Below are positions 1 through 64,000 of a DNA stretch of 64,000 bases, piece after piece; the stretch's first letter is position 1, and each line of letters begins with the position of its first letter. The translations under genes were made by a program, and so were the position numbers. The notes under the pieces were generated by a model. That model was given only the letters and a program-made list of their open reading frames with translations, was not told the origin of the DNA and made no database searches. The stretch is taken from positions 62,001 through 126,000 of the forward strand of contig JARYLI010000002.1 in the NCBI GenBank assembly GCA_029907715.1. Reading direction: 5' to 3'. Source of the DNA: Methanothrix sp. (GTDB lineage: Archaea > Halobacteriota > Methanosarcinia > Methanotrichales > Methanotrichaceae).

Positions 1-70
1 CCACACCAAACCTCGCGGCCCTCTCGCTCGTCTCAGAGCCATCCGTTGCTATCATAATCTTCTCGATCAT
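1..70 (-). CDS. Universal stress protein (UspA family), N-terminus only
   Basis: The gene starts at an ATG on the minus strand (complement of 68-70) and runs off the left edge. The visible residues begin MIEKIMIATDGSETSE, which is the classic first beta strand and ATP-loop start of UspA proteins. It begins 4 bases after the stop of the amidohydrolase gene, so the two are probably co-transcribed. Only about 23 residues can be read, so nothing can be said about the C-terminal ATP-binding motif. Confidence 0.85.
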   Translation of the reverse strand, partial: MIEKIMIATDGSETSERAARFGV

Positions 71-74
71 GTTT

Positions 75-1223
75 TCAGATCCTCAGCATTATGTCAGAGG
101 GCTCAGCCCTTCTCACAATGCTCGCCAGTGGGTTCAGCGACCCCTTCAGATTGCGGGATCTCCTGTCGAACACGATCACCCGTGCCTCTTTCCCGGGATC
201 GATGGAGCCGAGCCTCTCATCCATACCCAGTGCTCTTGCTCCATTTATCGTGCACATCATAAAAACCTGTCTGTCGTCTCTGACAAGCGCTTTTGAGATG
301 AGCTCCATCTCCCTGAAGATGCTGGCCGAATTTATCATCAGGTTGTCCGTGCCCACGCAGACATTGATCTCCAGGGAGAGCATCGCTGCGACATCAGGAA
401 GGCCGGCGCGGGTGAAGAGATTGGATCTGGGGCACACGACCACAGAGGCGCCTGATTCCGCAACATCCCTGAGATCGGAGCGCTCCGCTCTGGAGAGATG
501 TATCAGAATGTCAGGCTCGATGGCCAGCGCGCCCTCTATATCATCCCTGCCAGCCTCACCAGCGTGTATCGCGATGCACCTTCCCTCTCTTCTTGCGATC
601 CTCACCACCTCATCGACGAAGCCCCAATCGTAATCCCTGGTGCTGCTCAGCCCGACACCCCAGCATGCTGGATGTATATCCCCAGGGTCTTTCAGAGGCC
701 TGCCGAATATCCTGCTCTGAATTCCCAGACCCTCCAGAGCTCTGAGGAGAAGATCCACCCCGTGAGGGCCGCCCTCCCTGAAATCGCCGAAGGCACAGGT
801 TCCGGTATTCAGCATCTCCTCAGCTGAGAAACGCATCGATTCGACAAGGAGATCATCGCTCGCGCTCTCAAGAATCCTGTGCTTGAAGCCCCCTGGACCC
901 ACAAGATCAGCCAGACTCATGAACGGCGGATCCTTCGCGATGGAATCCGCTACATGCGTATGCGCGTTGACAAAAGCAGGGCATATGATGCCCTCGAACT
1001 GCCCCCTCTCCCTCCCCTCGCAGACCTCTTTTATGATGCCGTTCTCTATGACGACACATCCATCGAGGACAGCCATATCCTCACCCGCGATAACCGTTCC
1101 GGAGAGTACCAGCTCATCCGGGAGGCCCGCAGCGTATTCCGCATCTGGGGTCCTTTTCAGGCCGGAGGCATCGCAGCTATTGGGAACCCTCAGTTTATTA
1201 ACATCCTCCTTGAGTCTATGCAT
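75..1223 (-). CDS. Amidohydrolase-family metal-dependent hydrolase
   Basis: A 382-residue protein of the amidohydrolase superfamily (cytosine deaminase / chlorohydrolase branch). Visible metal-site motifs in order are NAHTHVAD (about residue 87), AIHAGEAG (about 219) and GTDN (about 292), the expected HxH, later His and terminal Asp of a TIM-barrel hydrolase. A C-terminal segment (GSIDPGKEARVIVFD) matches the small beta domain of the family. The substrate cannot be told from sequence. The start is uncertain: the ATG used lies back to back with the start of the divergent arfC gene, and the first 30 or so residues look poorly conserved. A good Shine-Dalgarno string inside the first codons leads only to an out-of-frame four-codon ORF. 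A UspA gene follows 4 bases downstream. Confidence 0.8.
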   Translation of the reverse strand: MHRLKEDVNKLRVPNSCDASGLKRTPDAEYAAGLPDELVLSGTVIAGEDMAVLDGCVVIENGIIKEVCEGRERGQFEGIICPAFVNAHTHVADSIAKDPPFMSLADLVGPGGFKHRILESASDDLLVESMRFSAEEMLNTGTCAFGDFREGGPHGVDLLLRALEGLGIQSRIFGRPLKDPGDIHPACWGVGLSSTRDYDWGFVDEVVRIARREGRCIAIHAGEAGRDDIEGALAIEPDILIHLSRAERSDLRDVAESGASVVVCPRSNLFTRAGLPDVAAMLSLEINVCVGTDNLMINSASIFREMELISKALVRDDRQVFMMCTINGARALGMDERLGSIDPGKEARVIVFDRRSRNLKGSLNPLASIVRRAEPSDIMLRI

Positions 1224-1893
1224 GATGAGACCCTATGTTTTCATCAACAGCGCGATGAGCGCTGACGGGAAGATAAGCTCTTTTCTGAGGAGACAGGTGC
1301 GCATCTCCGGATCTGAGGATCTCCTCAGGGTGGACAGGCTCCGGGCGGAGAGCGATGCGGTGATGGTTGGAGTGGGAACTGTCATTGCAGACGACCCGAC
1401 GCTCCGAGTGAAGTCTGAGGCGCTGCGATCATGGAGGCTGGAAAGAGGTGTGCCGGAGAACCCTCTCCGGATCGTGGCTGACAGCAGGGCCAGAACGCCT
1501 CCGGAAGCCAGGGTTCTGGGGCCGGGATGCATCGTGGCTGTATCGAGATATGCCCCTGAGGATAGACTCAAAGAGCTCTCTGAGAGGTGCGAGATCGCGA
1601 TCTGTGGGGAGGATCGCGTTGATCTCAGAGAGCTTCTGGAGATGCTGTACAGGAGGGGCGTGAGGAGGTTGATGGTCGAGGGAGGAGGCACCCTGAACTG
1701 GTCGCTCATAGAGCAGGGGCTCGTCGACGAGATTTGCGTCTTCGTGGGGCCCATGGTGATAGGGGGTCAAGATGCTCCCACGCTCGTGGACGGCAGAGGC
1801 TTCCCGGAGAACTTTCAGAGGCTGGAGCTTGAATCCGCGGAACGCATCGATGATGGTCTTCTCCTGAAATGGAGGGTGGTCAGGAGCGCATGA
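1222..1893 (+). CDS. arfC: 2,5-diamino-6-(ribosylamino)pyrimidinone 5'-phosphate reductase (RibD C-terminal family)
   Basis: A 223-residue protein of the archaeal/fungal pyrimidine reductase family that reduces the ribosyl side chain in riboflavin and F420 precursor synthesis using NAD(P)H. Seen in sequence: start MMRPYVFINSAMSADGKI, then GVGTVIADDPTLRV (residues about 52-65), and the nucleotide-binding VEGGGTLNWSLIEQGLVDE (about 152-170). Length fits the family. Translation probably begins at 1222 or 1225. No ribosome binding site precedes it, but a TTTATTAA box lies about 28 bases upstream, consistent with a leaderless transcript. It starts divergently from the amidohydrolase and ends overlapping the convergent DUF169 gene by 14 bases. 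Confidence 0.9.
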   Translation: MMRPYVFINSAMSADGKISSFLRRQVRISGSEDLLRVDRLRAESDAVMVGVGTVIADDPTLRVKSEALRSWRLERGVPENPLRIVADSRARTPPEARVLGPGCIVAVSRYAPEDRLKELSERCEIAICGEDRVDLRELLEMLYRRGVRRLMVEGGGTLNWSLIEQGLVDEICVFVGPMVIGGQDAPTLVDGRGFPENFQRLELESAERIDDGLLLKWRVVRSA

Positions 1894-2578
1894 ATCTGTC
1901 CCAGCCCTCGTGCCTCTCCTTCAGAACCCTGCATATGTCTTCGAGCATCTCGAAGGGTATACCGACGACGACATCGTTATCTGCAAGGCCGGTCTTTTTC
2001 GCAGAGCCATCGCATCCAAGCGATACGTTGACGTCTCCCTTGAGGATCGGAGATGCTGTGGCATCGACGCAGAACGACTGGATGCCAGCTGTATCAATAT
2101 TCATGCGCCCACCGCGCCTGTACATGACAGCCTGCACTATGCGGCGGGCCTGCAGGGCATTTCCAACGAAGATGACCACATCAGGATCCATGTTCAGTTT
2201 TGAGAGAGGCGCGACGAGAGTCGCAACCGTGCTGCCTGCTGGCAGCCTGGGCATGCTCGAGGCGATCCTCTGCCCCACCGTCTGTGTGGCGCTCTTGTTC
2301 AGTTTTGAAAAGTACAGCTTTCCTGTTGATATGTTCTCGGGGCACTCCACCAGCCCTATTCCGGAAGCTCCTCCCTTGCAGTCATGCTTGTCCAGACGGG
2401 CGAAAAGCACCTCGCCCCTCCGGGCACGCTGGACCATCCCGCAGTAAGGCATGGGCTTCTCAATCTCCTTCAGATCCTTCGGGATATCCTCCTCACTCTT
2501 GAAGAGAACCACGCCAACAGGCTCACTATCGAGGCCGAGCGTGCTCTTCAGGATATCTGACATCTCAGCATAATCCAT
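1880..2578 (-). CDS. DUF169 family protein
   Basis: A 232-residue soluble protein matching the DUF169 family (COG2043), which is common in methanogens and other anaerobes and has no assigned activity. Features seen: an N-terminal helix with LGLDSEPVGVVLF, a cysteine in PYCGMVQRARRGE, another in HDCKGGASGIGL, and a C-terminal VGIPFEMLEDI block typical of the family. No signal peptide or membrane segment. It overlaps the 3' end of arfC on the opposite strand by 14 bases. The function is unknown; the conserved cysteines could bind metal, but this is a guess. Confidence 0.8.
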   Translation of the reverse strand: MDYAEMSDILKSTLGLDSEPVGVVLFKSEEDIPKDLKEIEKPMPYCGMVQRARRGEVLFARLDKHDCKGGASGIGLVECPENISTGKLYFSKLNKSATQTVGQRIASSMPRLPAGSTVATLVAPLSKLNMDPDVVIFVGNALQARRIVQAVMYRRGGRMNIDTAGIQSFCVDATASPILKGDVNVSLGCDGSAKKTGLADNDVVVGIPFEMLEDICRVLKERHEGWDRFMRS

Positions 2579-2742
2579 AACGACACCTCATCAGATCAGA
2601 TACTATCATGAGATTTCTCTGTTGCGCTCCGCTCATTTCAATTAAATTCTTCTAATTATTGCGAAGTTTATATCAAAAATAATCTCAATAAGATGGTATA
2701 AACGTGATTATAATCTCAAAAACCAAAAATTATCTAGAAAAG

Positions 2743-2750
2743 TTTAAATC
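2743..2750 (+). promoter_or_regulatory. TATA box of the lamin-tail protein gene
   Basis: The sequence TTTAAATC lies about 50 bases before the start codon, placing transcription start near 2770 and giving a leader of about 28 bases. That leader carries a strong ribosome binding site, GGAGAGGTGG, about 7 bases before the ATG at 2798. The whole upstream stretch 2640-2750 is clearly AT-rich relative to the coding DNA. Confidence 0.5.
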
Positions 2751-2797
2751 TTTGCAGCTAATCGTAGTAGTAACCTCTCAAGGAGAGGTGGGGAAGT

Positions 2798-3223
2798 ATG
2801 GTGTGGATCACAAAAATGTGCCTGGGACTGGCCATCCTGCTGGTCCTGATGGCATCCCCTGTACACGGGGATGGAAATGTATCGAGCTCTGAGAAAAGCC
2901 CTGTGAGGATCTCAAACGTCAGCTTTGTGGCACCAAGCCCGGAGAGAGTCAACCTCAATGAGGAATGGGTGGAGATCGAGAACACCGGAAAGATTGATGT
3001 GGATCTCACCGGCTGGAGCATATCTGATGAGCAGGAGCACACATATGTGTTTCCTGATGGCTTCGTGCTCAGATCAGGCGCAAGGGTTAAGGTGCACACA
3101 GGCTCTGGCAATGATACCAAGGAGGACCTCTACTGGGGGAGGAGTGTACCAGTCTGGAACAACGACGGCGACAGAGCCACGCTTAGAGACAGCTCCGGCA
3201 GCATCATCGACAGCAAGCCCTGA
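2798..3223 (+). CDS. Secreted lamin-tail (LTD) domain protein
   Basis: A 141-residue exported protein. Residues 1-24 form a signal peptide (hydrophobic LAILLVLMASPVHG), then a Ser-rich linker, then one lamin-tail domain at about 38-140 with the family motifs NEEWVEIENTGKIDVDLTGW, YVFPDGFVLRSGARVKVHTG and VWNNDGDRATLRDSSG. LTD domains are immunoglobulin-like folds found in surface and nuclease-associated proteins. This one consists of the domain alone, so it is probably a small cell-surface or sheath-associated protein. It is a single-gene unit with its own TATA box and a T-rich terminator. Confidence 0.85.
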   Translation: MVWITKMCLGLAILLVLMASPVHGDGNVSSSEKSPVRISNVSFVAPSPERVNLNEEWVEIENTGKIDVDLTGWSISDEQEHTYVFPDGFVLRSGARVKVHTGSGNDTKEDLYWGRSVPVWNNDGDRATLRDSSGSIIDSKP

Positions 3224-3232
3224 GCCGGGGCA

Positions 3233-3242
3233 ATATTTTTTT
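3233..3242 (+). terminator. Oligo-T terminator after the lamin-tail gene
   Basis: A run of seven T bases follows the stop codon by about 12 bases. Intrinsic termination in archaea mostly needs only an oligo-T tract in the non-template strand. Confidence 0.55.
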
Positions 3243-3398
3243 GGCTAATGCCGGTGATAGATGGTTTACCTTTGTTGAGTTGATCCGATGGGGCTGGCTC
3301 CCCCATGTGTTTATTTTGAAAGATGACAACATCGAAATCGATAGCTATTGGTCTGTTATTTTTCCGAAGCCCCACCGCCTGGTTGAGGGCTATAAACA

Positions 3399-3520
3399 CT
3401 TTTATGTATTCAGCAACTTGAAGGATATGCAGGCCGGTTGCTGAATGCACTCATTCGCTCGCCACGAGCGCACAGCGTGACTGGTGCTTCTTCGGGCAAG
3501 TTATCAGATGGATAAGAGCG
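3399..3520 (-). repeat. Family B inverted-repeat element, copy 1
   Basis: A roughly 122-base copy of the B element in reverse orientation. Its outer end GATAAGAGCG is intact; the other end is degenerate. It carries the family landmarks ATTCAGCAACTTGAAGGA, CCGGTTGCTGAATGCA and CTTCGGGCAAGTTATC. The flanking target duplication is no longer recognisable, so this is an older copy. No transposase is encoded. The stretch before it (3243-3398) shows no gene I can support. Confidence 0.8.
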
Positions 3521-3567
3521 TGAGTTTTTTGGCGCACATGAGTTCCAGTTGCTCTGAACGTATCAGA

Positions 3568-3685
3568 GAACATGCTCAATACGTTGAGCTAAATTGCCAT
3601 CTCGACGGATCTCTGGATGAACGACTCTGCCATAGCAGCTTCACTTGATCGGTAACTCAAGCACGCTCACCATATTGAGCAAATA
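3568..3685. repeat. Family F inverted-repeat element, copy 1
   Basis: A 118-base element whose ends carry imperfect inverted repeats (ATGCTCAATACGTTGAG at one end against TGCTCAATATGGTGAG read from the other). It is flanked by a perfect 9-base direct duplication CGTATCAGA (3559-3567 and 3686-3694). A second copy in opposite orientation lies at 36527-36649. No coding capacity. Confidence 0.75.
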
Positions 3686-3752
3686 CGTATCAGACAGCCA
3701 AAATGAGATAAGAACAGCCAGGACGCCATCGGCGCCGCTGTTCTGATGCATT

Positions 3753-3935
3753 TTAATATGCTTTTGCAACTGTTATCACCCTATCGTTCCTGTCCAGCAC
3801 CAGCACCTCGTCTCCCGGGCTCACGTCCGGATCTGCCCTGAGCACCAGCTTGGAGAATACGCGCCCGCCTCTTGCAACAAAAGGTACAGCGCCATCAGAG
3901 ACAACAACTCTCTTGGGCCTTGTCGCATCACTCAT
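3753..3935 (-). CDS. Small PUA-domain protein
   Basis: A 60-residue protein consisting of little more than a PUA domain: GAVPFVARGGRVFSKLVLRADPDVSPGDEVLVLDRNDRVI matches the C-terminal RNA-binding PUA domains of archaeosine transglycosylase and pseudouridine synthases. No catalytic domain is attached. Similar stand-alone PUA proteins occur in Methanosarcinales. A role in RNA binding is inferred from the fold only. It is a monocistronic minus-strand gene between mobile repeats and the nuclease gene. Confidence 0.7.
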   Translation of the reverse strand: MSDATRPKRVVVSDGAVPFVARGGRVFSKLVLRADPDVSPGDEVLVLDRNDRVITVAKAY

Positions 3936-4076
3936 GCATTCTCACCCCCTCTGTACTGTCGCAACTGCTTTGATATGAATCTTTTGGTTAATAATAACAA
4001 CAAATGCTATTAATTAAACCAAAATCACATCGTGCAGGTCTGTGGGCTGGAACTCTGCGCGATGGCCATGACACTA

Positions 4077-4673
4077 TCACGGAGGTTTGCAGACGCGGCA
4101 CGGCATGTATCCCTTCGAGCGCGCCTCGGATGGGCTGGAGAAGCACACGAGGTTATCAGGGGAGATCTTCTCCGCCCACTCGCAGTCAGGATAATGGTAT
4201 CTGCTGGATCTCGCAGAGCCGACGTAGGCACAGCCGACCGGCTGGAGCGAGCTGAGGTTCCACCACTCGGCTGGATTGAACTCATTGTCTTTGAAGTCCT
4301 TCACAACAGCGTGGCCGCTGTCAACGATCATCCTGTTAAAGTTCATCGCCCGATTCGGCGCGCCATTCTCCTCCAGATAAACAACACTGATCCATCTCCC
4401 ATAATCGTCTCTGCCTCGCCGGTCGTCTATGTCCAGCCAGACGGTGCGCCCGAAGAGCCAGTAGACCGTGTAGTTCGCGGCAGCTCTTCCAGCCTCCGTG
4501 TCCATCTCCGGGCAGTCGACGTCTGCAAGCCGCACCCTGCCAAGACCCTCAACATCAAAAGTATCGCCATCCACCACCTTGGTGACCCTACCACGGAACT
4601 CATCCGGTGGGGATGTGACACAGCCCATCAGGATCACAAGCACAAGAATTGCAGCAGGCTGGAGCTGCATCAT
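4077..4673 (-). CDS. Lipoprotein with thermonuclease (SNase) domain and Ada-like zinc-binding tail
   Basis: A 198-residue exported lipoprotein. Residues 1-18 form a signal peptide ending in the lipobox LMGC. Residues 27-150 are a staphylococcal-nuclease fold: VTKVVDGDTFDV, VRLADVDCPEMDT, YGRWISVVYL and FNRMIVDSGHA. Residues 152-198 resemble the Ada metal-binding domain (YVGSARSSRYHYPDCEWAEK and CRVCKPP, with Cys-His ligands). The combination suggests a membrane-anchored extracellular nuclease for scavenging or for clearing DNA at the surface. The SNase fold catalytic residues (Asp in VDGDTFD, Arg in LADVD context) are partly recognisable; activity is inferred. Confidence 0.8.
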   Translation of the reverse strand: MMQLQPAAILVLVILMGCVTSPPDEFRGRVTKVVDGDTFDVEGLGRVRLADVDCPEMDTEAGRAAANYTVYWLFGRTVWLDIDDRRGRDDYGRWISVVYLEENGAPNRAMNFNRMIVDSGHAVVKDFKDNEFNPAEWWNLSSLQPVGCAYVGSARSSRYHYPDCEWAEKISPDNLVCFSSPSEARSKGYMPCRVCKPP

Positions 4674-4862
4674 ATTTGTCGTTATATCATGGCATCGATT
4701 TATTGCTTACGATGATCACTATTGCCTGATGCATCATACGCGCACTGGAATGAGCACCTGGTGTCTCTCTGAAGTTCTCTCCCGAAGCGATGGATGCACA
4801 TGCTGAACCAGTCGATCTGAGATCCTGCATAGTTTGAATACCACTGATGTGAGGATGCGATC

Positions 4863-5453
4863 ATGCGAGACTTTGTTGTTGTGGGTCATATCGCGAAGAC
4901 CACGCCGGATTTCTCCCTGGAGGATCTTCCCGGCACCTCCGGGAGAATCGATGTGCTTTGCAGATGCGTCAACTCAGCATTCATGCTATCACACGGGATA
5001 AGAAGAGACGTCAGATGCAATCTCCTCCTCATGGGAGGACCCGAAACCAAGATACTTCGTTTTGATGGAAGAAGGCTTCGCCATCTGAACCCGGACGAGA
5101 GGAGCACGGCTGCACTGATGAAGAAAGCACTCTCCATCAATGCCGGTCCCCTCTGGAGGGAGTCCACGCCCGGCATTTACATCAGGAAAGGTGATCTCAG
5201 ATCGCTGATCGAGTCTCTGAGGGATGAGGGGCAGAGACTCTATTACCTGAGAGAGGATGGAGCTCCGCTCAGTGGAACCGTTTCAGAGGGTGCATTCATA
5301 CTCGGGGATCACACAGGCATGACGGAAGATGAGGAGCATCTGCTGGAATCAATGGGCGCTGAGATTGTGAGCATAGGCCCGCTGAGCCTGCACGCAGACC
5401 ACTGCATAGTGATAATAAACTGGATGTGCGACAACGCTGCTCGAAGCAGATGA
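4863..5453 (+). CDS. trmY: tRNA (pseudouridine-54 N1)-methyltransferase
   Basis: A 196-residue SPOUT-class methyltransferase that makes N1-methylpseudouridine at tRNA position 54 in archaea. Family marks seen: N-terminal [21 protein letters not shown], then [24 protein letters not shown], and the C-terminal knot segment [17 protein letters not shown] with [14 protein letters not shown]. Length is normal. It stands alone, 45 bases before the flavodoxin fusion gene, and may share a transcript with it. Confidence 0.93.
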
Positions 5454-5498
5454 TCAACAAGGAAGGGGTTAAAAAGCAGCGAATCAATACTTCATGGG

Positions 5499-6470
5499 AT
5501 GATCCGGACTCTTGTGGTTTATGATAGCAGATACGGCTCGACCGAGGAGGTCGCACGGACACTATCGCTGATACTCGGCCCCTCTGATGCTGTGAAGGTT
5601 GGCGAGATCCAGCCGGAGCACAGGAGGTTCGAGCTCTTCGTTCTGGGCGCGCCTGTGTACAAGGGTGTTATCAGCCCGAACCTGTGGAACTTTGTGAGGG
5701 AGAACCTGAGCTGGCTTAGGGAGAAGAGGATCGCGCTCTTCACCACCTCCATAGACAGGAAGGATGGCGAGACAAACCTGGAGAGCCTCAAAAAGATGAT
5801 CGGAGACAGCGTGTTTCTCTCGAGAGCCCTCGGCGGGAGGATGTGCGTTGAGAGGCTGAGCTCGAACGATCTCCTCGGCATGGAGTCGTTCTGCAAGAGG
5901 AAGGGATTTCTCTTCCAGGATATAGACACACTGGTCACAGAGGAGGTTGTTGAGCTCGGCCTTGAGATCAAGAGAGCAAGAGACATGATCTCGCCCAGGA
6001 TGCCTGTTAACGAGCTCCGGAGGCTGATAGATGCGTTTCTGGCATCTCACAACACATGCACACTTGCAACAGGTTATGGATCAAGAGTCAGAGCGACGCC
6101 CCTTGAGTACCTCTACAGGAATGGCGCCATCTACTTCCTGAGCGAGGGCGGGGAGAAGTTTGCCAACATCATGCTGAATGACAGGGTCTCGGTTGCAGTT
6201 TACGATCCATATGAGAGCATGAGGGATGTGGCAGGCATACAGCTCTCAGGAAGGGCATGCTTTGTTGATGCGGGAAGCGATGAGTACACCGATGTGCTCA
6301 GGCAGAGGGGAATAAGCCTGAGCACAATATCATCGCTACCCGTGCGGCTTCACCTGATCAAAATCGTACTCGAGAGGGCCGAGCTTCTCTGCGCCAGGCT
6401 GAAATCCAGGGGTTACGAGATAGCGCAGATCTATGACTTTCCTGAGTTCGGGGCGAGTGGATCTGAGTAA
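5499..6470 (+). CDS. Flavodoxin-like / PNPOx-like fusion flavoprotein
   Basis: A 323-residue two-domain protein. Residues 1-150 are a flavodoxin fold of the protoporphyrinogen-oxidase-like (HemG) type: VVYDSRYGSTEEVARTL is the FMN phosphate loop and FVLGAPVYKG the second loop. Residues 165-318 are a pyridoxamine-5'-phosphate-oxidase-like split barrel (LASHNTCTLATGYGSRVRATPL, IYFLSEGGEKFANIML). Both halves are FMN-binding folds, so the protein may pass electrons between two flavins. The redox partner is unknown. A TTAAAAAG box sits about 28 bases upstream of the start, suggesting a very short leader. Confidence 0.8.
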   Translation: MIRTLVVYDSRYGSTEEVARTLSLILGPSDAVKVGEIQPEHRRFELFVLGAPVYKGVISPNLWNFVRENLSWLREKRIALFTTSIDRKDGETNLESLKKMIGDSVFLSRALGGRMCVERLSSNDLLGMESFCKRKGFLFQDIDTLVTEEVVELGLEIKRARDMISPRMPVNELRRLIDAFLASHNTCTLATGYGSRVRATPLEYLYRNGAIYFLSEGGEKFANIMLNDRVSVAVYDPYESMRDVAGIQLSGRACFVDAGSDEYTDVLRQRGISLSTISSLPVRLHLIKIVLERAELLCARLKSRGYEIAQIYDFPEFGASGSE

Positions 6471-6569
6471 CTCAAGTCACCCTCTCGCAGAGATGCAGGG
6501 GCGTGAATGACAAACCGGCATCTTGCGGGAGCGACACATGAATACAAAGAGAGTTCTGCTGAGAGTTGA

Positions 6570-7823
6570 CTACCTGCTTGGGTGCGCTCTCGGGTCGCGC
6601 ATTCTCACAAGCGGTTTGGCGAGATGCCTTCTCGCGGATGGTGGGACCTCGTAGAGGCCCTCCTCAATATCCCTGGGCAGCTCAACGATCTCAGCCTCCA
6701 TGGATCTCATCTTGCATCTTCTGCACCTGTATCCCTGGCCGGATCCGGCCGACTTCATGCGCCTGCCACATGCGCACAACGGCGGCCTTGAAGTTCTCTG
6801 CTTCTCCAGAGAGATCATGTCGATCTTCTCCAGGTTCAGTGTGCCGGACTTCATTGAGCCGTAGACCTCTATCAGATCTCCAGGTATCAGCGATCTGACG
6901 ATCTTTCTGAAGCATTTCGTCGGCTCGAATGCAGCACATTCAATGTTTCTCTCGCCCAGATCGATGGGGAAGAATACGTGCCCTCCCTCGATCACGCGCG
7001 GCTCCCCGGCAACCCTGCCCTGCAGCCTATAGCTTCTGTCATCATGAAGAGAGGCATCTTGGCCCCTCATATCTATGATGTGCGCGTCCGTCCCCTGGTT
7101 TGTGATGTACATCACGCATCTCTCAGGCGCCTCAGATCTTATCATGCTGAAAGCCCTTCTTATCGCCCCGGGATCGTCACCGCGAATGCCGAACAGCACC
7201 GGATCAGGTGAGTGGGGGGAGAAGACTATCCGCCTGTTCGAGTAGTCCACAGTATCCCAGGTTGCAGGATATGTTGCTCTATCGGCATCCCATACCGAAT
7301 CCTCGTCCAGGGTTCGCGGCGTGCCCCAGAGCTCTCTCCGCCTGTAGGCTATGAGCTCATATGTGAAGTCATCGAACTCCGAGCCGACAGCTGCGAGCGC
7401 GCCGATGAGGCCCCGCTGGTTCTTGAAGCCGCGGTGCCATATGCCCTCAGATGAGAGTATCCTCCTTGCATCCTCGATCTCCAGGATCTCCGTGACCGCT
7501 CTTCTGTAAAACTGCCTCATCTCTGCAGTGATCCTGTCTGCGATCACGAGCCCCGGGTTGGTGTTTATTCCGGAGAGATCCGAGAGCTCCAGAAGGGTAT
7601 TAAGGGTTATCTCTCCGATCTCCTCAGGGTCATCAGCCTCCACCGGTATTGCGATGGCTGCATTTCCCCTGGTCTTGTATCTCGCACATGGATTGAGGCG
7701 CACCAGTTTTGGTGCGCCAGTGTGGTGCCCGCTCGCTCTGAGCCTCTCTATCAGTACTGCTGCGAGATACGTTGTGCAGAACCCTCTCTCCGAGTCTGTG
7801 TCATCTATACCTACGATAAGCAT
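6570..7823 (-). CDS. tiaS: tRNA(Ile2) 2-agmatinylcytidine synthetase
   Basis: A 417-residue protein matching archaeal TiaS, which attaches agmatine to C34 of tRNA-Ile(CAU) so that it reads AUA codons. Landmarks: MLIVGIDDTDSERGFCTTYL at the N-terminus, IADRITAEMRQFYRRAV, SEGIWHRGFKNQRGLIGALA, an OB-fold region with PGDLIEVYGSM, and a C-terminal zinc ribbon CACGRRMKSAG...YRCRRC. Length is normal. It faces the flavodoxin gene tail to tail. The upstream side is filled with mobile elements D and B. Confidence 0.95.
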   Translation of the reverse strand: MLIVGIDDTDSERGFCTTYLAAVLIERLRASGHHTGAPKLVRLNPCARYKTRGNAAIAIPVEADDPEEIGEITLNTLLELSDLSGINTNPGLVIADRITAEMRQFYRRAVTEILEIEDARRILSSEGIWHRGFKNQRGLIGALAAVGSEFDDFTYELIAYRRRELWGTPRTLDEDSVWDADRATYPATWDTVDYSNRRIVFSPHSPDPVLFGIRGDDPGAIRRAFSMIRSEAPERCVMYITNQGTDAHIIDMRGQDASLHDDRSYRLQGRVAGEPRVIEGGHVFFPIDLGERNIECAAFEPTKCFRKIVRSLIPGDLIEVYGSMKSGTLNLEKIDMISLEKQRTSRPPLCACGRRMKSAGSGQGYRCRRCKMRSMEAEIVELPRDIEEGLYEVPPSARRHLAKPLVRMRDPRAHPSR

Positions 7824-7914
7824 CCCGAAATCACATCTGTCAATTCCAGAGAATTGTCACTGCCAGCCACAGAATCGAATGTGCTACATAAATAAGCCTT
7901 TGGCTCAGGATGCC

Positions 7915-8038
7915 GTGTTGAATAATTAAGGCCTATAAGGTCGAACGCCATCGTTTTTACTACAATTACATTTTTACTACAATTACAATTTGTATGAATT
8001 GGGTCCATGCTATCGGATTCTCAGACATTATTCAACAC
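7915..8038. repeat. Family D inverted-repeat element, copy 1
   Basis: A 124-base element with perfect 12-base terminal inverted repeats (GTGTTGAATAAT and its complement). Inside is a short tandem duplication of TTTTTACTACAATTACA. A related copy interrupted by element C lies at 26769-26988. I could not define a target duplication. It lies in the tiaS promoter region. Confidence 0.75.
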
Positions 8039-8062
8039 CGCAGCTCAGAAGCATACGGAAGT

Positions 8063-8296
8063 CGCTCTTAACCATCTGATAACTTGCCCGAAGAGGCATC
8101 AGTCATGCTGTGTGCACGTTTCGACTTATCTTCGACGTAGTCGAAGGCCTGACGATCAAATGAGTGCATTCCATGCGTCATCGGTTAAGATCGACATGTG
8201 TAGATTTGGACTTAATAGTCTTATCTAGCCTCGGTACTGCTATCAGGACTCAAGTCCACAAGCGGTCGATTTGAATCTGCTGAATACATAAGAGCG
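8063..8296 (+). repeat. Family B element, copy 2, interrupted by an A fragment
   Basis: The left end CGCTCTTAACCATCTGATAA and right end CTGAATACATAAGAGCG of a B element are separated by a piece of element A (8172-8277). Part of the B interior and the distal half of A are missing, so the insertion was followed by a deletion. It sits directly upstream of the ArsR-type regulator promoter. Confidence 0.75.
8172..8277 (+). repeat. Family A element, copy 1 (truncated, nested in B)
   Basis: Begins with the A terminus CATGCGTCATCGGTTAAGA and continues through the family core to GGTCGATTTGAATC, where it stops and B sequence resumes. The missing half explains the absence of a second A terminus and of a 10-base duplication. 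Confidence 0.75.
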
Positions 8297-8324
8297 TTCC
8301 GTGATAAGAGGTCGAACCAAAAGG

Positions 8325-8333
8325 CTTATATCT
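8325..8333 (+). promoter_or_regulatory. TATA box upstream of the ArsR-like regulator
   Basis: CTTATATCT lies 42 bases before the GTG start chosen for the regulator, predicting transcription near 8352. It is only about 30 bases beyond the end of the B element, so this promoter lies outside the mobile DNA. Confidence 0.45.
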
Positions 8334-8374
8334 AACTTTTTGTTACTAACCATCAGTTATGATTTCGCAGCAGG

Positions 8375-8998
8375 GTGTTCGGCTTGGATCCGGTCGAGCT
8401 GCTTGATGTTCTGGGGAACGAGAACCGGAGGCGCATACTTCAGCTTCTATCGTTCCGGCCATTCTACTTCAACGAGATAGCCAAGAGGCTCGATGTCGGA
8501 CCGAAGGCTGTGATCGATCACCTTGGTGTCCTGGAGGCAGCCGGACTGATAGAGTGCTACAGGGATGAGAGGAGGCGCAAGTACTTCCGGCTGGCCAGAA
8601 ATCTCGTCCTCGAGGTCGCGCTTGCGTCGCACTCATATGGAGTGAGAGCTTATGCCCTCTCAGATCCATCCATGGAGAGGGAATCCGACTGCCGCGATCT
8701 CAGAGCGATACACGAGGAGCTCTCAGCGCTAGCAGCCGAGATGGACAGGCTGAGGGTGATGATGGCGGATGTGGCAACGAGGGAGCTGGAGCTGCGCCAG
8801 AAGGCGATGAGGGCGATAGAAGAATGCGTGAGCGATGAGATCGAGGCGGAGCTGCTCTTCTCCCTTCTATCAGGCAGCTCCACCGAGGATAAGCTCGCCG
8901 AAAGGCTGAAGATGCCCGCAGCGGTTGTGAGGGAATCGCTCGCAAGGCTTGAGTCGAGAGGGCTGGTGCGCTTCGAGAATGGCTCCTGGAGCATTTGA
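8375..8998 (+). CDS. ArsR-family transcriptional regulator with two winged-helix domains
   Basis: A 207-residue protein. Residues 3-78 are an ArsR-type winged helix (LLDVLGNENRRRILQLLS, FYFNEIAKRLDVGPKAVIDH, LEAAGLIECYRDERRRKYFR). Residues about 95-150 are a charged, heptad-like helix likely to mediate dimerisation, and residues 152-207 form a second winged-helix-like segment (EAELLFSLLSG, AERLKMPAAVVRESLARLES, GLVRF). The start is GTG; TTG at 8384 is possible. It lies only 20 bases upstream of the CDC48 ATPase gene, so the two are probably one operon and the regulator may control protein quality-control functions. The regulated signal is unknown. Confidence 0.8.
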   Translation: MFGLDPVELLDVLGNENRRRILQLLSFRPFYFNEIAKRLDVGPKAVIDHLGVLEAAGLIECYRDERRRKYFRLARNLVLEVALASHSYGVRAYALSDPSMERESDCRDLRAIHEELSALAAEMDRLRVMMADVATRELELRQKAMRAIEECVSDEIEAELLFSLLSGSSTEDKLAERLKMPAAVVRESLARLESRGLVRFENGSWSI

Positions 8999-9006
8999 AT
9001 CTGTGA

Positions 9007-11184
<2,178 letters not shown>

Positions 11185-11390
11185 GTGGATTTCATCCGCG
11201 GCGTAGACCTCAAATCTTGCTCTGGGGTTTACGGCGTGGCTTCCAGATCGAGAAGACCGTACTCACAGGCGACGAAACCCGGTGAACCTCTCTTTTGATC
11301 CTTAGCTCCCCACATTTGGGCACTGAAGCGTCTGAAACCGGGATACCATCCCAGGTTTAACCCGAAATTGAGCGAAGCCTGATAGGCATC

Positions 11391-11579
11391 CATGCGTCAT
11401 CGGTTAAGATCGACATGTGTAGAATTGGACTTGATAGTCTTATCTCGCCTCAGTAATGCTATCAGGACTCAAGTTCACAGGCTGTCGATTTGAATCAAGC
11501 TCTCCACTATGGGGGAGATCTCAATTTGTCAAATTTCATGGCCAATATATTTCAGAAAATCCTTAACCGATGACCAATG
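11391..11579 (+). repeat. Family A element, copy 2 (complete)
   Basis: A full 189-base A element with terminal inverted repeats CATGCGTCATCGGTTAAGA and, from the other end, CATTGGTCATCGGTTAAGGA. It is flanked by a near-perfect 10-base duplication (GATAGGCATC at 11381 and GATAGGAATC at 11580). The core contains a small hairpin around CTCTCCACTATGGGGGAG. No ORF of note. Confidence 0.85.
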
Positions 11580-11849
11580 GATAGGAATCACGAATCGAGA
11601 TGTCCCGACTCCATACTCCTAAAAATGGGGAACTCAGGTAGATCGCATGGTGCCACCGAATACTTTCGCACTGCATGGCTAATGGCTTCATATCTGTACA
11701 GCTACTACTAGCTTAACCGCTCGTCACCGCTGCTATTGCTACTCCCGGACGGGCGGATCTATCCCCTTCTTCATACCAGTTTGAGTTGCAGGCTCGAATC
11801 GCTGGTGGTCTTGGCAGATCTGGAGGCTCCCTCTATCTTCATAAGCCTC

Positions 11850-12143
11850 TCAGATTATGGGTCTGTGGAGCACTGACTGGAACCTTGCGTCCAGGCCAGA
11901 TGCGACTTTGATCAAAATTTTCAAGATCTCCAGAGAGATCGCTGATATCGCTGCTCCTGCTCTGGTCGCGAGCTCTCCGAGCAGATTGCAGCCCACGCCT
12001 ATGATATGTGATGAAGCACTCTTTGAGACCTCAAGAAGGCGCGCAATGGGCAGAACTGTGCTCAATTTTTCACTGTTCTGTGCACAGATGCAGAGGCATA
12101 ATATCACCACCATCATGACAAGAACAATAGCGTGTTTTCTCAT
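11850..12143 (-). CDS. Possible small secreted protein
   Basis: A 97-residue ORF starting MRKHAIVLVMMVVILCLCIC, a convincing signal peptide or membrane anchor, followed by a mildly amphipathic tail with no recognised domain. A GAGGT ribosome binding site lies about 8 bases before the ATG. It stands alone in a repeat-rich tract, so it may be a remnant. I do not recognise it. Confidence 0.4.
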   Translation of the reverse strand: MRKHAIVLVMMVVILCLCICAQNSEKLSTVLPIARLLEVSKSASSHIIGVGCNLLGELATRAGAAISAISLEILKILIKVASGLDARFQSVLHRPII

Positions 12144-12399
12144 TCAGGAGACCTCTTCATTCTGACATGATGATTTCTGCAGTTTGATGTATAATAATTT
12201 TTTGTATGGCATTATATTTGCCATGTGTGTAACCCCGGCCGCGCCATTGGAAGAAGGCCGTGTTCTCGAATCACCGGACAGCCTTGCAGGAGTCGCTTTC
12301 ACAGTATCATGCTGCCGGGCAGCCATCCTGCTGGACTCAGCGATATCTGTACATGGAGAGGCCATCTGTGAATTTTAAAACTCTATCTGAATCATAATA

Positions 12400-12721
12400 C
12401 ATTGGTCATCGGTTGAGGATTTATGTAAATATAGTGATCACGAAATTTGACAAATTGAGATCTCCCCATAGTGGAGAGTTTGATTCAAATCGACAGCCTG
12501 TGTACTCGAGTCCTGATAGCATTACTGAGGCGAGATAAGACTATTAAAGTTCAACGCTCTTATCCATATGTTAACTTGCCCAATAGAAGCACTGGGCTTG
12601 CTATATATTCTAGGTAAATGAATAAGTGCGTTCAGCAGCCATATTGCACGACCCGCAAGTTGCCAAACACATAAGAGCGAAGTTCAATTCTACACATGTC
12701 GATCTTAACCGATGATGCATG
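12400..12721 (-). repeat. Family A element, copy 3, interrupted by B
   Basis: A complete A element in reverse orientation with both termini (CATTGGTCATCGGTTGAGGA and GATCTTAACCGATGATGCATG), flanked by a perfect 10-base duplication AATCATAATA (12390-12399 and 12722-12731). A B element is inserted at 12555. Without it, A would be about 190 bases, the family length. Confidence 0.88.
12555..12679 (+). repeat. Family B element, copy 3 (nested in A)
   Basis: A 125-base B element, ends CGCTCTTATCC and ACATAAGAGCG, flanked by the perfect 8-base duplication AAGTTCAA (12547-12554 and 12680-12687) made from element A sequence. This proves B jumped after this A copy was in place. Confidence 0.88.
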
Positions 12722-12736
12722 AATCATAATACTGAA

Positions 12737-12860
12737 CGCTCTTATCCATTTGATGACTTGCCCAAAGGGAGCAGGGGTCATGCTATGCGTTCGTTTCGAC
12801 GAATGAATGCTTTCAGCGACTACATTGCATGCTCTGCAAGTTGCTATGCACATAAGAGTG
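12737..12860 (+). repeat. Family B element, copy 4 (complete)
   Basis: A 124-base B element flanked by a perfect 8-base duplication ATACTGAA (12729-12736 and 12861-12868). It lies directly beside the A/B nest; its left duplication overlaps the right duplication of A copy 3. The following 12869-13002 shows no gene. Confidence 0.88.
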
Positions 12861-13002
12861 ATACTGAAATGGCTTCTGGAGAGAAGGAAAGACTCATATG
12901 GTTGGGTCGCCGGAGAGGCGAGCTCTGCCAACCGCTTCAAAGAATAAGCGTGAACCTCAGCAACATCTCCTGGAGGGCGCCTTGCATAAAAACCGCCAGA
13001 GC

Positions 13003-14847
13003 CTAGTGCTCTGGCAGCATGAATGCTATATCCTCTGACGGATGGCGGTACAGCCTTGCGCCCAGGCGCTTCTGATCCAGGATGTGCCCTATGATCCCGA
13101 TCGTCCTGCCCAGCGCGAAGAGCCCGTTGAGGTATCCGTACTTCAGGACATCATCTATATCCTGCTGTGTGAATACCGGGCAGGATGCCATCAGATCCAG
13201 GAAGAGTATGCCTATGCATCCATCGACATTCAGGATCAGATTGCCCTTCTTAGCTGTGGTTATCGCCTCGACCTGGAGCGCGTAGTTCAGGAGATCCGTC
13301 CTGGCGAAGTGCCTCTTTGCGTAATCGATCAGGAGCTGTACCCTCTTGTCAGGGTTTTTGACGCTCTTGATCCTGTGCCCGATGCCCGGTATGTTCACGC
13401 CCTTCCTCTTCATCTCATTCACAAACTGCTCGGGGGTGAGACCGGAGTCGTATGCCCTCTTGAACTCCCTTGCTGCATCATCAATCGCTCCTCCGAACCT
13501 CGGGCCTATCGTGAGCAGGCCGCTTGCCAGGGAGGATATGAGATCCTTGCCAGCGCATGATGCGACGATTGCATTGTGCGCCGCGGAGACAGATGGCCCG
13601 TGATCTGCGACTATCTGGAGAACGAGCTCTATGAACCTGGCTGCATAATCAGGGAGCACCTTCTTGAACCAGAGGAGGCCGATCACCCCACCGATCCCCA
13701 TATTCCTCTCGAGCACCTCGCTCAGAGGAATTCCACCGTAAAGAACCTCCTCGCCGCGATCGTCCGAAATCGTGCAGATGAACGTTGTGGGCCTTCTTAT
13801 CATTCCGGTCGAGAGGGCCTTGCTGTAATCCACCGGTATGCTCGGAACCCGCGGCTCGACAACCTCTCTGACCCTGCCCTCTGAAAGGAGCTTCTCGTAA
13901 ACCTTTCTTATCTCATCACCATATCCATCGAAGGACTCGGGGACATGTGCTCCTGCCTCTTTCAGCGCGCGGTTCTTCTCCTGTGCGGTCTCCTTCGCTG
14001 TATCTGCTTTTGCGCCAGCATGCCCGAACTGGACGCTCGCAGGCAGGAATGGCGCGCATGTTCCTGTAACCCACGCGACAAGCGGCTTTGTTATCCTTCC
14101 CTCGTTGAGAGCATCGACGATCCTGTACTCGTCCTCACCTCCGAGCTCGCCCAAACACGCGATCATCGCTATATCCGGATTTGCCTCATACCTGAGTATG
14201 TGATCCAGCATGCTGGAGCCGGGGTACCTGTCGCCGCCGATCGCTATTCCCTCATAAACGCCATTCGAGTTCCTGGAGATGATGTTGAACGCCTCGTTGA
14301 GCATGCCTCCTGACTTTGAGACGAACCCCACACATCCAGGCCTGTAGAGCTTGCATGCGATGATGTTCTCTATCGTTCCCGCGGTGTTGCCTATCCTGAA
14401 GGCGCCTGCTGCCAGGCCTCCAACAGTGGCAGGCCCGATTATCACCTTACCCGCTCTTCTCGCGGTCGCCCCGATTATCCTGGCGTGTCTCTCAGGCACT
14501 CCCTCTGCTATAATCGCAACAGTTCTTATTGTGTTCTCCCTAAGAGCATCCATCGTCGTATCGAACGCGGATCTGTGGGACGCGAAGTTGACCATCACAT
14601 CAGCATCTGGATGCTTCTCAGCAGCTTCCGCGATCGTCCTGTACATCGGAAGGAGGATCTCCTTCGTCCCCCAGAAGGCCTTGTGTATCCCGGACCTGCT
14701 GGGGTTTATTATGGCCGCGATGCTGGGAGCATCTCTCTGACAAATGTAATCGAAATCAAGCATTCTCTGGATTGCGTTCACCTGGTAACCGTAAACGAAA
14801 GCCTTTGTGTTTCTGTCGAAGAGGATGTAATCAGGTCTCGAGCTCAT
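13003..14847 (-). CDS. aclA: ATP-citrate lyase, large subunit (citryl-CoA lyase part)
   Basis: A 614-residue protein. Residues 1-330 resemble succinyl-CoA synthetase alpha: CoA-binding Rossmann region (VGFVSKSGGMLNEAF) and the phosphohistidine motif SVQFGHAGAK with His276. Residues about 345-614 are a citrate-synthase-like domain (IPGIGHRIKSVKNPDKR, NVDGCIGILFLDL, FALGRTIGIIGHILDQKR). With AclB it cleaves citrate to acetyl-CoA and oxaloacetate at the cost of ATP, or may run with other partial TCA steps. The split-gene form matches Chlorobium AclA/AclB and the characterised Methanosaeta concilii enzyme. It is translated just 3 bases downstream of aclB. Confidence 0.92.
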   Translation of the reverse strand: MSSRPDYILFDRNTKAFVYGYQVNAIQRMLDFDYICQRDAPSIAAIINPSRSGIHKAFWGTKEILLPMYRTIAEAAEKHPDADVMVNFASHRSAFDTTMDALRENTIRTVAIIAEGVPERHARIIGATARRAGKVIIGPATVGGLAAGAFRIGNTAGTIENIIACKLYRPGCVGFVSKSGGMLNEAFNIISRNSNGVYEGIAIGGDRYPGSSMLDHILRYEANPDIAMIACLGELGGEDEYRIVDALNEGRITKPLVAWVTGTCAPFLPASVQFGHAGAKADTAKETAQEKNRALKEAGAHVPESFDGYGDEIRKVYEKLLSEGRVREVVEPRVPSIPVDYSKALSTGMIRRPTTFICTISDDRGEEVLYGGIPLSEVLERNMGIGGVIGLLWFKKVLPDYAARFIELVLQIVADHGPSVSAAHNAIVASCAGKDLISSLASGLLTIGPRFGGAIDDAAREFKRAYDSGLTPEQFVNEMKRKGVNIPGIGHRIKSVKNPDKRVQLLIDYAKRHFARTDLLNYALQVEAITTAKKGNLILNVDGCIGILFLDLMASCPVFTQQDIDDVLKYGYLNGLFALGRTIGIIGHILDQKRLGARLYRHPSEDIAFMLPEH

Positions 14848-14850
14848 GTC

Positions 14851-16107
14851 TCATTCCCCCCTCAGTGCCAGAGGCACGATCCTGGTCATGTGCGTCTCAG
14901 GGCCGTAGACCTCTATGGGTATGCCAAGCTCGTTGCCGAGCTCCCGCATCATCCTCAGGCCCTCCTCGTAGTTCGGCCCGCCTCTGCGCACATATATCCT
15001 GACGTTGTTCTCCCTGAGCCTGTCTCTGTACTCCCTCAGGGCCATGACGACGCCCTTGAAGGTGCTCGCGACATCCGTGAAGTTCGCTATCGCACCGCCG
15101 ATGAGCAGCACCTTTCCCCTCGGATCCTTCTCCCTGGTCATGAGATCGAGTATCGTTTTTGTGTAATGGTATGTATCCTCAGTGCTCGGATCGCCGCTGT
15201 ACTCGCCGTAGTTCGCCAGCTCTCCAGCAAAGCCGAGATCGCATATCGTATCAGTGTATATCACACTGGCCCCGCCGCCTGCAACCATCGTCCACACCCT
15301 TCCCTTCGGATTCAGTATCGTGAGCTTCAGTGATGCGCCTGTCTTCGCATCTATCTCCTTTATGAAGAGCTCCTCAGGTGTCAGGCTCCTGCCGAAGGGC
15401 TCCGGAAATACGAGATCACCCCACTTCTTCCTGCACCAGAACTCCTCCGCATCATCCAGCTTCGCGACCATGTCGAGCGGAATTATCTTCCCATCCACGA
15501 CTGTGAATGGGTTGATCTCCAGGTAGGCAAATCCGAGATCAACATAGAACCTGAAGAGCGCCTCGATGAAACCTGCCATCATATCCACATCAAGAGAGGC
15601 CGGGAGTTTTGATCTTATATCAGCGGCATCGATGCCATCCAGAATGTCGACGTGCATCTGAACGACCCTGTCCCAGTTCTCCTCCACGCAGACGCCTCCC
15701 TGTGTAGAGAAGTAGATGGTGTCTCCATCGCGATCCGAGCTTATGGCCACATAGAACTCATTCTCGTGAGGCACATAAGGCTCAACCAGAAAGTGGTCCA
15801 GGATGCCCCTGACGCCGCCTATTGTCACCTCTCTCTTCATGTTTTTGCTCAGATACTCCCTGACATCGTCCCATGAGGCGTTAAGCAGGACAAGCCCGTG
15901 GACACCCCTCTTTCCGAAGAGCTGGTCGGGCTTCACCACAAGCCTCTTCTCGAGGATCCAGGGATTCTCGGAGACCGTGCGGTCCAGATCGGTCTCCGGC
16001 CCGATCAGGGCAACCTCTCCCTTGTAGTCGAAATCATCGAGGTATTCTGGGAGGAACCTGGCCAGCAGCCTCTTAGCATCAAACTCCCTAATGCCTCTCT
16101 GTGCCAT
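14851..16107 (-). CDS. aclB: ATP-citrate lyase, small subunit (ATP-grasp)
   Basis: A 418-residue ATP-grasp protein homologous to succinyl-CoA synthetase beta. Seen: MAQRGIREFDAKRLLARFLP start, WILEKRLVVKPDQLFGKRG (nucleotide-binding lysine region), YLEINPFTVVDGKIIPLD, and the citrate-binding glycine-rich region TMVAGGGASVIYTDT with NYGEYSGDPS. The start at 16107 is chosen over the longer frame because an AAGGTGG ribosome binding site sits about 7 bases upstream and because the protein then begins as the family does. aclB and aclA form a two-gene operon. The gene is divergent from the Trm5-like gene at 16207, with 99 bases between. Confidence 0.92.
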   Translation of the reverse strand: MAQRGIREFDAKRLLARFLPEYLDDFDYKGEVALIGPETDLDRTVSENPWILEKRLVVKPDQLFGKRGVHGLVLLNASWDDVREYLSKNMKREVTIGGVRGILDHFLVEPYVPHENEFYVAISSDRDGDTIYFSTQGGVCVEENWDRVVQMHVDILDGIDAADIRSKLPASLDVDMMAGFIEALFRFYVDLGFAYLEINPFTVVDGKIIPLDMVAKLDDAEEFWCRKKWGDLVFPEPFGRSLTPEELFIKEIDAKTGASLKLTILNPKGRVWTMVAGGGASVIYTDTICDLGFAGELANYGEYSGDPSTEDTYHYTKTILDLMTREKDPRGKVLLIGGAIANFTDVASTFKGVVMALREYRDRLRENNVRIYVRRGGPNYEEGLRMMRELGNELGIPIEVYGPETHMTRIVPLALRGE

Positions 16108-16206
16108 CTTACAACCACCTTCTTCGGGCCTAAGCGCTTCGTATTTAGAAATCTTCTGGTCTGGAGCCAGGAAAGCGTTACATATCTGCATCGATCAACT
16201 CTCTCC

Positions 16207-17202
16207 ATGGACTGCCCATCATGTGGAGGACGATGCGTAAGGCCGGCGGCGCATGTTCTGAAATCCATAGATCATGTTTACATGGCATGTTGTGAATGCA
16301 AAAATGATCCGCATATTGATAAAAAAGCACCACGAAGATCTCTCCAGACAAAGGGGCTGGAGAGGTGCGAGCATTGCGGAAAAGCTCCGCTGGATCTGGT
16401 CATGCTCGAGGCGATGGATCTCCTCGTGGAGGAAGGTCTTCGCGACGATCGCGAGCCTCTCCGGAGCGTGGGCTCGCCGATGACAGAGATAGGCTACCCT
16501 CTGCCGTATCCTCCACGCCTCGGTGATTCCCAGCTCATACTGCTGATGGACAGGGTGAACAGAACTGCTGCATCAAGACTCCTTGAAATCCCTGAGGTCA
16601 AGGGCGTGATCAGGCGCAGCAGACACATACCTGGCGTTGTCGATAAAAAAGGACACACATGGGAGCTGCTCTCCGGCTGCGACATGCGCTGTGACGTCAT
16701 CCAGAGCATCTACGGCGACCTGGTGATATACAAAAACCAGTCGAAGATACACGTGGAGTTCCCCAGAGAGAACTACCCGAAGATACGGATCCTGGAGGAC
16801 CTGAGGATCGTGGGAAGAAGCGTGGTCGATGGTCTCTGTGGGCCCGGAACTCTTGGTCTTGTCTGCGCCCTAGCTGGCGCGAAGAGGGTCGTGATGAACG
16901 ACATATGGCTGCCAGCGATCGAGAACGTGCTTATCAACCTTGAGGCCAACAGGGATATCCTGGGCATAGACAGCATAGAGATCTTCAATCGTGGAGAGAA
17001 GCAGGTGCAGGTGGGGAGCATTCCCAGGCTTGTCGGACGCGCAAGGGGTGCATGCGAGATAGAGGTGTACCATGGAGATGTACGAAAGCTCTTCTCGGCT
17101 GTGAGTCCCTCAGATATATGCATCCTCGATCACTTCCCGGGCGCACCTCTGGACGATATCAGGAGAGCCTGCAGCCCTTGCGGAGAGATTGTGGTCATAT
17201 GA
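16207..17202 (+). CDS. Zinc-ribbon, Trm5-like Rossmann methyltransferase-fold protein
   Basis: A 331-residue protein. The N-terminus (1-75) has zinc-ribbon-like cysteine pairs: CPSCGGRC, CCEC and CEHCGK. Residues 170-331 resemble the class I methyltransferase fold of archaeal Trm5: IHVEFPRENYPKIRILEDLR, glycine-rich motif I VVDGLCGPGTLGLVCALAGA, acidic motif II MNDIWLPAIENVLINLEANR, and DHFPGAPLDDIRRA near the end. It may be an RNA methyltransferase or a relative with another job; the usual NPPY-type motif is replaced by DHFPG. An ACATAT box about 27 bases upstream suggests a leaderless transcript. A tRNA-Pro gene lies immediately after the stop on the opposite strand. Confidence 0.65.
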   Translation: MDCPSCGGRCVRPAAHVLKSIDHVYMACCECKNDPHIDKKAPRRSLQTKGLERCEHCGKAPLDLVMLEAMDLLVEEGLRDDREPLRSVGSPMTEIGYPLPYPPRLGDSQLILLMDRVNRTAASRLLEIPEVKGVIRRSRHIPGVVDKKGHTWELLSGCDMRCDVIQSIYGDLVIYKNQSKIHVEFPRENYPKIRILEDLRIVGRSVVDGLCGPGTLGLVCALAGAKRVVMNDIWLPAIENVLINLEANRDILGIDSIEIFNRGEKQVQVGSIPRLVGRARGACEIEVYHGDVRKLFSAVSPSDICILDHFPGAPLDDIRRACSPCGEIVVI

Positions 17203-17277
17203 TGGGACAGCGCGGATTCGAACCGCGGTCCAAGCGTCCCAAACGCTCGAGGATGGACCAGGCTACCCTACTGTCCC
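17203..17277 (-). tRNA. tRNA-Pro (anticodon UGG)
   Basis: A 75-nt cloverleaf on the minus strand: acceptor GGGACAG pairs with CTGTCCC, D-arm GGGTAGCCTGGTCC, anticodon stem GAGCG/CGCTT around loop TTTGGGA (anticodon TGG), T-arm with GGTTCGAATCC, discriminator A. CCA is not encoded. No intron. The body is nearly the same as tRNA-Pro(CGG) at 50417. It directly abuts the stop codon of the upstream convergent gene. Confidence 0.95.
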
Positions 17278-17484
17278 GCAAAAGGGCAACGCAGTATAGA
17301 ATCAAAGCATGGATATATAGCTAATCCTGAAGCCCCACCGATGGGCACAGAGGCTGCAGACGCTCTTGCAGCAGCTTGAAGGCCAGTGCGACTGATTGTG
17401 AGCACTAATTCACCCGAGAGGAGCGCATGAAAAGGCAGTGCTTCTGCGGACAATTCATCAGATGGCCGAGAGCAAGACTGTGAT

Positions 17485-17982
17485 TCACCTGCATCTTTTC
17501 GCTGCGCTTTCGAGGGTCTTTGCTGTGATCATCGCAGCCCGCGCCTCCCTTGCTCTGCCGAGAGCTGCCATGGCATGGCTTTTGTTGTACCACGCGCCTA
17601 TGAAGTACGCATCGATCTCGAGGGCCCTGTCGAAGCAGGCGAGAGCCTCCTGGTACCTTCTCATCGATCCCAGGGCCATGCCCTTGTTGTTCCAGGCGAA
17701 CGCATGGTTCGGATCGAGCCTGAGCGCCTCATCGTAGCTCTTCAGAGCGTCCTCATATCTTCCCATGTACGACAGAGCGATGCCGCGGTTGTTCCAGGCG
17801 TCCACGATTGTCGGGTCTCGCTCTAAAGCGCGATCGTATGCCTCCAGAGCCTGTTCATATCTTCCCGAGTTGAAGTGCGAGTTGCCCTTCTCGAGCCATC
17901 TCCTGGCCTCCGCAGCGCCTTCGCTCACAAGCATCACCGCGAGAGCATGTTGAATTTGAAATATCATGATTCTGCATACCAC
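17485..17982 (-). CDS. TPR-repeat protein
   Basis: A 165-residue protein built of about four tetratricopeptide repeats from residue 27: WLEKGNSHFNSGRYEQALEAY, WNNRGIALSYMGRYEDALKSY, WNNKGMALGSMRRYQEALACF, WYNKSHAMAALGRAREARAAM. The first 20 residues are hydrophobic (IMIFQIQHALAVMLV) but may belong to an over-long start; MLVSEGAAEARRW at about residue 17 is an alternative. TPRs mediate protein binding; the partner is unknown. The sequence 17278-17484 before it holds nothing recognisable. Confidence 0.85.
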   Translation of the reverse strand: MVCRIMIFQIQHALAVMLVSEGAAEARRWLEKGNSHFNSGRYEQALEAYDRALERDPTIVDAWNNRGIALSYMGRYEDALKSYDEALRLDPNHAFAWNNKGMALGSMRRYQEALACFDRALEIDAYFIGAWYNKSHAMAALGRAREARAAMITAKTLESAAKRCR

Positions 17983-17999
17983 AGGATATTACAAAAATC

Positions 18000-18788
18000 T
18001 TACCCGGACACGGCTCTACTGAGCGCCTCCTCGACCTTATCCCTTATTATGTACCCAGCCCTGTGCAGCACGGTATCTCCAATCTCAGGATCCCGGTCCA
18101 TGCTCGCGGTGCATGGATATGCATGGTGGGCCTCCGAGATCCTCTCATGCAGCCTGGGATCGTCCTTCTCCACCCCGATCAGCCGCTTGGCCACGAACCA
18201 CGTCGATCCGCATGGGGCAGATCTGATGACATTGGCTGCGGCAATCACATCCTTCCCCTCTCTGCCCTTCTGGAGCACAATCTCCAGCTCAGGCTCGCCG
18301 ATCATCGCTCTCTTGAGGAACGCTGCTATGTTCGGCTTAAGAGGATCAGGCCGCATGGCACAGAACGGCTTGGAGAATGCGGCCTCCAGCCCCAGCTCCT
18401 CCGCAGCCCTGGATACCTGGAGTCTGAGCCCCATGGGCATATCCTTCGGGCTCTCTGAGCATCCGATTATCCCCTTGATCCCGGCATCCTTCATTTTTGG
18501 GAGCAAACCGAAGAGTATGTCAGGATGCACATTTATGACTATCGCGATATCCGCCTCTGGAACCGCAGGAAGCAGCGGCTCGACATCGTCTATGAAATCT
18601 CCGAGAGATGATGGATCTGGCATCTCAACAACCGCCACGATATCCTCGGCTCCGCTGTACTTTCCGCTTCTGCACTGAGTGCACGCCTCACCACATGAGA
18701 TGCAGAATCCAGGGTAGTTGAGAAGATTGCCGACTACCCTCTCGCCGAACTCTCCATTGTAGTACACCACAACCCTCAAGAAGGTCAC
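18000..18788 (-). CDS. DUF166 family protein
   Basis: A 262-residue protein of the archaeal DUF166 family. Landmarks: VVVYYNGEFGERVVGNLL, then a four-cysteine cluster CISCGEACTQC (residues about 29-39) that could bind an iron-sulfur centre or zinc, a central AIVINVHPDILF, and GLEAAFSKPFCAMRP. Members of this family have been annotated as thymidylate synthase-like in methanogens; that role is not visible in this sequence itself. It lies 17 bases upstream of the TPR gene on the same strand and may share its transcript. Confidence 0.8.
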   Translation of the reverse strand: MTFLRVVVYYNGEFGERVVGNLLNYPGFCISCGEACTQCRSGKYSGAEDIVAVVEMPDPSSLGDFIDDVEPLLPAVPEADIAIVINVHPDILFGLLPKMKDAGIKGIIGCSESPKDMPMGLRLQVSRAAEELGLEAAFSKPFCAMRPDPLKPNIAAFLKRAMIGEPELEIVLQKGREGKDVIAAANVIRSAPCGSTWFVAKRLIGVEKDDPRLHERISEAHHAYPCTASMDRDPEIGDTVLHRAGYIIRDKVEEALSRAVSG

Positions 18789-18872
18789 ATCCTGCGCATA
18801 CCTGCGACAGATCGCTATGTAACAGTTTCGAGCGGTCCGTGTTATGAGAGCACGGTCTCGGGTACTCAGCTC

Positions 18873-18969
18873 GAATAACTGAGTTTCACATCATTCGTGG
18901 CCGGAGAGACCATCGTTTTGATCACATCCTCAACAGGTGGAATAACTGAGTTCCAATCAATCATTCGTG
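18873..18969. repeat. Short imperfect direct repeat upstream of terC
   Basis: GAATAACTGAGTT is followed by ATCATTCGTG in two places (18873-18899 and 18940-18969), spaced about 67 bases. The intergenic stretch 18789-19204 has no gene. The repeat could be an operator pair for the terC operon, but it lies about 230 bases from its start, so a remnant is as likely. Confidence 0.4.
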
Positions 18970-19204
18970 CTGCATCCCACCAGAGTACTGCGACCCAGCG
19001 CCATTTCCTCAGTGATTCGAGACCATGAGCTGGTCACGTAGTGCCAAGCATACGTGCGGAATGACTGCAGCCGGCCTACGTGCTGTAAGAGGCCTTCGCA
19101 TAGTTTTCCTGCGCTGTACACTGACCGCAATGGAAAGGTCTTAAATATCGGCGAATACGTATTGTGGTTTCGTCAAATCGCAAAATTCCGACGGATGTGT
19201 CCCC

Positions 19205-20161
19205 TTGACATCGAACCAGGTTGTGCTTTGGATCGGCTTTGGCGTTTTCGTCATTCTGCTTCTCGCAGTTGATCTGGGAGTCTTCCACAGAAGATCGAGC
19301 GTTATAACGGTGAAGGAGTCGCTGATCTGGAGCGGGATCTGGACAGCAATTGCGCTCTTGTTCAACATAGTAATATTTTTCTGGCACGGCCAGGACAGGG
19401 CGATCGAGTTTCTGGCAGGCTATCTCATAGAGAGATCGCTGAGCGTCGACAACCTTTTTGTCTTCCTGATGATATTCAGCTACTTTCAGGTACCCGAGAC
19501 ACATCAGTACAGGGTCCTCTTCTGGGGCATCGTCGTTGCGCTCCTCATGAGAGCATTATTCATAGCGACCGGTCTGACACTGATAGAGCACTTCGACTGG
19601 ATCACCTACCTGTTCGGGGCATTTCTCATCGTGACGGGGATCAAGATGGCCCTGCAGCGGGAATCCAGCGTGCACCCTGACAAAAACCCGGTCGTGAGGA
19701 TGTTCAGAGGCGTTATACCGGCGACAGATCACTACGAGGGGGGCAGGTTCATCACCAGAGCATACGGCAGAACCATGGCCACCCCGCTCCTGATAGTCCT
19801 GATCGCGGTTGAGGTGACAGACCTGGTATTCGCAGTGGACTCGATCCCTGCAGTCTTTGCTGTCACAGTTGATCCCTTTGTGGTCTACACATCAAACGTC
19901 TTTGCGGTGCTCGGGCTGAGAGCCCTCTACTTTGCTCTTGCCGCCTGCGCGCACATGTTCCACTACCTCAACCACGGTGTGATACTCATACTGATATTCG
20001 TGGGCATCAAGATGCTTCTATCAGATGTGTATGAGATACCGGTCACATTCGCCCTCGGAGTTGTCGCGCTGGTTCTCGTGGTCTCGATGCTGGCATCTCT
20101 GGCGAGGACCCCTGACAGAGAACGGCTCATGAGCTGCCTGAAAAGCATCTCAGGCAAGTGA
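19205..20161 (+). CDS. TerC-family integral membrane protein
   Basis: A 318-residue membrane protein with about eight hydrophobic segments. TerC/Alx marks: ERSLSVDNLFVFLMIFSYF (acidic, metal-binding intramembrane segment), TDLVFAVDSIPAVFAVT, and SNVFAVLGLRALYFALA. Members of this family transport or sense Mn2+/Ca2+ and some help load metals onto exported enzymes. The start is TTG at 19205, as no ATG fits the N-terminus. A TTAAATAT box at 19141 is a plausible promoter. Its stop codon overlaps the start of the P-type ATPase gene (GTGA), so the two are translationally coupled. Confidence 0.9.
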   Translation: MTSNQVVLWIGFGVFVILLLAVDLGVFHRRSSVITVKESLIWSGIWTAIALLFNIVIFFWHGQDRAIEFLAGYLIERSLSVDNLFVFLMIFSYFQVPETHQYRVLFWGIVVALLMRALFIATGLTLIEHFDWITYLFGAFLIVTGIKMALQRESSVHPDKNPVVRMFRGVIPATDHYEGGRFITRAYGRTMATPLLIVLIAVEVTDLVFAVDSIPAVFAVTVDPFVVYTSNVFAVLGLRALYFALAACAHMFHYLNHGVILILIFVGIKMLLSDVYEIPVTFALGVVALVLVVSMLASLARTPDRERLMSCLKSISGK

Positions 20162-22689
20162 TTGGCATGGAGATCAAAGCTGCAGGTCTCTCGGCAGCTG
20201 AGGCGGAGAGGAGGCTTCAGGAGGACGGTTACAACGAGCTCCCCTCTGAGAGGAGGCGTGGGCTTGCGTCCATCGCTATGGAGGTTCTGAAGGAGCCGAT
20301 GATATCCCTGCTCATGGCCTGCGGAGGCATTTACCTTCTCCTGGGAGACCACAGGGAGGCGCTGATTCTGATATTCTTCGTGATTGTGGTGATCTCCATA
20401 ACACTCTACCAGGAGAGGAGGGCAGAGGGCGCTCTGGATGCTCTGAGGGCTCTCTCGAGCCCGAGGGCTCTGGTGATAAGGGATGGGCTGCCGATGAGAA
20501 TCCCCGGGCGGGAGGTCGTCCGCGGAGACCTCATCGTTCTTGAGGAGGGGGACAGGGTGCCGGCGGATGCTGCAGTGATCTCCTGCACCAGCCTCCTGGT
20601 GGATGAGTCGATACTGACGGGAGAATCGATGCCCGTCAGGAAGATCTCCTGCGAATATCAGGAGCATCTTGAGGTCATGCCCCCTGGTGGAGACGGGCTG
20701 CCCTTCGTCTACTCCGGCACGCTTGTCGTTCAGGGCAGGGGGCTGGCCAGAGTGGTCGCCACCGGCTCCAGGACGCTGATGGGAAGGATAGGTGCGTCTC
20801 TCAAGAGCATAGAGATCGAGGAGAGCAGGCTCAAGGGTGAGATGCGATCGATGGTCCGCAGGCTCACAATTTTCGGGCTCGCCCTGAGCACAGTCCTTCT
20901 GATAGCGTATGCGCTCGAGACCGGCGATCTTCTTGGCGGTATTCTGGCAGGTATAACGCTCACCATGGCGATACTTCCTGAGGAGTTTCCTGTTGTCCTC
21001 ACTATCTTTCTCGCTCTTGGCGCTTGGAGGCTCTCCAGGATAAATGTCCTGACCAGAAACCTCTCGGCCATAGAGACCCTTGGATCCGTCACCGTCCTTT
21101 GCACCGACAAGACCGGCACTGTGACCCTGAACAGGATGCGTGTAAGGAAGATATTCGCCAGAGGCAGGATCTACGATGTGGATGAGGTGCTTCCTGAGGA
21201 GGTTCACGATGTCGTTGAGTTCGGGATCCTCGCCGGCAGGAGGGATCCATTCAACCCGATGGAGATCGCACTCCAGGAGCTCGGGAGGAGGAAACTCAAC
21301 GGGACGGAACACATCCACGACGACTGGACCTTTGTACAGGAGTATCCGCTCACAGATGAGATTCTCGCGATGTCGATGGTCTGGATGCGAGGGGATGAGT
21401 ATGTCATAGCTGCAAAGGGAGCGCCGGAATCGATATTCGATCTCTGCCATATCGACAGGGAACAGATTGAGGAGCTCAGCGAAGTTGTGGAGAGGATGGC
21501 AGCAGAGGGGCTGCGCGTTCTGGGGGTTGCCCGAGCCGCGATCCCGGAATCGAAGCTGCCGGATGGACAGCACGGGTTCGACTTTCAGTTTCTGGGATTG
21601 CTCGGCTTCTCAGATACCATCAGGCCAGGCGTCCCTGATGCGGTAAATGAATGCCAGAGAGCGGGCGTGAGGGTGATGCTGATCACAGGAGACCATCCTG
21701 TCACTGCATCTTCAATCGCATCCGCCATCAATCTTCACCCTGGCTCTGTGCTGACCGGACCTGAGATCGAGTCGATGAGCGATGAAGATCTCTCAAAACG
21801 CCTGAGAGAGGCAAACGTCTTCGCGAGGATGGTTCCCGAGCAGAAGCTCAGGCTTGTCGAGCTCCTGAAGAGAGATGGGGAGATAGTTGCGATGACCGGA
21901 GATGGGGTAAATGACGCTCCTGCTCTTAAAGCATCCCACATAGGCATCGCCATGGGATCGAGGGGCACGGATGTGGCCCGCGAGTCTGCGGATATCGTGC
22001 TTTTGGACGACGACTTCTCCTCAATAGTCAGAGCGATACGTCTGGGCAGGAGGATCTTTGACAACATCCGAAAGGCGACTGCGTACATACTGGCGATCCA
22101 TGTTCCGATCGCGGGCATGTCCATACTGCCTGTGGCTCTCGGCCAGCCACTGCTCCTCCTTCCGATTCACATAGCCTTCCTGGAGCTCGTGATAGATCCT
22201 GCCTGCTCGATAGCATTCGAGGCTGAGGCTGAGGAGATCGATATAATGTCCAGGCCCCCTATGGATCCAGAAGCCTCTCTCTTCAGCACCAGTGTGATCG
22301 CCCTGGGTGCTCTTCAGGGGATCAGCGTTCTTGCAGTGCTCTCTGCAGTTTACCTTATGAGCTCCGGGAGAGATTTGGACGGGGCCAGAGCTCTGATCTT
22401 CACAACACTTGTTCTGGCAAATCTCTTTCTCATACTCATAAACAGATCCTGGTCTCAGACGATAATCCAGAGCATGAAGAGCAGAAACTCTGCGCTCTGG
22501 ATGATCTTTGGGGGGACTGTGCTTCTGCTCTCGATGATACTATACGTGACACCGCTGAGGGAGATGTTCCATTTCGGCCACCTGCACCCAAACGACATCG
22601 TGATATGCCTCGCTCTGGCCTTCGCGAGCGTGCTCTGGTTCGAGGCTTGGAAGCTGATATTCAGAAGAGGACGATCCAGCCTGACATGA
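20158..22689 (+). CDS. P-type cation-transporting ATPase (type II-like)
   Basis: An 843-residue P-type ATPase. Order: N-terminal cation domain, actuator with TGES (about residue 154), M4 motif PEEFP (about 273, instead of the PEGLP of typical Ca2+ pumps), phosphorylation site DKTGT with Asp at about 316, hinge GDGVND (about 581), and a six-helix C-terminal domain. This is a P2-type pump most like bacterial Ca2+/Mn2+ exporters; the exact ion is not certain. It starts with GTG inside the terC stop codon (ATG at 20167 is an alternative). Overlap with terC points to joint Mn2+ or Ca2+ handling at the membrane. A 536-residue antisense frame in this gene is a shadow. Confidence 0.92.
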   Translation: MIGMEIKAAGLSAAEAERRLQEDGYNELPSERRRGLASIAMEVLKEPMISLLMACGGIYLLLGDHREALILIFFVIVVISITLYQERRAEGALDALRALSSPRALVIRDGLPMRIPGREVVRGDLIVLEEGDRVPADAAVISCTSLLVDESILTGESMPVRKISCEYQEHLEVMPPGGDGLPFVYSGTLVVQGRGLARVVATGSRTLMGRIGASLKSIEIEESRLKGEMRSMVRRLTIFGLALSTVLLIAYALETGDLLGGILAGITLTMAILPEEFPVVLTIFLALGAWRLSRINVLTRNLSAIETLGSVTVLCTDKTGTVTLNRMRVRKIFARGRIYDVDEVLPEEVHDVVEFGILAGRRDPFNPMEIALQELGRRKLNGTEHIHDDWTFVQEYPLTDEILAMSMVWMRGDEYVIAAKGAPESIFDLCHIDREQIEELSEVVERMAAEGLRVLGVARAAIPESKLPDGQHGFDFQFLGLLGFSDTIRPGVPDAVNECQRAGVRVMLITGDHPVTASSIASAINLHPGSVLTGPEIESMSDEDLSKRLREANVFARMVPEQKLRLVELLKRDGEIVAMTGDGVNDAPALKASHIGIAMGSRGTDVARESADIVLLDDDFSSIVRAIRLGRRIFDNIRKATAYILAIHVPIAGMSILPVALGQPLLLLPIHIAFLELVIDPACSIAFEAEAEEIDIMSRPPMDPEASLFSTSVIALGALQGISVLAVLSAVYLMSSGRDLDGARALIFTTLVLANLFLILINRSWSQTIIQSMKSRNSALWMIFGGTVLLLSMILYVTPLREMFHFGHLHPNDIVICLALAFASVLWFEAWKLIFRRGRSSLT

Positions 22690-22813
22690 AGAGAGACGCT
22701 GGCATCCCGGCGCAAGAACTCTGCATTCACGATATGCGATCACATCAGGCACTTCACAACTCCACATTGAGCAGTCCTCTGAAGGAGGTGTTTCTTCGAG
22801 ATGGTGACTGGGA

Positions 22814-23689
22814 TCAGAGCATGCGATCCATCAGATCCTCTATGTGGCACATCTCAGAGATATCGGTGAGCCCCGATATGGACTCTGTCTCGATATCAAG
22901 ACCGAGCTCGACCGCGGCCGCAGCAGGGTTTGTGCCGCCAACGAGCGCCATCCCGAGATGATCGCGCTCCACAGGCATTCCCAGAACCTCCATGTTCGGC
23001 TCGCCGAGCTCCACAACCCCCATGATCCCTGCCTCTCTCAGTTCATCAAGCAGATCCTCTATCGTATCGCGGGAGAGCATCGGAGCCTCATGCAGATTTC
23101 CGAGTATTCTTCCGGTTCCGGTGCGCATCATATCACATATGCCGGTCAGCTCCTGAGCTATGAGAAGGTCAAGTGGGTCTATGGTCGTGGCCCAGTACAT
23201 TATCATATCCGTGAAACGCACCGTCTCTCTGTCTATCACCTCTATGAGCCCGCCGCCCTTCGGGCGAACAGGTATCCCGTGCTTTATGAGATACCCGTCT
23301 ATGGTCATGCTGCAGACTGTGTATATCCTGAACCTCTCCCCAGCTTCCTCGAGCCTGATCAGGGGAGAGACCGCAAGATCGCTGTCTATCGCATCTTTGA
23401 AAATCTCAAGCGTCTCATGAAGATCCTCCCTGGCCACAAGGGACCTGTTCGTTATAACCCTGCCAGCGCCCCTCTCCGGGTCTAGACTCACATGATGGAT
23501 CAGATTCTCTATCCTGCCCAGGGCAAAGACCAGCGGTTCCTGCATTGCAGGAAGGATCCGCCAATGGTTGATAAATACCTGCGCATCCTTCTGAAAAGCT
23601 GGCGAGAACTGAACAGGGCCCTTCATATTTCTCTGCGGCTGATGTCCACGATTTACAGGGATCTCGATCGAGCATAATTTTCGTGACAT
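22814..23689 (-). CDS. NrpR-type regulatory domain protein (DUF128) without DNA-binding domain
   Basis: A 291-residue protein matching the DUF128 domain of NrpR, the 2-oxoglutarate-sensing nitrogen repressor of methanogens: SIDSDLAVSPLIRL, GLIEVIDRETVRFTDMIMYWATT, GRILGNLHEAPMLSRDTIEDLL, GMALVGGTNPAAAAVELG. The N-terminal helix-turn-helix of full NrpR is missing, so it may act as a partner subunit (NrpRII style) or sensor. The start is uncertain: ATG at 23689 directly abuts the target duplication of an A element, and ATG at 23626 is an alternative. The frame stays open through the mobile element to 23770, which I regard as chance. Confidence 0.75.
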   Translation of the reverse strand: MSRKLCSIEIPVNRGHQPQRNMKGPVQFSPAFQKDAQVFINHWRILPAMQEPLVFALGRIENLIHHVSLDPERGAGRVITNRSLVAREDLHETLEIFKDAIDSDLAVSPLIRLEEAGERFRIYTVCSMTIDGYLIKHGIPVRPKGGGLIEVIDRETVRFTDMIMYWATTIDPLDLLIAQELTGICDMMRTGTGRILGNLHEAPMLSRDTIEDLLDELREAGIMGVVELGEPNMEVLGMPVERDHLGMALVGGTNPAAAAVELGLDIETESISGLTDISEMCHIEDLMDRML

Positions 23690-23699
23690 AAAGGCATTC

Positions 23700-23888
23700 C
23701 ATTGGTCGTCGGTTAAGGGTCTTATGTAAATATATTGACCATGAAATTTGACAAATTGAGATCTCCCCATAGTGGAGAGTTTGATTCAAATCGACCGCCT
23801 GTGGACTCGAGTCCTGATAGCAGTACCGAGGCTAGATAAGACTATTAAGTCCAAATCTACACATGTCGATCTTAACTGATGACGCATG
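23700..23888 (-). repeat. Family A element, copy 4 (complete)
   Basis: A 189-base A element flanked by a perfect 10-base duplication AAAGGCATTC (23690-23699 and 23889-23898). It lies 11 bases upstream of the first usable start of the NrpR-like gene, so that gene's promoter must lie in or beyond it. Confidence 0.9.
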
Positions 23889-23897
23889 AAAGGCATT

Positions 23898-24047
23898 CGC
23901 TCTTATCATCTGATGACTTGAAGAGGCAGCAATCATGCTATGCGCTCGTTTCGACTTATCTTCGACTGAGCCGAAGGCCTGGCAAGCGAATGAGTCCATT
24001 CAGCAACCGGCCTGCATGGCCTCCAAGTTGCTGAATGCATAAGAGCG
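23898..24047 (+). repeat. Family B element, copy 5
   Basis: A 150-base B element, ends CGCTCTTATC and GCATAAGAGCG, with the central TTTCGACTTATCTTCGACTG segment typical of longer copies. The flanks (AAGGCATT and ATGGTATT) match at 6 of 8 positions, an eroded duplication. It overlaps the duplication of the adjacent A element by one base. Confidence 0.82.
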
Positions 24048-24094
24048 ATGGTATTTTCCCATCACACACCCACAACCCAGCTAAATCACTGGGA

Positions 24095-25288
24095 TCAGCC
24101 ATATCTGCGGATGCTTCCCGGATCTGAGCATCTCGATCCGCATGCGAGGGTGAAGGCGTCCGGCAGCAGTTCGCTCGCCCTCACCATCAGCGCATCGCCA
24201 TCTGATCCGACCATCACGACGTCCATATCCCCAAATTCGACCATCATCTGCCTGCATATACCACAGGGCGTGATGGGCTTCGGCAGCTCTCCGGCGATGG
24301 CAAGCGCTACGAGCTCCCTCTCACCCGCAGCCACTGCGCTGGCTATCGCGGCCCTCTCAGCGCATATTCCGACGCCAGATGATGCGTTCTCCACATTTGC
24401 GCCTTTGTAGATCCTGCCGCTTCTGCACAGGACTGCAGCTCCGACCCTGAACTTCGAGTAAGGGGCGTATGCCTGGTTCCTGGCATCGATAGCTGATTTG
24501 ATGAGATCATCGTACTCGCCTGTGTACGGACGCGGTATCGATCTCAGAACGCCGATGTACATGCACTCGTGCGGCGGTATGTTCGGTATCGCAACCGGTC
24601 CCGAATCAGAAAGCTCAACCGGCGCTCCCCGTATCACGACCGCAGGAATCCCCTCATCCCCCTCGCCCATGACAAGCTGCGCAGCAGATACGAGGTTGTC
24701 GGCCACAGCCTTGACCGTTATTTTCAGAGGTTTTCCGTAGAGATCCTTTCTTCCGCGTGCGTCCTCCACAGGGAGAATGCCATCGCATGCGAGCGCAACG
24801 CCGACGCATCCGAGACGGAGTGGGTGTGTTCTGCTGTCCCCTATGATCACGCCTATCCTGGCGCCGTTCGAGAGAGCGTTCCTTATTCTTGAGGCCGCCT
24901 TCTTGGGGTCTGATGGCAGGAGAACCACATGCCCTGGAGGCGCATTTGAATGATCAACTCCTGCGTTCGGGTAAAGAAAACCGTCTTTGAGTGTCAGAAC
25001 GACACCAGGTATTCCGCCAAGTATCTCATCGGACTCCCTGAGGATGAGCTCCATCTCTGCAGGATCCTTTTCGTACCTGGAGGCGAGGGAGATCGCACGG
25101 GCACTGGGGGTGATACCGGCGAGAGAGACCACGCGTCCCTCACCGGTCGCAACGAAGCTCTCAGAGACGACGATCACATCTCCATCCATGAGCTTTATGC
25201 CGGCCCCATCAAGCCCCCTCCTGAGAGATTCTATGATATCCTCGCCGGGCTTCAGAAGACCGGTCTTTATCCCGAAGATCTCCAACAT
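24095..25288 (-). CDS. cofE: Fusion of F420-0:gamma-glutamyl ligase (CofE) and cytidine deaminase
   Basis: A single 397-residue frame with two enzymes. Residues 1-253 are CofE, which adds glutamates to coenzyme F420: GIKTGLLKPGEDI, DGDVIVVSESFVATGEGRVV, GRIGVIIGDSRTHPLR-like GARIGVIIGDSRTHPLRLG, RKDLYGKPLKITVKAVAD. Residues 258-390 are a tetrameric-type cytidine deaminase: AYAPYSKFRVGAAVL, zinc motif CAERAAI (Cys309, catalytic Glu311) and PCGICRQ (Cys342, Cys345). Both active sites look intact. The ATG overlaps the stop region of the upstream folP-like gene (GGGGTGAGATG), so they are coupled. The fusion is unusual, as these are normally separate proteins. Confidence 0.9.
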   Translation of the reverse strand: MLEIFGIKTGLLKPGEDIIESLRRGLDGAGIKLMDGDVIVVSESFVATGEGRVVSLAGITPSARAISLASRYEKDPAEMELILRESDEILGGIPGVVLTLKDGFLYPNAGVDHSNAPPGHVVLLPSDPKKAASRIRNALSNGARIGVIIGDSRTHPLRLGCVGVALACDGILPVEDARGRKDLYGKPLKITVKAVADNLVSAAQLVMGEGDEGIPAVVIRGAPVELSDSGPVAIPNIPPHECMYIGVLRSIPRPYTGEYDDLIKSAIDARNQAYAPYSKFRVGAAVLCRSGRIYKGANVENASSGVGICAERAAIASAVAAGERELVALAIAGELPKPITPCGICRQMMVEFGDMDVVMVGSDGDALMVRASELLPDAFTLACGSRCSDPGSIRRYG

Positions 25289-25289
25289 C

Positions 25290-26534
25290 TCACCCCATGC
25301 GACTGGAGGGCGTGATTTGATCGTCAGCGATCCTGTATTTGCCTACATCTGTGCAGAGGACGCGCTCTATCTCGCTCGCGATTGCCGGTAAACGGAACGG
25401 CTGAAGCCTGAGCTTTCTCACAAGCCTCTCGATCTGAGCCAGCGTTCCGAATATCACAGCTCTGTTTGCTGAGTGATCACACCTCAGAGCACCCCTGGGC
25501 ACCGCAGCATCTCCACCCGCAGCCAGCATCTCCTGCTTTATGACCAGAGCCTCCATGGGTGTTATGCCCTCAACAGCAACCGCCATAAAAGAGCCCTTCT
25601 TCCAGAGTATATCATGAGCTCCCGGATCGACATCGACCCAGTCAAGGAGACACCTCAGCTCCTCGGCCGAGCCTGCGACCTGGAGCAGCTCCACACTTCC
25701 GGAGCGCATCTGCCTTCCACGGGCAGCCTGGGCGATCCTGACCGCGTCCCTGCAGGCAGCGACGTCGTGTGTCCTCACCACATGTGCCCCGTTGTAAACA
25801 GCTATGGCAGTTGCAGCTATCGATCCTGTCAGCCTCTCAGCAGGGTCCCTCAGATCGAGAACAGCGCCGATGAAAGACTTCCTGGAGACGGCTGCGACTA
25901 TGGGCTTCCTAAGTGAGCGCAGGCTCCTCATCCGGTCCAGAATCGCGAGATCGTACTCGTATGTCTTTCCAGGGATCCACCGACCGATCCCCGGATCGAC
26001 CAGAATCTTTCTGGGATCGACTCCCTTATCCACAGCGGTGCTGACAGTCGCTGCGAGCCTGGGAATTATATCTTTCAGCTCCAGGAGATCCCCGGGCCTA
26101 TCCTTTGAGGCCATGACGAGCAGCGATGCATCATGCTCCGCGACGACCTCTGCCATCAGGGGATCCCTCAGACATGAGACATCGTTGATGCAGCTTGCGC
26201 CCCTCGACAGAGCAAGATCTGCTATCGATGCTCTCTGGGTGTCAACGGAGACCTCGACATCTACATTATCCAGGATGTTCTCAAGAGCGGGGAAAAGCCT
26301 CTCGCGCTCCACATCCTCTGAAATGAAAGGAGAGCCGGGCGCTGTGGATACGGCTCCGACATCTATCACCTCGGCGCCTTCCTCTGTCATCCTCCTGGCG
26401 AAGGATGCCGCGCTCTCAGGCGTGGAGACGGATCCCTTGTAGAAAGACTCAGCGCTCAGGTTGATTATCCCCATGAGCCTGACGGGGTACACATCTCCGA
26501 CCTTCAACCTGCCCAGCTCGCCCTCTATTGTCAA
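25290..26534 (-). CDS. Dihydropteroate synthase-like protein (pterin/methanopterin pathway)
   Basis: A 414-residue protein. Residues 18-275 form a DHPS TIM barrel: MGIINLSAESFYKGS, GAEVIDVGAVSTAPGSPFIS, VSVDTQRASIADLALSRGAS, INDVSCLRDP, LVDPGIGRW, PIVAAVSRKSFIGAVL and NGAHVVRTHDV. Residues 285-414 form an extra C-terminal domain found in methanogen versions. Methanogens make methanopterin by a different condensing enzyme, so the exact reaction is unclear. The frame starts with TTG at 26534; ATG at 26474 would still keep the full barrel start. It is translated into the cofE-cdd fusion gene. Confidence 0.82.
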   Translation of the reverse strand: MTIEGELGRLKVGDVYPVRLMGIINLSAESFYKGSVSTPESAASFARRMTEEGAEVIDVGAVSTAPGSPFISEDVERERLFPALENILDNVDVEVSVDTQRASIADLALSRGASCINDVSCLRDPLMAEVVAEHDASLLVMASKDRPGDLLELKDIIPRLAATVSTAVDKGVDPRKILVDPGIGRWIPGKTYEYDLAILDRMRSLRSLRKPIVAAVSRKSFIGAVLDLRDPAERLTGSIAATAIAVYNGAHVVRTHDVAACRDAVRIAQAARGRQMRSGSVELLQVAGSAEELRCLLDWVDVDPGAHDILWKKGSFMAVAVEGITPMEALVIKQEMLAAGGDAAVPRGALRCDHSANRAVIFGTLAQIERLVRKLRLQPFRLPAIASEIERVLCTDVGKYRIADDQITPSSRMG

Positions 26535-26609
26535 TCGGAACGCCTCTGATCTCAGTGGCGTCCTTTTGTATTACCTACTATATGGCATATTCTGTTGTGC
26601 ATGTGGACC

Positions 26610-26688
26610 TGTCCGAATAAGAGTTCTGAGCCAGATATTCGAGAGGCTTGTGGATGCTATTATTGTGAGCATATCTTCCTTATTCGGA
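26610..26688. repeat. Element G: perfect 12-base inverted repeat
   Basis: TGTCCGAATAAG at 26610-26621 and its exact complement at 26677-26688 enclose 55 bases. It resembles a very small terminal-inverted-repeat element, but there is only one copy here, so an operator or hairpin upstream of the folP-like gene is also possible. Confidence 0.5.
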
Positions 26689-26768
26689 CATCTCCATCCA
26701 GGGGATCGTGCTCGATAGGCATCACAATTGCCATGGTGCTGCGCGGCCCTGAATCGGCCTCATGTGCT

Positions 26769-26988
26769 GTGTAGAATAATTGAGACCTAAAAGGTCGAAA
26801 GCTATCGATTTTTACTGTAATTGTAATTTGTATGAATTATAGTCCTTTGCGTCGCTTCATGTGAATCCATTTAAAAGCTACTGGATGTGTCATACTTCAT
26901 AGATGATTTTATGTGAAGTGCAATATTATATCAACTTATACGGAATACTATAGGTCCATGCTATCGGATTCTCAAACATTATTCAACA
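26769..26988. repeat. Family D element, copy 2, interrupted by C
   Basis: Matches copy 1 (7915-8038) from GTGTAGAATAATT to ACATTATTCAACAT, with degenerate left terminus and a C element inserted at 26838. It fills the space between the folP-like and Nudix genes. Confidence 0.75.
26838..26951 (-). repeat. Family C element, copy 1 (nested in D)
   Basis: A 114-base element with ends TATAGTCCTTTGCGTC and ACGGAATACTATA, inserted at a TA. Its ends form imperfect inverted repeats. The D sequence resumes exactly on the other side (TATGAATT and GGTCCATGC). Confidence 0.8.
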
Positions 26989-27049
26989 TAGCACCTCATG
27001 GGAAAGAAATGCTGATATTCCATATACAGGATCTAGTGGAGATGGTCGA

Positions 27050-27469
27050 ATGGCCGATATCCGTTCAAGAACACAGACGCCGCTGCTCGCGGTTGATGTT
27101 GTATTGAGGATGGATGATGGGATAGTCCTCATCCGTCGCAGGAACCCCCCGTTCAGGGGGTGCTATGCGCTTCCTGGGGGTTTTGTTGAGATCGGTGAGA
27201 CTGTGGAGGATGCCGCGCGGAGAGAGGTCATGGAGGAGACCGGGGTGGACGCATCTCTTGTGAAGCTGGTTGGCGTTTACTCCGATCCTGACCGCGATCC
27301 CAGGGGGCATGTTGTCTCAGTATGCTACCTCGCTGATGGCAGTGGTGAGCTCAGATCCGGATCGGACGCGGCTGATGTGCAGCTATTCAGGCCTGATGAG
27401 CTGCCTGAGCTTGCATTTGATCATGCGAGGATGATACGCGACGCGCTGAAAAGCGATGGTCTAAAGTAG
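27050..27469 (+). CDS. Nudix hydrolase
   Basis: A 139-residue Nudix enzyme, most like ADP-ribose pyrophosphatases. The Nudix box is complete (GGFVEIGETVEDAARREV then MEETG, residues about 40-62) with all metal-binding glutamates. ATG at 27050 has no clear ribosome binding site. It lies 46 bases before the glutamyl-tRNA synthetase gene and is probably co-transcribed with it. The substrate cannot be fixed from sequence. Confidence 0.88.
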   Translation: MADIRSRTQTPLLAVDVVLRMDDGIVLIRRRNPPFRGCYALPGGFVEIGETVEDAARREVMEETGVDASLVKLVGVYSDPDRDPRGHVVSVCYLADGSGELRSGSDAADVQLFRPDELPELAFDHARMIRDALKSDGLK

Positions 27470-27515
27470 GTGGCAATTTCTAGCGGAGGCCAAGAGCAAA
27501 GCCAGGAGGAGTCCG

Positions 27516-29210
27516 GTGACAGAAGAGATCAGGGAATTGATAGAGAAGTTCGCGCTGCAGAACGCTGTCAAATACAGATCAGCACCCAACCACGGGGCTG
27601 TCATGGGCAAGCTCATGGGGGAACGCCCCGATCTCAGGCCCAGAGCCAGGGAGATAGCTCCGCTAATAGCCAGCGTGCTCAGGGATATAGAGCAGATGAG
27701 CCCTGAGCAGTGGGAGGCCAGGCTCAGAGAGATCGCGCCAGAGCTCATCGAGGAGATAAGCGCCAGAAAGGAGCCTGCAAAGGGGCTGCAGCCTTTAGAG
27801 GGAACAGAGGGGGGAGTCGTCATGCGTTTCGCGCCGAACCCGAACGGCCCCCCAACACTCGGAAGCGCACGCGGGATAATAATCAACTCAGAGTACGTGA
27901 AGATGTATGGCGGGAAGTTCATCCTCCGCTTCGACGATACCGATCCTGTAAACAAAAGACCGATGATAGAGGCGTATGAATGGTATATAGAGGACTGCAG
28001 ATGGCTTGGAGCAGATCCCCATGAGATAGTCGCTGCGAGCCAGAGGGTTGAGAAGTACTATGAGGTTGCTGAGGAGCTGATCCGCAGAGGGGGCGCATAT
28101 GTGTGTTTGTGCGAGCAGTCGGCATTCAAGGCCCTTAAGGACGCGGCCAGAGCTTGCCCGCACAGGGATCACACCGTCGATGAGAACCTGGAGCTCTGGA
28201 GGAAAATGCTTGATGGCAGCCTCAACGAAGGCGAAGCCGTACTGCGTGTGAAGACAGACATAAAGCATAAAGATCCGGCCATACGGGACTGGGCTGGCTT
28301 CAGGATAGTGACGAAGAGCCATCCGCTTGTGGGCGACAGGTACCGCGTCTGGCCGCTGCTGGACTTCGAATCCGCTGTGGAGGACCATCTGCTGGGAGTG
28401 ACACACATCCTGAGAGGGAAGGATCTGATAGACAGCGAGAGACGGCAGAGATATCTCTACGATCACATGGGCTGGGTCTATCCCAGGGTCCTCCACTGGG
28501 GGAGGGTTAAGATATTCCAGTTCGGGGCATTCAGCACCAGCAAGCTCAGGAGGGCGATAGAGGCGGGCGAGTACAGCGGCTGGGACGACCCCAGGCTTCC
28601 GACCGTGAGGGCCATAAGGCGCAGGGGCATCACCGCGGAGGCTCTCAGGAAGTTCATGATAGATCTCGGCGTCGGGGAGACGGACATCAGCATCAGCATG
28701 GATTCGATATACGCGGAGAACAGGCGGATTGTCGATCCGATCGCAAACAGGAGGTTCTTCGTATGGGATCCGGTGGAGATCGAGATCGAAGGAGAGGTTC
28801 CTGAGGTCGCAGAGGCCCCCCTCCATCCGACGATAGATCGCGGCATGAGACGGATCAGGGCAGGAAAAAGGGTCCTGCTCTGCAGAGAGGACGTGGAGGG
28901 GCTGGGGCCCGGGAGCAGGATCAGGCTGAAGGATCTGTGCAACATAGAGATAAAGGAGACCTCTCCGCTCAGGGCAGAACTCATCGATCTGAGCCCCGAG
29001 ACCGCGAAACGCCTCAAACTCAGGATAATACACTGGGCTCCTGTCGATGGCATCCCTGTCCGGGTCCTCGGCCCTGAGAGGATCGATACCGGCATTGGGG
29101 AGCATGGCATCTCCGATGAGCTCGACAGAATCGTCCAGTTCGAGAGGTACGGTTTTGTCAGGATAGACTCTGTTGGGGAGGAGGTCGTCGCGTATTTTGC
29201 GCACAGGTGA
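27516..29210 (+). CDS. gltX: Glutamyl-tRNA synthetase (archaeal, non-discriminating type)
   Basis: A 564-residue class I synthetase. It has an N-terminal helical extension (1-95) as in archaeal and eukaryal GluRS, then the signature RFAPNPNGPPTLGSARG (where the usual HIGH reads TLGS), FILRFDDTDP, RRQRYLYDHMGWVYP, and the KMSKS-equivalent FSTSKLRRAI, then the beta-barrel anticodon domains. The GTG start at 27516 is preceded by AGGAGGAG. In methanogens this enzyme charges both tRNA-Glu and tRNA-Gln, the latter corrected by GatDE (family knowledge). Confidence 0.95.
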   Translation: MTEEIRELIEKFALQNAVKYRSAPNHGAVMGKLMGERPDLRPRAREIAPLIASVLRDIEQMSPEQWEARLREIAPELIEEISARKEPAKGLQPLEGTEGGVVMRFAPNPNGPPTLGSARGIIINSEYVKMYGGKFILRFDDTDPVNKRPMIEAYEWYIEDCRWLGADPHEIVAASQRVEKYYEVAEELIRRGGAYVCLCEQSAFKALKDAARACPHRDHTVDENLELWRKMLDGSLNEGEAVLRVKTDIKHKDPAIRDWAGFRIVTKSHPLVGDRYRVWPLLDFESAVEDHLLGVTHILRGKDLIDSERRQRYLYDHMGWVYPRVLHWGRVKIFQFGAFSTSKLRRAIEAGEYSGWDDPRLPTVRAIRRRGITAEALRKFMIDLGVGETDISISMDSIYAENRRIVDPIANRRFFVWDPVEIEIEGEVPEVAEAPLHPTIDRGMRRIRAGKRVLLCREDVEGLGPGSRIRLKDLCNIEIKETSPLRAELIDLSPETAKRLKLRIIHWAPVDGIPVRVLGPERIDTGIGEHGISDELDRIVQFERYGFVRIDSVGEEVVAYFAHR

Positions 29211-29390
29211 TCTCTCTGGGCGCCCGGCTAATGTTATGCGATTCCCACCCTTCCCGAATCCAGGATGCGCGGAACAGGAACAGCATCGCGGTCTCGTCGC
29301 CGCTCCGAGTCAGCGCGCCATCTGCCACCCGGACCCCTGCCGCATACCATTGGATAACTATAAATATGACGAGGTGATGGTGTAACCGGA

Positions 29391-29485
29391 AGGTTTATAT
29401 TCGACGAAAGTCGGATATAAACCTCGGCAAAAGTCGATTATCATTACAATCTCCCTCCTTTACCCTACATCCAATCGACTTTTGC
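29391..29485. terminator. Two adjacent hairpins between convergent genes
   Basis: Hairpin 1: AGGTTTATATTCGAC (29391-29405) against GTCGGATATAAACCT (29410-29424), 14 of 15 pairs, 4-base loop. Hairpin 2: GCAAAAGTCGATT (29427-29439) against AATCGACTTTTGC (29473-29485), perfect over 13 pairs with a 33-base loop. The gltX and CLC genes converge here, so a bidirectional terminator is the simplest reading. A TATA-like ACTATAAATAT at 29358 would also allow a small RNA. The rest of 29211-29713 shows no gene. Confidence 0.5.
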
Positions 29486-29713
29486 TCTCTTCTCAATCAC
29501 ATTGATTTCATACCTGCAGCGGGCTGCTGCCCTGCGCCAGATCGTGAGTTCGTATCACTGAATGGTTCTGCTGGAATTGAGAGCCATGGGAGGGATATCC
29601 CCTGAATCTGGAGGGGCTGGCGCTCTGGATTTCAATGAATCAAGTACACGACCGGAATTTTGAGTCACGTCCAGATCTCGCTCAGAGCATTCACACCGCC
29701 GCTGGCTCATTGC

Positions 29714-31534
29714 TTACTCTTTAAGTTTCGCCACCTCTCTTGCATGGGCCTTGATTATGTCGCTTCTCGTAATCAGACCTAAAAGCATTCTGTTCATTTT
29801 TCTGTCAACAACAGGCAACCTTCCCACATCTTTCTGAACAAGTTTTATCAGAGCATCCTCTAAGCTCTCATCCGGGTAAGTTACAATCAAGTCTCTCATC
29901 ATTATGTCTTTAACAAACTTGTTCTCCCTCTCTCCAACCGGAACCATCTCGACATCCCTGAATGTCACGATTCCAATCAGCTTACCATTTTCAACAACAG
30001 GGAAACCTATATGTCCCGTCTTCTCTATCAGAGCGAGAACGTCGCTCACCTTCTGGCTGGGTGAGACGCTGATCAGCCTATCTGCCGGAACCATCGCCTC
30101 CTCCACTCTCACATCCTTAAGAACATCTACTGACATCTCCATTCTGTGTGCCGGACTTTCCGCTCTCGTTGCAACCTGCTCCGAGTAAATTGAGTAGTCA
30201 CCGCTAAGACAGTAGGCCAACGCAGAGGAGATCATCAAAGCTGGAAGCAGTGTGTAACTTCCACACATTTCGAGGACCATCAAAATCGACGCTATCGGAG
30301 TTTTTGTCACGGCTGCAATGAATGCCGACATGCCGATAAGGACAAAAGCTTCTGGCTGCACAACAATTTCAGGAAAGAGTTGATGGAAAAGGTATCCCAT
30401 CAGGGCGCCGACCATACTTCCAGTTACAATCGATGGTGCGAATACCCCACCACTCCCGCCGGAACCGACTGTAAAGGATGTGGCAGCGATCTTGCCCAGA
30501 ATCAGAAGGAATATCAGAGAAAGTGCCAGCTTCCCATCTATGGCCATCTGAACGTACCCGTACCCCATCCCAAGAACACCAGGGAGAAACATGCCTATAA
30601 ATCCAGTGAGAAGCCCGCCAAGAGCTGGTTTTAGATATTGGGGCATTTTTTGGGATTTAAAGAGATCACGAACGGTATAGAAAGTCTTTATGTAAACAAC
30701 TCCAAAAAAAGCTGCCAAAACTGAAACCGCTGCATAGAGAGGGAACTCAAGCGGTGAGTGGATTGCAAGCGGTGGGATTTTGAAAATGGGAGGAGAACTG
30801 AAGGGGATGCCTGCAAAGTAACCGGTCACAACATTGAAGGTGATGAAGGCGATTATTGAAGAGACAAATGCAGGAACTATTGCTTCGGTCTCATAGTCCT
30901 TTTTGTAAAGCACTTCAATGCCGAACATCGCCCCTCCAAAAGGACTCCGAAAAATACTCCCTATCCCACCCGCAACTCCGCATACCACAAGCAGCCTTCT
31001 ATCTCTGTCCGATAGTCTCAGAACATCTGCAACAAAAGAGCCGAAACCGGCTCCAATCTGAGCTATTGGCCCCTCCCTGCCAGCACTCCCCCCACTTCCA
31101 ATTGTTATTGCAGATGCAATTGTTTTTACAACCGGCACTCTCGCCCTTATAACCCCCCTCGCTCTGTGGAAGGATCTGATGACCGCATCTGTCCCATGCC
31201 CTTCCGCTTCCGGAGCGAATTTGTAAACTATTAACCCGCTGAGAAGTCCTCCAAGCGCTACGACAACGGGAATGGGAAGCATGCCGATATGGAAGTCGAT
31301 ATTAACCAACTCCACATCTCCTGCTTTTGGAGGACTGTAGCTGTCCAGGCCTGTCAGAAAGATCTTTGTCGACAGCTCGAGGAGAAAGTAGAAAACAAAC
31401 GCACCCAATCCGGATATCGCACCAACAAACACTGCTAAGAGGATTGTATATCGCAAGCTCAAAGGTGCCCTTCTACCCATGGTCTCGATGTCAGTTGGTG
31501 GCGATAAAACATCTTCGCTCATATCCATATACAA
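29714..31534 (-). CDS. CLC-type chloride channel/transporter with two CBS domains
   Basis: A 606-residue membrane protein. Residues 25-445 form a CLC core with the ion-path motifs GSGGSAGREGPIAQIG, GGAMFGIEVLYK, and GSGGSGGVFAPSIVTG (GSGGS/GREGP/GxFxP class), and residues 480-600 carry two CBS domains (VEEAMVPADRLISVSP, IMMRDLIVTYPDES). The gating-glutamate motif GREGP is intact, which is typical of H+/Cl- exchangers. Base use differs from the neighbours: it is visibly more AT-rich at third positions (ATA, AAA, ACA, TTT-rich), which suggests acquisition from another archaeon. The start could be 31534 or the second Met codon at 31522. Confidence 0.92.
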   Translation of the reverse strand: MYMDMSEDVLSPPTDIETMGRRAPLSLRYTILLAVFVGAISGLGAFVFYFLLELSTKIFLTGLDSYSPPKAGDVELVNIDFHIGMLPIPVVVALGGLLSGLIVYKFAPEAEGHGTDAVIRSFHRARGVIRARVPVVKTIASAITIGSGGSAGREGPIAQIGAGFGSFVADVLRLSDRDRRLLVVCGVAGGIGSIFRSPFGGAMFGIEVLYKKDYETEAIVPAFVSSIIAFITFNVVTGYFAGIPFSSPPIFKIPPLAIHSPLEFPLYAAVSVLAAFFGVVYIKTFYTVRDLFKSQKMPQYLKPALGGLLTGFIGMFLPGVLGMGYGYVQMAIDGKLALSLIFLLILGKIAATSFTVGSGGSGGVFAPSIVTGSMVGALMGYLFHQLFPEIVVQPEAFVLIGMSAFIAAVTKTPIASILMVLEMCGSYTLLPALMISSALAYCLSGDYSIYSEQVATRAESPAHRMEMSVDVLKDVRVEEAMVPADRLISVSPSQKVSDVLALIEKTGHIGFPVVENGKLIGIVTFRDVEMVPVGERENKFVKDIMMRDLIVTYPDESLEDALIKLVQKDVGRLPVVDRKMNRMLLGLITRSDIIKAHAREVAKLKE

Positions 31535-31938
31535 CTGCCCGTATCCATCTGATAATCCACCTGCAGAGGGCGTTGGTCCTGCAATGCAGTCCTGCCGGAT
31601 GGATTGGTAGAGGGCGTCTCAAATTGTACCAAGCAATCGACTGTGTTATGTGATCCTGCAGCGCCTCTGTGTGCCAGGATCCAAACGCGATCATCGATAG
31701 TGGCTGGATATTTTTGAAACCGCTTCTGCATACAGCAACATGCGGTCATGTGCTCAAACACCTGAACTACATCCTGGAATCGATGACCACAGGCGAGATG
31801 TCCCGAGAGTCTAGTAGACTGAGCACTGTGAATTACACGAAGGCATGAGATGGATGTTCAGGTCGCGTACTCAGATCATTGAACCAGCAGGCATCGCAGG
31901 ATTTGCGATCTGTTGTGCTGTGTATGCAGATCCGGAAT
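31535..31938. other. Intergenic, no supportable gene
   Basis: An open frame on the plus strand (VLKHLNYILESMTTGEMSRE, about 31752) and one on the minus strand overlap, neither with start, domain or ribosome binding site support. It may contain a decayed gene. Confidence 0.4.
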
Positions 31939-32202
31939 CGCTCTTATCCATCTGATGACCTGCCCGAAGAGATACCAGTCATGCCATGCGCTCGTTTCGA
32001 CTTACCTTCTACGTATAGTATTCCGCATAAGTTACTATAATATAGCATTTCACATAAAATCATCTATGAAGTATGACACATCCAGTAGATTTTAAATGGA
32101 TTTACATGAAGTGACGCAAAGGACTATAGTTGAAGGCCTGGCGAGCGAGTACTCTCAGCAACCGGCCTGCATGTCCTTCAAGTTGCTGAATACATAAGAT
32201 CG
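31939..32202 (+). repeat. Family B element, copy 6, interrupted by C
   Basis: Left end CGCTCTTATCCATCTGATGA and right end GCTGAATACATAAGATCG of B, split by a C element at 32024. Flanks TCCGGAAT and CCCCGAAT match at 6 of 8 positions. Removing C restores the normal B core ...TTCTACGTAGTTGAAGG. Confidence 0.82.
32024..32128 (+). repeat. Family C element, copy 2 (nested in B)
   Basis: A 105-base element with ends TATAGTATTCCGCATAAG and CGCAAAGGACTATA, inserted at a TA in the B core. C copies share the core ATCATCTATGAAGTATGACA. Confidence 0.83.
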
Positions 32203-32513
32203 CCCCGAATTTTCATTCATTGATCCGCACACAAGACCGAGGTTTAACCTCTGGATCGAGCATTTATGGGGATGAATCAACCATCCTCAAACGGACAGGA
32301 GCGTTCCCATATTCAGAACACTGCCTACTCTCATTCATGCGTGATGCATCTGACATAGATGAGATCCACATGAGATATAGCTGAAACATAGAGATATAAG
32401 GAGAACCTGTGTACGCTTCACTGGCGCGGGTAAGAGAGTGGGATTATCCAAGCGTCCTCCATACCTCCTGTAAGATGCGGGGGAGGTACCCTCCCCTCCC
32501 CCGCGGCATCTCC

Positions 32514-33974
32514 CTATCGGCTTTTCTTCTGCACAACACCCTTAGAGCCGAGCCTGAAGCTCCCGTAGAGCCTGGTCCCGACCTCAGATCCTCCGGTCAT
32601 GTATCTCAGGTCCGCCATACCCTCGACGCTTCCTCTGCTCTCAAAGGTGGACCGTGTGCTTCTCATGATCCCCATGCTGCTCAGATTTATAAAATATCCA
32701 TAATATATCTCCCTCATGTAGCTCGTAAGCTTCTGGTTCTCGCAGCTCCAGCGCAGCCCCCATGTGCTGTTGTAGTCGATTGCCCTCATGCTCAGGTTGA
32801 GGGTAACTGGTGAGCGGTTCGCGAGCGATTCTCTCTGAAAGACCATGGAAGTCGTCGAATAATCCATCTCCTCAGATGATGCATAGCTTCCAGATCCATG
32901 CTCTTCAAATTCAAAAACAAATCCGGACTGGGATCTGACCTTTGTTGTGGCTGATGCGCTCCGGTTGAGACCGCCACCATCGATCCGGACGCTGTTTGTC
33001 ACATAGTATGCCTCCCGCTCGGTTGACAGCCTGCGGTACACCGATGCGTAACCGATGCCACTCACGCTCCCATCGAACCCGGCGGTACACGATCCTCTAA
33101 GCGTCTTCACCTTTACGGTTATCTGTCCGTGCTCCCCTGGCCTCAACCCTCTTATGGTCCAGACGTTTGTGGTCCCCGGATCCGGGAGCGGGTATGCCTC
33201 AATAAAGAGCGTTCTCGGATCGTAGAACTCCCGTATCACAATATCCGCTGGAATCTCCAGGTTATTTCCGTATGTTATGGTGTAGGTGATTGTGCTACCG
33301 GGGCTGACACTGCTCTGCTTCGCTTTCTTTATGGAGTTTCTCTCAAGAGGCTCGAAGCTTATCACCTCGCCTGCTATCCTGACATAATCCACATAGCAGG
33401 AGACGCCCTCGTACTTCGTCGCGCCCTTGAGGCGTATGTAGACCGTGACGACATCCATCCCGCGAAGGAGATGCTGGGCCTCAGACCATGAGACATCCTT
33501 TCTGCTCTTCTTAGAGTCCCTGCTCTTTATGTCCACCCTCGTTTCTGATGCATCGAACTCGCGCCAGCCATTGGAGTTCTTGCCTGTATCAAGCCACCTG
33601 CCATCGCTCCATGAGGCCAGGCTGATCAGAATGCTCGCGTCGTCCGAATCGGTGGTGCCCGATTTCCCATCGCTGTCACCATCCAGCCTCAACTCCAGCT
33701 CGATTGAACCCCTGTTCGATGCCGGGTGAAGCCAGAAGTTGAGTGGGTCGAGCGCTTCTATAGGCGTGGGGCTGATGGTTATCGGCACGCTCTTGGACGA
33801 CCCACCCGGATACACGCTGAGGCGCGCGGAGTGGGTTCCATGGTATCCCATGCCGGATATCTCTGCAGCGCTTTTCTTCGATTTGGTAATGCTGTAGTCA
33901 GCACCGGTGATTGCACTGGCTGTGCTGACCAGCAGCAGCAACATAAGGACGGCTACTACTCTCATGATTACCAC
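32514..33974 (-). CDS. Secreted DUF11-like surface protein
   Basis: A 486-residue exported protein. Residues 1-22 are a signal peptide (VVAVLMLLLLVSTASA). Residues 80-210 look like a beta-sandwich with acidic loops (RLDGDSDGKSGTTDSDDASI). Residues 225-290 resemble a DUF11/conserved-repeat domain (GSTITYTITYGNNLEIPADI, LRPGEHGQITVKVKT) common in archaeal surface layers. The C-terminus is Tyr/Ser/Gly-rich with paired Cys. No membrane anchor is seen, so it is either released or held by the sheath. It is divergent from the curlin-like gene at 34214, sharing a 240-base regulatory region with it. About 310 bases after its stop (32203-32513) hold no gene. Confidence 0.8.
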   Translation of the reverse strand: MVIMRVVAVLMLLLLVSTASAITGADYSITKSKKSAAEISGMGYHGTHSARLSVYPGGSSKSVPITISPTPIEALDPLNFWLHPASNRGSIELELRLDGDSDGKSGTTDSDDASILISLASWSDGRWLDTGKNSNGWREFDASETRVDIKSRDSKKSRKDVSWSEAQHLLRGMDVVTVYIRLKGATKYEGVSCYVDYVRIAGEVISFEPLERNSIKKAKQSSVSPGSTITYTITYGNNLEIPADIVIREFYDPRTLFIEAYPLPDPGTTNVWTIRGLRPGEHGQITVKVKTLRGSCTAGFDGSVSGIGYASVYRRLSTEREAYYVTNSVRIDGGGLNRSASATTKVRSQSGFVFEFEEHGSGSYASSEEMDYSTTSMVFQRESLANRSPVTLNLSMRAIDYNSTWGLRWSCENQKLTSYMREIYYGYFINLSSMGIMRSTRSTFESRGSVEGMADLRYMTGGSEVGTRLYGSFRLGSKGVVQKKSR

Positions 33975-34044
33975 TATTAACAGGAAGTACTAAAATAATT
34001 CGATTTGATTTATTAATTTAATTCCAAATATTTGGCCACCATCT

Positions 34045-34089
34045 ATATCAGCTCCACTAACAGCACCGGCGTATACATTGAGCTGATAT
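34045..34089. promoter_or_regulatory. Perfect 10-base inverted repeat between divergent surface-protein genes
   Basis: ATATCAGCTC (34045-34054) and GAGCTGATAT (34080-34089) are exact complements 25 bases apart, placed between the secreted protein gene and the curlin-like gene, and 22 bases before the latter's TATA box. This is a plausible operator for a dimeric regulator controlling both genes. Confidence 0.45.
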
Positions 34090-34110
34090 TGAACCTATGT
34101 GAAAAATAGG

Positions 34111-34118
34111 AATTTAAA
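34111..34118 (+). promoter_or_regulatory. TATA box of the curlin-like gene
   Basis: AATTTAAA/TTTAAATC lies about 26 bases before 34141, which is exactly where the GC-rich leader structure begins. Transcription is therefore predicted to start near 34139-34141. Confidence 0.55.
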
Positions 34119-34138
34119 TCAGCCACAGATACGGTTTT

Positions 34139-34204
34139 CTTGCGGGTTGGGGCGTGGGGGAAACTCGCCGGGCGGGGTCCCTTTCTGGGGCCCCGTAACC
34201 CGCA
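34139..34204 (+). ncRNA. Candidate structured 5' leader RNA
   Basis: A very GC-rich 64-base leader that folds into a three-helix junction. Outer helix: TGCGGGTT (34141-34148) with AACCCGCA (34197-34204). Hairpin 1: GGCG (34151-34154) with CGCC (34166-34169). Hairpin 2: CGGGGTCCC (34173-34181) with GGGGCCCCG (34187-34195), nine pairs, loop TTTCT. The ribosome binding site AGGTGAT starts at the last base of the outer helix, and the ATG is at 34214. It could be a riboswitch, an RNA thermometer or a stabilising cap for an abundant mRNA. It matches no riboswitch class I recognise. Confidence 0.55.
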
Positions 34205-34213
34205 GGTGATGAT

Positions 34214-34942
34214 ATGAGATACATTGCATTGATGCTGGTATTTATGATCCCGCTTGCCTCCGCATATCATGGGGGCAATACCGTATCGCAGTCCATAGAT
34301 ATGTCCGCGTCTGGCGGCTATGTGAGCCAGAGCGCCTCGAATGCTGCAGTGGTGGTCGGAGATAACAATAATGTCAACCAGAAGATAACCCAGAGCGCCT
34401 CCGGAAATTATGTGACGCAGAGCGCAGCGAATGCAGCTGTTGTCATAGGCAACAGCAATACAGTTGGGCAGAGCACATCCCAGAGTGCGAATGGCAATAC
34501 AGTTTCACAGAGCGCGGCCAATGCTGTCGCTGTGGTCGGAGATCTCAACACCATTAACCAGCTCGTCTCGCAGACCGCCACAGGCAATGAGATCTACCAG
34601 AGCGGCTGGAATACAGCCACGATAGTGGGAGATGGCAACACCCTGACCCAGCAGGTCGTCCAGACGGTAAACATGCTGCCTGCACACGTCGACCCAAGCC
34701 AGACGATGAGCAACTCAGCATACATCATGGGCAGCTACAACACAGTTGATCAGGGGCTTTACGGCACAATTCTCGCAGGCACGAACAACGCCCCGATGTA
34801 CCAGTCCGGCAGGAACTACATACAGACAAACGACCCAAGCAGCAACAGCTACACTCAGAGGATCAGGTTCTCCGTCAGGGCAGGGCCAAGAGCGCCGGTC
34901 TCCCAGTCAGGCCAGAACGAGATACGCATCGGACCTCTCTGA
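34214..34942 (+). CDS. Secreted curlin-like repeat protein, candidate functional amyloid
   Basis: A 242-residue exported protein. Residues 1-17 are a signal peptide ending ASA. Residues 33-152 hold four 30-residue repeats of the form G-N-x-V-x-Q-S-A-x-N-A-x-V-V-x-G-x-x-N-T-x-x-Q, with regular Gln and Asn ladder residues and alternating hydrophobic strands, as in curli CsgA. A more divergent pair follows (SNSAYIMGSYNTVDQ, MYQSGRNYIQTN). Methanothrix sheaths are known functional amyloids built from MspA; this protein is smaller and may be a related sheath or matrix component. It has a strong ribosome binding site and the structured leader described separately. Confidence 0.75.
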   Translation: MRYIALMLVFMIPLASAYHGGNTVSQSIDMSASGGYVSQSASNAAVVVGDNNNVNQKITQSASGNYVTQSAANAAVVIGNSNTVGQSTSQSANGNTVSQSAANAVAVVGDLNTINQLVSQTATGNEIYQSGWNTATIVGDGNTLTQQVVQTVNMLPAHVDPSQTMSNSAYIMGSYNTVDQGLYGTILAGTNNAPMYQSGRNYIQTNDPSSNSYTQRIRFSVRAGPRAPVSQSGQNEIRIGPL

Positions 34943-35228
34943 GGTCCATCTTTACTGCCTCAGCTCCCCATTTTTAGGTATATAGTCGATACATAGAGCT
35001 TCATGATGCCTGTCAGGCGGCGCTAAATTTTAGGTTGGCCCATGTGGTCAAATCTTTGGAGATGCGGGCTCCTGCAAACCAAACCAACTTCAAGCCACAC
35101 CACATATTGAGACCATCGATCCGCCGAATCACCGGAATCACCGGCATGAGCCCCTTGGCTTATAGTCTTACGCTAAACTTAATATAATATATATGAACGT
35201 GTCTGTACTATGAAGGGTGTTAGATTAT

Positions 35229-35328
35229 AGAGAATCCCTAAAACCTGCTTTTTGATATAAAATGGTATTTATACAATTACTTAGCGACATGGGCAGATCG
35301 CAGAAAAGGAGGTTAACAGGAATACTCT
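35229..35328 (+). repeat. Family E element, copy 1
   Basis: A 100-base segment with imperfect inverted ends (AGAGAATCCCTAAAA and TTAACAGGAATACTCT) and the core TTACTTAGCGACATGGGCAG, matched in reverse by 60534-60631. It abuts a C element exactly at 35328. The stretch 34943-35228 before it shows no gene, only a small hairpin GCCTGTCAGGC at 35006. Confidence 0.7.
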
Positions 35329-35572
35329 ATAGTATTTCGCATAAGTTGATATGATATCGCATGTCACATAAGATCATCTATGAAGTACGACATATCCAGT
35401 AGCTTTTAAATGGATTCGCTCTTATGTGCGTAGCAACTTGCAGAGATACAATGTGGTCGCTGAAAGCATTCATTTGTCGAAACGAACGCATAGCATGACC
35501 CCTGCTCCTTCGGGCAAGTTATCGAATGGATAAGAGCGAATGGATTTACATGAAGTGACGCAAAGGACTATA
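35328..35572 (+). repeat. Family C element, copy 3, interrupted by B
   Basis: Ends TATAGTATTTCGCATAAG and CGCAAAGGACTATA. Its core TTTTAAATGGATTTACATG is split by a B element at 35417-35538. It lies 34 bases before the DUF211 start. Confidence 0.85.
35417..35538 (-). repeat. Family B element, copy 7 (nested in C)
   Basis: A 122-base B element in reverse orientation, flanked by the perfect 8-base duplication AATGGATT (35409-35416 and 35539-35546) made from C sequence. Confidence 0.88.
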
Positions 35573-35577
35573 ATATA
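35567..35577 (+). promoter_or_regulatory. TATA-like box formed at the edge of the C element
   Basis: ACTATAATATA spans the junction between the end of the C element (35572) and the host DNA, 30-40 bases upstream of the DUF211 start. It is the only TATA-like string close to that gene. Confidence 0.4.
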
Positions 35578-35605
35578 CGACTCAATCCAGAAGTCTGGAG
35601 GTATT

Positions 35606-35890
35606 ATGATAAGACGCATAGTTCTGGATGTGCTGAAGCCGCACAAGCCCACGATCATAGAGCTCGCGAACGTGCTCAGCAATCTCAAGGGCGTGAAGGG
35701 GGTCAACATGAGCCTCTTCGAGGTGGACAGGCAGACAGAGACCGTGAAGGTCACCATCGAGGGCGACAACATAGACTACCTCGCCGTGGAGAAACTCATC
35801 CAGGAGTTCGGCGGTGCGGTTCACAGCATCGATCAGGTTGTGGCTGGCAGGGAGATGGTGGAGGAGATCGATACCTGCCAGGAGCCCTAG
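35606..35890 (+). CDS. DUF211 family protein
   Basis: A 94-residue protein of the archaeal DUF211 family: [20 protein letters not shown] at the start, [20 protein letters not shown], and [19 protein letters not shown] at the end. The fold is ferredoxin-like and known structures show oligomers with bound metal; no activity is established. A ribosome binding site GGAGGT lies 5 bases before the ATG. It overlaps the convergent SRP19 gene by 4 bases. Its promoter region is made up of nested mobile elements. Confidence 0.88.
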
Positions 35891-36168
35891 GATCTCCTTT
35901 TCTTCAGCGCCCTCGCTATGCTCCTCAGAGTCTTAGTTTTGCTGCCCTTCTTCAGGACTAGCACCCTGCCGGGCTGGTCGTACCAGCTCTTGGGATAGCA
36001 TTTCTCCCGCTCCACCACAGGATCCAGGTTCAGATCTGCGGAGACGCGGATTATATCCTCCAGCTTCGGGTTGTGCACCGCATCAGCTGTTGCGACCCTT
36101 CTGCCCTGATCCCTGCTACGATCCAGATCAAAGTAAGCCGGCCAAATCACGAGCCGATCCTCAGGCAT
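35887..36168 (-). CDS. srp19: Signal recognition particle 19 kDa protein
   Basis: A 93-residue SRP19 protein, which binds 7S RNA and helps SRP54 assemble. Marks: [20 protein letters not shown] at the N-terminus, [15 protein letters not shown] in the middle and a basic tail [12 protein letters not shown]-like ([12 protein letters not shown]). The start at 36168 is preferred over 36213 because SRP19 proteins begin just before the IWP segment. The 3' end overlaps DUF211 by 4 bases. Confidence 0.92.
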
Positions 36169-36340
36169 GTTAGCAACTCTATCCAGTATCCACTTAAGCT
36201 TTTGGGCAATCAAACCCAGAGTTACATAGGTGCCTGCATGTCATGCATTGTGGATCGATAGCATGGATGACACTGCAGGCATGCCACCCATTCTTTTGGC
36301 AGCCGGGTCGTCTCAAGACCGCAGAGAACTCGACTGCTGC

Positions 36341-36449
36341 AGTACATCAGGGTTCAAGGGTTGCATGTGCGACCAAACGGCGGCATCCGTCCGGCTGTCT
36401 ACAGGTTCAAGCTGAAGTGCATCAGAGTTTCAGGGTGGATATGCGACCA
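36341..36449. repeat. Imperfect 35-base direct repeat
   Basis: AGTACATCAGGGTTCAAGGG with TGCATGTGCGACCA (36341-36375) recurs as AGTGCATCAGAGTTTCAGGG with GATATGCGACCA (36416-36449). The function is unknown. The rest of 36214-36526 holds no gene. Confidence 0.45.
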
Positions 36450-36526
36450 CATCGAGGGCCTCTGGCCATCTTGAGCAGGATCAATAAGAGCGTGGCCATT
36501 TACTGTCATGACGACATGATTTATAG

Positions 36527-36649
36527 GTATTTGCTCAATATCGTGAGCATACTTGAGTTACTGATCAAGCGAAGCCGCTATTATCGGGCATGTTGTTCAT
36601 CCAGAAATCCGCCAAGAGGGCAATTTACCTCAACGTATTGAGCATGTTC
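36527..36649. repeat. Family F element, copy 2
   Basis: A 123-base element matching the reverse complement of 3568-3685, flanked by an 8-base duplication ATTTATAG (36519-36526 and 36650-36657). It lies just upstream of the small membrane protein gene. Confidence 0.78.
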
Positions 36650-36679
36650 ATTTATAGTGGTGGTTGTATACACCCTGCC

Positions 36680-36880
36680 ATGGAGATGTGGAAGATCCTG
36701 CTGATCTGTCTCCTGATGCTGCCTGCATTCTTTGCCCTGAACTACCTGGTGGTTGTCTACATGGCCAGAAGCAGGAGGGAAAGGGAGATGAGAGTTGAGA
36801 GGTTTGTGGGGGATTCTGTGGGCAGGGACTACAGAGCTCACAGATTTGTCACAAGACGGTACCGGCCGAGGAGAAGGTGA
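36680..36880 (+). CDS. Small single-pass membrane protein
   Basis: A 66-residue ORF: one membrane helix (ILLICLLMLPAFFALNYLVV, residues 5-26) then a very basic tail (ARSRREREMRVERF, RRYRPRRR). No family recognised. The start at 36680 (MEMWK) is chosen because the longer frame runs into the F element. Confidence is limited by the lack of a clear ribosome binding site. Confidence 0.45.
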   Translation: MEMWKILLICLLMLPAFFALNYLVVVYMARSRREREMRVERFVGDSVGRDYRAHRFVTRRYRPRRR

Positions 36881-37023
36881 GCTTATTGCACGGCAGTGGT
36901 CTCGAAATGACCGAATGACCCGTAAAATCGCCGTTCGCTGAGTATTCACCACATGGATCTCAAGGCCAACATGCTCTTGGTCTCAATGGTTAGAGACCAG
37001 CAGACCGCAGAATATTTGGATGA

Positions 37024-37147
37024 CGCTCTTATCCATCAGATGAATTGCACTAAGAGGCAGCAGTCATGCTATGCGCTCATTGCGAGGGGACGAGTGCATT
37101 AATCAACCAGCTTGCATGTCCTTCAAGTTGCTGAATACATAAGAGCG
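37024..37147 (+). repeat. Family B element, copy 8 (complete)
   Basis: A 124-base B element, ends CGCTCTTATCC and ACATAAGAGCG, flanked by a perfect 8-base duplication TTGGATGA (37016-37023 and 37148-37155). Confidence 0.88.
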
Positions 37148-37181
37148 TTGGATGAATGCAGACAGGAGGGGGTTTCAGATC

Positions 37182-37583
37182 ATGACCAGCATCAAGAATG
37201 CGCCGAGAACCGCGACCACAATCAAGGTGAGATCGAAGCCGGAGTACATGATAAGCAGATCCAGGGATCCGTATCACGAGCTGATGCTGCGTTTATTCAA
37301 GGATGAGACGACCGCGATGAGGGGCAGGAGGTTCCTGGGCATCATAGAGGAGAGGATGCGTGAGGGAAATCCGCTGAAGACGAACGAGTGGGAGAGCATG
37401 ATCAGGGAGCTTGAAATAAGCAGGTCGGCATTCTATGCCATGAGGAACAAGCTTCTGGGTGCAGGGCTGATCTCCATAAGAGGAGGCGAGTACAGGCTCT
37501 CAGGAGCGTTCAGCAAGGATCTTGTGGACATGGCGAGATGGTGGTGGACCGCTGTTCTCGGAAACAGCCTGGAGAACCTCTAG
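37182..37583 (+). CDS. Winged-helix-like DNA-binding protein
   Basis: A 133-residue basic protein. Residues 60-115 look like a winged helix: KTNEWESMIRELEISRSAFY is the helix-turn-helix, AMRNKLLGAGLISIRGGEYRL the recognition helix and wing. The C-terminus is aromatic (DMARWWWTAVLG). ATG at 37182 follows GGAGGGGG by 9 bases. It lies 54 bases before glyS and may be co-transcribed with it. The family is not recognised by name. Confidence 0.65.
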   Translation: MTSIKNAPRTATTIKVRSKPEYMISRSRDPYHELMLRLFKDETTAMRGRRFLGIIEERMREGNPLKTNEWESMIRELEISRSAFYAMRNKLLGAGLISIRGGEYRLSGAFSKDLVDMARWWWTAVLGNSLENL

Positions 37584-37637
37584 CCCAGGATAAAGGTTAA
37601 ATTATCACGTGCGATCCTACCATCGGAGGATTTTGGT

Positions 37638-39371
37638 ATGGACAGGTACGAGCAGGTGACCGAGCTGGCGAGAAGACGTGGCTTCATGTGGCCGTCCTTC
37701 GAGCTCTACGGTGGTGCTGCTGGCTTCTACGACTACGGTCCTCTCGGAGCCAGGCTGAAGAGGAGGATAGAGGACATCTGGAGGAGGTTCTTCGTCATAG
37801 GTGAGGGGTTCGCAGAGATCGAGTGCCCGACGATAGGCATCGAGGAGGTGTTCAGAGCATCAGGCCATCTGAGCGGCTTCTCCGATCCCCTAACAGAGTG
37901 CAAGGAGTGCAAGGAGATCTACAGGGCAGATCATCTCATAAAGCACATCGTGGAGGTCCCTGACGCTCTCTCCGCAGAGGAGATCTACAGGGTGATGAAG
38001 GAGAACGACATCACCTGCCCGGAGTGCGGCGGAGAGCTCTCTGAGGTGTACGAGTTCAACCTGATGTTCAGAACCGCGATCGGTCCTGGCAACAGGCATC
38101 CCGGCTACCTCAGGCCTGAGACAGCACAGGGCATGTTCATAAACTTCCCCAGGCTTCTCAGGTACTACCGCGATTCTCTGCCGTTCGGCGCTGTCCAGAT
38201 CGGAAGATCCTACAGGAATGAGATATCCCCGAGGCAGGGTGTGATAAGGCTCAGGGAGTTCAGCCAGGCCGAGGCAGAGGTCTTCATAGATCCCAGAAGC
38301 AAGCGGCACCCGCGCTTCTCCGAGGTGAAAGATCTCCGGCTGAGACTCTACTCCAGGGAAGCACAGGAGCGCGGCCAGGTCGAGGAGATGAGCGTCGGAG
38401 AGGCCGTGGAGCGCGGGATCATAGCACACGAGATCCTCGCATACTTCGTCGCAAGGACCTATGAGTATCTGGTGGCGGTTGGCGTTGACAGGGATCGCCT
38501 TCGGTTCAGGCAGCACAAGGCGGATGAGATGGCGCATTATGCAGCCGACTGCTGGGATGCAGAGGTCCTGCTCGACCGTCTCGGCTGGATAGAGATCGTC
38601 GGCATAGCAGACCGCACGGATTACGATCTCAGGTCACACATGGCGCTGAGCAAGGCGAACCTCAGCGTGTTCGTCCATTACCCTGAGCCCATCAGGCGCA
38701 AAAGGGTCGCTGTGAAGCCTGATATGAAGGCACTGGGGCCTAGGTTCAAGGGCAGGGCAAAGGCGATAGCAGAGGCCCTCCAGTCGATGGATCTCTCAAA
38801 TCTCAAAGACGATATCATAAAGGTCACTGTGGACGGCGAGACGTACGAGATCGAGAGGAGCCTCGTATCCGTTGAGGAGATCGAGGAGGAGATACGCGGC
38901 GAGGAGGTGGTGCCGCACGTCATCGAGCCGTCCTTCGGTATAGACAGGATCCTGTACACAGTGCTCGAGCATTCTTACCACGAAGAGCCTGTCGAGGGTG
39001 AGATGAGGGCGGTCCTGAGGTTCCTGCCCGGCATATCTCCTGTGGACGTCGCTGTTCTCCCCCTCATGGACAAGGATGAGCTGGTCGGGCCCGCGAGGAG
39101 GATCTTTGATGCGTTCAGGAGATGCGGCATGCTCGCGGAGTTCGACACATCAGGATCCATCGGGCGGAGGTACAGGCGCAACGATGAGATAGGTACTCCG
39201 TACTGCATCACCGTTGATTACCAGACGCTCGAGGACGGAACGGTCACAGTGCGGGACAGGGACACGATGCAGCAGATCAGGATTGCAGAGGACAGAGCGG
39301 TTGATGTCATCAGGGGTCTTCTATCCGGAGCTCTCTGCTTCTCAGAGGCCGGTGCACCTGTAAAGGCATGA
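37638..39371 (+). CDS. glyS: Glycyl-tRNA synthetase (class II, alpha2 type)
   Basis: A 577-residue class II synthetase. Motif 1 region GAAGFYDYGPLGARLKRRIE, zinc-like pairs CKECKE and CPECGGELS in the insertion, glycine-enzyme signature RPETAQGMFINFPRLL, motif 2 FGAVQIGRSYRNEISPRQGV, FSQAEAEVFID, motif 3 PHVIEPSFGIDRILYTVLEH, and a C-terminal anticodon domain (VDVAVLPLMDKDELVGPARR). Length is normal for archaea. The stop overlaps the start of the next gene by 4 bases. Confidence 0.96.
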   Translation: MDRYEQVTELARRRGFMWPSFELYGGAAGFYDYGPLGARLKRRIEDIWRRFFVIGEGFAEIECPTIGIEEVFRASGHLSGFSDPLTECKECKEIYRADHLIKHIVEVPDALSAEEIYRVMKENDITCPECGGELSEVYEFNLMFRTAIGPGNRHPGYLRPETAQGMFINFPRLLRYYRDSLPFGAVQIGRSYRNEISPRQGVIRLREFSQAEAEVFIDPRSKRHPRFSEVKDLRLRLYSREAQERGQVEEMSVGEAVERGIIAHEILAYFVARTYEYLVAVGVDRDRLRFRQHKADEMAHYAADCWDAEVLLDRLGWIEIVGIADRTDYDLRSHMALSKANLSVFVHYPEPIRRKRVAVKPDMKALGPRFKGRAKAIAEALQSMDLSNLKDDIIKVTVDGETYEIERSLVSVEEIEEEIRGEEVVPHVIEPSFGIDRILYTVLEHSYHEEPVEGEMRAVLRFLPGISPVDVAVLPLMDKDELVGPARRIFDAFRRCGMLAEFDTSGSIGRRYRRNDEIGTPYCITVDYQTLEDGTVTVRDRDTMQQIRIAEDRAVDVIRGLLSGALCFSEAGAPVKA

Positions 39372-39994
39372 TGGCTGCTGAGAACTGGCGCTCCTGTCTG
39401 ATCAGGGAGATCAGAAGGAAGTCCATACATCTCACCGGCCTGTCTGTGCCAGTCCTCCTCCTCAAGGCCGGATGGTGTATGACTGTTGGATTTGTCGCCA
39501 CAGCTCTGCTTGTTGCAGTCGTTCTGGAGGCGCTCAGGCTCAGAGGGATGATACGGCTTCCGGAGGTCAGAGAGAGCGAGCAGGGGCGTGTGGCAGGCTA
39601 TTTCTTCTACATATCAGGTTGCCTTTTGACTGTGATTCTTTTCAGCGAGATGATTGCGGCTCTCGCCATACTCATGCTCTGCATAGGTGATGCAGCCAGC
39701 GGCATTGTCGGATCTGTGATCGTGGGATCAAACGTGCGCGATTCGGGCATACCACGAAAGAGAAAGCCTCGGATTGTTGCAGCGGCCATGCTCTCGGTAT
39801 GCACGCTCCTTGGCTTCATTTTCTCCGGCGCCATGCACCTCCCGCCACATGTATACCTGGCAGGTGCAGCAGGTGCGACTCTTGCCGACTCGGTGCCGAT
39901 TTTTGTAAGGGGCAGATCTGTGGACGACAACTTCACGATACCCCTGATATCAGGCGCCCTGATGACCGCAGCATCGATTATCTTGGGGGGTTAG
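39368..39994 (+). CDS. CTP-dependent lipid kinase-like membrane protein (SEC59/DGK1 family)
   Basis: A 208-residue membrane protein with about six hydrophobic segments. It starts with the family motif REIRRKSIHLTGLSVPVLL and contains LCIGDAASGIVGS (the GDA catalytic signature) and ADSVPIFVRGRSVDDNFTIPL, as in dolichol kinase and CTP-dependent diacylglycerol kinases. In archaea relatives may phosphorylate polyprenols or geranylgeraniol lipids; the substrate here is not known. The ATGA overlap with glyS indicates translational coupling. Confidence 0.82.
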   Translation: MMAAENWRSCLIREIRRKSIHLTGLSVPVLLLKAGWCMTVGFVATALLVAVVLEALRLRGMIRLPEVRESEQGRVAGYFFYISGCLLTVILFSEMIAALAILMLCIGDAASGIVGSVIVGSNVRDSGIPRKRKPRIVAAAMLSVCTLLGFIFSGAMHLPPHVYLAGAAGATLADSVPIFVRGRSVDDNFTIPLISGALMTAASIILGG

Positions 39995-40162
39995 CTGCGG
40001 AGCCATCTCTCTCCTTACCCCTCTCTGGAGCAAATGCGCATGGTTCGGCCACTCCGGGTGAAGAGGAGTTTTTGCTGCCACTGCACCCCCGGAGGTTGAA
40101 ACTGCAACGCCCTGCTGCACATTCCGCCAGATTTAGATAGGTGGCCCGTCACTTTACAAACG

Positions 40163-41608
40163 ATGATCTGCCGGCCCGGACGTTCGATTCTTCTTCTCCT
40201 GCTGATCAGCATGCAATCAGACTCGTCGGCAGTTACAGTCGCGGCTGATGAGATCATGCAGAAGGTGATCTCTGGGGAGCCCGTTATGCTTGATGGCGTT
40301 ACCATCTCGGGATCCCTGAATCTCTCCGGAATAGAGCCGCAGATCGTGAGGAGGGAGTTTGTCATCACGAACTCGGAGATGTGTGATGCAGACCTGAGCG
40401 GACTGGTGTTTGAGGGTGCTGTGAACCTCACCGGCACCAGGATCGGGGATATGGATTTCGCATCAGCTGTATTTTCCCAGGACGCGATATTCGATCTTAT
40501 CGAGGTCTCGGGCGATGCCAGCTTCGAGGGCGCTCACTTCAGGCGGGATGCGAGCTTCTCCGGATCCAGGTTCTCACGCGCTGCTGAGATGAACTTCACA
40601 GCATTTGACGACTACGGGTACTTTGCTGACAGCGCATTTCATGGAGGTCTGCACATTTCAAGCTCCTCCTTCCAGGGGTTTGCGGATTTTTACGGAGCCC
40701 GCATCTCCGGAGATTTTCTCGGTCTGAACACAAAATTTGGTGATGGGGCTGGCTTCATGAATGCGGAGTTTAACGGAGATGCGAACTTCGGCATGTCGAG
40801 CTTCGCTGGATACACTTCCTTCGAGGGGTCGGCGTTCAGGGGCGTTGCTAACTTCGCCCTGGCAAGGTTTGATAAGGCTGTTTACTTCGGCGATATCACA
40901 TTCGAGGAAGATGCGGTCTTCGGGCTGACACAGTTCGAGGGTCTCGCAAACTTCGCGGGCACGTATTTCATGGGCGATCTCAACCTGAACAGCGCGCGCA
41001 TCGATGCCTTCGTTCTCGACAACACCACATTCGGGAGCGCATCCAGGATAAACCTTAAGGGCGCTGAGTTCAGAAGGCTGACAGCACCATGGTCTCAAAT
41101 AAAAGATCATCTCCTCTACGACGGTGCAACCTATCTGGCTCTGGTCAAGAACTACCAGGACCTGGAGTGGTTTGAGGATGCAGATAACTGCTACTACGAT
41201 TACAGAAGGGAGGCACAGCTCAGAAAGCCTTTCGGCTGGGGAAAGACCATCGATTACCTCGCATGGATAACATGCGGCTACGGGGTCAGGCCGAGCTATC
41301 CTTTCATCTGGTCGATCGTGCTTATAGTACTTTTCGGAGCGGTGTTCTCTCTCGGCAAAGGCGTTTACAAACAGACCACAGTGCTGGATCAGAATCCTGA
41401 AAGGCTGAGGGAGCAGATCAGTGTTGAGAGAAGGCCGATCTCGCTCCACGAGAGCATGTACTTCAGCGCGCTCATATATCTTTATGCGGGTCCGGTAGAG
41501 TTCAGGCCCTCCGGCATCTACAGGTACCTTGTGATCCTGGAGGGCATCCTGGGGTGGTTCTTCCTCTCACTGTTTCTGGTGAGCCTCGGGAGGGTTATGA
41601 TAAGGTAG
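40163..41608 (+). CDS. Pentapeptide-repeat membrane protein with channel-like C-terminus
   Basis: A 481-residue protein. Residues 1-24 are a signal peptide. Residues 50-310 are tandem pentapeptide-like repeats (FEGAHFRRDASFSGSRF, ANFALARFDKAVYFGDITF) that would fold as a right-handed quadrilateral helix. Residues 365-481 contain two membrane helices around a pore-loop-like stretch ESMYFSALIYLYAGPVEFRP, arranged like two-helix potassium channels (Ion_trans_2), but the TVGYG filter is absent. It may be a non-selective channel or a sensor. A TTTAGATA box about 30 bases upstream suggests a leaderless transcript. Confidence 0.8.
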   Translation: MICRPGRSILLLLLISMQSDSSAVTVAADEIMQKVISGEPVMLDGVTISGSLNLSGIEPQIVRREFVITNSEMCDADLSGLVFEGAVNLTGTRIGDMDFASAVFSQDAIFDLIEVSGDASFEGAHFRRDASFSGSRFSRAAEMNFTAFDDYGYFADSAFHGGLHISSSSFQGFADFYGARISGDFLGLNTKFGDGAGFMNAEFNGDANFGMSSFAGYTSFEGSAFRGVANFALARFDKAVYFGDITFEEDAVFGLTQFEGLANFAGTYFMGDLNLNSARIDAFVLDNTTFGSASRINLKGAEFRRLTAPWSQIKDHLLYDGATYLALVKNYQDLEWFEDADNCYYDYRREAQLRKPFGWGKTIDYLAWITCGYGVRPSYPFIWSIVLIVLFGAVFSLGKGVYKQTTVLDQNPERLREQISVERRPISLHESMYFSALIYLYAGPVEFRPSGIYRYLVILEGILGWFFLSLFLVSLGRVMIR

Positions 41609-41612
41609 CCTG

Positions 41613-41710
41613 CGCCCTGAACGGCCTCTGCTGCAGCAGTGCTGAGGCATCATGCTTTCGTAATGGAGCGCCTGAATGACCTCTGCCATACCAGTGCTGA
41701 AGTAGCATGA
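41613..41710. repeat. Imperfect 41-base direct repeat
   Basis: CCTGAACGGCCTCTGC...CAGTGCTGAGG...CATG (41613-41654) recurs as CCTGAATGACCTCTGC...CAGTGCTGAAG...CATG (41670-41709). It lies directly after the pentapeptide gene stop. No function evident. Confidence 0.5.
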
Positions 41711-41751
41711 AACTGGATGTCATCAGGGAATCGCAGGCATAACTTCCGGAA

Positions 41752-41861
41752 CGCTTCCATCTGACGACCTGCCCGCAGAATCACCGGACCTGTTATGCGC
41801 CATGGGGTGAGTGCATCCAGCAACCGGGCATTACCTTCAGGTTGTTAAACAGATGAGAGCG
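41752..41861 (+). repeat. Family B element, copy 9 (diverged)
   Basis: A 110-base diverged copy: CGCTTCCATCTGACGACCTG at the left, CAGCAACCGGGCATTACCTT in the middle and AGATGAGAGCG at the right. Termini and flanks are eroded, so it is among the oldest copies. Confidence 0.65.
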
Positions 41862-41894
41862 TGATCTTTAAGGGTGTATTTTTCCCATCCCGCT

Positions 41895-43061
41895 CTATGT
41901 CGTGTACTTCGCGTTGATGTTCACGTACTCGTGAGTCAGATCGCATCCGAAGCTGCGGGCGCTCACGGTTCCTGCGCCCAGGTCTATCTGGATTAAGATC
42001 TCATCGCTGGACATGACCTTTTTCGCCTCTTCCAGCACGTCATCGACTATTATACCCCGATCCACAAGCACCACGGAGCCCTTGCTGGAGCTCATGCTCA
42101 GAGAGATCCTGGAGGGGTCGAACTCAGCCCCGGATCGACCTGCTGCACACACGATCCTCCCCCAGTTCGGATCCTCACCGTACAGCGCTGCCTTCACGAG
42201 ATTGCTTCTCGCTATGCTCTTCGCAGCCCTCCGCGCATCCTCGATGGATGCTGCTCCGGTGACCTCCACCTCCATCGCCTTTGTCGCGCCCTCTCCGTCC
42301 CTTGCAATCATTTTAGCCAGGCTAACGCACACGTACTCCATTGCCTCCCTGAATGATTCTGGCTCGCATTCCACCGCCCGGGTGCTGGTCAGGAGCACTG
42401 TGTCATTTGTGCTTGTGTCTCCATCGACTGTCAGCATGTTGAAGCTCACATCCACAGCATCTTTCAGGAACGTGTAGAGCTCCGGGCCGACATCAGCGTC
42501 TGTGTAGATAAAAGCCAGCATCGTCGCCATATCAGGTTCTATCATGCCCGCGCCCTTGCATATGCCCCCAACACGAAATCCCTCATGCTCGACAGCGACC
42601 TCTTTGACTTTTGTATCGGTCGTCATTATCGCCTGCGCTGCCTCCCTGCTCGCGTCGGGGCCTGAGCGGAGTGCTGGAGCAGCCTCTTTTGCGAGCGATG
42701 AGATCAGATTGAGATCAAGGTAGCGGCCTATGACACCGGTCGATGCGACGCCGATCCGCTCAGGGCTGCATCCGAGCATCTCAGCCATCATGCCGGCCAT
42801 CCTCTCCGCGTCCCTCATACCGCGCATACCGGTATATGCATTTGCGGATCCGCTGTTCGCGATCACCCCCTCAATTCTTCCTCCAGATCTTCTGAGATGA
42901 CCGATGGTCACCTCTATTGGCGCAGCCCTCACCCTGTTTCTCGTGAAGACACCAGCCGCATATCCGGAGCATGAGATCATCGCGACGCCGTACCTGCCGC
43001 GCTTAACACCGCAGGCTCTCACTCCCGGCACGGCGCATATACCGCCATCAATCACTCTCAT
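41895..43061 (-). CDS. argJ: Arginine biosynthesis bifunctional protein ArgJ (glutamate N-acetyltransferase)
   Basis: A 388-residue ArgJ that transfers the acetyl group from N-acetylornithine to glutamate (and possibly from acetyl-CoA). Marks: SCSGYAAGVFTRNRVRAAP, GVIANSGSANAYTG, the oxyanion hole region GVASTGVIG, KGAGMIEPDMATMLAFIYTD with the self-cleavage site ATMLAF (new N-terminal Thr), and DPNWGRIVCAAGRSG. ATG at 43061 is chosen because GGAGGTATC immediately precedes it; the longer frame lies inside the CBS gene. It overlaps the upstream CBS gene by 4 bases (ATGA). Confidence 0.95.
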   Translation of the reverse strand: MRVIDGGICAVPGVRACGVKRGRYGVAMISCSGYAAGVFTRNRVRAAPIEVTIGHLRRSGGRIEGVIANSGSANAYTGMRGMRDAERMAGMMAEMLGCSPERIGVASTGVIGRYLDLNLISSLAKEAAPALRSGPDASREAAQAIMTTDTKVKEVAVEHEGFRVGGICKGAGMIEPDMATMLAFIYTDADVGPELYTFLKDAVDVSFNMLTVDGDTSTNDTVLLTSTRAVECEPESFREAMEYVCVSLAKMIARDGEGATKAMEVEVTGAASIEDARRAAKSIARSNLVKAALYGEDPNWGRIVCAAGRSGAEFDPSRISLSMSSSKGSVVLVDRGIIVDDVLEEAKKVMSSDEILIQIDLGAGTVSARSFGCDLTHEYVNINAKYTT

Positions 43062-43534
43062 GATACCTCCGCGGAACCCAGTCCGCTTATGATGTCGCCG
43101 CGGGTCAATATCCCGACCAGCCTGGAGCCCTCTACGACCGGCAGCCTGTTTATTCTGTGCTTCGTCATTATCGCGGCGGCCTCCTCTATGGATGCATCCG
43201 GGCTCACTGTTATGGGCTTCCTGCTCATCACATCCGAGACGCGCATTTTTGTTATCTCCTCCAGCGACCTCTTCATCCGCTCCCACCGTATCACATCTCT
43301 CACAGGGACCTCAAATATCTCGAAGGGGCTCGGGAGCCAGAGCTCTCCCCGATCGTCCTCTGTCGATAGAAGCCTCAGGAGATCGGATTCAGATACCACG
43401 CCCACAAGCTCATCCCCATCGAGCACAGGCATGCCGCTTATTTTGTTCTCCCTGAGCAGACGAGCTGCCTCTGCTATCGGGTCGCTCGCCTGGCAGGTGA
43501 CAGGTTTTCTGTTCATGATGTCCTTAACGAGCAT
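43058..43534 (-). CDS. Two-CBS-domain protein in the arginine gene cluster
   Basis: A 158-residue protein consisting of two CBS domains: MLVKDIMNRKPVTCQASDPI...GMPVLDGDELVGVVSESDLL, then RVSDVMSRKPITVSPDASIE...NRLPVVEGSRLVGILTRGDI. CBS pairs bind adenosine ligands such as AMP, ATP or SAM and act as regulators. ATG at 43534 follows GGAGGTCAC. It sits between argC (111 bases upstream) and argJ (4-base overlap), which suggests it tunes arginine synthesis to energy charge. That role is inference from position only. Confidence 0.9.
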   Translation of the reverse strand: MLVKDIMNRKPVTCQASDPIAEAARLLRENKISGMPVLDGDELVGVVSESDLLRLLSTEDDRGELWLPSPFEIFEVPVRDVIRWERMKRSLEEITKMRVSDVMSRKPITVSPDASIEEAAAIMTKHRINRLPVVEGSRLVGILTRGDIISGLGSAEVS

Positions 43535-43645
43535 TGTGACCTCCCCTCCAGCCAGGGTGTTGCTCTGAATCACGCCTGTGTGAGACCTCTCATAATACTA
43601 TTTATGCGATCTTCTCAGCCCGGATGCTGTACCCTGGCGCTACAA

Positions 43646-44671
43646 TCACGGGGCACCGCCGGGGAACCAGAGACCCGTTGTCTCATCCAGACCCATCATC
43701 AGGTTCATGTTCTGAATTGCCTGGCCGGAGGCACCCTTGACCAGGTTATCTATGGCGGATATAACAACTATGCGGTCGCTGTTCTTTTCGATCTCAAAAC
43801 CGATATCGCAGAAGTTCGAGCAGCGGACGTTGCCCAGCATCGGCACACCATCCACAAGCCGGACAAACCTGGCTTTGCTGTAGAAATCGCTGTAGAGCTT
43901 TGAGACAAACTCCCTGTCCTGTATCTTATCTGAGAATGAATCCTTCACAAAGACGTGAGCTGTTGTGAGAATACCGCGAACCGCCGGTATCACATGCGGT
44001 GTGAAGCTGATCCTGATGTCGTTCTGCAGACGGGATAGCTCCTGCTTTATCTCAGGCACGTGCCTGTGGTTCGTCACCCTGTAGCACCTTATGTTCTCCG
44101 CCAGGTTCGGGTAGTGGCTGGTCTCAGTCGGCTCAGCGCCTGCGCCGGATATACCTGACTTGGAATCGAAGACCACGCGGTCTATCATTCCGGCCTTCGC
44201 GAGCGGGGCGACAGCCAGCGTTGCACCTGTGGGATAGCATCCTGGATTCCCTACAAGAGATGCGCCTGCAACCTCCGGGTGCAGCTCCGGCAGGCCGAAG
44301 ACCGCTTCCCTGGGAGCTCTGTGCTTTATCCCGTATGTCTTCTCGAATACATCTACCGGAAGCCTGTAGTCAGCGCTCAGATCTATCACCTTTGCGCCAT
44401 TATCGAGCAGCTCCGGAACCCAGTCCATTGCAGTTCCGTGAGGTACTGCCGTGAACACGACATCACACCTCTGGGATATCTCAGCAGGCGAGGGAGCCTC
44501 GAACCTGAGATCGAGCATGCCTCTGAGATGCTGATGCACCGATACCACCGGCTTTCCGGCAAGCTTTCTGGATGTGACGCAGACCACATTTGCAGATGGA
44601 TGCACGGAGAGAAGGCGGAGCAGCTCACCGCCTGTGTAGCCCGAACCGCCGACTATTCCTATGTCTATCAT
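43646..44671 (-). CDS. argC: N-acetyl-gamma-glutamyl-phosphate reductase
   Basis: A 341-residue ArgC, the NADPH-dependent reductase of arginine synthesis. Marks: GIVGGSGYTGGELLRLLSVHP (Rossmann loop), VFTAVPHGTAMDWVPELLD, VIDLSADYRL, the catalytic cysteine in VGNPGCYPTGATLAVAPL, SGISGAGAEPTETSHYPN and HRHVPEIKQEL. Length is normal. It is the first gene of an argC-CBS-argJ run. Confidence 0.96.
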   Translation of the reverse strand: MIDIGIVGGSGYTGGELLRLLSVHPSANVVCVTSRKLAGKPVVSVHQHLRGMLDLRFEAPSPAEISQRCDVVFTAVPHGTAMDWVPELLDNGAKVIDLSADYRLPVDVFEKTYGIKHRAPREAVFGLPELHPEVAGASLVGNPGCYPTGATLAVAPLAKAGMIDRVVFDSKSGISGAGAEPTETSHYPNLAENIRCYRVTNHRHVPEIKQELSRLQNDIRISFTPHVIPAVRGILTTAHVFVKDSFSDKIQDREFVSKLYSDFYSKARFVRLVDGVPMLGNVRCSNFCDIGFEIEKNSDRIVVISAIDNLVKGASGQAIQNMNLMMGLDETTGLWFPGGAP

Positions 44672-44710
44672 GCTGCGTGAGGACCTCTCTGCTGATATAA
44701 ATCTGCGGCG

Positions 44711-45670
44711 CTAGACCCTCCTGGAGAGCCTCAGGCTGAGCTGGCCGAGATCTCTTCCCAGCTCCTCGATCCTTTCTCTGTTCTCGAGATGCGAGAGCCA
44801 TCGTTCAGGTATCCATGAAGTTCCGTATCTTGCGCCTGCGAGTGCCCCTGTGATCGATGCCACCGAGTCTGTATCACCTCCAGCATTGACCGCCTCCACA
44901 ATGGCCTCCTCCGGATCAAGGCGCACAAAGCAGTAGAACGCAGAGGGCACAGCATCATGCACAGACGGAGATGTGCCAAGCATATCCAGCGCATCTGATG
45001 GATCTTTATCCAGGAGCAGGATCGACCTCACCTCCTCCAGCTTTCTTCCGAGCTCCGGGGAGATCCTCGAGGCGTTCTCTGCTGATACCTCAAGGATGGT
45101 CATGCGCGGGAGGTCCAGAAGAGATAGAGCAACACCAACAGCGACCGCAACAGCTCCAGCCCTGGCTGCGCGGCTTCTGTGTGTGACGATGCTCTGGAGC
45201 TCAGAGTACCTGGATACCATGCTCAGATCCCAGTGGTACACGAGACCGATCGGCGCAGCCCTCATCGCAGCCCCGCAGGTCTCTATACTGACACCAGCCT
45301 CCTGCCAGGGCTTTCCGGAGAGCATGTTCTCTATTGCGGATCTTGTTGTGATCCCAACACCTCTGTTGAGCCTCTCGTTCAGTATCCATCTGGATCCCCA
45401 TCTCATCAGATGCTCAGCAAAAACATCACCTGAGAAGCCCTGAGCCTCGATGATGGCCTCCGCCAGGATCAGGGTCTCCTCAGTATCATCTGTGTACTGG
45501 CCTGCCTGGAGCCCGTGGTGGAAATGGTGCTCAGGCGCAGGAAGCATATCGACGACCCTTCCAAATGCTCGCTGTATCTCCAGAGCAGAGAAACCCTCAA
45601 GCGGCATCCCCAGAGCATCTCCGACCGCAGATCCTAGAAGGGAACCGATAAATTTATCGAGAAGATCCAT
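44711..45670 (-). CDS. ADP-ribosylglycohydrolase family protein
   Basis: A 319-residue protein of the DraG/ARH family, which removes ADP-ribose from proteins or small molecules using two Mg2+ or Mn2+ ions. Metal motifs: GSAVGDALGMPLEG near the N-terminus, GQYTDDTEETLILAEAI (TDDT), and AVNAGGDTDSVASITGALAG (GGDTDS). All ligands look intact. The targets are unknown; nitrogenase regulation by DraG is one precedent, but no nif gene is present here. Its start lies 14 bases from the divergent methyltransferase start. Confidence 0.9.
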   Translation of the reverse strand: MDLLDKFIGSLLGSAVGDALGMPLEGFSALEIQRAFGRVVDMLPAPEHHFHHGLQAGQYTDDTEETLILAEAIIEAQGFSGDVFAEHLMRWGSRWILNERLNRGVGITTRSAIENMLSGKPWQEAGVSIETCGAAMRAAPIGLVYHWDLSMVSRYSELQSIVTHRSRAARAGAVAVAVGVALSLLDLPRMTILEVSAENASRISPELGRKLEEVRSILLLDKDPSDALDMLGTSPSVHDAVPSAFYCFVRLDPEEAIVEAVNAGGDTDSVASITGALAGARYGTSWIPERWLSHLENRERIEELGRDLGQLSLRLSRRV

Positions 45671-45684
45671 GCTGTTAAATTAAA

Positions 45685-46521
45685 ATGCAGAGGACAAAAA
45701 GCTTGGCCAGCCTGCTGCATGATATGATGTGGCCTGTGGGGCCAGGTACCCCAGATCCGGCAGTGCCATCAAATGCGCCTGCATCTACCATAATGTCGCC
45801 CGGGGGATGTAAGAGCGCGTCGGATAGGCCTGCAGCACCACACTGCACGCAGAACCCGCGCGATAGCTGGGATCTGTTTTACCGCCGGAGGGGGAGATCA
45901 TGGGGTGGCATCACGCGGGATATCCCTGAGCTTCCCTGCGGCTCAAGGGTCCTCGAGCTCGGCTGTGGAAGCGGGAAGACCCTCCGGGGGATGATCGGGA
46001 GAGGATGGCACATCGTGGCCATCGATATATCCCCGAGGGCGGTCATGCTCACAAGATCCATCATTAGGGAGATTGCAGCATCAGGTCAGAGAAGTGATTG
46101 CAAAGATACATGCTCAAAGGGCCTCACAGAGGATGTGGAGCCTATCGCAGCCGACGGCAGGTTGCTCCCTTTCAGGGATGGAGCATTTGATGCTGTCTTC
46201 GCCTTCCATGTCCTGGGGCATCTGCTCGGGCCTGAGAGATCTGTGATGGCTGGGGAGATCATACGGGTCACCCGCAGGGGTGGCCTGGTCTTCTTCAGAG
46301 GATTCTCATTTGACGATCTAAGAGCTGGAGGCGATGAGATCGAGGAGAGGACCTTCATCCGTGGGGATGGGACGATCACGCATTACTTCACAGAGGAGGA
46401 GGTTCTTCAGATCTTCAGGCAGCTTTCGAGCACATCTGTCACTACTGTGAGATGGAGCATGAGGGTCGGAGGCCTTGATCTCATCAGATCCGAGATAAGA
46501 GCAGCATTCAGGAAAGAGTGA
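45685..46521 (+). CDS. SAM-dependent methyltransferase (class I)
   Basis: A 278-residue frame. Residues 75-235 hold a class I methyltransferase: motif I VLELGCGSGKTLRG, motif II VAIDISPRAVML, PIAADGRLLPFRDGAFDAVF and VTRRGGLVFFRGFSFDD. The first 55 residues are Pro/Ser/Cys-rich and probably not all translated, since a TTAAATTAAA box at 45673 would start transcription after the first ATG; ATG at 45724 or 45793 are alternatives. The substrate is unknown. Confidence 0.82.
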   Translation: MQRTKSLASLLHDMMWPVGPGTPDPAVPSNAPASTIMSPGGCKSASDRPAAPHCTQNPRDSWDLFYRRRGRSWGGITRDIPELPCGSRVLELGCGSGKTLRGMIGRGWHIVAIDISPRAVMLTRSIIREIAASGQRSDCKDTCSKGLTEDVEPIAADGRLLPFRDGAFDAVFAFHVLGHLLGPERSVMAGEIIRVTRRGGLVFFRGFSFDDLRAGGDEIEERTFIRGDGTITHYFTEEEVLQIFRQLSSTSVTTVRWSMRVGGLDLIRSEIRAAFRKE

Positions 46522-46599
46522 TATGGAATCACCTCGTAATAAGAAATGATGCCGATGGTAGCAGGGTCTTCGAAGGAGCGGCAGGGAGGGGGCGCCTGA

Positions 46600-47004
46600 G
46601 TGCCGGCTGACCCGCGCCTGGAGTGCGTCAGGGCGCTTTCTGAGCACCCGGTCTTTCCGCTGCTTGTGCGCGCTGCGCTCCGCGCGAGGGTGTCGAGAAT
46701 GCAGCCCGGCGAGGTCTTTCATTTCGAGGGGGAGGAGATCTTCGTCGAGGAGGATGAGCGGAGCCGGAGCGTTGTGGTTCAGGTTGTTCTGGGTGAGGAG
46801 AGGCTGATCGAGATGTTCCGAGGCGCAGCTGAGACGGCCGGAATCCCTGACGCGAGATCATGCCTTGGGGATATCCTGGATCTCGCTCGGGATGATCTCA
46901 GAAGACGATATGGGATAGAGCTCACAGTCAGAGGGGGCATCGCGAGAGCAGAGGCGGTCGCTTATAAAGTCGAGAGGTGGAGCTGGAGAGACGGGCCGCT
47001 TTAG
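46600..47004 (+). CDS. Conserved hypothetical protein
   Basis: A 134-residue soluble protein starting with GTG after a GGGAGGGGG ribosome binding site. Contains an acidic stretch (HFEGEEIFVEEDERSRSVVV), a predicted helix (IEMFRGAAETAG) and a basic region (LARDDLRRRYGIEL). No family is recognised. The base composition and codon pattern resemble the surrounding genes, so it is probably real. Confidence 0.6.
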   Translation: MPADPRLECVRALSEHPVFPLLVRAALRARVSRMQPGEVFHFEGEEIFVEEDERSRSVVVQVVLGEERLIEMFRGAAETAGIPDARSCLGDILDLARDDLRRRYGIELTVRGGIARAEAVAYKVERWSWRDGPL

Positions 47005-47012
47005 CTGAGATA

Positions 47013-48062
47013 TCAGAGATCTGCACGATCAGCAGACAATTCCTGGGCGATCATGTACCTGAGTGTCAGGAGTATCACAATATTGATCGCGAGGGCGGTG
47101 AGCGCGGAAAGCTGGTCCCTGTAGAACGCGAATGTCTGGACCAGAAGGACCTGGACAAGCATGGCGCTCTTGAACCGGTAGTATGCTGCCAGGCGATTGC
47201 GTCTGATCATGAGCACTCCGGAGAGCACAAGGATGGACGATACTGTTGCAGCGAGTAGCTCAGGCCAGCTGGCCATGCTTATGGAGATCAGCCTGAGCTG
47301 CAGCAGCGAGTCTGCCAGCTTGAGCATAACCAGCAGCGAGGCCTCACACAGCGTCAATACAGACTGGATGATGAAGAACGCGATTACCGCATTAACGAAC
47401 CACTTTCTGCTGACAAGCCACTCGTAAACCCTCCTCGCCCCCTCCCTGCATCTTGTATAAATTCCAGGATCTGGTTTCTGGATGCACTCCATCCCTGCCA
47501 GCATCTCTCTGAACACCCTGACGAGAGGATCGGATGGATCGCACCCGTCCAGCAGATCAAGCGCCCTCTTTCTCTCATGGAGATCGAGATCCTTGATTAC
47601 AGCATCCTTGACAAGCTCTAAGGCATTTAAAAGGCACTCCTCATGTGTGAGCTGCTCGCCGTTTATCATCTGGAAGAAGATGTACAGAAGCACGAATGTT
47701 ATGTAGATCAGCGCCACAGTTGGCTGGAAGAAGTAGTTGTTGTCCATTGTCACGAACTTACCCAGCTCATCAACGAACGCGCCGAAACCGATCCCGCCTA
47801 CAACGGCTGCGAGATCCGAGGAGTATCGGTCTATGAATGCGAGGAGTATGACAATTGAGAGCACCATCAGGGCCCCGCCGAGGAGCACATGTGCTATATG
47901 GAGGCCGCGGATTGCGAGCTGCGGGTAGCCGGTGGCATGCAGAATGAACCTTATGCATAAAATGGTCGCCACAGAGGTTACCATGAACAGCTCAAGCCGT
48001 TTATCTGCCTCCGCGCTTCTTATGAGATGCTTTGGGACCAGCGATGGCGATCTGCAGCTCAT
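47013..48062 (-). CDS. Multi-pass membrane protein of unknown function
   Basis: A 349-residue membrane protein with about nine hydrophobic segments: four before a soluble loop (residues about 150-220), which is charged and contains KRALDLLDGCDPSDPLVRVF, and four or five after it. The segment GGIGFGAFVDELGKFVTMDN near the third helix looks conserved. Start at 48062 (MSCRSPSL) is chosen because a TATA-like GATAAATG lies about 30 bases upstream; longer starts at 48083 or 48131 exist. It is divergent from the HTH regulator gene at 48150, which may regulate it. Confidence 0.65.
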   Translation of the reverse strand: MSCRSPSLVPKHLIRSAEADKRLELFMVTSVATILCIRFILHATGYPQLAIRGLHIAHVLLGGALMVLSIVILLAFIDRYSSDLAAVVGGIGFGAFVDELGKFVTMDNNYFFQPTVALIYITFVLLYIFFQMINGEQLTHEECLLNALELVKDAVIKDLDLHERKRALDLLDGCDPSDPLVRVFREMLAGMECIQKPDPGIYTRCREGARRVYEWLVSRKWFVNAVIAFFIIQSVLTLCEASLLVMLKLADSLLQLRLISISMASWPELLAATVSSILVLSGVLMIRRNRLAAYYRFKSAMLVQVLLVQTFAFYRDQLSALTALAINIVILLTLRYMIAQELSADRADL

Positions 48063-48149
48063 ATAATGCTCGCAACGCTCCATGTGGAGAACATTTATCT
48101 GCCAGAGATCGCCCAATGGAACTATCGTCATGATAAAGGTTCTGATGGT

Positions 48150-48488
48150 ATGAGATCGCCATGCGAGGAGATTGTGTGGGAGGTTCTCCCTGGAATACGG
48201 GCCACGATAGCACAGGAGCTGGTGAGGCGGGGCGTCTCTCAGAGGGAGGTATCACGGCTGATGGATGTCACGCCTGCGGCAGTCTCGCAGTATGTCTCCG
48301 GAAAGAGAGGCTACAACATCGTGTTCAGAGACGATATCAGGGAGGAGATCTCCAGGCTTGCAGAGGATCTTATGGACGGAGATGCTGTTGACCTCATAGA
48401 GAGGATGTGCGAGATCTGCAAGAAAGCGCGCGGAGATGAGCTCTGTCCTGTGGAGATCAGGGAGGAGCAGACAGGCCCGCCAGGATAG
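48150..48488 (+). CDS. HTH transcriptional regulator (COG2522 type)
   Basis: A 112-residue protein with an XRE-like helix-turn-helix: ELVRRGVSQREVSRLMDVTP, AAVSQYVSGKRGYNI (residues about 22-60), followed by a helical part with DLIERMCEICKKARGDELCP carrying a CxxC...C pattern that could bind metal. This matches small archaeal predicted regulators of the COG2522 group. Start at 48150 fits the family; the longer frame is not supported. Divergent neighbour: the membrane protein gene, 87 bases away. Confidence 0.8.
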   Translation: MRSPCEEIVWEVLPGIRATIAQELVRRGVSQREVSRLMDVTPAAVSQYVSGKRGYNIVFRDDIREEISRLAEDLMDGDAVDLIERMCEICKKARGDELCPVEIREEQTGPPG

Positions 48489-48544
48489 ATCTCAGGGCGT
48501 GTATTCAGAGTTCAGACGCATGCGACATCGTAATGTCATGTTAT

Positions 48545-48735
48545 GGCTCTTATTCATCTGACAACCTGCCTGAAGAGGGCATCATTCGCGCTCGTTTCAA
48601 CTTATCTTCGACTACATCGAAGGGTTTCGACGAAGTCGAAACTGTCGAAACCCTTCGATGTAGTCGATGGCAAGGGGATGAGTGCGTTCAGCAACCGGCC
48701 CGTATGTCCTTCAAATTGCTGAATACATAAGGGCG
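48545..48735 (+). repeat. Family B element, copy 10, with extended central palindrome
   Basis: A 191-base B element, ends GGCTCTTATTCATCTGACAA and CTGAATACATAAGGGCG; eroded flanking duplication CATGTTAT/CATGCAAT (6 of 8). It is longer than other B copies because of the palindrome at 48608-48667. The stretch 48736-48897 shows no gene. Confidence 0.8.
48608..48667. repeat. Perfect 24-base inverted repeat inside B copy 10
   Basis: Arms 48608-48631 (starting TCGACTACATCGAAGGG) and 48644-48667 are exact reverse complements around a 12-base loop. Other B copies carry only a short version (TTCGACGTAGTCGAAGG). It would form a strong hairpin or cruciform. Confidence 0.85.
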
Positions 48736-48897
48736 CATGCAATTATGCCAGTGCATGCCGATTCCTGGCATCCCCTTCAAGTCGCAGCCGGATCTTCAGG
48801 CACGTCTCAATATCCAGACACGGTGCACATCATGCGATCTGTTGATTTCAAGACTTCAACTCGGGTGTTCAAGACCAAATATCGGGGACGTGAAAAC

Positions 48898-48906
48898 CCT
48901 TATATA
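48898..48906 (+). promoter_or_regulatory. Promoter of the L18e ribosomal/RNA polymerase operon
   Basis: GAAAACCCTTATATACTGG contains a BRE-like purine run followed by the TATA box CTTATATAC. Transcription should begin near 48930, leaving a leader of about 100 bases before L18e that contains GC-rich hairpins (GGGCC GGGT GGCCC at about 48941-48953). Confidence 0.6.
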
Positions 48907-48935
48907 CTGGCGAATTGTTCGAGAGTGATATCCGC

Positions 48936-49031
48936 ATGAGGGCCGGGTGGCCCTTGGCGCATGAACTGATGTTCGAACGCGCTGGGCGCGTGAGTCGGTC
49001 TCTAGCGAGGCTTTGCGGAGGATTTGGATGA
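48936..49031 (+). CDS. Candidate 31-codon leader ORF overlapping L18e start
   Basis: An ATG at 48936 opens 31 codons (beginning MRAGWPLAHELMFERAG) whose TGA overlaps the L18e ATG (ATGA at 49028-49031). AGTGAT lies 8 bases before the ATG as a weak ribosome binding site. It covers most of the operon leader. It could be a translated leader coupling ribosome entry to L18e, or chance. It is not a known protein. Confidence 0.3.
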   Translation: MRAGWPLAHELMFERAGRVSRSLARLCGGFG

Positions 49032-49390
49032 AGATTATCAAGAAGACTAATCCGAGACTGGTCCGTCTCATCAGCGACCTCAAGGCTGCCTCACGTGAGA
49101 GCAAGGCCGCTATCTGGCGTGATGTTGCTGAGAGGCTGGAGAAGCCGAGGCGAAACTACGCCGCGGTCAACCTGAGCAGGATCAACAGACACACTGGAGA
49201 TGATGACACGGTGCTGGTCGCTGGCAAGGTTCTTGGGGCCGGAGAGATAGATCACAGGGTAACAGTTGCTGCGCTTGGTTTCAGCGAGCAGGCGGCGTCG
49301 AAGATAATTTCCGCGGGTGGAAGATGCATGAAGATAGAGGAGCTCATGAGGCTCCATCCCAAGGGTACTGGCATAAAGATTCTGAGGTGA
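49028..49390 (+). CDS. rpl18e: Ribosomal protein L18e
   Basis: A 120-residue large-subunit protein (eL18). Seen: [62 protein letters not shown] and the C-terminal [14 protein letters not shown] at 49028 follows GCGGAGGATTTGG. First gene of an operon running through L13, S9, RpoN, tRNA-Pro, RpoK and S2 into isoprenoid genes. In many archaea rpoD and S11 come just before L18e; here mobile DNA lies upstream instead. Confidence 0.96.
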
Positions 49391-49395
49391 GTGCG

Positions 49396-49806
49396 ATGAT
49401 CTTCGATGCGACCGGTCTGGTTATGGGCCGTCTGGCCAGCATAACTGCGAAGTGTCTTCTCCAGGGGGAGGAGATAAGGATAGTGAACGCTGAGAAGGCC
49501 ATAATCTCCGGAAGTAAGGAGTCGGTCCTCCGCGAGTATCGCGAGATGCTGGAGAGGGGCACCCGTGAGAAGGGGCCGTACTTCCCGAAGCGCCCTGATC
49601 GCATCCTTAAAAGGACTGTGCGGGGAATGCTTCCCTATAAGACCGGCAGGGGTAGAGAGGCGATGGCTCGCCTCAGGGTCTACGTGGGCGTACCTCCAGA
49701 CCTGAGCGGCATGGCCTTTGAGCAGCCGGATGGGGCCAAGGTAAAGCGAGCCACAAGCTACATTGAGCTTGGCGAGCTGAGCAGGATGCTTGGCTCGGAG
49801 TTCTAG
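49396..49806 (+). CDS. rpl13: Ribosomal protein L13
   Basis: A 136-residue uL13: [60 protein letters not shown] and [22 protein letters not shown] at 49396 is preceded by GAGGTGAGTGCG that also holds the L18e stop. Length is normal for archaea. Confidence 0.96.
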
Positions 49807-49817
49807 GGAGGATCTTC

Positions 49818-50216
49818 ATGAAGGTGGTCAACTCCTCGGGAAAGAAGAAGACTGCGATCGCCAGGGCAACATTCAAGGAGGGCAAGGGCAGAATTCGCAT
49901 AAACAATGTGCCGCTCGAGATCGTCGAGCCTGCTCTGGCCCGGATGAAGATGATGGAGCCGGTAGTCATGGCGACAGAGGCGTTTTCGAGCGTCGATGTG
50001 GACGTCTCGGTTAGGGGCGGTGGCGTCATGGGTCAGGCGGATGCCGTCAGGACAGCCCTGGCCAGGGGCATACTCGAGTGGACTGGTGATGCCGCTCTGA
50101 AGGAGGCATACGCTGAGTACGACAGAAACCTTCTTGTAAGCGATCACAGACAGAAGGAGAAGAAGAAGTTTGGCGGACTTGGTGCCAGAGCAAAGTACCA
50201 GAAGTCCTACAGGTGA
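49818..50216 (+). CDS. rps9: Ribosomal protein S9
   Basis: A 132-residue uS9: [40 protein letters not shown] and the basic C-terminal tail [14 protein letters not shown] that reaches the P-site tRNA. Preceded by AGGGAGGATCTTC. 11 bases after L13. Confidence 0.96.
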
Positions 50217-50222
50217 GGTGCC

Positions 50223-50408
50223 TTGATCCCGGTAAGATGCTTCTCCTGTGGGAAGGTCATCTCCAGCGTGTGGGAAGAGTACAGGGAGCGGATCAAATCC
50301 GAGCCACCTGGAAAGGTGATGGACGACCTTGGGATAGAGAGGTACTGCTGCAGGCGGATGCTTCTATCCCATGTTGAGGTCGTGGATATGCTCCGCAGGT
50401 ACCAGTAG
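50223..50408 (+). CDS. rpoN: DNA-directed RNA polymerase subunit N (Rpb10)
   Basis: A 61-residue subunit with the zinc motif: [15 protein letters not shown] at the N-terminus and the adjacent pair [12 protein letters not shown]. The start is TTG at 50223 after GGTGAGGTGCC; the protein begins [10 protein letters not shown] as in the family. It lies 6 bases after S9. Confidence 0.95.
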
Positions 50409-50416
50409 AGAGAAAG

Positions 50417-50491
50417 GGGGTTGTAGGGTAGCCTGGTCCATCCTACAGCGTTCGGGACGCTGTGACCTGAGTTCGAATCTCAGCAACCCCA
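50417..50491 (+). tRNA. tRNA-Pro (anticodon CGG)
   Basis: A 75-nt cloverleaf: acceptor GGGGTTG with CAACCCC, D-arm GGGTAGCCTGGTCC, anticodon stem CAGCG/CGCTG around TTCGGGA (anticodon CGG), T-arm GAGTTCGAATCTC, discriminator A, no CCA, no intron. It is embedded between rpoN and rpoK and must be cut from the polycistronic transcript. Confidence 0.96.
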
Positions 50492-50518
50492 TCATACTCT
50501 TCCTTTTGAGGTGGCTAT

Positions 50519-50701
50519 TTGAAGGGCGAGAAATATACTCGATTTGAGCGAGCCAGGATAGTGGGAGCACGTGCTCTGCAGATTTTCATGGGAGCCCCAG
50601 TGTTAATAAGGACGGAATCCATAGACCCTCTCGAAATAGCTCTTGAAGAGATGAGGTTGGGTGTTATACCTATAACCGTGAAACGTGATCGCAAAAGGTA
50701 G
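50519..50701 (+). CDS. rpoK: DNA-directed RNA polymerase subunit K (Rpb6)
   Basis: A 60-residue Rpb6 homologue: [56 protein letters not shown] start at 50519 after GAGGTGGCTAT. Confidence 0.95.
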
Positions 50702-50710
50702 GTGAATTGA

Positions 50711-51331
50711 TTGGTTGAAGAAGAGGTGATAACCGTCGAGGGCGATTATGAGACCCTGATCCCCATAGACGAGTATCTTGCAGCTGGTGTTCACATCGGA
50801 ACGCAGCAGAAGACCAGCGACATGATGAAGTACATCTACAGGGTCAGGACAGACGGTCTTTACGTTCTTGATGTTCAGGCGACAGACAAGAGGATACGGC
50901 TTGCAGGGAAGTTTCTGGCGAACTATGAGCCCTCGAAGATACTTGTCGTCTCTGCCAGGCAGTACGGCCAGAGGCCTGCCACAATGTTCGCGAAGGCCGT
51001 CGGCGCCAGGGCGAACGTCGGGAGGTTCATACCGAACACTCTGACGAACCCGTCCTTCGCGGGATACATAGAGCCTGATGTGCTTTTGGTCACAGATCCG
51101 GCAGGCGATGGTCAGGCTGTCAAGGAGGCAGTTGATATCGGCATACCTGTGGTGGCGCTCTGCGACACCAACAACATGACCTCAAATGTTGATCTTGTGA
51201 TACCCACAAACAACAAGGGCAGAAAGGCGCTGACGCTGATCTACTGGCTTCTTGCGAGACAGGTCATGCGCGAGCGCGGCGAGGAGGAGAAGTTCAGGTA
51301 CACCGTGTCTGACTTCGAGATGGAGTTCTAG
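50711..51331 (+). CDS. rps2: Ribosomal protein S2
   Basis: A 206-residue uS2: [80 protein letters not shown] and [20 protein letters not shown]. It starts with TTG at 50711; a second TTG six bases upstream is possible. It is followed 2 bases later by the MEMO1 gene. Confidence 0.95.
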
Positions 51332-51333
51332 AT

Positions 51334-52143
51334 ATGAGGCCACCAGCTGCCGCCGGTATGTTCTATCCTGCAAGGGCCGAGGCGCTGCTCGCGGAGCTCA
51401 GCTCTGCATTTCGCGGGCTGAAGCGCGAGCCCATGCCGGTTATCGGTGCAGTGGTGCCACACGCCGGCTACATCTACTCAGGCTCTGTTGCAGCCGAGGT
51501 GTACGCGAGGCTTCCTGAGCGCGAGACATACGTTCTGATCGGCCCGAACCACACCGGCCTCGGGCTCCCAGTCGCCGTCAGCAGGGAGACCTGGAGAACC
51601 CCGCTGGGCAGTGTCCCTGTGGATCTTGAGCTCGCCGATGCCCTTGAGGGGTCGATAGTGGCGCATGATGAGCTGGCACACATGGAGGAGCACTCGATCG
51701 AGGTCCAGCTGCCGTTTCTCCAGAGGTGCTTCTCAGGCTTCAGGATACTCCCGATCTGCATGGGCATGCAGGATCAGGAGACCGCCATCGAGGTTGGTGA
51801 GGCTGTGGCGGATGCGATCATGAGGCTCGGAAGGAGCTGCAGTGTGATTGCATCCAGCGATCTCACGCATTATCTCAGACACGAGACCGCCAGGCAGCTT
51901 GATACATCGATACTTGAGTCGATAATCAGAATGGATATCGACGATCTGTATTCAAAGATCGAGATGCTCGATTCCAGGTACTACGGGCACGGGGTCTGTG
52001 GCTACGGGCCGATGGCAGCGACGATAGCAGCCTCCAGGCGACTGGGCGCGAGCATGGGGAAGCTTCTGCGCTATGCGACCAGTGGAGACGTCTCCGGAGA
52101 ACGCGGACAGGTCGTGGGCTATGGGGCTGTGATATTCACCTAG
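51334..52143 (+). CDS. MEMO1 family protein
   Basis: A 269-residue protein of the AmmeMemoRadiSam/MEMO family, related to non-heme-iron dioxygenases. Marks: RPPAAAGMFYPA, VVPHAGYIYSGSVAAEVYA, LIGPNHTGLG, HMEEHSIEVQLPFLQ, ASSDLTHYLRHE and HGVCGYGPMAA. In archaea it is often found in the mevalonate cluster, as here between S2 and mevalonate kinase. Its role is unproven. Confidence 0.92.
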   Translation: MRPPAAAGMFYPARAEALLAELSSAFRGLKREPMPVIGAVVPHAGYIYSGSVAAEVYARLPERETYVLIGPNHTGLGLPVAVSRETWRTPLGSVPVDLELADALEGSIVAHDELAHMEEHSIEVQLPFLQRCFSGFRILPICMGMQDQETAIEVGEAVADAIMRLGRSCSVIASSDLTHYLRHETARQLDTSILESIIRMDIDDLYSKIEMLDSRYYGHGVCGYGPMAATIAASRRLGASMGKLLRYATSGDVSGERGQVVGYGAVIFT

Positions 52144-52150
52144 GAGGAGT

Positions 52151-53113
52151 ATGACAGCGGCATCAGCCCCGGGGAAGGTCATACTCTTCGGGGAGCATGC
52201 TGTTGTGTCAGGCGCCCCCGCGCTGGGCACCGCGATAGATCTGCGCGCCAGGGTCTTGGTTGAGGATCTCCCTGGAAAGACGGAGATCAGCATACATGGG
52301 CTGGGACTGAGGCTCTCCGGCTTCTCGGTCGATTCTGATGGGAGAGTCGTGTCTCTCGGCAGCTCAGATGAGGCGGCTGCTGCTGCCAGGTATGTGTCTG
52401 CTGTTGTGAAGACGCTTGGTGTGAGCGACGTGAGGATAACGGTCTCCTCTGAGATACCTGTGGCATCGGGTCTCGGGTCCTCCGCTGCCATAGTCGTTGC
52501 GACGCTGGCTGCACTGAGCCGCCACATGGGCATCGATATGGATGTCAGGAGTATCGCGGCAGAGGCCCACAGGATCGAGAAGATGGTGCAGATGGGCCTG
52601 GGGAGCCCGATGGACACAGCGCTTGCCGCATACGGCGGGTATGTACAGATCTCAGATGGCGTAACGCCCGTAGAGCTGCCCCCGCTGGATCTTGTCATTG
52701 GCTGCACGTCAGTTCCACATGATACAAGAGCAGAGGTCGCGCGGGTCCAGGAGCTGAGGTCTAGGTATCCGGAGATAGTGGACCCGATATTCAGGGCCAT
52801 AGGTGCGATATCAAGAATGGCGGTGCCGTGCATAAAGAAGATGGAGCTCGAGGAGCTCGGTATGCTCATGAACATAAACCACGGCCTTCTCGAGGCGATT
52901 GGTGTCGGGACGAGGGAGCTGAGCGAGCTCGTCTACGCTGCACGGGGCGCTGGAATGGCGCTGGGAGCAAAGCTGACAGGCGCCGGTGGAGGTGGCTGCA
53001 TGATAGCTCTTCCAGGAGAGGACGCATCCCTGAGAACCATCACCGCGATATCCCAGGCCAGGGGCAGGGCGTTCAGGGCCAGGACAGGATGCAAAGGCGT
53101 TACTGTAGAATAA
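52151..53113 (+). CDS. mvk: Mevalonate kinase
   Basis: A 320-residue GHMP kinase. Motif 1 SAPGKVILFGEHAVVSGAPA, ATP-binding loop VASGLGSSAAIVVATLAAL, GSPMDTALAAYGGYVQI and motif 3 KLTGAGGGGCMIAL. It phosphorylates mevalonate with ATP for archaeal lipid synthesis. Starts ATG 7 bases after the MEMO1 stop with GGAGGAGT upstream. Confidence 0.95.
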   Translation: MTAASAPGKVILFGEHAVVSGAPALGTAIDLRARVLVEDLPGKTEISIHGLGLRLSGFSVDSDGRVVSLGSSDEAAAAARYVSAVVKTLGVSDVRITVSSEIPVASGLGSSAAIVVATLAALSRHMGIDMDVRSIAAEAHRIEKMVQMGLGSPMDTALAAYGGYVQISDGVTPVELPPLDLVIGCTSVPHDTRAEVARVQELRSRYPEIVDPIFRAIGAISRMAVPCIKKMELEELGMLMNINHGLLEAIGVGTRELSELVYAARGAGMALGAKLTGAGGGGCMIALPGEDASLRTITAISQARGRAFRARTGCKGVTVE

Positions 53114-53115
53114 TT

Positions 53116-53889
53116 ATGCTGAAGATACTGAAGCTGGGCGGGAGCATAATAACGGATAAGAGCAGGCTGGCCACCGCCAGGCTGGACCAGATATCCAGGA
53201 TCGCTCATGAGATCGCGGGGAGTGAGGATCTGATAGTCGTGCATGGCGCAGGATCCTTCGGCCACATTCACGCCAGAAACTTCGGGCTGCCTGAGAGGTT
53301 CACCGTGGAGGGTCTGCTGAAAACACATCTCTCTGTATCAGACCTCAACAGAACCGTGGTCGAGGCGCTGCACGATGCCGGAGTCGATGCCCTGCCAGTT
53401 CATCCCCTGAGCTGTGTGGTTCTGAGGGATGGCAGGATTCATCTCATGAGCACAGAAGTGATCACAGAGATGCTCACGCGCAGCGTGGTCCCTGTGCTTC
53501 ACGGCGATGTCGCGATGGATGTCTCCAGGGGTGCTGGCATAGTCTCCGGAGACCAGCTCGTCGCATATCTTGCGAGAACTCTGGGAGCCGGGATGGTTGC
53601 GATGGGCACTGATGTGGATGGCGTCATGATCAACGGCAGGGTTCTCAGCTGCATAACACCTGAGAGCATGCAATTCATTGAATCTCATCTTCTGCCTGCC
53701 AAAGGAATTGATGTGACAGGAGGCATGCACGGGAAGCTCAGTGAGCTTGTGGAGCTTGCTGCGATCGGTATAGACTCCAGGATCTTCAACGCCGGCGTGT
53801 CCGGAAATGTCAGACGCGCTCTGTCCGGAGAGAAGCTCGGCACGCTGATCACAGGTAGAGAGCATGGAGACGGTCCGCAGGAAGCTTGA
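53116..53889 (+). CDS. ipk: Isopentenyl phosphate kinase
   Basis: A 257-residue amino-acid-kinase-fold enzyme that turns isopentenyl phosphate into IPP (the archaeal mevalonate variant). Marks: ILKLGGSIITDKS, VVHGAGSFGHIHARNFG with the catalytic His, VPVLHGDVAMD, GIVSGDQLVAYLA, GTDVDGVM and DVTGGMHGKLSEL. ATG at 53116 lies 2 bases after the mevalonate kinase stop. Its 3' end overlaps the fni start by 26 bases. Confidence 0.95.
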   Translation: MLKILKLGGSIITDKSRLATARLDQISRIAHEIAGSEDLIVVHGAGSFGHIHARNFGLPERFTVEGLLKTHLSVSDLNRTVVEALHDAGVDALPVHPLSCVVLRDGRIHLMSTEVITEMLTRSVVPVLHGDVAMDVSRGAGIVSGDQLVAYLARTLGAGMVAMGTDVDGVMINGRVLSCITPESMQFIESHLLPAKGIDVTGGMHGKLSELVELAAIGIDSRIFNAGVSGNVRRALSGEKLGTLITGREHGDGPQEA

Positions 53890-54937
53890 GCATATAGACA
53901 TATGTCTGAAAAAGCAGGTGGTATCGAGATACAGACCATTTGATGATCTGATCCTGCTGCACAGGGCCCTGCCTGAGATCGATGAGTCTGATGTGAGCAC
54001 AGAATGCACATTTCTCAACAGGAGGCTCTCTGCGCCGCTGATGATAAGCGCTATGACCGGTGGCCATCCGGATGCGAGGGAGATCAACGCGAACCTCGCC
54101 ATCGCGGCTCAGGAGACCGGCATCGCGATCGGGGTGGGATCGCAGCGCGCTGCGCTTGAGCACCCCGATCTTGAGGAGACATTCTCGATCGTCAGAGAGC
54201 TTGCTCCCGATGTGCCTGTGGTGGGGAACATAGGGGCTGTTCAGCTGCACAGATACGGGCCTGAGGTCCTGGACAGGGTAGCGGAGATGGTGGATGCGGA
54301 TGCAGTCGCCGTTCATCTGAACTTCCTCCAGGAGTCGGTCCAGCCTGAAGGTGAGATGCATGCAGCGGGAGTTCTCGATTCCCTGAGAGAGGCGAGATTC
54401 AGGCTGCCGATAATCGTCAAGGAGACCGGTTGCGGGATCTCCTTTGAGGACGCGAGGATCCTCGTAGATTCCGGTATCCGGATCATAGATGTTGCCGGCG
54501 CCGGAGGGACATCCTGGTCGATGGTCGAATCATACAGGGCGGAGCTGCGCGGTGATGCAGAGTCCAGCGAGATCGGCATGCTCTTCGCAGAATGGGGAAT
54601 ACCAACTCCAGTCTCGGTGATAGAGTGCTCACGCGCAGGCGCCCAGGTGATATCATCAGGAGGCGTGAGAAGCGGCATTGATGTGGCAAGGAGCATCGCA
54701 CTTGGCGCGTTCATGGCCGGCGCAGCGCTTCCCCTGCTCGCTCCCGCGACGAGGGGCAGCTTGGATGTCGTCAGGGTTCTTCAGAGATTCGTGAGAGAGC
54801 TCAGGATATCGATGTTCCTCACCGGCTCGAGGAGTATCCAGGAGCTGGGCAGGATCCCTGTGATAATAACTGGAAGAACCCGGGAGATCCTGGAGCAGCG
54901 GGGCATCGATACAAAGATTTTTTCTTCAAAAAGGTAA
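53864..54937 (+). CDS. fni: Isopentenyl-diphosphate delta-isomerase, type 2
   Basis: A 357-residue FMN-dependent isomerase: RKLEHIDICLKKQV, MISAMTGGHPDAREINANLA, GVGSQRAALEHPD, VHLNFLQESVQPEGEM, VKETGCGISFEDA, DVAGAGGTSWSMVE and SGGVRSGIDVARSIALGA. Converts IPP and DMAPP. It starts inside the ipk 3' end (26-base overlap), indicating coupling. Confidence 0.96.
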   Translation: METVRRKLEHIDICLKKQVVSRYRPFDDLILLHRALPEIDESDVSTECTFLNRRLSAPLMISAMTGGHPDAREINANLAIAAQETGIAIGVGSQRAALEHPDLEETFSIVRELAPDVPVVGNIGAVQLHRYGPEVLDRVAEMVDADAVAVHLNFLQESVQPEGEMHAAGVLDSLREARFRLPIIVKETGCGISFEDARILVDSGIRIIDVAGAGGTSWSMVESYRAELRGDAESSEIGMLFAEWGIPTPVSVIECSRAGAQVISSGGVRSGIDVARSIALGAFMAGAALPLLAPATRGSLDVVRVLQRFVRELRISMFLTGSRSIQELGRIPVIITGRTREILEQRGIDTKIFSSKR

Positions 54938-54951
54938 AAGAGAGTGTTAGG

Positions 54952-56292
54952 ATGAGCAGCATAGGAATAATGGCAGTCGGCGGATACGACGAGATCGGAA
55001 GAAACATGACTGCCATCAGAGTCGACAACGACATAATAATAATGGATATGGGAATCCGCCTGGACAGGGTCCAGATACACGAGGACACAGATGTGGAGTC
55101 TCTTCATTCCTCAGATCTCATAAGTATGGGCGCCATACCTGATGACAGCGTTCTGAACGGGGTTGCATCAAAGGTCAAGGCGATCGTTTGCACGCATGGA
55201 CACCTGGATCACATAGGCGCGGTATCGAAGCTGGCACACAAATACCGGGCACCCATCATAGCCACGCCGTTCACAGCTGATCTCGTGAACCAGGAGATAA
55301 AAGCGGAGAGGATATTCAGAGTCAACAACGAGGTCATCAGCCTGAAGGCAGGGGAGAGGCATCAGGTTACTCCGGATATAGAGCTTGAGTTCATCAGGGT
55401 ACAGCACAGCATAGTGGACTGTGTCTTCGCCGCGCTGCATACAAAACACGGAGCAATACTTTACGCAAACGACTTCAAGATCGACAGGAGCCCGACTCTT
55501 GGCGAGCCCCCGGATTTTCCCAGGCTCAGACAGCTCGGGCGCGAGGGTGTTCTGGCGCTGATAACGGAGACCACAAACGCAGGGGTCTCTGGGAAGACAC
55601 CCTCAGAGCAGATCGCCAAGGACCTCGTCTGGGATGTTCTCATGGGAACAGAGGAGACGGAGTCGGGGATACTGGTGACAACCTTCTCATCGCATATAGC
55701 CAGGATAAAGGCCATAATAGAGGCAGCCCGCAAAATGGGCCGCAAGCCAATTCTTCTCGGAAGAAGCATGGAGAAGTACTGGGGAACTGCTGTGAGAACA
55801 GGGTATGCGGAGCGAGGGAACGGGCTGGCAGTGTGTGGCAGGCGGAAGGCTGTCGATAAAGCGCTGAAGAGGATGATGGTCGAGGGCAAGGACAAGTACC
55901 TGCCCATAATGACAGGCCATCAGGGTGAGCCAGGGGCCATACTGAGCAGGATTGCAAATGGGGAGACTGAGTTCAGGGTGGAATCGGGAGACAGGGTCAT
56001 ATTCAGTGCTGGTATAATACCACAGCCTCTCAACATGTCAAATCGCCACACGGTTGAGACGAAGCTGAAGATGAAGGGCGCGAGGATATACGATAATGTG
56101 CACGTCTCAGGGCATGCATGCAGAGAGGACCACTGGGAGCTGCTGCGCATGATTAACCCGGAGCATGTGATACCCAGCCACGGCAACCTCAACAGCCACG
56201 GCCAGTACCTCATGCTGGCTGAGGATACGGGCTACAAGCTGGGATACTCGATACATCTCCTGAGGAACGGGCAGGAGCTGCTCCTCGGGTGA
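54952..56292 (+). CDS. rnj: Archaeal RNase J (metallo-beta-lactamase, beta-CASP)
   Basis: A 446-residue exo/endo-ribonuclease. Motifs: MAVGGYDEIGRNMTAIRVD, signature CTHGHLDHIGAVSKLAHKY (HxHxDH), VQHSIVDCVF, ANDFKID, beta-CASP TTFSSHIARIKAI, and C-terminal VSGHACREDHWELL with VIPSHGNLNSHGQYL. It acts 5' to 3' in archaeal RNA decay. It sits inside the isoprenoid cluster, as in other euryarchaea. Confidence 0.95.
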   Translation: MSSIGIMAVGGYDEIGRNMTAIRVDNDIIIMDMGIRLDRVQIHEDTDVESLHSSDLISMGAIPDDSVLNGVASKVKAIVCTHGHLDHIGAVSKLAHKYRAPIIATPFTADLVNQEIKAERIFRVNNEVISLKAGERHQVTPDIELEFIRVQHSIVDCVFAALHTKHGAILYANDFKIDRSPTLGEPPDFPRLRQLGREGVLALITETTNAGVSGKTPSEQIAKDLVWDVLMGTEETESGILVTTFSSHIARIKAIIEAARKMGRKPILLGRSMEKYWGTAVRTGYAERGNGLAVCGRRKAVDKALKRMMVEGKDKYLPIMTGHQGEPGAILSRIANGETEFRVESGDRVIFSAGIIPQPLNMSNRHTVETKLKMKGARIYDNVHVSGHACREDHWELLRMINPEHVIPSHGNLNSHGQYLMLAEDTGYKLGYSIHLLRNGQELLLG

Positions 56293-57296
56293 GCTTAAAG
56301 AGGTCGAAGATCATGAAAACCTTGGAGGGAGGAGATCTGGAGGCTGAGCTGAGAAAGCGCGCTGATCTGATATCCAGAGCTATAGACGAGCTCCTGCCTG
56401 TCTCCAGACCTGAAGGGCTGTACGATGCAGCCAGGCACCTGCTGGGAGCTGGCGGAAAGCGGCTCAGACCATCGCTGCTTCTCGTGGCTGGAGAGTCTGT
56501 GGGGTGCGACGCTGCACGCCTGGTTCCGGCTGCTGTTGCAATAGAGCTGGTCCACAACTTCACGCTGATACATGATGACATAATGGATAACGCCTCTCTG
56601 AGGCGCGGCAAACCCGCGGTCCATGTGATATGGGGAACATCCGGGGCGATACTCGCAGGCGATACTCTCTACTCGAAGGCGTTCGAGATGCTCTCAAGGG
56701 TGGACGCGCCGCCTGAGAGGGTGCTTGCTGCCATGGATATGCTCGCGAGAACATGCACTTCGATATGCGAGGGACAGTGGCAGGACCTGGAGTTCGAGCG
56801 CGCGGAGATTGTGACTGAGAGCGAGTACCTGGAGATGATCGAGAAGAAGACGGGGGTGCTGTACGGCGCCTCTGCATGGATCGGTGCGACCCTGGCCGGA
56901 GCCCCGCCTGAGGTGGCAGCAGGCCTCGAGGAGTTCGGCAGGCTGACAGGCATGGGATTTCAGATACACGACGACATACTCGACCTGACCGTGCCAGAGG
57001 ACGTCCTGGGCAAGAGGCTCGGTGGGGACATCCTCGAGGGAAAGAAGACTATGATAATAATAGATGCTCTCTCCAAGGGAGTCAGGCTCGAGATATTCGG
57101 GAAGGGCCAGGCCAGCCAGGATCAGCTCAAGGAGGCGATCTCGTCTCTGAGGAGATGCGGATCGATAGATTATGCCAGGAGAAGGGCAGAGGAGTTCGTC
57201 GAGAGGGGGAAGCGTGCGCTTGATGTTCTGGATGATTCTCCCGCGAAAAGGCTGCTTCTGGAGCTCGCGGATTACATGATATACAGGGGTTATTGA
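56289..57296 (+). CDS. idsA: Geranylgeranyl diphosphate synthase
   Basis: A 335-residue short-chain prenyl transferase for archaeal membrane lipids. First Asp-rich motif LIHDDIMDNASLRRGKP (DDIMD), second Asp-rich DDILDL; GGKRLRPSLLLVAGE near the N-terminus. GTG at 56289 overlaps the RNase J stop by 4 bases; ATG at 56313 is possible. It is the last gene of the long operon that begins at L18e. A 180-base spacer without a gene follows. Confidence 0.95.
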   Translation: MSLKRSKIMKTLEGGDLEAELRKRADLISRAIDELLPVSRPEGLYDAARHLLGAGGKRLRPSLLLVAGESVGCDAARLVPAAVAIELVHNFTLIHDDIMDNASLRRGKPAVHVIWGTSGAILAGDTLYSKAFEMLSRVDAPPERVLAAMDMLARTCTSICEGQWQDLEFERAEIVTESEYLEMIEKKTGVLYGASAWIGATLAGAPPEVAAGLEEFGRLTGMGFQIHDDILDLTVPEDVLGKRLGGDILEGKKTMIIIDALSKGVRLEIFGKGQASQDQLKEAISSLRRCGSIDYARRRAEEFVERGKRALDVLDDSPAKRLLLELADYMIYRGY

Positions 57297-57476
57297 ACTG
57301 GTTCAGGGGATTCCCTGGATTCCTCAGGCTGGAGCAGCCGCATGCACACTCATGCACTGGTGTGCGGACATGTGAAGACGGTGGGTGAGCCCTGAAACAT
57401 TCGACTCTTCGTCTTCTCCACATGATCAAGGCAGCCTTGAGCGCAGGAAGTCCCCGACGCAGGAGGTGGACACGAG

Positions 57477-57905
57477 ATGAACGTTCGCGAAATGAGTATG
57501 GATGAATGTGAGGATTTGCTCAGGAGATGCAGGTATGGCAGGCTGGCGCTCTCCTACGAGGACCGACCGTATGTGGTACCGATGTCATATGTCTATGTGG
57601 ATGGCACTGTCATACTCCACTCCAGGCCATCCGGAAAGAAGATCGAGATCGCGAGGAGAAACAGCAACGTCTGCTTCGAGGTGGATGAGCTCGAGGGCCA
57701 GCGGTGGAGGAGCGTCATACTTTATGGGAAAGCTCAGCTCTCAGGATCACATGAGGCCAAGCGCAGGATGTTCGACGCCTTCATGAAGAGCGGGATCGGC
57801 GGGCATGGCGGGAAGATGTTCACCTGGGAGATGCTCGAGCGCATGGATATGTGCGTCTGGGAGATAAAGGCGTTTGAGATAACTGGAAGGGAAGGGATCT
57901 GGTAG
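57477..57905 (+). CDS. Pyridoxamine-5'-phosphate oxidase-like FMN-binding protein
   Basis: A 142-residue single split-barrel protein of the NimA/PNPOx-like type: LLRRCRYGRLALSYEDRPYV, VPMSYVYVDGTVILHSRPSG, KKIEIARRNSNVCFEVDE, RSVILYGKAQL. It probably binds FMN (or F420); reaction unknown. It lies 4 bases before rfcL, so the two are likely co-transcribed. Confidence 0.85.
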   Translation: MNVREMSMDECEDLLRRCRYGRLALSYEDRPYVVPMSYVYVDGTVILHSRPSGKKIEIARRNSNVCFEVDELEGQRWRSVILYGKAQLSGSHEAKRRMFDAFMKSGIGGHGGKMFTWEMLERMDMCVWEIKAFEITGREGIW

Positions 57906-57909
57906 GGGT

Positions 57910-59304
57910 ATGGTGGGCTGGGCCGAGAAGTACAGGCCCAGAAGCCTTGATGGCATACTGGGCAATGCAAAGGCGGTGGCCGAGCTAAGGGCATGGGCCA
58001 GGGCCTGGGAGAAGGGCAGGCCTGAGGTAAAGTGCCTTATCCTGTATGGTCCTCCGGGAGTTGGGAAGACATCAGCGGCCCTCGCGCTGGCATCGGAGAT
58101 GGACTGGGACTACATAGAGCTCAACGCCAGCGATCAGCGGACTGCGGAGATTATAAAGAGCGTTGCTGGACCCGCATCGCAGGTGAGCACATTCTCCGGC
58201 AGAAGGAGGCTTGTGATACTGGATGAGGCTGACAACCTGCACGGGACGTATGACCGGGGCGGGGCGGCAGCGATTCTGAAGGTGATAAGGGATGCGACGC
58301 AGCCTGTGGTTCTCATAGCAAACGAGTACTACGATATGGAGAAGCCACTCAGGGATGCGTGCAGGGGGGTTCAGTTCAGATCGATAAGAGCTCAGACCAT
58401 AGCATCCCTTCTCAGAGAGATCTGCAGGAGCGAGGGGATCGAATGCGAGCCGGACGCGATAATGCATATAGCTGAGATGTCAGGTGGAGACCTGCGCAGC
58501 GCGATAAACGACCTCGAGGCGGCTGCAAGTGGTCTGAGGCACCTGCGATTGGAGGACGTCGCGACCTCCGAGAGGGACGTCAAGGCCTCGATATTCAAGG
58601 TTCTCGACTCGATATTCAGGGGAGAGAGCGCAAGGAGCGCGCTTGAGGCCACATACCAGCTGGATGAGAGCCCGGAGGATCTCATACACTGGATCGACGA
58701 GAATCTGCCTGTGGTGTACAGGGATCGCGATCTCGCAAGGGGATTCGAATGTTTATCCAGAGCGGACATCTTCCTGGGAAGGGTCAGGAAGCGGCAGAAC
58801 TACACACTCTGGAGATACGCCACATTCCTGATGACAGGAGGGGTAAGAGCTGTCAGCTTGAATGTGCGGAGGGGATACACGCAGTTCAGGCCGCCAGGCC
58901 TCTGGAAACGGCTGGGTCAAACAAGAAAGGCGAGATCCGTGAGGGATTCAGCTGCCAGAAAGATAGCTGCGCACTGTCATGTCAGCACATCATACGCCAG
59001 ATCTGAGCTCATGCACTTTGTTGGGGCTCTGCTGAACAGCAGGAAGACCGGAGTGGCTGTTGCAGCATCCCTCGGTCTGAACATAGAGGAGATCGCGCTC
59101 CTGACCGGAAGCTCTCCAGCTACAAAGAAGGTGCAGAGGCTCTTCGAGGAGGCGCAGAAGATGATCGAGGCAGAGCAGATCGCCATGATAGATCGCGGCC
59201 TGAAAGTCGAGAAGATCGAAAGGGAAGAGCAGGCTGCGAAGGACGTCTCCGGGAGCAAAGAGATCTCTCAGGAGAAGAGGCAGAGATCGCTCTTCGACTT
59301 CTAG
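57910..59304 (+). CDS. rfcL: Replication factor C large subunit
   Basis: A 464-residue clamp-loader ATPase. Marks: WAEKYRPRSLDGILGN, Walker A GPPGVGKTSAAL (about residue 47), ELNASDQRTAEII, LVILDEADNLHGTYDRGG (Walker B), GDLRSAINDLEAAASG, and a C-terminal PIP box QRSLFDF that binds PCNA. Length is normal. Its stop overlaps the convergent secreted protein gene by 4 bases. Confidence 0.96.
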   Translation: MVGWAEKYRPRSLDGILGNAKAVAELRAWARAWEKGRPEVKCLILYGPPGVGKTSAALALASEMDWDYIELNASDQRTAEIIKSVAGPASQVSTFSGRRRLVILDEADNLHGTYDRGGAAAILKVIRDATQPVVLIANEYYDMEKPLRDACRGVQFRSIRAQTIASLLREICRSEGIECEPDAIMHIAEMSGGDLRSAINDLEAAASGLRHLRLEDVATSERDVKASIFKVLDSIFRGESARSALEATYQLDESPEDLIHWIDENLPVVYRDRDLARGFECLSRADIFLGRVRKRQNYTLWRYATFLMTGGVRAVSLNVRRGYTQFRPPGLWKRLGQTRKARSVRDSAARKIAAHCHVSTSYARSELMHFVGALLNSRKTGVAVAASLGLNIEEIALLTGSSPATKKVQRLFEEAQKMIEAEQIAMIDRGLKVEKIEREEQAAKDVSGSKEISQEKRQRSLFDF

Positions 59305-59933
59305 GCGCACGGGATCCAGTCGACCCTGCTGGGCCTTCCGGATCTGTTGCTGAGGTCCACGTATTTCTTCACGGAGAACGCGCCAGTGAGATCCTCAACA
59401 GATCTGCTCAGCTCCACAGCGCGCTTGTCGTTTCTCTGACGGGTCGTCCAGGCAATTCGCCCGCTGCCTATGAACGTGGCGTCCATCCCTGCCTGAAGGC
59501 TCTCGTTACCGGCAGCTCCTGTGGTCCTGATCTCGGTGCTCCTGTGTATCAGCTCAGAGGCCGTGTACACCTCTGTGAGAGCCGATCCGGCATCGTAGTT
59601 TATGACGCATATCCTGTTGGACCATTTTCTGTTATAGGCGTCGCTGCCAAATGACACAGGGAAGTACTCGAACTCCGCGTCCTGTGTGAAGTTTATGGTG
59701 TTTCTTATGACATCGAGCTCGAACGCGCTCCTCTCATGGAACCTTCCGCTGCCTATGATCTTCTCTGCAAACTTCTGGCCCTGGGCACCGGCCGCAGTCT
59801 GCCCCAGCAGCTCGGTGTCGCGGTAGCCTGTGCCCAGGTTGAGGGCACCGTTGAACACGTAGTCTGCAGCACATGCAGTCCCGATCAGCATCACACACAG
59901 GGCAGCAGACCAGGCTATCCATCTGAAATCCAA
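59301..59933 (-). CDS. Secreted protein of unknown function
   Basis: A 210-residue exported protein: signal peptide 1-22 (AWSAALCVMLIGTACA), then a beta-rich mature part with many Gly, Ser, Thr and Arg residues (GSGRFHERSAFELDVIRNTI, MDATFIGSGRIAWTTRQRND, VKKYVDLSNRSGRPSR). The style resembles the C-terminal part of the secreted protein at 32514-33974 (repeated FxGSxR and TxExRT patterns), so both may belong to a Methanothrix surface-protein family. No known domain. Confidence 0.7.
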   Translation of the reverse strand: MDFRWIAWSAALCVMLIGTACAADYVFNGALNLGTGYRDTELLGQTAAGAQGQKFAEKIIGSGRFHERSAFELDVIRNTINFTQDAEFEYFPVSFGSDAYNRKWSNRICVINYDAGSALTEVYTASELIHRSTEIRTTGAAGNESLQAGMDATFIGSGRIAWTTRQRNDKRAVELSRSVEDLTGAFSVKKYVDLSNRSGRPSRVDWIPCA

Positions 59934-60173
59934 ATCTCTCCCTGCCCGTGGCTTTATTCGAGACCATAAAAAGGTGTCGAACCCGATCAGGGCTGCGGGC
60001 TGTGAGCGCGAGCTGATGATCGATCCGCGACCACTCAGCAGCGCAACAGACTGGAGGAGATGATGCTGCCTGTCAGGTTAAGGATACGCGACAGAGGAAG
60101 AGATGCTGTACAGATCAGGTGCGCTAAACGGTGTGCAGGATCGCCCTTGGATGTCAATATGTGATGAGAAAAG
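59934..60173. other. Intergenic, nothing recognised
   Basis: No ORF, tRNA or clear repeat. A few GATGAT and CTGA strings resemble C/D box motifs but do not form a proper pair of C, D, C' and D' boxes. Confidence 0.4.
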
Positions 60174-60296
60174 CGGGCGTGGAGGGATTCGAACCCCCGG
60201 CTTACAGCTTAGGAGGCTGCCGCCATATCCTTGCTAGCTGAACAGCTTCTAGGGAACAGGGCCACCGGCCAGTGCTCCTGGCTAGGCCACACGCCC
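60174..60296 (-). tRNA. tRNA-Arg (anticodon CCU) with a D-loop insertion
   Basis: A 123-nt gene. Removing a 47-nt internal segment (60232-60278) leaves a perfect 76-nt tRNA: acceptor GGGCGTG/CACGCCC, T8, D-stem GCC/GGC with A14, G18G19 and A21, anticodon stem GCAGC/GCTGT around CTCCTAA (anticodon CCT), T-arm GGGGG TTCGAAT CCCTC and discriminator G as expected for arginine. CCA is not encoded. With the insertion kept the D-arm cannot form. No other tRNA-Arg is present in this window. Confidence 0.9.
60232..60278 (-). other. Candidate non-canonical tRNA intron (47 nt)
   Basis: The segment lies between D-loop positions 17a and 18 of tRNA-Arg(CCU), not at the usual 37/38 site. A relaxed bulge-helix-bulge can be drawn: exon CTAGC pairs with intron GCTAG, followed by a 3-nt bulge (CAG) and intron helix GAGCA/TGTTC, with a 3-nt bulge CAA at the 3' side. 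Cutting after the second bulge base on each side gives exactly the 76-nt tRNA. The outer helix is weak, so exact ends may shift by a base or two. Confidence 0.7.
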
Positions 60297-60533
60297 GTAC
60301 CGGTTACCCTACTGCCCATCTCGTATATCAAATTTTTCCCGCATCAGCAGGTCTATGGATTCCCGAAAGCTCTGACACTATACGCTCGGCATTGTACCGG
60401 ATTTCCGATCGTGAGCCTGAATCACTGAATGCTGCTGTAATCGACTTCGGTGAGCTGATGCTCCATGAGTCTGGACGGATTGATCGCTGCGGATTTCAAT
60501 GATATGCTCTTCCGGGTGGTTCGGCGAACCAGT

Positions 60534-60631
60534 AGAGTATTCCTATTAACCTCCTTTTCTGCGATCTGCCCATGTCGCTAAGTAATTTTATATATACTAT
60601 TTTATATCAAAACAGGTTTTTAGGGATTCTC
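60534..60631 (-). repeat. Family E element, copy 2
   Basis: A 98-base copy in reverse orientation to 35229-35328, from AGAGTATTCCTATTAACCTC to TTTTTAGGGATTCT, with the shared core CTGCCCATGTCGCTAAGTAA. The preceding 60297-60533 and following 60632-60750 show no gene. Confidence 0.7.
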
Positions 60632-60784
60632 AGTAATCTCGCAGAAAGGTGTAGTGCCAGTCGACGTTGGTTCGAATGACTGAGTTTGCCTTTCCGATGA
60701 TTCGAACACATGAGCCAAATGATGCGCGCACACGGCCCATGCCCGAGGCAAGTTTTATAACACATATTCATGCGAATATCTCAC

Positions 60785-61885
60785 ATGGTTTCCATTGCTG
60801 ATCTTCTGCAGAAGGCTGAGGAGAAGTACCTCGCTGGGTCTTACGATGAGGCCATAGAGTACTATGACAGGGCGCTGGATATTGATCCTGGGAACACTGC
60901 GGCATGGTGTGGAAAGGGAATGGCCTGCTTCTGCCTTTCCCGCTATGAGGATGCTCTGGAGTGCTACACCAGAGCGATAGAGGTGGATCCGGAGTGCGTG
61001 CCGGCCTGGGAGAGCCGTGCAGAGGTGTTATTCATTCTGGGAAGATGCGATGAGGCCATCTGCTCCTACCAGGAGGCCATAGACAGGGATCCTGCATATG
61101 CGCTTGCATGGATCGAGAGGTGCATCGATTCCAGGCCTGATGATGCGGAGAGCTGGAGGCAGAAGGGCCTAGCGCTTCTCTCCATGGGGCGGTATGGGGA
61201 GGCGATAGAGGCCTACCGCATGGCTCTGGATATAGACCCCTCTGAGGCCAGGGACTGGTGCATTCTCGGGGAAACGCTCCAGACAATCGGGAGACACAGC
61301 GAGGCCCTGGAATGCTTTGAGAGGGCTCTTGAGCTCAGGCCATCTGATTCAGCATGCTGGACCAGGATGGGCGAGTCGCTGCACAGCACTGGCAGGTACG
61401 ATGAAGCTCTGGACTGCTACGAAAAGGCGCTCAGGCTCGACCCTGGATCCGTCCAGGCCTGGCATGGAAGGGGTCTCGCTTACAGAGCCATGGGAATGGC
61501 ATCAAAGGCGATAGAGGCATTCGACTCAGCCATATCACTTGATTCAGAGCATGCTCAATCCTGGTACGCGAAAGGCATCACCTTCAGGGCCATCGGTCTC
61601 TATGAGGATGCACTTGATTGCTTTAATCGCGTTCTCAGCATCGACCCTGATAATGCATCTGCACTGAAGAGCCGTGCATGGTCCCTCTACAACCTCGGCC
61701 GGTACGATGAGGCGCTCAGCGCATGCGAGGATGCGATATCTGTTAACCCATGGGACGAGGACGCCTGGTACAACAGAGGGATCGTGCTCAGGGCTCTGGG
61801 GCGGTACACTGAGAGCGACATCTCGTTCATAAGAGCCCGCGAGATCAGGGTCATGAATCTCTCAAAGAACCAAATGCGTGAATGA
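60785..61885 (+). CDS. TPR-repeat protein
   Basis: A 366-residue protein made almost wholly of about ten tetratricopeptide repeats, e.g. YLAGSYDEAIEYYDRALDID, CFCLSRYEDALECYTRAIEV, LLSMGRYGEAIEAYRMALDI, LHSTGRYDEALDCYEKALRL, LYNLGRYDEALSACEDAISV. One repeat (about residues 115-130, WIERCIDSRPDDAESWRQKG) is shortened. No signal peptide or catalytic domain. ATG at 60785 (MVSIADLL) is chosen because a TTTTATAAC box at about 60751 fits a leaderless start there. It is probably a protein-protein scaffold. Confidence 0.88.
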   Translation: MVSIADLLQKAEEKYLAGSYDEAIEYYDRALDIDPGNTAAWCGKGMACFCLSRYEDALECYTRAIEVDPECVPAWESRAEVLFILGRCDEAICSYQEAIDRDPAYALAWIERCIDSRPDDAESWRQKGLALLSMGRYGEAIEAYRMALDIDPSEARDWCILGETLQTIGRHSEALECFERALELRPSDSACWTRMGESLHSTGRYDEALDCYEKALRLDPGSVQAWHGRGLAYRAMGMASKAIEAFDSAISLDSEHAQSWYAKGITFRAIGLYEDALDCFNRVLSIDPDNASALKSRAWSLYNLGRYDEALSACEDAISVNPWDEDAWYNRGIVLRALGRYTESDISFIRAREIRVMNLSKNQMRE

Positions 61886-61939
61886 GATGATGGCAGTGAA
61901 ATGCTTTTGGCCACGAACAGCTGAAATCAAAAACGCTCC

Positions 61940-62240
61940 CATTGGTCATCGGTTAAGGATTTATGTAAATATAGTGATCATGAAATTTGACAAATTGAGA
62001 TCTCCCCATAGTGGAGAGTTTGATTCAAATCGACCGCCTGTGGACTTGAGTCCTGATAGCAGTACTGAGGCAAGATAAGACTATTATAGTATTACGCATA
62101 AGTTGATATAATATCACATGTCACATAAAATCATCTATGAAGTATGACATATCCAGTAGATTTTAAATGGATTTACATGAAGTGGCGCAAAGAACTATAA
62201 GTCCAATTCTACAGATGTCGATCTTAACCGATGACGCATG
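61940..62240 (-). repeat. Family A element, copy 5, interrupted by C
   Basis: A complete A element with both termini, flanked by a perfect 10-base duplication AAAACGCTCC (61930-61939 and 62241-62250), carrying a C element at 62095. Without C it is about 196 bases. Confidence 0.9.
62095..62199 (+). repeat. Family C element, copy 4 (nested in A)
   Basis: A 105-base C element, ends TATAGTATTACGCATAAG and CGCAAAGAACTATA, inserted at a TA in the A core (ACTAT...AGTCCAATTC). Confidence 0.85.
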
Positions 62241-62254
62241 AAAACGCTCCGAGT

Positions 62255-64000
62255 TCAGGCCCTGAACTTGAGCGTCATATAGTATATCCCACCGTCGTTG
62301 ACCTTCTCCACCTCGAACCCCATCTTCTCGAAAAGCCTGAAAACGCGATTGTTCTCTGCCAGAACCTCTGCTGTGAACCCGAGAAGGCCGCTCTTCCTCG
62401 CAAGCTGTGTCAGGTACGATAAAAGCTCGCCACCCACACCCTGGTTCTGGTAATCATCTCTGACAGCGAGCGCGATATCTGCGGTGTATTTATCTCTGTT
62501 GACCTCATACTGGCCTATGCCGATCACCACGTCCCTCTCCTTTCCGGCGAGCGTGGCGAGTATCACCATTTTGTTTGTGTAGTCGATCATGGTGAGCTTC
62601 TGTAGCAGATCTCTTGGGATCTCCCTTCTCATCGATATGAACCTCTGGTACCTGCTCTCCTCTGAGAGTGAATAGAAGAAGTCCTTCAGCAGTGGCTCAT
62701 CGCTGATCCTCACAGGGCGCATCAGAATCTCCAGACCGGTTTTGGTGGTTCTGTGAACCTCGAGGTGCTCCGGATAGATTCCCTGCCAGTCCGGAAGAAC
62801 GATCTGGTCCCTGTAGAGCATGTTCATCCGTTTCGCCTCTTCTATCAGCCACGCCCTGAACTTCGGATGCGCCACAGCTATCAGGGCCATCGCCCTCTCC
62901 CGCAGGTTTCTGCCATGAAGGTAAGCTATGCCGTGCTCTGTCACCACGTATCTGATATCACCTCTTGTCAGCGTCACACCAGCGCAGCTCCTCAGACATG
63001 GCACAATTCTGGACACGCTCCCGTCCTTTGCTGTGGATGGGAGGGCGAGAATGGTTTTGCCGCCCGGAGCCATGGCCGCACCCCTCATGAAGTCTGCCTG
63101 GCCGCCTATTCCGCTGTACAGTGTTCCTCCAAGAGACTCAGCTGTGGCCTGGCCTGTCAGGTCGATCTCGAGCGCGCTGTTTATCGCGACCATGTTTCTC
63201 TGTTTTGCTATGATCAGGGGATTGTTTGTGTAATCGATCTGCCTGAACTCTATATCCGGGTTCCCGTCGAGATACCTGTACGTCTCTCTTCTGGCCATGC
63301 AGAAAGTGGCTACGGTCTTCCCGGTATCGAGGGTTTTCATGCTGTTGTCGACAGCGCCGCTCTTCATGAGCTCAACGATGCCATCTGTGAGGAGCTCTGT
63401 GTGAACCCCTAGATGCTTTTTGTCGCGGAGGTTCGAAAGAACAGCATTTGGTATGCTTCCGTAGCCGACCTGTATCGTGGACCCGTCCTCCACGATTCTC
63501 GCAACATACTTTCCTATCTGCTGCGCAAGCTCAGTCGGCACGCTCTCCACATACTCCAGGAGCGGCTCCTCATGGTATACAACGTAATCAACATCCTCTA
63601 TGTTGATGATGGTGTCCCCGTGTACATACGGCATCTGAGGATTGACCTGGACAGCAACGCTGGATGCGTTCTCGATCACAGCCTTTATTATGTCAACACT
63701 TATACCGAGGCTCATATCTCCGTTCTCGTCCGGCGGTGTGGTCTGTATGAGAGCCATATCGACATTTATCGTTCCATTTCTGAACAGCTCTGGAAGCGCT
63801 GATAAAAATATAGGGGTGTAGTCCGCGTCAGCGCGGTTGATCGGCTCGCGCGTGCTCTCCCCTATGAAGAATGAATCGAGGCGGAAGTTCAGCTTGAACT
63901 TCTCATCTGTGTATGGCGCGACACCCAGAGTCGAGACGTGGATGACCTCCGCGTCGAAGAACGCCGTGGGATACCTGCTTACGTAATCGATCAGAGAGCG
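62255..64000 (-). CDS. Acetyl-CoA hydrolase/CoA-transferase fused to a GNAT acetyltransferase (N-terminus outside window)
   Basis: The frame is open to the right edge, so only the last 581 residues are seen. The larger part is a CoA-transferase of the acetyl-CoA hydrolase / 4-hydroxybutyrate CoA-transferase family: GVAPYTDEKFKLNFRLDSFF, MALIQTTPPDENGDMSLGIS, VQVGYGSIPNAVLSNL, HLGVHTELLTDGIVEL, GLGGQADFMRGA-like GIGGQADFMRGAAMAPGGK and VTEHGIAYLHGRNLRERA. The last 170 residues are a GNAT domain (VRDDYQNQGVGGELLSYLTQ, ENNRVFRLFEKMGFEVEKV). Such fusions suggest a CoA-transferase coupled to, or controlled by, protein acetylation. Substrates are unproven; acetate metabolism fits the likely host. 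Confidence 0.88.
   Translation of the reverse strand, partial: RSLIDYVSRYPTAFFDAEVIHVSTLGVAPYTDEKFKLNFRLDSFFIGESTREPINRADADYTPIFLSALPELFRNGTINVDMALIQTTPPDENGDMSLGISVDIIKAVIENASSVAVQVNPQMPYVHGDTIINIEDVDYVVYHEEPLLEYVESVPTELAQQIGKYVARIVEDGSTIQVGYGSIPNAVLSNLRDKKHLGVHTELLTDGIVELMKSGAVDNSMKTLDTGKTVATFCMARRETYRYLDGNPDIEFRQIDYTNNPLIIAKQRNMVAINSALEIDLTGQATAESLGGTLYSGIGGQADFMRGAAMAPGGKTILALPSTAKDGSVSRIVPCLRSCAGVTLTRGDIRYVVTEHGIAYLHGRNLRERAMALIAVAHPKFRAWLIEEAKRMNMLYRDQIVLPDWQGIYPEHLEVHRTTKTGLEILMRPVRISDEPLLKDFFYSLSEESRYQRFISMRREIPRDLLQKLTMIDYTNKMVILATLAGKERDVVIGIGQYEVNRDKYTADIALAVRDDYQNQGVGGELLSYLTQLARKSGLLGFTAEVLAENNRVFRLFEKMGFEVEKVNDGGIYYMTLKFRA

Follow-up and report, generated by a model that had tools for sequence, protein, structure and literature searches.

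A tRNA-Arg(CCU) gene of Methanothrix interrupted in the D-loop, probably by two introns that re-use one exon tetramer

Among archaea, reviews tie the position of tRNA introns to the type of splicing endonuclease, EndA, that removes them. In Euryarchaeota with EndA enzymes of the alpha4 or alpha2 type, introns are said to occur singly and to be canonical in position (PMC4090602). Enzymes of these types are described as cleaving only the canonical bulge-helix-bulge (BHB) motif (PMC4033280), and relaxed motifs are said to be removed efficiently only by those of the (alpha-beta)2 and epsilon2 types (PMC6379350). Some latitude has been reported at the canonical position itself: the EndA of A. fulgidus is able to excise a BHL intron from 37/38 when presented with the full-length pre-tRNA (PMC6379350). 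We describe here a gene from a methanogen, a Methanothrix species, organized along other lines: it has an intron in the D-loop that we consider real, non-canonical in position and probably double.

The gene lies on the minus strand at 60296–60174 of the window, by which we mean the whole 64,000-nucleotide stretch of DNA that was analysed. It is 123 nt long and specifies tRNA-Arg(CCU), but it is interrupted in the D-loop, between positions 17 and 17a rather than at the canonical 37/38. In this uncut form it is not called by ARAGORN in default mode, and the Rfam tRNA model (RF00005) returns a partial match (positions 8–63) of 28.8 bits, just below the cut-off of 29 bits. When the insert is deleted, a clean tRNA-Arg(CCU) cloverleaf appears, and ARAGORN then calls tRNA-Arg(cct). 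The initial annotation had proposed a tRNA-Arg(CCU) with a non-canonical BHB intron in the D-loop of a Methanothrix-type euryarchaeon, and in these respects it was right. A different ARAGORN reading, with a 52-nt intron in the anticodon stem, was rejected: it cuts inside exon sequence that is common to intronless relatives. Interrupted genes of this kind are easily reported as missing, since default ARAGORN is blind to them and RF00005 scores them near or below its threshold.

By sequence alone, removal of 47 nt (76-nt product) and removal of 48 nt (75-nt product) both yield a cloverleaf. The initial annotation settled on the shorter cut; we prefer the longer, by one base, for two reasons. Intronless orthologues of tRNA-Arg(CCU) are 75 nt in length, and in BHB introns each 3-nt bulge is cut between its second and third bases. 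With a slash marking the cut, this rule gives CC/A...CA/A here, and removes 48 nt, 60279–60232. The spliced product is then identical to that of G181, an intronless outgroup, from base 7 to base 44, a run of 38 nt that spans the junction. Exon 1 (60280–60296, minus strand, 17 nt) comprises the 5' strand of the acceptor stem, bases 8–9 and the 5' strand of the D-stem, as far as C17; it is unchanged across nine intron-bearing species, and G181 differs from it at base 6 alone. Exon 2 (60174–60231, minus strand, 58 nt) runs from A17a to the discriminator base, includes the anticodon CCU, and is unchanged within the genus. Upstream of the gene, an AT-rich stretch (GAAAAATTTGATATA; 60324–60338, minus strand) is kept in six species where the flank otherwise diverges, and is a probable promoter box A/TATA element.

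The genome of the window species (G000; 2.0 Mb, 55 contigs, 99.9% complete) contains 43 Rfam tRNA matches, and only the interrupted gene among them has the anticodon CCU. The initial annotation had allowed for an intact second copy elsewhere; a search of the G000 assembly with the spliced sequence found none. Judging from 14 long ORFs of the window, in which AGG accounts for 321 of 612 arginine codons, this gene reads the commonest arginine codon, although tRNA-Arg(UCU) may share in the reading. In the same ORFs AGA accounts for a further 161 of the 612, and so strong a skew toward AGG and AGA is unusual at 54% G+C.

Is the gene functional? A decayed or unspliced pseudogene that yields no tRNA-Arg(CCU) might also be missed by ARAGORN and fall below the Rfam cut-off, as the uncut gene does, and AGG is readable in principle by tRNA-Arg(UCU). 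However, the exons are invariant in six species despite diverging flanks, no other Arg(CCU) gene was found, AGG is a frequent codon, and the BHB structure is maintained, with covariation. We find a pseudogene scarcely credible. The sequence is best explained, instead, by a working gene for tRNA-Arg(CCU) with BHB introns in its D-loop, and these would almost certainly be excised to leave the 75-nt tRNA.

How the insert is likely to be excised depends on a tetramer. The exon sequence CUAG at tRNA positions 12–15 (60282–60285, minus strand) has two possible partners within the 48-nt intervening sequence (60232–60279, minus strand): CUAG no. 1 (60249–60252), next to which a 6-bp stem stacks on the helix, and CUAG no. 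2 (60234–60237). The initial annotation had drawn one pairing, CTAGC with GCTAG. That pairing is real, but it is one of two, and the other, with CTAG at 60249–60252, is the one with the stacked stem.

Pairing through CUAG no. 1 defines predicted intron 1 (60247–60279, minus strand, 33 nt; AGGAGCA...CCCUAGAA), with cuts at CC/A and AA/G. Its motif in the window species has a 4-bp centre, 3-nt bulges and a 6-bp inner stem. The last, GGAGCA/UGUUCC, is the outer stem of a hairpin (60253–60278) whose 3' side is adjoined by CUAG no. 1, itself unchanged in nine species. The intron is homologous to the single introns of two relatives, G007 and G011, in which the exon CUAG pairs with an intron CUAG between the bulges CCA and AAA, with 6–7 uninterrupted pairs in the inner stem. 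In nine species out of nine, intron 1 has a central helix of 4 bp, flanked at the exon–intron borders by bulges of 3 nt. The inner stem next to it varies from 5 to 7 bp and covaries across genera at two pairs: pair 4 is G-U, G-C or A-U, and pair 6 is A-U, U-G or G-C, or, in G009, an unpaired C-A. The central CUAG itself provides no covariation beyond one G-U, in G009, because the tetramer of exon 1 is invariant. Among 20,000 dinucleotide shuffles, one equals the central BHB of intron 1 in the window species; the corresponding numbers are 1–26 across species, and 1–2 for G007 and G011.

What follows intron 1 is less emphatic. Predicted intron 2 (60232–60246, minus strand, 15 nt; GCUGUUCAGCUAGCA), with cuts at CC/G and CA/A, has a BHB that is complete only in the absence of intron 1. 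When intron 1 is removed, a 4-bp central helix with 3-nt bulges can be formed for intron 2 in seven species. The inner stem is 2–3 bp in the window genus; it is long, with a mismatch, in G009, where the counterpart of CUAG no. 2 is CUGG. Taken alone, this BHB is equalled by 670 of 20,000 shuffles in the window species and by 152 of 20,000 in G009. With a stem of 2–3 bp, and 3% of shuffles equalling it in the window genus, intron 2 has the poorer statistical backing of the two. For neither intron is the motif a strict hBHBh', since the outer exon helix (h) amounts to 0–1 bp in all cases, and unconstrained folds are 1–6 kcal/mol better than the BHB folds.

The initial annotation treated the insert as one intron, and it might indeed leave in one step, as a single 48-nt intron with a relaxed motif. 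The exon CUAG would then pair with CUAG no. 2, the cuts would fall at CC/A and CA/A, and the hairpin of intron 1 would lie, unstacked, inside the intron. The outer cut sites and the 75-nt product would be the same, the motif has its 3-nt bulges and a centre of 4 bp, and homodimeric enzymes are reported to be able to cut BHL-like motifs (PMC8707768). Against this, pairing through CUAG no. 2 in the uncut precursor leaves no inner-stem pairs stacked on the central helix in any of the two-segment species, compared with 5–6 through CUAG no. 1, and it folds 3–5 kcal/mol worse. Nor does it explain why CUAG no. 1 and AA/G are identical to those of the single introns in G007 and G011. These considerations make one-step removal possible but doubtful, and we favor two introns, of 33 and 15 nt, removed sequentially.

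Sequential removal might proceed as follows. EndA would excise the introns, and joining the exons would fall to the archaeal tRNA ligase. In the first step, the exon CUAG would pair with CUAG no. 1 beside the stable hairpin, and the 33-nt intron would be cut at CC/A and AA/G. In the second, after ligation, the same exon CUAG would pair with CUAG no. 2, and the 15-nt intron would be cut at CC/G and CA/A, leaving the 75-nt tRNA-Arg(CCU). The order would follow from the sharing: because both predicted introns use the same exon CUAG, the second BHB could form fully only once intron 1 has gone. Expression, cleavage, ligation and the order of the two steps are all matters that we infer from the DNA.

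Might the insert have been retained for a function of its own, as a guide RNA for example, so that excision serves that RNA rather than the tRNA? Between G000 and a relative with a single-contig genome, G005, whose insert is 49 nt long, 46 of 49 aligned columns of the insert are identical, which could be taken to hint at something of the kind. Such identity is ordinary, however. Several canonical introns of these two genomes—those of the Met, Thr, Ser(UGA), Gly and Arg(UCG) tRNA genes—are 100% identical, and so conservation of the insert implies no extra function. Between genera, moreover, both the length and the hairpin sequence vary freely. Neither a C box nor a D box was found in the nine introns, which are thus not box C/D guide introns of the tRNA-Trp type, and no ACA-like motif was found in the insert of the window species. 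An independent function for the insert seems to us very unlikely.

The interrupted Arg(CCU) gene has company. By ARAGORN, twelve other tRNA genes of G000 (loci L016–L042) have introns in the anticodon loop, which brings the interrupted genes to 13 out of about 44, a share well in excess of the roughly 8% given for Euryarchaeota (PMC4090602). In these genomes, introns as short as 13–16 nt are a common feature of the anticodon loop. The tRNA-Trp gene (L037:135-319, G000:C8) has a longer one, of about 109 nt, with C-box-like ATGATGA and CTGA motifs that match, as expected, the known archaeal box C/D guide intron. The 55-contig G000 assembly yielded no gene for tRNA-Ala(UGC) and none for tRNA-Ser(CGA); gaps in that assembly are likely, because G005 has 46 tRNA matches to its 43.

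The D-loop insert is present in all six species of the window genus, where the exons are invariant, the insert varies at five columns and the flanks diverge more. Inserts at the same base occur in three further genera of the family, with lengths of 32 nt (G007), 40 nt (G011) and 60 nt (G009). In total the carriers number nine species in four genera, all at one exact site, and on this distribution we reject the recent gain that the initial annotation had suggested as one possibility. In the other seven genera of the family the gene is uninterrupted where found, a few genomes having no strong match. In a class-wide search of 171 genomes, most among the matches listed are full-length and uninterrupted. 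When named GTDB genomes were scanned for the pattern, every record returned had Methanothrix, Methanosaeta, Methanotrichaceae, Methanosarcinales or Euryarchaeota in its title. In an outgroup genus, the Arg(CCU) gene of G091 (about 89 nt; L177, G091:C58:88600-88780) contains a short insert right after the anticodon. This is apparently an ordinary 37/38 intron, in which case two independent interruptions of the Arg(CCU) tRNA, at different sites, have occurred in the class.

Carriers of the D-loop insert come in two forms. G007 and G011 have a single intron with a textbook central BHB, corresponding to intron 1 alone. The window genus and G009 have intron 1 (33 or 31 nt, ending CUAGAA), and then a second segment (15–16 or 29 nt, the longer with a large hairpin) that is missing from G007 and G011. 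The second segment ends in CUAG or CUGG plus two bases and, without intron 1, pairs with that same exon CUAG in a BHB of its own. A tree built from EndA alone leaves the branching unresolved, and the distribution of the introns then needs two changes. In a tree of EndA, GlyRS and GluRS combined, all intron carriers fall on one side of a weakly supported branch (60/83), and one change suffices; a single origin of intron 2 is found in 12% of the bootstrap trees. The simplest view is that intron 1, with its shared end motif CCCUAGAA, arose once, in an ancestor that the four genera share.

The genome of the window species yielded one EndA gene, a 375-aa ORF with two tRNA_int_endo (PF01974) domains. 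There are no further PF01974 matches in that genome, and hence no separate beta subunit; each of 25 genomes, likewise, gave a single EndA match. The ORF matches the NCBIfam splicing-endonuclease equivalogs, and the PDB chains closest to it are 1r0v, 2gjw and 3p1y, all of which we take to be A. fulgidus EndA. Chain 3p1y has an extra loop, presumably a grafted crenarchaeal one, and when the ORF is aligned to wild-type A. fulgidus EndA, no insertion is seen at the corresponding site. By these marks the enzyme is of the alpha-prime-2 homodimer type, not a heterotetramer, and it lacks the loop (CSL or ASL) that is credited with broad specificity. The initial annotation had named an endonuclease of broad substrate range as the alternative to a recent gain. 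The only EndA found does not look like one, though homodimers may be able to cut BHL-like motifs (PMC8707768), and, since the motif of the single-intron relatives combines a centre of 4 bp with bulges of 3 nt and a long stem on the inner side, a broad-range enzyme may be unnecessary.

The D-loop gene thus departs from the rule of position, probably from the rule of one intron per gene and, less clearly, from the rule of motif. Its family appears to be a natural exception to the tie between endonuclease type and intron position (PMC4090602, PMC4033280), and suggests that the enzyme alone does not set the position, provided that a BHB can be built from the local exon sequence. We would go further, if tentatively. 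On balance, we think that an alpha-prime-2 EndA, a homodimer lacking the loop for broad specificity, removes, one after the other, two introns that are stacked at one D-loop site and re-use a single exon tetramer, and that the surviving versions of the gene, with no intron, one or two, form a record of stepwise gain outside the broad-specificity lineages. Because these versions coexist in one family, they offer a system in which to test how tRNA genes acquire introns, and how a second intron builds on a first. Our searches of the openly accessible literature turned up no description of a double D-loop intron; an annotation in GtRNAdb is possible.

One comparison is with the canonical 37/38 introns in twelve other genes of the same genome. 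These, too, are short, several of them only 14–16 nt, and the same enzyme presumably removes them, but they lie in the anticodon loop, one per gene. Methanopyrus kandleri and Methanothermobacter thermautotrophicus presumably fall outside the class that we searched. They are rare exceptions among euryarchaea in having tRNAs with more than one intron (PMC4033280), as the window species probably does; M. kandleri has an (alpha-beta)2 EndA (PMC4033280). The D-arm introns of Thermoproteales and thaumarchaea are similar in being BHB-type introns in the body of the tRNA whose removal leaves a clean mature molecule. In some of those genes the introns are so close together that one must exit before the BHB of the next can form (PMC8450103). 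Such introns are described mainly where the endonuclease is of the (alpha-beta)2 or epsilon2 type (PMC4090602, PMC6379350), whereas the enzyme here is alpha-prime-2, and the two predicted introns share a single site and a single exon tetramer. The tRNA-Thr(GGU) of Caldiarchaeum, finally, is known in one-intron and two-intron forms of the same gene within one population, which bears on stepwise gain (PMC3293823). There, the introns occupy separate sites, 24/25 and 45/46 (PMC3293823); in the Methanothrix gene they would be consecutive, at a single site.
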